Below, one piece after another: positions 1 to 24,499 of a stretch of DNA of 24,499 bases. Numbering within the stretch: the stretch's first letter is position 1; each line of letters starts with the position of its first letter. A model generated the notes under the pieces. That model was not told the DNA's origin. It searched no databases and was given only the letters and a program-made list of their open reading frames with translations. The translations under genes and the position numbers were made by a program. The stretch is from a virus, in the IMG/VR virus record IMGVR_UViG_3300025853_000626, positions 1 to 24,499 of that record. One strand, given 5' to 3'.

Positions 1-30
1 TCCTGCCCAATCGCTTGCATTAAATGCCAT
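1..30 (-). CDS. Start of an unidentified early gene (cut by window edge)
   Basis: Only the first ten codons are present, reading MAFNASDWAG, before the window ends. The start is well supported: a purine-rich ribosome binding site (AGGGGGGAG) lies nine bases upstream of the ATG, inside the end of the preceding gene, which it overlaps by 11 bases. The gene follows a Sak4-like ATPase gene and one small unknown gene in the same operon. Short N-termini of this kind (MAFNAS-) occur in small phage proteins found beside Sak4, such as the DUF669 group, but ten residues cannot prove that. The product cannot be assigned. Confidence 0.6.
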   Translation of the reverse strand, partial: MAFNASDWAG

Positions 31-274
31 TTTTTACGCTCCCCCCTTTCGGGTAGTAAGTCCAAAAATCAGGGCTCATCGGATCGAGCCCCAGGTGAAA
101 CAGCCGCTTGAAGTCAGCGACCGACGCAGCGATTGTGAATTCGCCGCGTGTCTTGACGATCCGCGCGATACAAAAAACCGGCGGATGATGATCCCATAGC
201 AGGACCAGGGTCTCCCCCAGCTCTGCCTCGGTAGGTGGATTGTCCGCCCAGGGGCGATATACCTGTTCGCTCAT
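20..274 (-). CDS. Small early protein of unknown function
   Basis: An 84-residue protein beginning MSEQVYRPWADNPP. I chose the ATG at 274 because it overlaps the stop codon of the Sak4-like gene as ATGA, a common sign of translational coupling; the open frame continues ten codons further upstream but would overlap more deeply. The protein is compact, with several Trp, Phe and Tyr residues, no membrane segment and no motif I recognise. It sits between a recombination ATPase and the next early gene, so a role in DNA metabolism is plausible from position only. Confidence 0.75.
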   Translation of the reverse strand: MSEQVYRPWADNPPTEAELGETLVLLWDHHPPVFCIARIVKTRGEFTIAASVADFKRLFHLGLDPMSPDFWTYYPKGGSVKNGI

Positions 275-1002
275 TTCTTGAGCGCACCCGCGAATTCGGC
301 CCAATCGAGCGCCATCTCTGGCGGCAGCCCGTAGCGGTTTTTCGCGACCCAGGCCGGGCGCTCTTCGGTGTACATGACGCGATCCCCTTGGCCGGTGCCG
401 CGCGTCCTTGTGCGACCCCGATCCTCAGTTTTGATCGTCGAATAGCGCTGGTTTGCGAATAAGATCGCGTCCGAATGCTCGGATACCAGGTCGCAGGCTT
501 TCGCCTGGAGTTTGATCACATAGCGGTCGAATGCCTCGGCGTCGGGCGCCTCGAATCGCTTGATCGCTGAATGCCCGATCATCACGCAGGCCATTTTCTT
601 CGCGTCGCGCAGATAGTTGGCGCGATCCAGGAATTCCCGCCAGTAGCGCAGCGCCTCGACGTATCCGCGACCATAGCCCGGCTGCTCGATGCTCTGCCAT
701 TTGTTCTGCTCGCAAGTGTGCGCCCAGATCAGCGGCTCGAGCCAATCCAGAGAATCGATCACCAGGGTCCGATAGTCGTGATTTTCGTTGATCAGCTCAT
801 CGAGCGCTGCGCGCACCTCGGCGTAGTTTTTCGGCCTGGGGAATGCGTCGACTTCTATCCGCCCGAGCCCATCCTCGATGGGCAGAAAGATCGGGTTTTT
901 CGCGCTGGCTGCGAACGTCGTTTTCCCGACGCCTGCGGGTCCATAAATCAAAACCCTGGGCGGTTGAATGGCGCCCCCCTTTGTTATCTCGGAAAGTTTC
1001 AT
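271..1002 (-). CDS. Sak4-like RecA-fold ATPase (phage recombination)
   Basis: A 243-residue P-loop ATPase of the AAA_24/Sak4 type. Such proteins are RecA-core ATPases that help single-strand annealing or strand exchange in phage DNA recombination and replication. The Walker A motif GPAGVGKT is at residues 21-28 and the Walker B strand TLVIDS at about 79-84. A conserved hydrophobic strand ending in IGHSAIKRF lies near residue 145, which fits the sensor region. The C-terminal part carries the basic run RGRTRTRG. Its length is usual for the family. The ATG overlaps the upstream stop as ATGA and is preceded by a GGGGGG-type ribosome binding site. A resolvase-like nuclease in the same operon and a YqaJ-type exonuclease on the opposite strand support a recombination role. 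Confidence 0.9.
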   Translation of the reverse strand: MKLSEITKGGAIQPPRVLIYGPAGVGKTTFAASAKNPIFLPIEDGLGRIEVDAFPRPKNYAEVRAALDELINENHDYRTLVIDSLDWLEPLIWAHTCEQNKWQSIEQPGYGRGYVEALRYWREFLDRANYLRDAKKMACVMIGHSAIKRFEAPDAEAFDRYVIKLQAKACDLVSEHSDAILFANQRYSTIKTEDRGRTRTRGTGQGDRVMYTEERPAWVAKNRYGLPPEMALDWAEFAGALKK

Positions 1003-1349
1003 TGGATCGTACCCCCCTTTTCATTTTTGACGCGAACCGCCTCCGTTTTCTGATCTCCGGCTTTTTGCATCACCTCAAACCGATCCGCAAAATAGGTCTC
1101 GATTTCCAGCATGAGGCCGAATTCCTGCTCTTCTGATGATTCCGCCAAACTTTTTATGGTCGCCGGATTCTTGCCGCCATATTGCTCAATGCAAAACATC
1201 ATCGTATCCCGTAGCCGTTTAGCTAATTTCTCCTTGAGCCTGTCAATGTCTCGATCAGACATCGAAATGTAGCCTGGCGTGATGGCCGCAGACTCGACTC
1301 GCTTCGCCAAACCTTCGGCTATTTTTTTAAATTGATCGCTTTCTTTCAC
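999..1349 (-). CDS. Early protein of unknown function, helical and charged
   Basis: A protein of about 116 residues, rich in Lys, Glu and Asp and probably mostly helical, with no recognised domain. I prefer a GTG start at 1349 (VKESDQFKKI) over the ATG at 1376 because GTG overlaps the stop of the preceding gene as GTGA, and a GGAGAAG ribosome binding site lies just upstream. The protein ends KNEKGGTIQ, and its stop overlaps the start of the Sak4-like gene. Its place between a resolvase-like nuclease and the ATPase suggests an accessory role in DNA recombination or replication, but this is inferred from neighbours only. Confidence 0.75.
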   Translation of the reverse strand: MKESDQFKKIAEGLAKRVESAAITPGYISMSDRDIDRLKEKLAKRLRDTMMFCIEQYGGKNPATIKSLAESSEEQEFGLMLEIETYFADRFEVMQKAGDQKTEAVRVKNEKGGTIQ

Positions 1350-1732
1350 AATATCTTCTCCGTTATCAGTCCACAAAAAAGCTCGAGCGATACTTCCGCC
1401 GAGCGTCTAAAATCCTCGAGCCGATATAGGTCGGTCGGGTAGGGAACCAGCACCCGCCAGGGCTGCCGGTCAGCCCGGAAGCAAACCGCCGGAACCTTCC
1501 GCACCTTCAGCGCTTGCTTTACCGCTTGTTCCCAAAATTCTTTTTTGTCCGCGTTTGTGATCTCGCGGTATCGCTTGCATTCAATCGCCCAATGATCGAG
1601 CCCGATCAGATCGTGACCGCCGCCGAATGCCTGCGAGAGATTCCGCTCGAGGCGGATGCCGGTCCACTGCTCGATCTCGAGGATCAGCTCTCGCTCGCCA
1701 GCGGCGCCTTTGTTGCGGCTTCTACTTCCCAT
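1346..1732 (-). CDS. Putative Holliday-junction-resolvase-like PD-(D/E)XK nuclease
   Basis: A 128-residue protein with the layout of small PD-(D/E)XK nucleases such as archaeal Hjc and VRR-NUC-type enzymes. A basic N-terminus (SRSRNKGAAGERE) places Glu13 early, followed by GGGHDLIGL with Asp41 and WAIECK with Glu51 and Lys53; a helix with EQAVKQA follows. These match the E, D and ExK catalytic positions. Such enzymes cut branched DNA formed during recombination or before packaging. The gene overlaps the preceding gene by 11 bases and the following one by four, inside the leftward early operon. The fold call rests on motifs seen by eye, so the exact family is uncertain. Confidence 0.75.
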   Translation of the reverse strand: MGSRSRNKGAAGERELILEIEQWTGIRLERNLSQAFGGGHDLIGLDHWAIECKRYREITNADKKEFWEQAVKQALKVRKVPAVCFRADRQPWRVLVPYPTDLYRLEDFRRSAEVSLELFCGLITEKIL

Positions 1733-2192
1733 TAAATGCTCTCAGCTCCGATTGCGGTACAAAGAATGCCGGGCGACCCTTCCCGGTCGGATCGCGCCAC
1801 CAGCGCTCTCGCTTGCCTTCCTCGCCATAACACCACCCGGCGATTCGATATTCGCCGTCTGATCCCGTCACCAGGTAAAACCGTCGCTTGTTTGCGTCGT
1901 CCGGGTGGATGATCAAATGTCCGTTTTCGTATTTAGTCGCGCGAACATCAAAATCCGCCACGTCTGGATGGTGCCGCTCATCGAGCGGACCCGCTCCCCG
2001 CCAATACTGTCCCAGGGCTTTCGCGAGCGCTGACTCAGCCAGGGCGCCCTCGATATCGTTTTCCCATCGAGGCGCGTTGTCCGGCAGCCCATGCTGGTTT
2101 TTATCGAGCTTTCCGCTGATGCCGCGCATCCGGCGGATCACGCCCGCCGTCGCTGCCAGGAAAATTTCGTCACTCGTCAGCGACACTCGCAT
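1722..2192 (-). CDS. Early protein, possible PD-(D/E)XK-like nuclease
   Basis: A protein of about 156 residues. The reading frame can also begin at a GTG three bases upstream (2195); I chose the ATG because GGCGGAG lies just before it, although spacing is short. An N-terminal helix is followed by ENDIEGALAESALAKALG, then VADFDVRATKY and LIIHPDDANKRRFYLV. The Glu-rich helix, the D-x-D-V-R strand and the following D-D resemble the spaced acidic residues of a degenerate PD-(D/E)XK site, with Arg replacing the usual Lys. I remember similar unassigned proteins from aquatic phages. Function is not established; the neighbouring resolvase-like gene makes a nuclease role reasonable. Confidence 0.75.
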   Translation of the reverse strand: MRVSLTSDEIFLAATAGVIRRMRGISGKLDKNQHGLPDNAPRWENDIEGALAESALAKALGQYWRGAGPLDERHHPDVADFDVRATKYENGHLIIHPDDANKRRFYLVTGSDGEYRIAGWCYGEEGKRERWWRDPTGKGRPAFFVPQSELRAFNGK

Positions 2193-2415
2193 CACGCTCC
2201 GCCTTTTGCTGTTTCATCTTGATCCATCGATTGCGCTTCGATTGCTTATGCCAGCTCTGCCCGAACGCGACTAGAAAGCCGACCAGCAGCGAACCCCATA
2301 GCGGCGCAGTCACCCACCACCACGACCAGGTGATGATCTCCGCCAGGCGCAGGCCGACAAACAACAGGAAAAAATTGTCGACCAGGTGCCCGAAGCGATT
2401 AGTCTGATCTGCCAA
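2170..2415 (-). CDS. Small inner-membrane protein
   Basis: An 81-residue protein with two probable membrane-spanning stretches, roughly residues 10-30 and 33-55, containing ITWSWWW and GSLLVGFLVAF. A strongly basic tail (KQSKRNRWIKMKQQK) would stay in the cytoplasm. The start is TTG at 2415, supported by a near-ideal ribosome binding site GGAGGTGA six bases upstream. The gene begins inside the end of the Cro-like gene, and its own end overlaps the following gene by more than 20 bases, so it is embedded in the early operon. I do not recognise a family. Superinfection exclusion is one possible job for an early phage membrane protein, but nothing in the sequence proves it. Confidence 0.75.
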   Translation of the reverse strand: MADQTNRFGHLVDNFFLLFVGLRLAEIITWSWWWVTAPLWGSLLVGFLVAFGQSWHKQSKRNRWIKMKQQKAERDASVADE

Positions 2416-2557
2416 TGATCACCTCCGCCTGGATGCGCCGCGCCTCGGGAATGTCGCCCTTCCGCCGCCAGTGATAAATGGTTTGCCTGGTAACGCCCAG
2501 GGCTCGAGCGGTCTGCGATACTCCGCCGAATGTTGCGATGATCTCTTCCAGGGTCAT
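2399..2557 (-). CDS. Cro-like helix-turn-helix regulator
   Basis: A short gene of 52 codons, reading MTLEEIIATFGGVSQTARAL then GVTRQTIYHWRRKGDIPEAR. This is the pattern of P22-type Cro proteins: an N-terminal helix with one or two Gly residues, the helix-turn-helix SQTARALGVTRQTIYHW at about residues 14-30, and the IPE motif at 36-38. It probably represses its own promoter and the facing one. The ATG is preceded by TAAGGGGGAC, a strong ribosome binding site. It is the first gene of the leftward early operon and lies across a 78-base control region from the rightward exonuclease gene. No partner CI repressor gene is present in the window. Confidence 0.88.
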   Translation of the reverse strand: MTLEEIIATFGGVSQTARALGVTRQTIYHWRRKGDIPEARRIQAEVIIGRSD

Positions 2558-2574
2558 GTCGTCCCCCTTAGTAA

Positions 2575-2602
2575 TTGACAGGCCGAGCGTAATGCCTATT
2601 AT
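2575..2602 (+). promoter_or_regulatory. Sigma70-type promoter for the exonuclease gene
   Basis: TTGACA at 2575-2580 and TATTAT at 2597-2602 are separated by 16 bases, close to the sigma70 consensus. Transcription would start near 2609 and read rightwards into the exonuclease gene, whose AGGGGG ribosome binding site lies at about 2626-2631. Confidence 0.75.
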
Positions 2603-2615
2603 GGGCGAGTGTCAA
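2586..2615 (-). promoter_or_regulatory. Possible leftward early promoter
   Basis: On the minus strand a perfect TTGACA lies at 2615-2610. An 18-base spacer leads to TACGCT at 2591-2586, which keeps the three most conserved -10 bases (first T, second A, last T). It would drive the Cro-like gene and the whole leftward early operon. The -10 is weak, so an activator or an alternative -10 is possible. Confidence 0.45.
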
Positions 2616-2635
2616 ATTTTTAAACAGGGGGCCAC

Positions 2636-3571
2636 ATGGTCGGCAAATTATCAGACGACACCAAAATGTCGGGATCGCGCATCCCGGTTCTTTATTGCTG
2701 GCGACATGGGATTCCGCATCCCTGGTCCACGCCGAACGATGAGCTGCGGAAATCTATCGAGGCGCAGTCGGGTCCGCTGCCGGATTACGATATCGGGGAG
2801 CCAGGCATCGTTGGCAATCTGCTCGAGCCGGTGTTGATCCGCGATTGCTGCGCGCATTTGCACATCCCGCAGGCGGAGCTTTCGCCGCCGGTCATTAAGC
2901 TCGACGATTTTCAGGTGAGCTGCGACGGCATTGTGGAGATCGATGAACCCGTCCGCGTCCAGGACAATGGTATCGTCAAGATTCACGGCAGCGATGAAAT
3001 CACGCTCCAGGGGCGCATCCCTATCGAGTGCAAGGTCACGACCGCACCGCCGAGCGATGATATTCCGCTATATCGCGGCCCGATCCAGCTCCAGGCGCAG
3101 ATGATGGCGACCGGTGCGAGCGCCGGGATCATTGTCACGCTGCATCGGGGCATTGAGCGCCGGATCACGGTCATCCCTGCCGACCCGGACATCCAGGCCG
3201 AGATCACCGAGATTTGTGCCGACTTCCGGCGCCGGGTTGCTGCCGAAGATTGGTTTGCGCCGGTCAACATCGACGACGCCGCGATCCCGCCAGCAGAAAA
3301 GAGCGAAACCCCAGTCGAGCTGAACGGCCTCGAGAATGATGTCTATCATCTGGAGCTGCTGCGCGATCACCGCCGCCAGCTCGAGGATGAAATTGCCGAG
3401 CTGGAGCTGAAAGTGATGACCGCGATGGGCGACGCCACGCTCGGGCAGGCCGGGAAATATGGAGTCGAATGGCCGGTGCGGCATTACAAAGCGCAGCCGG
3501 AGCGCGTAGTCGCTGCGAAAGAGGCGCGCACGATCCGTTTGAAAACCTTGAAAATTAAGAGTAATCTCTAA
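2636..3571 (+). CDS. YqaJ/RecB-like phage exonuclease
   Basis: A 311-residue protein and the only convincing plus-strand gene. It has the YqaJ/lambda-exonuclease pattern of the PD-(D/E)XK superfamily: GNLLEPVLIRDC with Glu64, VSCDGIV with Asp97, PIECKV with Glu131 and Lys133, then the Gln motif QLQAQMMATG at 151-160. These are the metal-binding and catalytic positions of exonucleases that resect double-stranded ends for single-strand annealing. A helical segment near residues 240-275 and a basic C-terminus (RHYKAQPERV and later) follow, as in other YqaJ-type phage proteins. The ATG has an AGGGGG ribosome binding site. A strong promoter lies upstream and an intrinsic terminator downstream, so it is transcribed alone. 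The Sak4-like ATPase of the opposite operon is its likely partner. Confidence 0.87.
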   Translation: MVGKLSDDTKMSGSRIPVLYCWRHGIPHPWSTPNDELRKSIEAQSGPLPDYDIGEPGIVGNLLEPVLIRDCCAHLHIPQAELSPPVIKLDDFQVSCDGIVEIDEPVRVQDNGIVKIHGSDEITLQGRIPIECKVTTAPPSDDIPLYRGPIQLQAQMMATGASAGIIVTLHRGIERRITVIPADPDIQAEITEICADFRRRVAAEDWFAPVNIDDAAIPPAEKSETPVELNGLENDVYHLELLRDHRRQLEDEIAELELKVMTAMGDATLGQAGKYGVEWPVRHYKAQPERVVAAKEARTIRLKTLKIKSNL

Positions 3572-3615
3572 ACTGACCGTTTACCCTTTGGCGGTCAGAC
3601 TCCTAAAAGTCCTAT

Positions 3616-3644
3616 GCCCGGTGCCGCAACCACCGGGCTTTTTT
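3616..3644 (+). terminator. Intrinsic terminator after the exonuclease gene
   Basis: GCCCGGT (3616-3622) pairs with ACCGGGC (3632-3638) and is followed directly by a run of six T. A weaker hairpin, CTGACCG paired with CGGTCAG, lies just upstream at about 3573-3600. On the minus strand neither hairpin has a good T-run, so the leftward late transcript may stop less efficiently here. The stop codon of the convergent acidic-protein gene lies inside the T-run. Confidence 0.85.
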
Positions 3645-3861
3645 ATTCCTCTTCATCATCCTCGATCAGCTCGAATTCCCACTCTTCCGCGCCATTAAGC
3701 TCCTCGAGTATTTCCTCGGTGGACATATCAATCGATAAGCCATCGGGAAAGAGCTGCGTGTAAATCATTGAGCAGCCAGGACGACCGCGCTCGGGCAGCA
3801 GCATCAGAACTTCCCCAGCCCGGATATATAGATCACCCTGCTCCGTTTTTAACTTAATCAT
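3643..3861 (-). CDS. Small acidic protein, last gene of the late operon
   Basis: A 72-residue protein beginning [20 protein letters not shown] and ending in the very acidic tail [10 protein letters not shown]. The beta-rich N-terminal half (IKL, a short turn, then LYIRAGEV) recalls the small FlbD-like proteins and similar short phage proteins, but I would not assign the function from this. The ATG overlaps the end of the HNH gene by eight bases, so it is probably translated by coupling. It is the promoter-distal gene of the long leftward late operon and faces the exonuclease gene. Confidence 0.7.
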
Positions 3862-4405
3862 CCCAGCGATTGCCTTTTATCGAGTTTTCCCGAGCCGTCA
3901 GAATTTGCATATTCCAGGGGACGTGAAGGCCGCAAACCATCTCGCCGCGCAGCGGAACAATGTGATCGACTGAGTGCGTGATTCCGGTCTCAGCAGTGAC
4001 CGCGCGCGCCTGGCAGTAAATGGCCTCGATATCCGCCTGGACCAGATTATTGTCGCGCAGGATATTCGCCTGCTCAATGTAAAGCCGTCGCCTTTCTTTT
4101 GAGCGTCGGTGCGTCGCCTTGTATTTCGGGCGTACATATCGGGCAGCGTAAAGATAGAACGAATTTTTGTGGTAATGCTCTCGCCAGTAATCGTTCCGGG
4201 AGCCGCGCCTGCGGTCATAATCCCGCCAATACGCGCGCAGCTCCTCGCGATCCGCTGGGCTCATGCCGGTGCGCTTGAGCGCGTCGCAAGTCGAGCAGCA
4301 TTTGTTTGAAGTGTAGCGAGGCGCCAGGTGGCCGAATTTGCACGGCTTCCCGGTGAAATAATACGCGGCCCTGGATTTCCGGGCCTGTTTCGCTGACCCG
4401 ATCAG
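3854..4405 (-). CDS. HNH endonuclease (start codon uncertain)
   Basis: The core HNH motif is HSVDHIVPL followed by [20 protein letters not shown]. The Asp-His pair, a second His and two Asn residues match phage HNH enzymes that nick DNA near packaging sites or act as homing nucleases. The first ATG is at 4264 (MSPADREEL, 136 residues) and has no ribosome binding site. Reading upstream, the frame stays open for 47 more codons and encodes [19 protein letters not shown] followed by CCSTC, a Cys/His motif usual at the N-terminus of this family. I therefore extend the gene to the CTG at 4405, giving about 183 residues. No ATG, GTG or TTG exists in the extension. The frame is the same as that of the preceding lysozyme, from which one TAA codon separates it. 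The nuclease call is firm; the start is not. Confidence 0.8.
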
Positions 4406-4408
4406 ATT

Positions 4409-4843
4409 TTAAACGGGCGGTTTATCCTCCCTCATAGCGTCCGAGAGTCTTTTCGCCCTTGCCCCCACTTGCTCGGCCCATTCAGACCGCAACATTTCGT
4501 CCGCTGCCTCGGCGAATCTTTCATCGCGTATGTACCCGATGGTTCGCTTGAAGTTGAGAAAGCCGAACGTCCCCAGATTGAAAGCCATATTCAGCACGAC
4601 CATTTGCCTGGTCTCGCTGAGATCGCGCCACTCGGGAAACAGCTCATCCAGCTCGCGCATGAGGCGCACAATGTCGCCCTCGAGCATGAATTGCGCCTCG
4701 GCTTTGGTGATCCCGGTATCTTCCAGGTTTCGACCGACGCCGATTGTGAGCTTCCCGCTGGTGCAATAGTAGGGCTTGAGCTTGCAGCCTTCATCAAGCT
4801 CGAGCCATTTCGTTAATACTTTGAAGTCGACGCCTGCCGTCAT
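4409..4843 (-). CDS. T4-type lysozyme (GH24 endolysin)
   Basis: A 144-residue muramidase that cleaves peptidoglycan at the end of infection. The catalytic stretch runs from LDEGCKLKPYYC to LTIGVGRNLE, with Glu18, Cys27 and Thr33 arranged as E-8aa-C-5aa-T. This is the known Cys variant of the phage GH24 triad, in which Cys takes the place of the T4 Asp20. The C-terminal NMAFNLGTFGFLNFKRT helix is also typical. There is no signal peptide or SAR segment, so the enzyme needs a holin to reach the periplasm. Its ATG overlaps the stop of the 3TM holin-like gene as ATGA. Length is usual for the family. Confidence 0.93.
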   Translation of the reverse strand: MTAGVDFKVLTKWLELDEGCKLKPYYCTSGKLTIGVGRNLEDTGITKAEAQFMLEGDIVRLMRELDELFPEWRDLSETRQMVVLNMAFNLGTFGFLNFKRTIGYIRDERFAEAADEMLRSEWAEQVGARAKRLSDAMREDKPPV

Positions 4844-5283
4844 TTCTGAGCGTTCCCGAATTTTTGGAGCGCGCCTTTCGCCAGGTCGCCCATGTAGGGC
4901 GCCGCGAAATAAAAGCCCAGGATCAGCATGACCGCCGGAGTCATTGTCTCGATCCGACCGTCCAGAATCTCAGTGCTTTGCGCCAGCTTGTCCGCTGCGA
5001 TATCGCCGACCCATATCGAAACCAGGGAGCTTGCCGTCGCAGCCATAAACATAAAGAGCCAGGTGCCAGTGATCGAGAAAGCGATCACGCGCCGTGCGAG
5101 CCTGGAGCCGCTGGTCGATTCCAGCCATTTGATTGTCATCTGGCGAGCGTCGGATTCGGCCCTCATCAGCGCCTCACCCTGCTCCTGCTTGGTATAGAAA
5201 GATTTATCGATCAGCCCGAATGTCTGATCAATGATTGAGCTGGCAGCGCCATCGCCCCCGAATAACTTACCCAGCCAGGACAT
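4840..5283 (-). CDS. Holin-like membrane protein (GTA 3TM holin type)
   Basis: A 147-residue protein with an amphipathic N-terminal part, then hydrophobic stretches at about residues 66-92 (RVIAFSITGTWLFMFM and following) and 115-134 (TPAVMLILGFYFAAPYMG), and a short cytoplasmic tail. The arrangement, including a helix rich in Glu and Arg before the first membrane segment, matches the GTA_holin_3TM family described for gene-transfer-agent release and found in many proteobacterial phages. It sits directly upstream of the lysozyme with an ATGA overlap and directly after another small membrane protein with a TGATG overlap. A holin or pore-forming role is likely; which of the neighbouring membrane proteins sets lysis timing cannot be told. 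Confidence 0.8.
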   Translation of the reverse strand: MSWLGKLFGGDGAASSIIDQTFGLIDKSFYTKQEQGEALMRAESDARQMTIKWLESTSGSRLARRVIAFSITGTWLFMFMAATASSLVSIWVGDIAADKLAQSTEILDGRIETMTPAVMLILGFYFAAPYMGDLAKGALQKFGNAQK

Positions 5284-5471
5284 CAGCTTTCCTCTGGTGG
5301 ATCGTCCTTTTTCTTCACTAGCGCCTGGACCGTATCGGTTTCGTATATCCTGATGCCGGTCCAGATGATCGTGAATAAAGCCGCCACGGGGGGCAAGATG
5401 GAGCCCAGAGACCCGAGCATTGTGCCGACGCTAAGTACATCAACCACCTGTTTCGTCGATTCGTCGACCAT
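5283..5471 (-). CDS. Small holin-like membrane protein
   Basis: A 62-residue protein, MVDESTKQVVDVLSVGTMLG and onward, with one long or two short membrane segments at about residues 13-42 (GSILPPVAALFTIIWTGIRI). The tail is charged (KKKDDPPEES). The size, a central double-Pro kink and the charged C-terminus fit a small phage holin, and I recall similar proteins beside lysozyme genes in aquatic phages. The ATG has a GGGGGG-type ribosome binding site and the stop overlaps the start of the 3TM holin-like gene. It may be the holin itself or an antiholin. Confidence 0.8.
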   Translation of the reverse strand: MVDESTKQVVDVLSVGTMLGSLGSILPPVAALFTIIWTGIRIYETDTVQALVKKKDDPPEES

Positions 5472-5521
5472 GTTCCCAAGCCCCCCAAAATTTCGCTAAT
5501 TGTACCAGCTCGAACGTCAAA

Positions 5522-5626
5522 TCACAGTAGCGCGGAAAAGCCAATGGCGATCCCGACCAGGAAGAAGATCGGGACCACCATGATCCACGCCGCAGCGACG
5601 AACAAAGTGCCGATTCGATCAGTCAA
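5522..5626 (-). CDS. Very small single-span membrane protein
   Basis: A 34-codon frame beginning TTG ACT GAT CGA, overlapping the stop of the secreted-protein gene. It reads MTDRIGTLFVAAAWIMVV followed by PIFFLVGIAIGFSALL. Almost all of it is hydrophobic and would form one membrane helix with the N-terminal Asp-Arg outside the helix. It fills what would otherwise be a gap of about 150 bases in an otherwise gapless cluster of small membrane-protein genes. The start codon is weak and the upstream GAGAGC is only a modest ribosome binding site, so translation would depend on coupling. No family is recognised. Confidence 0.5.
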   Translation of the reverse strand: MTDRIGTLFVAAAWIMVVPIFFLVGIAIGFSALL

Positions 5627-5951
5627 CGCAAGCTCTCAGATATAGCTGATCGTCGAATGTGAAACCGTTGGCGTATAGGTGGGGCGCGTATGCCTCGCAC
5701 CATTCATCAGAACCCGGCTCCATACCCTCGTGAGCTTCCGGCTCATAATCGACTTTCTCGCTCGGTGTGGTGTGCGTGAAATATTCGTTCCCGTTCTTAT
5801 AGCTCTTTTTGCGGTACATTTTTTTCGCCGTCTCGACATACACATTTTCATTCGGCTGCACGGTGTAGGTCGTGCCATCCTCGTAATAAATGACCGTCTG
5901 CGCTGACGCGCCGGATACAAATACCGCCAGGATTGCTGCGATTGCTTTCAT
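5619..5951 (-). CDS. Secreted or periplasmic protein of unknown function
   Basis: A 110-residue protein with a clear signal peptide, MKAIAAILAVFVSGASA, predicted to be cut before Gln18. The mature part begins with a beta-rich stretch (TVIYYEDGTTYTVQPNENVY), then a Lys/Tyr-rich segment, and ends with EPGSDEWCEAYAPH and LRACVD. The two Cys residues, 85 and 108, could form a disulfide. There is no lipobox or second membrane segment, so it does not look like a classical spanin. A good AAAGGAG site precedes the ATG. It lies among lysis genes, so a periplasmic role in lysis or exclusion is possible. I recall similar proteins in aquatic phages but no known function. Confidence 0.8.
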   Translation of the reverse strand: MKAIAAILAVFVSGASAQTVIYYEDGTTYTVQPNENVYVETAKKMYRKKSYKNGNEYFTHTTPSEKVDYEPEAHEGMEPGSDEWCEAYAPHLYANGFTFDDQLYLRACVD

Positions 5952-6422
5952 TTACCTTGCTCCTTTTACTAGTGAAAAGACCGTCCAAATGACGCCCCCG
6001 GATACCATAAGCCCAATAATGATTGCAGCGATGTCGATCATCAAGCGCTGTTTGCGCCGCTGCTTGTAGATCGTCGCCTCGCGCCTGGCGCGTATCTCCC
6101 GCCGCATCGCCATCATTTCTTTGTAGGTTTCATCGCCGTATGCCCAGATGATCAGCTCCCGGACCTGTTTCTCCATTTCCTCGGTTTTCTTTTTGGCGAT
6201 GATGGCGTTGAGCGCCTGCTGCTCTACTGATTCGCCATCGAATAGCTTTTTGAAGATCGGCGGGTTTTCGGCTTCCTTCTCGGCTTCCTTTATGTCCGCG
6301 ACCAGGCCGTACCAGTGCCCGAGCTTTTTTGCGACGTGTTCAATTTCCGCGCCCCTGCTGACAAGAACCTCGAGCCCCTTGAATGCGCTCGAGGCTATTG
6401 CGACCAGGGAAAGCGGATCCAT
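5952..6422 (-). CDS. Tail-anchored membrane protein of unknown function
   Basis: A 156-residue protein. Residues 1-125 are helical and highly charged, with coiled-coil character around residues 66-92 and a very basic stretch RREIRARREATIYKQRRKQR at about 108-126. One membrane segment, IDIAAIIIGLMVSGGVIW, spans about residues 129-147 close to the C-terminus, so most of the protein would lie in the cytoplasm. It follows the fibre-assembly-like gene and precedes the secreted protein, at the head of the lysis and membrane cluster. I do not recognise a named family, although similar proteins occur in aquatic phages near lysis genes. Confidence 0.8.
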   Translation of the reverse strand: MDPLSLVAIASSAFKGLEVLVSRGAEIEHVAKKLGHWYGLVADIKEAEKEAENPPIFKKLFDGESVEQQALNAIIAKKKTEEMEKQVRELIIWAYGDETYKEMMAMRREIRARREATIYKQRRKQRLMIDIAAIIIGLMVSGGVIWTVFSLVKGAR

Positions 6423-6427
6423 TCATA

Positions 6428-6928
6428 TCACTCGGGTTTAGTGGGCCAGGTGATCGTGCTGGGGAATCCTTCCTGCTGCGGAACATCGCGAAGTGCCTGG
6501 CGGTATGCCGTCATTTCGTCCGACATGGTGACATCGGAGAGACCATAGTGATCGGTTTCCTTGAGCAGATCGTCGCGCTTTGCCCGTTCATCAGCAGACA
6601 GCTTTGCAGTATTTTCCGCGTCATACGCCGCCTGCTGATCCGCCACCGAATGAGTGACGCCATCGTCGTCGGTGTATTCGGTAAACATTTCGCGCTCGGT
6701 CCAGGCGTAGACCCAATTCCCATTCGCGTCCTGCTCGACGCCATCGCGGGCGATGGTTTTATACGGCCCGCTAGCATCGGGCTGAAGAGACGGCAATACG
6801 GGATCAATTCCTAGCGCCTCATGCACATTTTCGCCCCATATCTTCGGCAATGAGACATTTGGATGCATCTTTCGGATTTCGCCTTGAGTTTTAACGTCAC
6901 CCGTTGACCTAATGCGATATACGCTCAT
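6428..6928 (-). CDS. Tail-fibre-assembly-like protein
   Basis: A 166-residue protein. The C-terminal part matches the pattern of phage tail fibre assembly proteins: a run of Asp, Glu and Lys helices followed by YRQALRDVPQQEGFPSTITW and PTKPE. Such proteins help fold or attach the distal fibres and in some phages remain attached as caps. The N-terminal half (MSVYRIRSTGDVKTQGEIRK) is less conserved. The gene starts five bases after the stop of the second propeller-like gene, whose stop region AGTAGGTGA serves as its ribosome binding site. Position at the end of the fibre genes agrees with the call. Confidence 0.75.
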   Translation of the reverse strand: MSVYRIRSTGDVKTQGEIRKMHPNVSLPKIWGENVHEALGIDPVLPSLQPDASGPYKTIARDGVEQDANGNWVYAWTEREMFTEYTDDDGVTHSVADQQAAYDAENTAKLSADERAKRDDLLKETDHYGLSDVTMSDEMTAYRQALRDVPQQEGFPSTITWPTKPE

Positions 6929-6932
6929 TTTT

Positions 6933-7940
6933 TCACCTACTAAAATTCAAATCATTCGCTTGAAAAACCTGACCTGTCAAAGTCCCTAGATCAGTCACCG
7001 TAACGGTTGGCGACGTTGTAATATCAACCTTGTAAATTCTGTCGCCGCCATCGTATGAACCAGCCAAAACATATCTAATATTGGAATTTACATTGTTTGA
7101 GTCTGATACTGCGTGTTCCACTCTAAGAGCCGCAGGGCAATTTGGAAGCGTTGCTCCGGCGCTGGTTCCTCCGGTTGACTCATTGAATAAGCTAACACCT
7201 TGGTGAACTGCCAGTAGCCCATCAACATTACAATCGCAACCTGTAGAGCCACCCGTGGCGCTGCTTACAAAACCGCTTGTTGCGCCGTAAGCAAAAATCC
7301 TTGTTCGTATATTGACAGTATTTATCAACCAACCCGAGCCCTGACTAAAACAAGTATGCTGAGACGCATCACCGTTCCATGTAATTGTCGTCCCAACCGT
7401 TCCCGTTGATGTTGAGTAAGGTCCATACACTACCCCAACGTTATACGCACCCCTGCAAATATATGCGCCATCTCTACTGAAATTTATACTTCTAAAATTG
7501 CCTCCGGGCGACCAAGTGCTTTTAAGTGTTACGCTTGATCCGTCAAACTCATAGATATAAGCGTTGTCCGTATAAAAAACAAATTGATGTTTTCCCACAT
7601 CATTAAGCGCCGCACGGTTGGTTTTTATCTGGCATCCGCTTGCTGCCGTAACCGCCGATGTTGTTGCAATCAACGATCCAATGGTTCCAGTCAACGCATC
7701 AAAATTTCTTATTTCTACGGCTGTATAAGTGCTATTAACGCAAAACACATATTTTGAATCAGTTGAAAACGCTATTCCTCGAAATGATGTGTTTGGAGTA
7801 GAGATTGCAGTAATCGCATCTGTACTTTCGTTTATACTGTAAAGATAAGTCCCAGAATTTCTATCTGTATAAGAAACATATAATGGCTCAACTAATTCAG
7901 CACCAGCCGCCGCCTGTTGTAAAAACCTACCTACACTCAT
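6933..7940 (-). CDS. Propeller-like fibre-associated protein, possible receptor binder
   Basis: A 335-residue protein beginning MSVGRFLQQAAAGAELVEPL. I chose the ATG at 7940 because it overlaps the fibre stop codon as ATGA; the open frame extends 11 codons further upstream. The body has irregular repeats of the type FRGIAFSTDSKYVFCV and FRSINFSRDGAYICRG, each a strand, a turn and a strand, as in beta-propeller blades. Seven Cys residues are present, unusual for a phage fibre. The DNA is markedly AT-rich compared with the rest of the window. It lies between the main fibre gene and the assembly protein, so it is probably a second exposed tail protein that contacts the host surface. Confidence 0.72.
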   Translation of the reverse strand: MSVGRFLQQAAAGAELVEPLYVSYTDRNSGTYLYSINESTDAITAISTPNTSFRGIAFSTDSKYVFCVNSTYTAVEIRNFDALTGTIGSLIATTSAVTAASGCQIKTNRAALNDVGKHQFVFYTDNAYIYEFDGSSVTLKSTWSPGGNFRSINFSRDGAYICRGAYNVGVVYGPYSTSTGTVGTTITWNGDASQHTCFSQGSGWLINTVNIRTRIFAYGATSGFVSSATGGSTGCDCNVDGLLAVHQGVSLFNESTGGTSAGATLPNCPAALRVEHAVSDSNNVNSNIRYVLAGSYDGGDRIYKVDITTSPTVTVTDLGTLTGQVFQANDLNFSR

Positions 7941-9673
7941 CCTAGTGCTTGCCCCGCTGTAAACCCGTACCAAGTTGTTCCACCGTCGTATGTGTAGAAC
8001 ACGAATTGATCCACAGCAGACGCTGTAGCTGTCAGGGTAGGCGCTGTAGCACTAGGCCAATCAACAGACGTAGGCCACGTTACAGTGTACCCAGAGGCTC
8101 CAGAGTCTTGGACAACCTTGAGTGACATTGCGTAGGCTGTGCTGTCCGTGGCTGTCCCTGCCGCTGGCGGGTTGCTAAAAACCACGGTGGTATTGTTGTC
8201 TAGGACAGTTTCAAAAACGTTAGCGGCTTCGCAGTCAAAGGTTGTGCTGTAGGATGGAACTCTTGTGTAATACTCAAGTATTTGATCGCTCGCTTCGCCA
8301 ACAACAAACATTTTAGTACCGTCGTTATTAAATTTTACTGCAACAGGAGAAGCGTCTTGAGCAAATACAGAAAGATTTTGAACATAAGATGCAGTATTAA
8401 TTTCAAAACCAGTAGTTAAAGCATACTCAATAATATCATCACCAGTATTACCGACGACGTACATTTTAGTCCCATCGTCATTAAAGGTTACATCATGTGG
8501 AGACGTATCTTGAGCCCCTACAGAAAAGTTGCGAATATAAGATGCAGTGCTTACATCAAAACCAGTAGATAAATTATATTGCCATACAGCGTCGGAAGTA
8601 ACGTCGATGGTGTACATTCTGGTTCCGTCAGGACTAAAGCCTTGGCCAATCATTGTTGACGATTGAGATGTTAAAGAAAAATTCTGAGAATAAGATGCTG
8701 TGCTTATATCAAAGCCAGTGCTTAAATCATATTCAAAGACCGCATCATTGGTACCGCCCAAAATAAACATCTTGGTTCCATCGGTATTAAAATCTAGTCC
8801 GTATGGCGCAGTGTCTTGAGACGTAACAGAAAAAGATTGAGAATAAGAAGCCGTAGAAATATCAAATGCAGTGCTTAAATCATATTCATATACACTGTCG
8901 TTGGTACTACCGACCACAAACATTTTTGTTCCGTCGCTGTTGAATGCTACATCAAGCGGAATATTGTCTTGAGAGCTTACTGAAAAATTCTGAATATAAG
9001 ATGCGCTACCTAATTGGTAGCCGGTGTAAGACGAAGCACTAGAAACCTGCTTAAAAGTCTCGTTGTAACTATCAACCAGCAATTCGCCTGTGATGTCTAC
9101 GTCACCTGTGTAGTTAGCTCCGACCTTGGAATCGAGCTGAGTTTGTATCGAAGAAGTAACGCCGGATACATATCCCAATTCCGTCGGTGTTACTCCGCCC
9201 ACATTATTCCCATTCAAATCCAGATTACCGCCGAGCTGCGGCGTGGTGTCATCCACCAGCTCGAAAGTGAGCGATGTGATCGTCACCCATGCCGATCCAT
9301 CGTAGATTTTGACGGCCCCGGCTGGAGTGTTGAAATACCAATCGCCAGCGGTCAGCGCGTCGCCATTTAGGTCGACCGTCGGGTCGCTCGACTGCGCGCC
9401 CAGGTAAAGCCCCTCGATTGCGTCGAGTGATGCCTGGGCAGCCGTAGCAGATGCCGCCGCTGCGGTTGCGCTGCTCGCGGCAGCGGTCGCGCTAGATGCT
9501 GCATTCGTTTCGCTGGTCGCCGCATTTGTTGCGCTGGTGGCAGCCGCCGAGACCTGAGTGCCTGCCTCAGTAACAAAATCCTCGAGCGCATCGGGGAATC
9601 CTTCGACGTAATTCAAGCCCTCGAAATTCGCCAGCGTATAGGTGACGCCGTTTAAAGTAACAGGGAAAGCCAT
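7937..9673 (-). CDS. Tail fibre with five propeller-like repeats
   Basis: A 578-residue fibre. Residues 1-35 form the tail-attachment part (MAFPVTLNGVTYTL and onward). Residues 40-85 are an Ala/Ser/Thr stalk with heptad-like spacing (ATSATNAATSETNAASSAT). Residues 90-135 contain the common LYLGAQSSDPTVD and GDWYFNT motifs, followed by a linker with LGGNLDLNGNNVGG. Residues 223-472 hold five repeats with an exact 51-residue period, each with ASY-x-QNFSV, a DGTKMFVVG turn and EYDLSTGFDIST. Residues 480-578 are a C-terminal domain with TVTWPTSVDWP and DGGTTWYGFTAG, seen in many phage fibres. The stop overlaps the next gene as ATGA. The protein most likely binds the host receptor. Confidence 0.88.
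   Translation of the reverse strand: MAFPVTLNGVTYTLANFEGLNYVEGFPDALEDFVTEAGTQVSAAATSATNAATSETNAASSATAAASSATAAAASATAAQASLDAIEGLYLGAQSSDPTVDLNGDALTAGDWYFNTPAGAVKIYDGSAWVTITSLTFELVDDTTPQLGGNLDLNGNNVGGVTPTELGYVSGVTSSIQTQLDSKVGANYTGDVDITGELLVDSYNETFKQVSSASSYTGYQLGSASYIQNFSVSSQDNIPLDVAFNSDGTKMFVVGSTNDSVYEYDLSTAFDISTASYSQSFSVTSQDTAPYGLDFNTDGTKMFILGGTNDAVFEYDLSTGFDISTASYSQNFSLTSQSSTMIGQGFSPDGTRMYTIDVTSDAVWQYNLSTGFDVSTASYIRNFSVGAQDTSPHDVTFNDDGTKMYVVGNTGDDIIEYALTTGFEINTASYVQNLSVFAQDASPVAVKFNNDGTKMFVVGEASDQILEYYTRVPSYSTTFDCEAANVFETVLDNNTTVVFSNPPAAGTATDSTAYAMSLKVVQDSGASGYTVTWPTSVDWPSATAPTLTATASAVDQFVFYTYDGGTTWYGFTAGQALG
8264..9004 (-). repeat. Five tandem 153-bp coding repeats in the fibre gene
   Basis: The repeated Ala-Ser-Tyr signature falls at residues 224, 275, 326, 377 and 428, giving an exact spacing of 51 codons. 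At DNA level the element AAGATGCAG recurs at 8386 and 8539, 153 bases apart, with diverged copies at the other steps. The units resemble beta-propeller blades with a DGTKM turn. The repeat block is distinctly AT-rich. Confidence 0.92.
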
Positions 9674-10527
9674 TAGATTATTTCCTCGATTGTCATGGTG
9701 CGACTATATCGCGACAGCGTTGTGTTTTCGATGGCACCGATCTCCGCGACCCGTCCATAAATGTTTTGCGTCAGCCAGGTCGACGAATCGCTCGGCTGCG
9801 GAATGACCAGGACATCTTTCGATACGCCTTTCACCCGGTCGATGGCGTTGAATACGTTTTGGAATATCTCGCTCTCGGGCAGATGAATCAGATCGAACGT
9901 GATCCGCCGATATTTGCGGACCTCATCGACAAACACCTGGCCGCCGCGTGATTTCGTCACCCTGGAATCATCGACGAATTCGATCTCGACGCCGTTCGCG
10001 TAGTTGATCGTCGGCTGATATGCCGGTCCTGCTATCAGGCGCCCGGCCTCGACATAGCCATCGGAATTAGTCGAATCGCTAATATCCAGGCGCAAATATC
10101 TCGCGATCTGCGGTGATGCCAGCAGATTGAACGTACTGGCATTGTAGAGACTAATCAATTCAGCCGTCGGCAATCCGCCCCAGGTGAAAACGCCCCAGGG
10201 CGATCCGCCGAATCCTTCGATGGGCGCCCAGGCGCTAATCTCGCCCGAGTCATAGATAAACGTCGAAAAGTTGTCATTCGATAAGCGCCAGCGCACGGTC
10301 GCCGATGTCGTCAGGTTGTGAGCGATCAGCGCGAAAAAATCCATGATCTTCTGCGAACCGAAGTCGAGATCGATCTGGGCGCTGGTCGCGCTACTGGTGC
10401 GCCATACTTTCACGATCTGCAAGTCCTGGAGATTTGTGACCGGCAGCGATGCCGCAGCCGAATCCGCCGTAATGCTCGAGGCCGTGTCGACGTAGTTATT
10501 CGCGGAAATGATAATGTTTTCAGCCAT
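9673..10527 (-). CDS. Distal tail adaptor protein
   Basis: A 284-residue protein beginning MAENIIISANNYVDTASSIT. The first half has a beta-sandwich look (VWRTSSATSAQIDLDFGSQK, then LRLDISDST) like discoidin or carbohydrate-binding folds, which are common in tail adaptors and receptor-binding modules. The C-terminal half contains RKYRRITFDLIHLPESE and ends RYSRTMTIEEII, features I associate with siphovirus distal-tail proteins placed between hub and fibre. It starts directly after the hub-like gene and its stop overlaps the fibre gene as TAATG. Structural role in the tail tip is likely; the precise position is inferred. Confidence 0.7.
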   Translation of the reverse strand: MAENIIISANNYVDTASSITADSAAASLPVTNLQDLQIVKVWRTSSATSAQIDLDFGSQKIMDFFALIAHNLTTSATVRWRLSNDNFSTFIYDSGEISAWAPIEGFGGSPWGVFTWGGLPTAELISLYNASTFNLLASPQIARYLRLDISDSTNSDGYVEAGRLIAGPAYQPTINYANGVEIEFVDDSRVTKSRGGQVFVDEVRKYRRITFDLIHLPESEIFQNVFNAIDRVKGVSKDVLVIPQPSDSSTWLTQNIYGRVAEIGAIENTTLSRYSRTMTIEEII

Positions 10528-12030
10528 TTAGCCCCACAGCTCCAATTCGACTTCGTTCGATGCCGCATCCTCGGTGATCGTGATAACGCGGAATTTCTTG
10601 CCGCTGGTCAGATTATACCGATCAAACGCGATCTGCACGATGTCATTCAGCTTTAGCGTGTAGGGCTGCGTCTTGACCCTGATCGTGTAAAAGTCTCGCT
10701 GCGAGCCGTACAAGGCCAGCAGGCGGGTCGCCTCAGTGCTGGCAGCGCTGGACGCCGAGAATAACGCCGGGACGACCAGCTCCTCGGAATTCGGGTAAAT
10801 CGTGCGAATGCTCGCGGTGTTGTCTGACTCGAAGAGCATTTCCCGGACCAGGTAATCCCGCTGCGCGGTCGTGACCGATGCCCCGAAATCGCTCTCGCTC
10901 ATCACTCGATAGTTTTTGTCATACCCGACGCGAACCCGGTGGTTCGGGGTTGCCGACGATTGGCGCTGCACCTCGATGATATTGGTCAGATCGAACTCGG
11001 CATCAGCCGTCCCGGTCGCCAGCTCCACGCGCGCCATTTGGAATTTGCCGTCCCGGTTGAATCCATAAAACGCGCCGACGGTGTTGGCTATCTGATCCAG
11101 CACCTCGAGGATCGTTGTCGAATCTTTGACATATATCCCGATTGTCGAATTGTTGGCAGTGTTCATCGCCGTCAGGGATGCCGTATCCAGGTCGCCAGGA
11201 TCAGCCAGGCCGCCGTAAGTCGTGACGATCTCTCTGGCAATGTCCGCCGCGCTGGTTAAGTAAGTGCTGCCGCTGTCGACATATCCCTGGATGTCCGCCG
11301 TGATGATCCCGGTCGGAGCTGCGACCAGTGTGATTTTCCCGTTCGTCAGGTCGACCGTGTAGTCGGTCGTCAGCGTTAGCGCGACACCGCCCTCATAAAC
11401 AGCCGAGACGGCGTTGATTTCTCCGTCGTTCACCTGGTAAACCCGATTCGTCGAATCGATCAGAACCGGCTCGATATTCCTGACCTCGCCAAAACATAGC
11501 GGGATCGGCGTTCCCAGGACATTCGCCGAGAGCGCGACATCGGTATAAACATTCGGCGGGAATTCGATGGCGAAATCTTCCTGGTTGTCCCGCAGAACGA
11601 CCTCGACGGTTTCGTCATCGAACTCGATGGTTTTCGATTCGCCTTTGAATATGGTGAAGAAATTGGAAATCCCGGCCCCGAACTCGCCGACCCGCACCTC
11701 GACTGATCGACTATCCCAGGCGTACCCGGCGAAGTCGTCCAGCTCGCCGTCGCCGTTAGATAGGATCAGGTTGCCATAACCTGGGCGCGAGAATCCGCCG
11801 ACCCTGCCGCTGCTGAACATAGTGCGCGAAAACGTGATCGGCTCGACCAGGCGCGGGTCGAAATACTGATTCGCCGGAGTATCGCCGGGTTCAGTGACGA
11901 AACCGCTGTCGGAATAGTAGAGCGTCAGCTCGGTCGCGCCGCTGACATCATAGGGCTTCAGAATAGCGATATATGAGAGCTGGACGTTTCTCTTTGCGAC
12001 CAGCTCCGCGAGCGTAGTTGCGACCGCCAT
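10528..12030 (-). CDS. Tail-tip or hub-like protein
   Basis: A 500-residue protein that follows the tape measure. The N-terminal part has GGFSRPGYGNLILSNGDGE and GYAWDSRSVEVRVG, and the middle has TPIPLCFGEVRNIEPVLID with YQVNDGEINAVSAVYEGG. The end reads YNLTSGKKFRVITITEDAAS and then VELELWG. This arrangement recurs in siphovirus proteins that build the tail hub below the tape measure; no enzyme motif such as a lysozyme or peptidase is seen. The ATG overlaps the tape measure stop as TAATG. I did not assign it to a named hub protein such as lambda gpJ because the length and domains differ. Confidence 0.75.
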   Translation of the reverse strand: MAVATTLAELVAKRNVQLSYIAILKPYDVSGATELTLYYSDSGFVTEPGDTPANQYFDPRLVEPITFSRTMFSSGRVGGFSRPGYGNLILSNGDGELDDFAGYAWDSRSVEVRVGEFGAGISNFFTIFKGESKTIEFDDETVEVVLRDNQEDFAIEFPPNVYTDVALSANVLGTPIPLCFGEVRNIEPVLIDSTNRVYQVNDGEINAVSAVYEGGVALTLTTDYTVDLTNGKITLVAAPTGIITADIQGYVDSGSTYLTSAADIAREIVTTYGGLADPGDLDTASLTAMNTANNSTIGIYVKDSTTILEVLDQIANTVGAFYGFNRDGKFQMARVELATGTADAEFDLTNIIEVQRQSSATPNHRVRVGYDKNYRVMSESDFGASVTTAQRDYLVREMLFESDNTASIRTIYPNSEELVVPALFSASSAASTEATRLLALYGSQRDFYTIRVKTQPYTLKLNDIVQIAFDRYNLTSGKKFRVITITEDAASNEVELELWG

Positions 12031-15000
12031 TATCGGACCCCAGCGGGTCGTCGACCACTCAGCTCTCTCGATAGTTGTCGCCGCAGCATGACGATCTCGT
12101 CTTTCATATCATTGATGGACTGCTGCAAATCGACGCTATTACCCTTGATTGGTGAGACCGTGCCGCCTCGGTTTGGGATAAACAGCTCCGGGCCATCCTC
12201 GCCGACCATCGATGCCTGGCCGCGCTCAAGCGGCCCGCCGAACTGGCGGCCCTGCAAGTAAAGGCTGCCGCCGACCACGCCATCGGCGCGATTGAATAGC
12301 TTTTTGACATGATCGTCGAAACTAAAATTTAAGATCATGCTTTGAAGATTGCTGATCATCCTGATCAGCTCATCGATCATTGATTGCTGGAATGGGCCAG
12401 AAAATTCATCGCTCACATTAGGGAATGTGCCACCCTTGAATATGGCCTCTCGGATGCGGTCGAAGATATTGCCTTCCGTATTGATCACGTCGCCCTTTTC
12501 AGCGATTTCGACCAGCTTGTCGAAAACACCTTCGAGAATCTTGTCGATGATCTCGGTCACATAGTCGACCGTGAATGTAGGCTTGCCGCCGAACATTTCA
12601 TCGGTGACCGCATTGATCGCATCCACGACCCCGGTTTTGATCGCGGTCTGGAATGTTTCCATTGTCGTCAAAATTGTATTCACGACGTTCGCGATACCCT
12701 GGGCGAGACCTTCAGTACCCGAAACATCGCCGGGTCCGAAATAGGTTCGGAAAAGCTCGAACCAGTCAAAATTATCGATTGAGCCGTAAGTGCCGCCAAA
12801 CAATCCGCCGAGTGCGAACTTGGGCAGCCGCCCGGAATTCAGCGCATCGAAGAACCTGGCGCCGAACTTATTTACCGAGCTGGCGCGAATCACATATTCG
12901 CCATCGGAGAGCATTGCAGGAACCCGGTCAGCCGTCGGGCCGCCTGGGCCGCTTACCTGTCCACCCGTTGCAAAACCTTCCACCATGCCGCCATCACGCA
13001 GCCCTGGGATCAGGTTTTTCAGAAAGCTAATCCCGACCGATGCAATGGCAGCCGCCGCGATCTGCTCGAGTGTTCTGACCACTGCATCTTTGAACGATGA
13101 AAAGCTCGAGAGAGCGCCAGAGAAGAATCCGCCGAGCGCGGATGTAAGATTGCCCAGGGCCGCACCGAAGCCGCCCAGTGCTGAACCAGAACCCGTGAAT
13201 AAGCGCTTCACCGCTTCCTCGAAGTTGGTCACGGGCTGAGTGCCGAAACAGTTTGCAATTGCCGACTTGACGCCGCCAGCTCCGATTAAATCTTTGACAA
13301 GCGAATCCAGGGCGCCGGTCCCGCCGGTCACCTGATCGAGCTTGTCGAAGAACTCCTCCACTGGAGAGCCATCGAATGCATCGCGAACGGAACGCTCGAA
13401 CTCGGTCAAATCGACCTGGTTCAGCTCCTTGATTTCCGCGTTTACTTTCTCAGTCGCGATCTGATATTCGCGAGCGCTAATTGCGCCTTTCTTATAAAGC
13501 GCGCCTAGATCATCGAGCTTGTCATTCAGGTCTTTTATTTCATTTTCGGTTTTCTTTACTTCGTCCAGCACCTCGCGCTGCGATGCGGTAAGCCCGTCCG
13601 CTGCCTTAGTTGCCTCGACCAATTCACCGCCCAGCTCTTCCAGGCGGCGATTCAAAACAGCCAGCTCGTCGTTGAAATCGCCCTCGGCTTTGGAGAGAGC
13701 TTCTATTGACGCCTTTACCTTGTCAATTTCCTGTCGAACTGCGCGCGCCTCGAACGTCACGCCGGTCAGCTCTTCGATGCTATTCAGCAGCGCGTCATTA
13801 AAATCCTCGGTCGTCGCCTCGGTGTTGTTCACCGTTTTCTCGAAGTCGGCGATTTCCTTCTGGAAATCCTCAATATCATCGGCGCCCGTCCGCGCAGCTT
13901 CGCGCAAATCCTCGAGCGCTTCGCGGAATGCGTCAGTCCTGGCAGCGGCCCGGATTTCTTCGGTCGCCACATAATCGACCGTATCGCCGAAACCCTCGAG
14001 CGGCGGATCGGTTTTCTTGACCGTATCCTTTAGATTGTCGACGGCTTCCTCGAAGTTGTCGGTTTCTTTGGTCGCCTTTTTGGTCGTGTCGGTATTATCT
14101 TCGACCTGATCCTCGGAATCGCCCAGGATGCCTTTGAAGAACTTGACCGCTTTGCTGACCTTATCCGTTATCCCCAGGTAATCGTCGAGCGCCTCGACTG
14201 AATCCATTATCTCGCTGCGGAAGTTGTAGATCACCGCACCGAGCGCGCCGATTCCTGCAATGAGCAGGCTGATCGGTCCACCTAGCGCCGCCAGGATCGC
14301 AGCCATTCCTCCCAGGGCTTTCACCAGGGCGAGAATCGCCGTCGTGAACTGGACGACCTTCATCACGACCAGGGCGCCGATCAGCAGCTTGAAGCCCCGC
14401 ACAATCGTATCGAGATTGCTTAATAACCACTGAAAACCTTTCAGCAGCTTCCCGGTCAGCGGAACGGCCATCTCGGCCAGCTTGTCCGCGACATCCTCCA
14501 TGATCGGAGCTGCCTCGCCGAGCCCGTCGATCATTGCGGCCTGAACTCTCCGCTGGAGTAGGAACACCGCATCATTGAAGTTTTCGACCGCCGGGGCTGA
14601 TCGGCTGTTGATGCTGATCCCCAGCTCTCGCATCCTGGCTTCAGTCTCTTCAAGCGATTCGCGACCGCCCTCGAGCATATTCACCATCGCCGCGCCTTCG
14701 GAGTCGAATAGCTTGAACGCCAGGCGCAGCCGATCCGCCGGGCTTTCGACCTCGGAGAATGCGTCCGCCAGAACCTTCATGCGCTCGGAGAGCGGCAGCC
14801 GTTGCAGCGCGTCAGCGTTTATCCGCAGCTCCTCGAGCGCGGCCTTCGCCTCGCCGGTACCAATGGCTGCCTCCGCCGTGCGCCTGGTGAAGCGCTGGAG
14901 AGCCATGTTTGCGGTGTCGCTAGATATCCCGGCAAGCTCTGCCTGGGTTTGGAATTTGAAAAGCTCGTTCGCCGTGACGCCGAGCTTTTGTGATGTCTTA

Positions 15001-15215
15001 CCGAGAGCATCAGCAGTTTGCAGCGCGCTTTTCGCCATTAAGCCAAAACCGGCGGCACCAGCAGCAGCACCCAGGGCGCCGACCATGCCGCCCAGGCTGC
15101 TTTTGATTTTGTCGACCGCTTTGCTGGCCTGGTTGAGATTGCCTTTCAGCGAGTTGATGGCTTTGGATGTCTGATCCTTGCCTTCAAATACGACCTTGAC
15201 GGTTTGGTTTGCCAC
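12030..15215 (-). CDS. Tail tape measure protein
   Basis: A 1061-residue protein and the longest gene here. The N-terminus (TVKVVFEGKDQTSKAINSLK) and the helical segment with TADALGKTSQKLGVTANELF are typical of tape measures. A hydrophobic stretch lies at about residues 273-331, charged coiled coils follow to about residue 650, and a Gly/Ala-rich hydrophobic part precedes GGQVSGPGGPTADRVPAMLS and the later motif VGEDGPELFIPN. It fixes tail length and is ejected with the DNA; at about 0.15 nm per residue the tail would be roughly 160 nm. The start is GTG, inside the frameshifted extension of the chaperone gene, as is usual for this gene pair. Confidence 0.95.
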   Translation of the reverse strand: MANQTVKVVFEGKDQTSKAINSLKGNLNQASKAVDKIKSSLGGMVGALGAAAGAAGFGLMAKSALQTADALGKTSQKLGVTANELFKFQTQAELAGISSDTANMALQRFTRRTAEAAIGTGEAKAALEELRINADALQRLPLSERMKVLADAFSEVESPADRLRLAFKLFDSEGAAMVNMLEGGRESLEETEARMRELGISINSRSAPAVENFNDAVFLLQRRVQAAMIDGLGEAAPIMEDVADKLAEMAVPLTGKLLKGFQWLLSNLDTIVRGFKLLIGALVVMKVVQFTTAILALVKALGGMAAILAALGGPISLLIAGIGALGAVIYNFRSEIMDSVEALDDYLGITDKVSKAVKFFKGILGDSEDQVEDNTDTTKKATKETDNFEEAVDNLKDTVKKTDPPLEGFGDTVDYVATEEIRAAARTDAFREALEDLREAARTGADDIEDFQKEIADFEKTVNNTEATTEDFNDALLNSIEELTGVTFEARAVRQEIDKVKASIEALSKAEGDFNDELAVLNRRLEELGGELVEATKAADGLTASQREVLDEVKKTENEIKDLNDKLDDLGALYKKGAISAREYQIATEKVNAEIKELNQVDLTEFERSVRDAFDGSPVEEFFDKLDQVTGGTGALDSLVKDLIGAGGVKSAIANCFGTQPVTNFEEAVKRLFTGSGSALGGFGAALGNLTSALGGFFSGALSSFSSFKDAVVRTLEQIAAAAIASVGISFLKNLIPGLRDGGMVEGFATGGQVSGPGGPTADRVPAMLSDGEYVIRASSVNKFGARFFDALNSGRLPKFALGGLFGGTYGSIDNFDWFELFRTYFGPGDVSGTEGLAQGIANVVNTILTTMETFQTAIKTGVVDAINAVTDEMFGGKPTFTVDYVTEIIDKILEGVFDKLVEIAEKGDVINTEGNIFDRIREAIFKGGTFPNVSDEFSGPFQQSMIDELIRMISNLQSMILNFSFDDHVKKLFNRADGVVGGSLYLQGRQFGGPLERGQASMVGEDGPELFIPNRGGTVSPIKGNSVDLQQSINDMKDEIVMLRRQLSRELSGRRPAGVR

Positions 15216-15734
15216 TCATCGCCTCGCTGCGCTGCTTCTGATATTCCTCATCTTGTATCGTGAAGAATAACGACCATTCGATAAACTCATCGACGGACAT
15301 TTCGGCCTCGAGCTGGGATACGGTCATCCCCAGCTTTTCAGCCAGCACAAACCGGAATCGCCTGTCCGCCGACTCTCTTAGTTTTTTTCGAGCGCCTCGG
15401 CATCACCCGACATCACCTGATTGGCAATGCGCGCGACGACGTTGGCGTCGACATCATTCCGCAGCGCGTTCTTATCCTCAATCGTGAACAGCTTATCGCC
15501 ATTCTCGTCGACCAGCTTCATGATCAGTAGCTCGGCCAGGGTATCAGCGGCGGATTGCTTTTCCGTTAAATACTGCAAGCGACCTTGGTCCTTTAGAGTA
15601 AAGGGCGACGAATAAGCCACCATCGGCCCATCCTCGTCGCCCCACTCCTCGATCTCGATTCGCTTTAACGGCTTTGCCTTGAAATGCTCAGTCGCTCGCT
15701 GGATGGCGCGCGACTTCGATTTCTCGGCGGCCAT
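15184..15734 (-). CDS. Tail assembly chaperone, -1 frameshift product
   Basis: A 183-residue product equivalent to lambda gpGT. The first 117 or so residues are the short chaperone. The ribosome then slips back one base at A_AAA_AAC (15387-15381) and reads LRESADRRFRFVLAEK, LGMTVSQLEAEMS and VDEFIEWSLFFTIQDEEY to a TGA at 15186-15184. The LGMTVSQLEAEMS part is the typical conserved motif of gpT-type extensions, so the reading is more than chance. The extension overlaps the start of the tape measure gene. In lambda the long form binds the tape measure while the short form binds tail tube subunits; the ratio is set by the slip rate. Confidence 0.88.
15378..15734 (-). CDS. Tail assembly chaperone, short form
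   Basis: A 118-residue protein, the equivalent of lambda gpG. It begins MAAEKSKSRAIQRATEHFKA and has a beta-rich middle followed by helices (KQSAADTLAELLIMKLVDEN). The zero-frame stop TAA comes immediately after the slippery AAC codon. Its ATG overlaps the tail tube stop as TGATG. Its place between the tail tube and tape measure genes is the standard order in siphoviruses. Confidence 0.9.
   Translation of the reverse strand: MAAEKSKSRAIQRATEHFKAKPLKRIEIEEWGDEDGPMVAYSSPFTLKDQGRLQYLTEKQSAADTLAELLIMKLVDENGDKLFTIEDKNALRNDVDANVVARIANQVMSGDAEALEKN
15381..15387 (-). other. Programmed -1 ribosomal frameshift site
   Basis: On the coding strand the zero-frame codons are GAA AAA AAC TAA, which contain the heptamer A_AAA_AAC. 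Both tRNAs can re-pair after a one-base backward slip. A Shine-Dalgarno-like GAGG lies six bases upstream of the A-run, similar in arrangement to known stimulators. The zero-frame stop directly after the site may add a pause. I could not confirm a downstream hairpin by eye. Confidence 0.88.
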
Positions 15735-16126
15735 CAGCTTACCGTACCTTCAGTCAGCGCACCGTCGCCCTGGAGCGACAAAGAGGCTTCGACCAGACCG
15801 TCAAAAGAGCTATTGATCGTGCGCCCGGTCACGATAGCCGCGCCAGAAAGCAAGTGATCGCCAGTTGTGTCGCCTTCAACCTGGAAGTTGACAGTAACCT
15901 CGCTGCCGACAGTCAAGGCGCCCTGGCCGGTCGTGTCAGTATCGTCGAAAAAGATATCGACCGATCCGCTCCAGCTCTTCAGTGAAGTCTCGAACGTGCG
16001 ATAAGTATCGCCCATGCTGGTCGACTCGATGGTGTCCATCGTCTCGTCTACGCTGAAAGATCGAATCTCCGCAATAGCGACAGAGCCGACCTTTACGGTT
16101 CCATTGTTGCCCGTAAGTGTTGCCAT
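15734..16126 (-). CDS. Major tail (tube) protein
   Basis: A 130-residue protein beginning MATLTGNNGTVKVGSVAIAE. It is mostly beta strand, with IRSFSVDETMDTIESTSMGD and the motif SLKSWSGSVDIFFDD, both usual in tail tube subunits of the TP901-1/lambda V type. The protein stacks as hexamer rings around the tape measure. The end (LSLQGDGALTEGTVS) has no added Ig-like domain. A good AGGAGGC ribosome binding site precedes the ATG, as expected for a protein made in large amount. The gene comes directly before the chaperone gene. Confidence 0.88.
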   Translation of the reverse strand: MATLTGNNGTVKVGSVAIAEIRSFSVDETMDTIESTSMGDTYRTFETSLKSWSGSVDIFFDDTDTTGQGALTVGSEVTVNFQVEGDTTGDHLLSGAAIVTGRTINSSFDGLVEASLSLQGDGALTEGTVS

Positions 16127-16300
16127 TTAGTTTGCCTCCTCGGCTTTCGGTGTTGCGGCTCGATCTTTCGATTTCGCCTTCGGTTTTGCCTTTGCTGACT
16201 CAGTAGTCCAGCCGTTCATTATGAGCCGACCCGCGTCAAGCTCATAAACCGTTATCGGGTCGCCGCCGCCTGGGGGCCACACCTGAATTCGTTTTGCCAT
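16127..16300 (-). CDS. Small lysine-rich tail-region protein
   Basis: A 57-residue protein starting at the second possible ATG (MAKRIQVWPPGGGDPITVYE), which has AAAGGAGAG upstream; the longer open frame would overlap the gpU-like gene. The first 35 residues are a small beta-rich unit with GRLIMNGWTTE. The rest is a lysine-rich tail (AKAKPKAKSKDRAATPKAEE). The layout, a short folded unit followed by a Lys/Ala tail, is like that of the other small protein encoded at 17069-17266, so the two may be distant relatives. Function unknown; such proteins often occur between head-tail and tail tube genes. Confidence 0.7.
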   Translation of the reverse strand: MAKRIQVWPPGGGDPITVYELDAGRLIMNGWTTESAKAKPKAKSKDRAATPKAEEAN

Positions 16301-16313
16301 GTCATGCTCTCCT

Positions 16314-16757
16314 TTATACGGCGGTATCGACCGCATTCTCGAGCGTGACATATTGAACCGTCACGCCGATTTTTCCGATGGCGACGGGTTGATCCCCTTC
16401 GCCTGAGAAATCCGCATCGAACGACACGACCCTGGTATCTTTTGCCAGGCCGCCCCGCGTGATATCCGCCGCGAGTGCTTCTTCTATTTCCTCGCTAATT
16501 GTATCCAGATCGTCATCGAAATTCGATACCCCCTTGACAAATGCGTCGACCGTAATCGTCAGCGTTCGCACCTGAGTGCGCGGTGGGTTGATCGTCTGGA
16601 CCTCGACCTCTTCGGTGTCAGTGTAGATTGCCAGGCCGGGCAGCTTGTTTTCAGCCAGGGGATAAACCCGAGTCCGGTATACGTTGCTGCCGGTAGTCGC
16701 CAGCCCGGTCAGTGTCGTCACGATATTGTCGCGGATTTGCTTCCGAACGTGCGCCAT
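16314..16757 (-). CDS. Tail terminator protein (lambda gpU-like)
   Basis: A 147-residue protein beginning MAHVRKQIRDNIVTTLTGLA. The helix, the Val-Tyr-Arg-Thr-Arg-Val-Tyr-Pro strand, the segment LPGLAIYTDTEEVEV and the closing strands (KIGVTVQYVT) match tail terminators of the gpU type, which cap the tail tube and bind the head. Length is close to the family norm. Its start overlaps the end of the FII-like gene by one base. Position after a head-tail joining gene and before the tube gene fits the usual gene order. Confidence 0.8.
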   Translation of the reverse strand: MAHVRKQIRDNIVTTLTGLATTGSNVYRTRVYPLAENKLPGLAIYTDTEEVEVQTINPPRTQVRTLTITVDAFVKGVSNFDDDLDTISEEIEEALAADITRGGLAKDTRVVSFDADFSGEGDQPVAIGKIGVTVQYVTLENAVDTAV

Positions 16758-17068
16758 TACTGTTTCTCGAGCTGGAGCATTGTGGTCCCGGTGCCGTCAT
16801 CCATCACGACCCGGATAATGTAATTCGTTGAGTTTACCGTCAGCGCATCACCTTCGGCAGCCGCCGAAACGTCGCTGGTCTTGCAATGAAAAATCGGCGC
16901 GCTGCTCGCTACCGGGACAAACCCACCCGCCTCGATGGGCTCAAATTCATCATCAAAAATCCCGGTGATACTGGCAGCAGCTCCGCCGCTTGGCGTATAG
17001 GTGGCCGTCACGCCGAAATCGTCAGCGCTGAAAAATACAGCTCGCTCGATATCGGTTTCGACCGCCAT
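16757..17068 (-). CDS. Head-tail joining protein (lambda gpFII-like)
   Basis: A 103-residue beta-rich protein beginning MAVETDIERAVFFSADDFGV. The order of elements is that of lambda FII: a helix, a strand with TATYTPSGG, the motif GIFDDEFEP, a strand ending PIFHCKTSDV, and a DALTVNSTNYIIRVVMDDGT hairpin. FII binds the portal complex and the tail terminator, joining head and tail. It precedes the gpU-like gene, as in lambda. The match is by pattern only, with low sequence identity expected. Confidence 0.8.
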   Translation of the reverse strand: MAVETDIERAVFFSADDFGVTATYTPSGGAAASITGIFDDEFEPIEAGGFVPVASSAPIFHCKTSDVSAAAEGDALTVNSTNYIIRVVMDDGTGTTMLQLEKQ

Positions 17069-17266
17069 TTACTTCGCCGCTTTCTTTCTGGTTGCCTTGG
17101 GCTTCGCAGCGCGATTGTCTGCGTCGATTTGATTCGCTTCAGTCCATGCGACCGCGCGACCTCGAGAAATGAGCCAATGGCCGTCTGCATCGCTTACATC
17201 GAGCGCGCTCCCGGCTTCCTGGTGTTCGCCCTTCCAGGCGATTGAGCTTACCAATTTAACCTTCAT
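17069..17266 (-). CDS. Small head-region protein with lysine-rich tail
   Basis: A 65-residue protein, MKVKLVSSIAWKGEHQEAGS and onward. It has a strand-turn-strand core ending GHWLISRGRAVAW and a basic C-terminus (RAAKPKATRKKAAK). The pattern K-x-K-L, then G, then L-I-x-x-G-x-A resembles the short phage proteins of the DUF7210 kind, found between capsid and head-tail connector genes in many siphoviruses. Its function is unknown. It follows an intrinsic terminator, so it is probably read at a lower level than the capsid gene. Confidence 0.75.
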   Translation of the reverse strand: MKVKLVSSIAWKGEHQEAGSALDVSDADGHWLISRGRAVAWTEANQIDADNRAAKPKATRKKAAK

Positions 17267-17277
17267 ATTTACCTCGA

Positions 17278-17301
17278 AGAAAAGGCGCCCCGAAGGGCGC
17301 C
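17278..17301 (-). terminator. Intrinsic terminator or attenuator after the capsid gene
   Basis: On the minus strand GGCGCCC and GGGCGCC form a seven-base-pair stem with a short TTCG loop, followed by TTTTCTT. It lies in the 45-base gap after the capsid stop codon, one of the few gaps in the late operon. Since tail genes follow without an obvious promoter, it probably works as a partial terminator that favours capsid mRNA, or is bypassed by antitermination. Confidence 0.8.
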
Positions 17302-17311
17302 ACTTTGACTA

Positions 17312-18574
17312 TCAAGTCGTGATGTCAAGAATCGCGGCAAACGATTCTGCGTGTCGGACTGCAACATCGATATCCTGGTACATAGCGATTCGAGTCGCGC
17401 CGGTAGCCGATCCAGTGTAGGGATCAACCAGCACATCGAGACCGCCGAACATACCGATCATCAAGTCGTTGAAGTTTCCGAAGATTACAGCCGAACAAAC
17501 GCCGGAGCTGGTTCCCTTGGTCAAGTCCGAAGGAACAAGCGTCGAGCTTGCTACGTTGTAACCCAACAGAGTGTTGCTATCGTTGAGGATGAAATTGCCC
17601 TCGACGCCGCTCGCCTGGCGCGGAGTCTGACGCATAGCACCGACCACTTTCGGGTTAGTGAGATATGCCAGATTACCAGCCAGCGCGTTGTCGATTGCGA
17701 CTTCCTTCTCAAGGTCTACCAGCTTGGCGTAAGTAACTGCGCCGCCGTTGGTGCCCATAGCAACAGAACCGATGCCGCTGGTCTGAGTGATGCCGGTCGG
17801 CTCATTAGAACCGCCGCCCTCGATTGCCACTTCGTCGATCTTGGCCGCGAACTGGCGGGTCAGATCGTCGCGGATAACCTGCTCGACGCTAGGATCAGAC
17901 TGCATAGACAGCTTGCGAGAGATGTCTACATACTGAACCAGAGTCTTAGGTGACATCGTTACCTGACGGAACGTAGGCGCGCCCTCTGCACCAGGTGCAG
18001 TGTTCTCGGCAACAAAGCCGACAGACGTTTTCGCGTTCAGCGCGGGAATGGCGACATCGCCCTTCAGTCCTTGCATCATGCGAGCGCCCAGGCTTGAGAT
18101 CACCAGGTTCGCGCGCAGCGCGTCGATGAACTCGCCGCCCAGATGGTCGGTAGGCTTCAAAAAGCCGCCAGCGGTGTTAGTGCCGACAGTCAGATCGCGC
18201 TTGAAGATGCTGGACGGAACGTAAAAGCCGCGAGGCTCTTTGCCGTAGCGCTTGGCAAGCTCTTCAGATACTTCGCGCTCGAAGCCGTCAAAGCGGCCAG
18301 ATTGCGCGGAGCGGATAGCGTTGATCAGGCTATATTGGCGCTCTTCTTTTGGCGTTAGCTCAACGTCAGCGACGTCCAGGGGCTTGTCGGCAATCTTGTC
18401 CAACAATGCGCCTCGGAACTGCGCTAATGTCATGCCCTGGCGAATAGCGTCGTCAGCGAATGATCGCTGATTGTGCTTGGCGGCCAGGCCGAGCATTTCA
18501 TTTACTTCCTTGGATCGTTCGGCAGCGGCTTCCGCGCGTACCTGATCCAAATCGATATGGTTTTCCTGTTCCAT
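17312..18574 (-). CDS. Major capsid protein from an internal start
   Basis: Inside the fusion frame, codon 475 is an ATG (MEQENHIDLDQVRAEAAAER) preceded at eight bases by AAAGGAGGTT, the best ribosome binding site in the window. Starting here gives a 420-residue major capsid precursor with its delta domain and HK97 fold, close to the usual length for an HK97-type capsid gene. Free capsid protein is needed in hundreds of copies and protease in a few, so two products from one frame are sensible: a small amount of fusion carrying the protease into the prohead, and a large amount of capsid. The capsid amino-acid motifs are listed with the fusion. Confidence 0.8.
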   Translation of the reverse strand: MEQENHIDLDQVRAEAAAERSKEVNEMLGLAAKHNQRSFADDAIRQGMTLAQFRGALLDKIADKPLDVADVELTPKEERQYSLINAIRSAQSGRFDGFEREVSEELAKRYGKEPRGFYVPSSIFKRDLTVGTNTAGGFLKPTDHLGGEFIDALRANLVISSLGARMMQGLKGDVAIPALNAKTSVGFVAENTAPGAEGAPTFRQVTMSPKTLVQYVDISRKLSMQSDPSVEQVIRDDLTRQFAAKIDEVAIEGGGSNEPTGITQTSGIGSVAMGTNGGAVTYAKLVDLEKEVAIDNALAGNLAYLTNPKVVGAMRQTPRQASGVEGNFILNDSNTLLGYNVASSTLVPSDLTKGTSSGVCSAVIFGNFNDLMIGMFGGLDVLVDPYTGSATGATRIAMYQDIDVAVRHAESFAAILDITT

Positions 18575-19996
18575 GATAGGAACCTCCTTTTCGATGGGTT
18601 TAATGGTAGCGGTGTCGGATACCTCGACCGAACGCCCCACACCGACGGACGGGTCGGCGGGAAGTGAAACGATAGAGACCTCCATGATTTCGGCGTCAAT
18701 TACTCGAAACAGACCTTGATCGTCTTTGTCTCTTTCCATCTTCCGAACTTTATAGCCGATTGAGACATTCGAGCGAATGCCGTCGACTACATCCTGATAA
18801 ACCTCGCTGGCGAGTGTGCCCCTTCCGAAGCGCACCGTCGCTCGGAGACGCCGAGCCGAGCCATCCAGGTTTACGGATTCGATCACCCCGATCTGTCGTT
18901 CGGGGTCGTGATCCAGCAGCAGCGGCGCATGGCCGGATCGCAAAAACTTTAAGTCGAGCGTCTGCTCGGTGTGAACGATCATCTCGCGACCGAATGATCG
19001 CTCGACTTCCAGCTCACTCGATACTGACATCTCGACGCGCCGATCATCTTTTTCCTCGATCTCGGCGTGTTCCATCCGATGGAATACCTCGGATTTGGAG
19101 AGTCGTTCCTCATCATAATCGCCGCCAGATTCCTCGATCTCGGGCTCCTCTTCGGGCTCTTCGACCATTGGCTTCGCGAATGTGATGATGATTTCGTCAT
19201 CGGTTTCGACGATTTCTTTTATATGTCGCTGTTCCACTGCGGCATCCTCTGATTTTTGCATCTCGCCAGTATACTCCGCCTTTTCGTTTTCATCATCAGA
19301 TGCCAGCGGATGCCCCGCCGGGAAAAGGTCGGTATCGTGTTTTCCGCCCTGGAATCGGTCATTCTTCATCGCAAACAAAAACGAATTTACCCTGGCATAT
19401 CCCCACTGCTCCGGGGAGCCGACGCCAGGGCGCACCGATTCCGGGTTTGTCTTATAGGCGCCAATGCCGCGCTCCATTACTTCGCGCAGCATCCCGAGCG
19501 TCACCCGCCGCAGCGGATCGTCGCCCACCTCCTCGTTGTGTTCGTCGCGCTTATTCTCGAGCGCGGCCTCGACCTGATCGGAAAGCTGGCGCTCTTCCTT
19601 TTTGCCTTCCAGCTTTTTGATCAGCTCGAGGATCGCATCCTTCATGCCTTGCTCGCCGAGCGTACCGATGACGCCCCATTTCATCTGCGCCACTACTCCG
19701 GCGACGTTGCTTTTGTTCGGCTCTTCATCTGATAGATGGGCGCCATCCTCAAAATGACGCGCTGCCCAGGCTTCCCGCTCTTTGATCCAATCCAGAACCG
19801 AACCGGCTTCATCGCCATCCCGCGCGCGTCCCCATAACCGGAAAGCGTCATTGCCCCGGACATTCCCGCCCAGCGCCCAAATCTCGGAGTTGAATTCCTT
19901 TATGTTTTCCGCAAATTCACGGTCGAATTGCGGATATTCGGAATTCCGAAGCGATATCTTCAGATCGTCGCCCTGCTTTGGAAAGTCAGTCGCCAT
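17312..19996 (-). CDS. Prohead protease-major capsid fusion protein
   Basis: An 894-residue frame with three parts. Residues 1-245 are an unusual N-terminal region with FNSEIWALGGNVRGNDAFRL and GYARVNSFLFAMKNDRF, then a very acidic linker (EEPEEEPEIEES). Residues 320-455 are an S78/HK97-type prohead protease: HAPLLLDHDPERQIGV with His363, RSNVSIGYKV with Ser412, and AEIMEVSIVSLPAD. Residues 475-894 are an HK97-fold major capsid protein with a helical scaffolding-like delta region (about 475-590), the TNTAGGFLKPTDHLGGE start of the mature shell and the VDISRKLSMQS motif. In most siphoviruses protease and capsid are separate genes. The frame starts 11 bases before the portal gene ends. A strong internal start for the capsid part is described separately. 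Confidence 0.9.
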   Translation of the reverse strand: MATDFPKQGDDLKISLRNSEYPQFDREFAENIKEFNSEIWALGGNVRGNDAFRLWGRARDGDEAGSVLDWIKEREAWAARHFEDGAHLSDEEPNKSNVAGVVAQMKWGVIGTLGEQGMKDAILELIKKLEGKKEERQLSDQVEAALENKRDEHNEEVGDDPLRRVTLGMLREVMERGIGAYKTNPESVRPGVGSPEQWGYARVNSFLFAMKNDRFQGGKHDTDLFPAGHPLASDDENEKAEYTGEMQKSEDAAVEQRHIKEIVETDDEIIITFAKPMVEEPEEEPEIEESGGDYDEERLSKSEVFHRMEHAEIEEKDDRRVEMSVSSELEVERSFGREMIVHTEQTLDLKFLRSGHAPLLLDHDPERQIGVIESVNLDGSARRLRATVRFGRGTLASEVYQDVVDGIRSNVSIGYKVRKMERDKDDQGLFRVIDAEIMEVSIVSLPADPSVGVGRSVEVSDTATIKPIEKEVPIMEQENHIDLDQVRAEAAAERSKEVNEMLGLAAKHNQRSFADDAIRQGMTLAQFRGALLDKIADKPLDVADVELTPKEERQYSLINAIRSAQSGRFDGFEREVSEELAKRYGKEPRGFYVPSSIFKRDLTVGTNTAGGFLKPTDHLGGEFIDALRANLVISSLGARMMQGLKGDVAIPALNAKTSVGFVAENTAPGAEGAPTFRQVTMSPKTLVQYVDISRKLSMQSDPSVEQVIRDDLTRQFAAKIDEVAIEGGGSNEPTGITQTSGIGSVAMGTNGGAVTYAKLVDLEKEVAIDNALAGNLAYLTNPKVVGAMRQTPRQASGVEGNFILNDSNTLLGYNVASSTLVPSDLTKGTSSGVCSAVIFGNFNDLMIGMFGGLDVLVDPYTGSATGATRIAMYQDIDVAVRHAESFAAILDITT
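18581..18590 (-). promoter_or_regulatory. Strong internal ribosome binding site for the capsid protein
   Basis: The coding strand reads AAAGGAGGTT, an almost perfect match to the anti-Shine-Dalgarno sequence, eight bases before an in-frame ATG. It encodes Lys-Glu-Val inside the fusion. Confidence 0.8.
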
Positions 19997-21494
19997 CGGA
20001 TTCCTCGGTCATCGCGTCGAATGATTCGCCGGTCATCAGATTGATTTTGCCGGGACCGTAGGGCGATTGTCCGCCGCCGAACGGCTCGAATGCCAGCTTG
20101 AGGCCGAACTGCTCGGCCAGCGCCTTATCACGCGCCACCTGGGCGAATACTTCCTCGACATCGCGCCCGTATACGTTAGCGACATCCTGGAGCGATATCA
20201 GGCCGTTTTGCAGCGCGACGACGTGAGCATTGATCTCCTTCTGGGGATCGACCCACTGGAAGCCGCGCGGTCGGAACTGCGACGCGCTCGCGAACTTGTC
20301 GAACTTGTCGATGGGCAGATTGACCGTGCCAATCGTGAACGCATTGATCAGCCAGCGCTCATAAACCGGCATGACGAAATGCGAAATCATATAGCTCTGG
20401 ATCATCTTGTAGAAATCACGATCCTCGATGCTGCCCTGGCGGATGCTCGAGTAGCTGGTTTGCGTCAGGTCATTAGCCAGCGAGTGATAGGAAACGCCGA
20501 GCCCGGACGCGATGCCGCGCAGGATCGATTTCTCGAAATCACCGAACGCGCTAGTCGGATGCGACGGATCCCAGGGTTGGAATTCGACATCCCTCGGGAG
20601 CTGGAAGAATGTGCCAGGCTCCGCATCAGTCAGCGGAACAATGCCATCCTCGAGATCGTCGCCCATAAATCCATCGCCGGATCGGGAAACGAAAAAGCCC
20701 ATTTTGCTCGCAGCCGTCCTGGCTGCAACCAGCTCCGCCTCGCGATAACCGTGCAGCATCTTCAGCGATGTCAGCGCGGTCGACATCCAGGGAACCCCGC
20801 GCGTTTGCTGGGCTCGGTCTGGCATATACAAGTGCAAGATACTCTCGGCCTCGACTCGCTGAGTGCGCCGATCATATTGGTGGAATTGGTAGTCGCCGGG
20901 ATGCTCGGTGAGCATGTGGTAAGCGACCGGGCGCCGGTATTGATCGAACTCGACGCCCATCCTGATTTCGTTGCCGTTCGGGGCGCGCTCGTTCTTTTCC
21001 TCATCGATCAGATCGGGCTCTAAAAACTCGAGCGCAAATCGGTCCTGGTTGCCGTCATAGTTGACAAACCTGACCAGCGCCTCGCCATCGCGAGCCATAG
21101 ATTCGGCGACCATTGCCTGGGCATCAGTAAATGACAGGCGCCCGTCGACCGTGCAATTCCCGACTCTGCTCCAGCGGGACCATTCCTGCTCGATGATCGA
21201 GTTGCCGATCTGGTCCAGGCTGCCGTCGACATTGGTGGCCTTCACCTGGAGCGACGCACCGCGCTCTCCGACGACGTTAGTTTTGACCAGGTGAAGATAT
21301 CGGCGAGCGTATTCGTTGTTCCTGGCAAGCTCTCGGCAGCGATTGCGGAGCGTTTTCAGTGAATAGCGCAGCTCGGAATCCGCCGAGCGCTGCGATGTCA
21401 CAAAATCAGAAAACAGCCGCCCGGTGCCAGCGCCATCAAATCCGCGCTTTTTGACCGGCTTCGGCTTCCTGCGAAGAAAGTCGAACATTCCCAT
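19986..21494 (-). CDS. Portal protein (lambda gpB family)
   Basis: A 502-residue protein of the Phage_portal_2 family, which forms the twelve-membered ring at the packaging vertex. The N-terminus is basic (FLRRKPKPVKKRG). Family patterns include LRNRCRELARNNEYARRY, a RGVPWMSTAL helix region, and the late motif RPRGFQWVDPQKEINAHV. The long form of the N-terminus was chosen because the ATG overlaps the preceding stop as TGATG; an ATG two codons later is also possible. The C-terminus overlaps the fusion gene by 11 bases. Length and order (after terminase, before protease) are as in lambda-like head clusters. Confidence 0.93.
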   Translation of the reverse strand: MGMFDFLRRKPKPVKKRGFDGAGTGRLFSDFVTSQRSADSELRYSLKTLRNRCRELARNNEYARRYLHLVKTNVVGERGASLQVKATNVDGSLDQIGNSIIEQEWSRWSRVGNCTVDGRLSFTDAQAMVAESMARDGEALVRFVNYDGNQDRFALEFLEPDLIDEEKNERAPNGNEIRMGVEFDQYRRPVAYHMLTEHPGDYQFHQYDRRTQRVEAESILHLYMPDRAQQTRGVPWMSTALTSLKMLHGYREAELVAARTAASKMGFFVSRSGDGFMGDDLEDGIVPLTDAEPGTFFQLPRDVEFQPWDPSHPTSAFGDFEKSILRGIASGLGVSYHSLANDLTQTSYSSIRQGSIEDRDFYKMIQSYMISHFVMPVYERWLINAFTIGTVNLPIDKFDKFASASQFRPRGFQWVDPQKEINAHVVALQNGLISLQDVANVYGRDVEEVFAQVARDKALAEQFGLKLAFEPFGGGQSPYGPGKINLMTGESFDAMTEESDGD

Positions 21495-22081
21495 CAGATA
21501 AATCTCACCTTGACCGTGGCCGCTGTTTTGCGTCCGAGCTTGATTTCGTTGAGGCGCTTCATCCGATTAACCTCGGATTGATAGTAATCGCGCCACCTGA
21601 TCAGCTCGTCGATTGATAATTTCGTCAGGCTGCGCCCCTGGATTGCGTAGTTTGAAACGTCAGAATCAGCTCGCCCCTCGAGCAGCGACTCGATTTTGGT
21701 GAGCATTTTCTCGGCATGAAGCCGGGGGTCCGAATTGTTTACATCTAGGTCGACAATGGTAATGAAAGCGCCACGATCCACGACGACCCGATTGCTGTCG
21801 GAGTTGCGGACGATCTCGAGCTGCCAGTGATAATAGCCAGGGACAAAATCCGCCGATGTCGTCGAATCCGCCGTAAACAAATAGCTGCCGTTATAGGCGG
21901 TGCCGGTGAGCTGTATCTCACTCGCGCCGCCGCCGGTAATCCGGGCGATATAGGTGGCAGTGTAGTCGGCGGTCGGGTAATCGGTCGTCAGGTCTGACCG
22001 TTTCCATTGAATATAGTCGCCGACGACGATCTCGGACGGTTCGCCCTCCGGCGCGGCTGCGGCATCAAATAGGTTTGCCAA
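21494..22081 (-). CDS. Head completion protein with gpW-like C-terminus
   Basis: A 195-residue protein in the place of lambda gpW, between large terminase and portal. Residues 1-115 are a beta-sandwich-like unit (VGDYIQWKRSDLTTDYPTAD, YYHWQLEIV). Residues about 120-195 resemble gpW: a helix (AEKMLTKIESLLEG), a hairpin around YAIQGRSLTKLS, and a helix IDELIRWRDYYQSEVNRMK. gpW seals the packaged head by binding the portal. A GGAGGTAGGA ribosome binding site lies before the ATG. The gpW similarity is by pattern, and the role of the extra domain is unknown. Confidence 0.7.
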   Translation of the reverse strand: MANLFDAAAAPEGEPSEIVVGDYIQWKRSDLTTDYPTADYTATYIARITGGGASEIQLTGTAYNGSYLFTADSTTSADFVPGYYHWQLEIVRNSDSNRVVVDRGAFITIVDLDVNNSDPRLHAEKMLTKIESLLEGRADSDVSNYAIQGRSLTKLSIDELIRWRDYYQSEVNRMKRLNEIKLGRKTAATVKVRFI

Positions 22082-22084
22082 TTC

Positions 22085-23917
22085 CTACCTCCAATTATTA
22101 ACGAATCCGCCCGATTTCCTTGAATTCGCGGGCCGCTTTTTGCGCTCGGGTTTTTCACCGCCGCCATCGATTCGCTGGTCGGCGATTTTATCCGCTAGTA
22201 TATTGACATTGATGCCGGAAATATATAGCGCCGCCATAGCATAACATCGAACGTCGAGCGCTTCATTCCTTCGCCGCTTTTTCACCCATTGCCGCTTTGC
22301 ATGGCCGCGAACGTATCGCGTGACAAGTTGCTCCGCCGTGAGCTGCAAGAAATACTCAGAATCACGATCATCGGGAAAATGACAGTATCCAGGACCGGGA
22401 TCGGTAATCTTCAGCCGCCCATAAACCAGCTCTTTTGCAGTATCAGACCCGACCGGGTAAAGCCGAACCTTCCCGATGTTGTTTTTGCTGGGGCGCCCGA
22501 CCAGGGGGCGACCTTCACCGCCGACGCCCTTGATGCCAAATACTCGCCGCGACTCCCGGCCCTTGATATATCGATAGGTCGCCTGGGTATGGTGTCCGCC
22601 GGTATCGATGCAAGTCGCGCGAACGCCCAGCTCGCGACCGTCCTGGGTTTCATAGCTGGCGAATAGCACCGCATCGAGATCAGCCCACACCTGGGGCGAG
22701 CTGGGATCGCCGGGCAGCACCATATACTCGAGCGACCAGGTTTCTTCGTCTCGACCGACACCGACCAGCTCGACCTCGAGGCGGTCGTCCTGGACATCGA
22801 CCCCGGCGACGACCGTGACGACCTGATCCGGCCAGCGGTCGCCCCAATCCTCGGCGCGATGCTCGAGCATATCCTGATCAACACTGTCGCCCGACTCTTC
22901 CCAGGTCTCAGCCAGGGAGACATTCACAAATGTCTGGAGATCGCCGCTGCGCTTTTTCTCGATGAATGATTGCGCGATATCGCCGAGCTTTCGGAAGCAG
23001 GAATAAAGCTCGTTTAAGTGATAGCTGGCATGACCTCGGAATTCAGCGGAGCTGCGCCACTCGCCGCGCCGGATCGCAGCGATTCTCTCGCCATCGCTCC
23101 ACATTACGCCGCAGCCGTTGCAAGTATATTTAGCGGTTTCCGGCTGATCTTCGTCCCAGATCACACTCGACCAGGTGAGCTGCTGCCGATGCTCGCAGCT
23201 CGGGCATGGCACATAAAAGTGCCGCTGATCGCCCTGCAAATAAGCATCCTCGATCCAGCTCGCGTTTTTGATTGTCGGCGTGCTGATCTCGAGCAGCTTC
23301 CGCCGGTCGCCGAATGTCGCGGCGCGCTGCCACAATAGCGAGACCGGATGCCCTTCCTGGCTTTTGTCATAGCCGTCAGTTTCATCGCAAACAATGAAAG
23401 GCGCCGAACGTCCGCGCATGGTCTTAGGTGATCCCGACCAGGAAAACATCAGGAAACCGCCGGGATAGCTCTTCATGCGCTGATTGTTGACGCCTTCCCT
23501 TGCCCTCGGCTTGGCGATCAAGTCCTGGAGCTGGTCATTGCTCTCCACCAGCGGATTGAATTTCGTCTCGAGCCAGGTCGCCAAATCACCCTGGGATGGC
23601 TGCATCATTATCTGGCTTTGCGGGTCTTGCCCGATCTTGAACGCCTGGGCGCATAGCGCGAGCATGGTTTTCCCGACCTGGGCGCTCCACATCAGCGTGA
23701 TCCGCTGGCACTCCGGGTTTGCGGTCATATCCAGCGGCTCGCGCTGATAAGGCGCATGATCAAATCGGATCAGACCGGGGACCGCGTTACCAATCGGAAC
23801 TCGGACGTTCTGCTCCGCCCATTCGCTCGGCTTCAGATTCGGCGGCGGCTTTAGGTGACGCGCTGCGGAATGAATCGTCCGCCGCAGTCCGTCGAAATTG
23901 CTGAACTCACTCGTCAT
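22085..23917 (-). CDS. Terminase large subunit (GpA family)
   Basis: A 610-residue packaging motor subunit of the lambda gpA family. The ATPase domain has a variant Walker A, SAQVGKT, at residues 78-84 and Walker B IVCDET at about 175-180, followed by the coupling-type motif LLEISTPT. A likely zinc knuckle is formed by CPSC at 238-241 and CNGC at 266-269. The nuclease domain carries AGVDVQDDRLEVELVG near residue 370 and ends in a basic tail. It cuts concatemeric DNA and pumps it into the prohead. It overlaps the small subunit gene by 11 bases. Length is close to the gpA norm of about 640. Confidence 0.96.
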   Translation of the reverse strand: MTSEFSNFDGLRRTIHSAARHLKPPPNLKPSEWAEQNVRVPIGNAVPGLIRFDHAPYQREPLDMTANPECQRITLMWSAQVGKTMLALCAQAFKIGQDPQSQIMMQPSQGDLATWLETKFNPLVESNDQLQDLIAKPRAREGVNNQRMKSYPGGFLMFSWSGSPKTMRGRSAPFIVCDETDGYDKSQEGHPVSLLWQRAATFGDRRKLLEISTPTIKNASWIEDAYLQGDQRHFYVPCPSCEHRQQLTWSSVIWDEDQPETAKYTCNGCGVMWSDGERIAAIRRGEWRSSAEFRGHASYHLNELYSCFRKLGDIAQSFIEKKRSGDLQTFVNVSLAETWEESGDSVDQDMLEHRAEDWGDRWPDQVVTVVAGVDVQDDRLEVELVGVGRDEETWSLEYMVLPGDPSSPQVWADLDAVLFASYETQDGRELGVRATCIDTGGHHTQATYRYIKGRESRRVFGIKGVGGEGRPLVGRPSKNNIGKVRLYPVGSDTAKELVYGRLKITDPGPGYCHFPDDRDSEYFLQLTAEQLVTRYVRGHAKRQWVKKRRRNEALDVRCYAMAALYISGINVNILADKIADQRIDGGGEKPERKKRPANSRKSGGFVNNWR

Positions 23918-24410
23918 CTTCGTCGGGCTCCAGGTCGAAGTCGCCGAGCGACTCGAGCGCTTGGTCGATCTCTTTCAGAATGACGGCCTTGATCCGGGTC
24001 TCGCTTTCTTCGCCCAGGATGGCGGTCGCGACCCGGCTCGGGACCGAGCGGATATTCGTTTTCACTTCAGCGAATACATTAGCCAGAGCGCGCTCGAGCT
24101 GCGCCAGGGGAACGACCTCGCCGCGTACCTTCGCCAGCTCCAGCTCGACTTTCGCCGTTTCGGCTGCGAGCTTGCGGCGCTTCAGCTCCCGCTCGTCCGC
24201 CTGGTCGCTGCCGCCAGCGGATTCCTTCGCGCGCTGCTCGAGCCAGGCAGACACTTCCGCCGTGTTGATCTGCCACGCCTTGCCCCGGCTGCCGCGTTGC
24301 GACACGGGCATCCCGCGCTTGATCCAGGCGTCGACCGTAGTGTGAGAGACGCCGAAAAGATCAGCGATCTCCTGGCGTGTTACGTTTTTACCCCTTGTTG
24401 TTACCGGCAT
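23907..24410 (-). CDS. Terminase small subunit (Nu1-like)
   Basis: A 167-residue DNA-binding protein. The N-terminal winged helix-turn-helix is seen in TRQEIADLFGVSHTTVDAWI followed by KRGMP, and then AWQINTAEVSAWLEQRAKES, the Nu1/excisionase-type pattern. The middle is a long helix (ERELKRRKLAAETAKVELEL) for oligomer formation, and the C-terminus is acidic (FDLEPDEDDE), which would contact the large subunit. In lambda the homologue binds cos and starts packaging. A CAGGAG ribosome binding site precedes the ATG. It is the first gene of the late operon seen in the window. Confidence 0.9.
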   Translation of the reverse strand: MPVTTRGKNVTRQEIADLFGVSHTTVDAWIKRGMPVSQRGSRGKAWQINTAEVSAWLEQRAKESAGGSDQADERELKRRKLAAETAKVELELAKVRGEVVPLAQLERALANVFAEVKTNIRSVPSRVATAILGEESETRIKAVILKEIDQALESLGDFDLEPDEDDE

Positions 24411-24499
24411 TCACACTCCTGTTTCCTTTGGTAACACATTCATTATTCTCGATCTGAAATTTTGTTGCACAATGCAAACACCGCGCTCGCGAATCACCA
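24411..24499 (-). promoter_or_regulatory. Intergenic region upstream of the packaging genes
   Basis: At least 89 bases without a gene, reaching the window edge. It is AT-rich compared with its surroundings. On the minus strand AATAAT near 24442 could serve as a -10, with a poor -35 upstream, so a late promoter is possible but not proven. A short inverted repeat, TTGCA and TGCAA with three bases between, lies at 24465-24477. A packaging recognition site beside the small terminase gene would also be expected in this area, but I see no diagnostic motif. Confidence 0.35.

Follow-up and report, generated by a model that had tools for sequence, protein, structure and literature searches.

The window analysed in this study is a stretch of viral DNA of 24,499 nucleotides. 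On its minus strand, a single reading frame of 894 codons is open throughout from 19996 to 17312 and, as the earlier note had stated, carries both a protease and an HK97-type capsid without interruption, each domain scoring above its Pfam cut-off. The features of the locus, with the evidence for each in brackets, are given below in the direction of transcription, with SD standing for Shine-Dalgarno sequence.

19986..20013, minus strand: upstream start, ATG at 19996 with the SD-like GAGG (-5.9) and an 11-nt overlap with the 3' end of the portal gene (sequence, SD energy)
17312..19996, minus strand: fused frame of 894 aa, comprising N-terminal module, S78 protease, delta-like region and HK97 capsid (open-frame listing, Pfam, PHROG)
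19277..19996, minus strand: conserved all-helical module with a DUF5824-like C-terminal half, residues 1-240 (alignment, profile scan, predicted structure)
19055..19276, minus strand: acidic linker, variable in length, residues 241-314 (alignment of relatives)
18641..19054, minus strand: S78 prohead protease, residues 315-452 (Pfam, alignment, predicted model)
18908-18910, minus strand: codon of protease His363 (invariant in 28/28)
18761-18763, minus strand: codon of protease Ser412 (invariant in 28/28)
18551..18640, minus strand: fast-evolving, predicted-disordered linker with the internal start, residues 453-482 (pLDDT 31-39, alignments)
18583..18590, minus strand: internal SD, AAAGGAGG (sequence, duplex energy; no synonymous change in AAG GAG among 21 close relatives)
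18572..18574, minus strand: internal ATG, codon 475 (start codon in 79/79 lineages; ATG and SD at one column in 58/78)
17312..18574, minus strand: putative nested capsid-precursor gene of 420 aa, delta-like region and capsid (sequence, SD energy, model)
18137..18196, minus strand: predicted-disordered joint, residues 601-620, likely region of maturation cleavage (model; the deposited R4C virion chain has its first residue at this place in the alignment)
17284..17301, minus strand: GC-rich, terminator-like hairpin with a UUCG loop and a T run, directly after the capsid stop (hairpin search)

In the 894-aa product, Pfam placed Peptidase_S78 at residues 354-451 (PF04586, 45 bits against a gathering cut-off of 21) and Phage_capsid at residues 614-888 (PF05065, 124.6 against 24.2 bits). 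The capsid was also recognised by TIGR01554 (131 against 27.5), and TIGR01543 scored the protease below its cut-off (40.8 against 59). The protease residues named in the earlier note, His363 and Ser412, were unchanged in 28 of 28 aligned relatives, as was Glu439. Residues 315-891 aligned with positions 22-623 of the 626 in PHROG 617, a protease/MCP fusion profile (E 1.8e-136), so the fusion itself is a member of a known family. The NCBIfam fusion model NF045541 gave 137 bits against the 525 required, with the match confined to residues 316-546. The same protease-capsid fusion is shared by 215 homologous frames from IMG/VR and phage records. No split between protease and capsid was found in the closed frames of the window lineage, and the four split cases (L164, L166, L167 and L169) involve distant capsids. 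Comparison of these sequences demonstrates that the fused frame has also been kept open.

In the predicted model of residues 315-894, the protease is folded and is followed by a disordered linker (residues 455-483, with Met475), a delta-like region of helices, another disordered segment (residues 601-620) and an HK97 fold. The internal start is therefore predicted to lie in a disordered linker between two folded parts. The capsid model matched the capsid of the fused relative R4C (8gta) with a TM-score of 0.69, normalised by target length.

Codon 475 is an ATG at 18574, as the earlier note had reported. Its SD, at -12.8 kcal/mol, ranked first among the 735 ATGs on both strands, which upholds the description of this site as the best ribosome binding site in the window; the duplex energies were computed against a standard anti-SD, which is assumed and may not be the 16S tail of the host. 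Second among gene starts was 16126, where the major tail protein begins, at -11.8, a value shared with 1002. The spacing of eight bases given in the earlier note is right for GGAGG, which ends 8 bases before the ATG, and wrong for the whole of AAAGGAGGTT, for which the distance is 6 bases. When the window alone was recoded with synonymous codons, an equally strong SD arose in 32% of draws, so this genome by itself offers weak evidence, and it is the comparison that carries the case. A GTTCC/GGAAC stem at the internal start of the window was missing in more distant relatives, and a conserved RNA hairpin at this site was thus rejected.

Elsewhere in the window, the tail assembly chaperone gene (15185-15734, minus strand) ends in GAAAAAAACTAA, a slippery site (A-AAA-AAC). 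Its -1 frame is open for about 68 codons, up to the start of the tape measure gene, as in programmed frameshifting of the lambda G/GT type.

The fused homologues were examined for a conserved internal ATG and SD, a check that the earlier note had put forward and that came out in favour of the internal start. Redundancy in the boundary region was cut at 80% identity, which reduced the 215 fused frames to 79 lineages; these lineages are related, and the statistics that follow are given without correction for phylogeny. A start codon was present in the protease-capsid linker in 79 of 79 lineages (77 ATG and 2 GTG; S-CBS3, one of the two GTG lineages, also has a nearby ATG without an SD). A boundary start with an SD of -5.5 kcal/mol or lower was found in 64 of the 79, compared with 21.7% of windows of equal length taken from other parts of the same ORFs. 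When only the alignment column of codon 475 was considered, with no choice of the best site, ATG and SD occurred together in 58 of 78 lineages, against 11 for the runner-up column. Conserved methionines served as controls, and an SD preceded Met681 in 5/54 and Met420 in 0/52 sequences; for all other in-frame ATGs (n = 1150) the figure was 9.5%. The residue following the internal Met was mostly Ser, Glu or Thr. The cyanophages S-LBS1 and S-CBS3 have a boundary ATG without an SD, and the boundary SD is weak in several phages of enterobacteria, Xanthomonas and Burkholderia. Start and SD nevertheless persist to about 31-40% identity, though the linker is otherwise strongly diverged.

The SD core was observed in all three reading phases across the lineages (27, 23 and 14), being encoded for example as K-E-V (AAG GAG GTT) in the window and as Q-R-S-D (CAA AGG AGT GAT) in CRP-821. 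Synonymous recoding of the codons upstream of the start gave a mean SD of -4.4, compared with the observed -7.6. Among 21 close relatives, synonymous divergence was lowest over codons 466-482, and was zero in the SD codons AAG GAG. The occurrence of the SD in all three phases, together with the minimum of synonymous divergence over it, indicates that the start is selected as RNA and not as peptide. A constraint on the Lys-Glu-Val peptide was rejected as the cause of the SD, as the SD occurs in every phase and the encoded residues differ. A chance SD was likewise rejected, on the comparisons with recoded sequences, windows elsewhere, single columns and other ATGs. The internal capsid start at 18574, which the earlier note had proposed from one genome, is on this comparative evidence conserved across the whole fused family and, with its SD, preserved by selection at the nucleotide level.

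One reading frame very probably gives both a long protease-bearing protein and a short shell protein. The sequence features expected of a nested in-frame pair of the lambda C/Nu3 type were all found, namely an internal start in the same frame with an SD, a common stop and conservation in homologues. The best reading, in which we have considerable confidence, is of two nested in-frame genes with a common stop, the short product being the bulk shell subunit and the long one co-assembling with it and bringing the protease. Ribosomes entering at 19996 would make the long protein, consisting of N-terminal module, prohead protease, delta-like scaffold and capsid, and ribosomes entering at 18574 would make the capsid precursor only, that is, the delta-like region and capsid. 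The short form would supply most of the shell, and the long form would join it through its own capsid part, carrying the protease and the N-terminal module into the procapsid, where the protease would cut the precursors near residues 601-620. We infer the relative amounts, the co-assembly, the cleavage near residues 601-620 and the role of the module. That the fusion would take the protease into the shell, as the earlier note suggested, fits the protein anatomy and the HK97 precedent.

R4C has an internal ATG with an SD of -9.5. Its deposited virion chain corresponds to residues 362-629 of a fused ORF of 629 residues, and starts about 173 residues past the internal ATG. A chain beginning at residue 362 is consistent with cleavage of the capsid precursor by the protease. 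As the mature N-terminus lies so far downstream of the internal start, the N-terminus of the virion protein cannot separate the long and short products. The R4C capsid contains 415 MCP copies (PMC10276861).

Alternatively, only the 894-residue protein might be made, with autoproteolysis freeing the capsid subunits and the internal ATG idle. The open frame and an upstream start that is preceded by an SD and lies partly within the portal gene would suit this explanation, S78 proteases do cut such joints, and the cyanophage members have no SD at the ATG. However, it leaves the SD in three phases and the low synonymous divergence at the exact spot unexplained, and would make protease and N-terminal module roughly as numerous as the shell subunits; we regard it as improbable. 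It is less probable still that the bulk capsid comes from an extra transcript begun inside the gene, with the internal SD serving that shorter mRNA only. A weak promoter-like match does lie upstream of the internal start (18975-18946, minus strand), but such matches were of low quality and numbered 3 against 1.1 expected in shuffles, and a transcript of this kind would still use the internal start, altering its control only. The least probable explanation, that the ATG and SD are a disused remnant from an ancestor in which the two genes were separate, can point to relatives with module and protease that have a separate capsid gene (L164, L166, L167, L169 and the Salinibacter phages), but is at odds with the persistence of both elements at low identity in a strongly diverged linker and with the shifts of the SD between phases.

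Under the preferred reading of two nested genes, the ratio of the products is a separate matter, and the claim of the earlier note that translation by itself sets the copy ratio finds no consistent support in the SD strengths. Most relatives have an SD at the upstream start of the fusion too, and among 57 module-bearing sequences that could be compared, the internal SD was the stronger in only 33 (mean -8.5 against -6.8). Conservation thus extends to the existence of the internal start but not to a uniform ratio based on SD strength. A terminator-like hairpin was found within 70 nt of the capsid stop in 99 of 144 relatives, compared with 2.2% of random windows; this hairpin, and processing, could also shape the amounts of the products.

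The genes C and Nu3 of phage lambda are the classic nested in-frame head genes, with a protease-bearing long product and a shorter product from an internal start that share frame and stop. In lambda the inner product is a scaffold, whereas in the window it would be a capsid precursor, and the protease families differ. In HK97, the gp4 protease and the gp5 delta-capsid are encoded by two separate genes; the S78 protease, the delta-like helical region and the HK97 fold are common to both systems, but the window has them in one frame. Direct homologues with the same fused order are the fusions of PHROG 617/4523 and NF045541 (Roseobacter phage CRP-821, Vibrio phage VP882, Halomonas phage phiHAP-1 and R4C). 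The records examined annotate a single product, and most fusion relatives beyond the closest group are without the N-terminal module that it carries. Fusions of capsid and maturation protease have been described, and called unusual, in Arthrobacter phages of cluster AM/AU/AN; these are likened to the window by description, and the internal start is not mentioned in the part of that report consulted (PMC5513430). Fused protease-capsid genes are also described in PMC8601537. The open-licence PMC papers searched yielded no description of a conserved internal start for the capsid in protease-capsid fusions. The fusion and the principle of nested genes are already known, and the conserved internal start in this fused family appears to be unreported in that literature.

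The earlier note had divided the protein into protease and capsid, which is correct as far as it goes, but overlooked a third part, as the first ~315 residues are not protease (module at 1-240, linker at 241-314). The module is 68-93% identical across 22 relatives, even at loci whose capsid is only 35-44% identical to that of the window, so the histories of module and capsid differ. The model predicted for it consists of helices only, at moderate confidence (mean pLDDT of 75). PF19141 (DUF5824) scored 26 bits against a gathering cut-off of 25 when residues 1-240 were scanned alone, through a match to profile positions 69-113 only, and 23.1 bits on the full-length protein. A structure comparison of the module with the PDB gave no match; among viral predicted structures, the matches were to XkdF-like and 'prohead protease' proteins. 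A scan of genome contigs gave no relatives.

Seventy-two frames with the module were found; 55 run on into protease and capsid, 11 leave the contig and 6 are arranged otherwise. Three of these six (L164, L166 and L167) are stand-alone S78 proteases by scan, and in two the module forms the C-terminus of a portal protein (L159:3540-5711 and L163:1992-4109, in phages with Mu F-like genes). In L169 the next gene after the module frame is a capsid, and a separate capsid gene also lies downstream of the module protein in L164, L166 and L167. In Salinibacter phages, of which 183 records match the module, it is carried by a protein of 846 residues whose S78 match falls below threshold, and the capsid has a gene of its own after it; in Salinibacter phage 15_1 (L061:7569-11568) this weakly S78-like protein is annotated as hypothetical. 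Different N-terminal regions of ~250-330 residues replace the module upstream of the protease in the fusions L029, L031, L034, L039 and L062, so this position varies between phages. In Roseobacter phage CRP-823 (L059:2653-5581), a TTT run has one T more than in CRP-821, and this separates the N-terminal part from the protease-capsid part, through either a sequencing error or a real frameshift.

The sharing of the module with portals and stand-alone proteases appears to be unreported in the open-licence PMC papers searched. The module is widely shared, and the proteins that carry it (portal, protease or fusion) suggest that it acts inside the head at low copy. A tentative extension is that the long form serves as a vehicle for delivery. 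The mobile module, which in unrelated head modules also occurs on stand-alone proteases and on portal C-termini, would then be a functional passenger of the head interior, brought in at low copy by the protease-capsid product, and the internal start would give passenger-free shell subunits.

If the frame is read from both starts, this would be a simple way for phages with a fused protease and capsid to avoid making one protease per shell subunit. It would apply to a large family that is annotated with a single 'major capsid protein', and predicts that capsid starts and copy numbers are mis-annotated in the records of the fused family.
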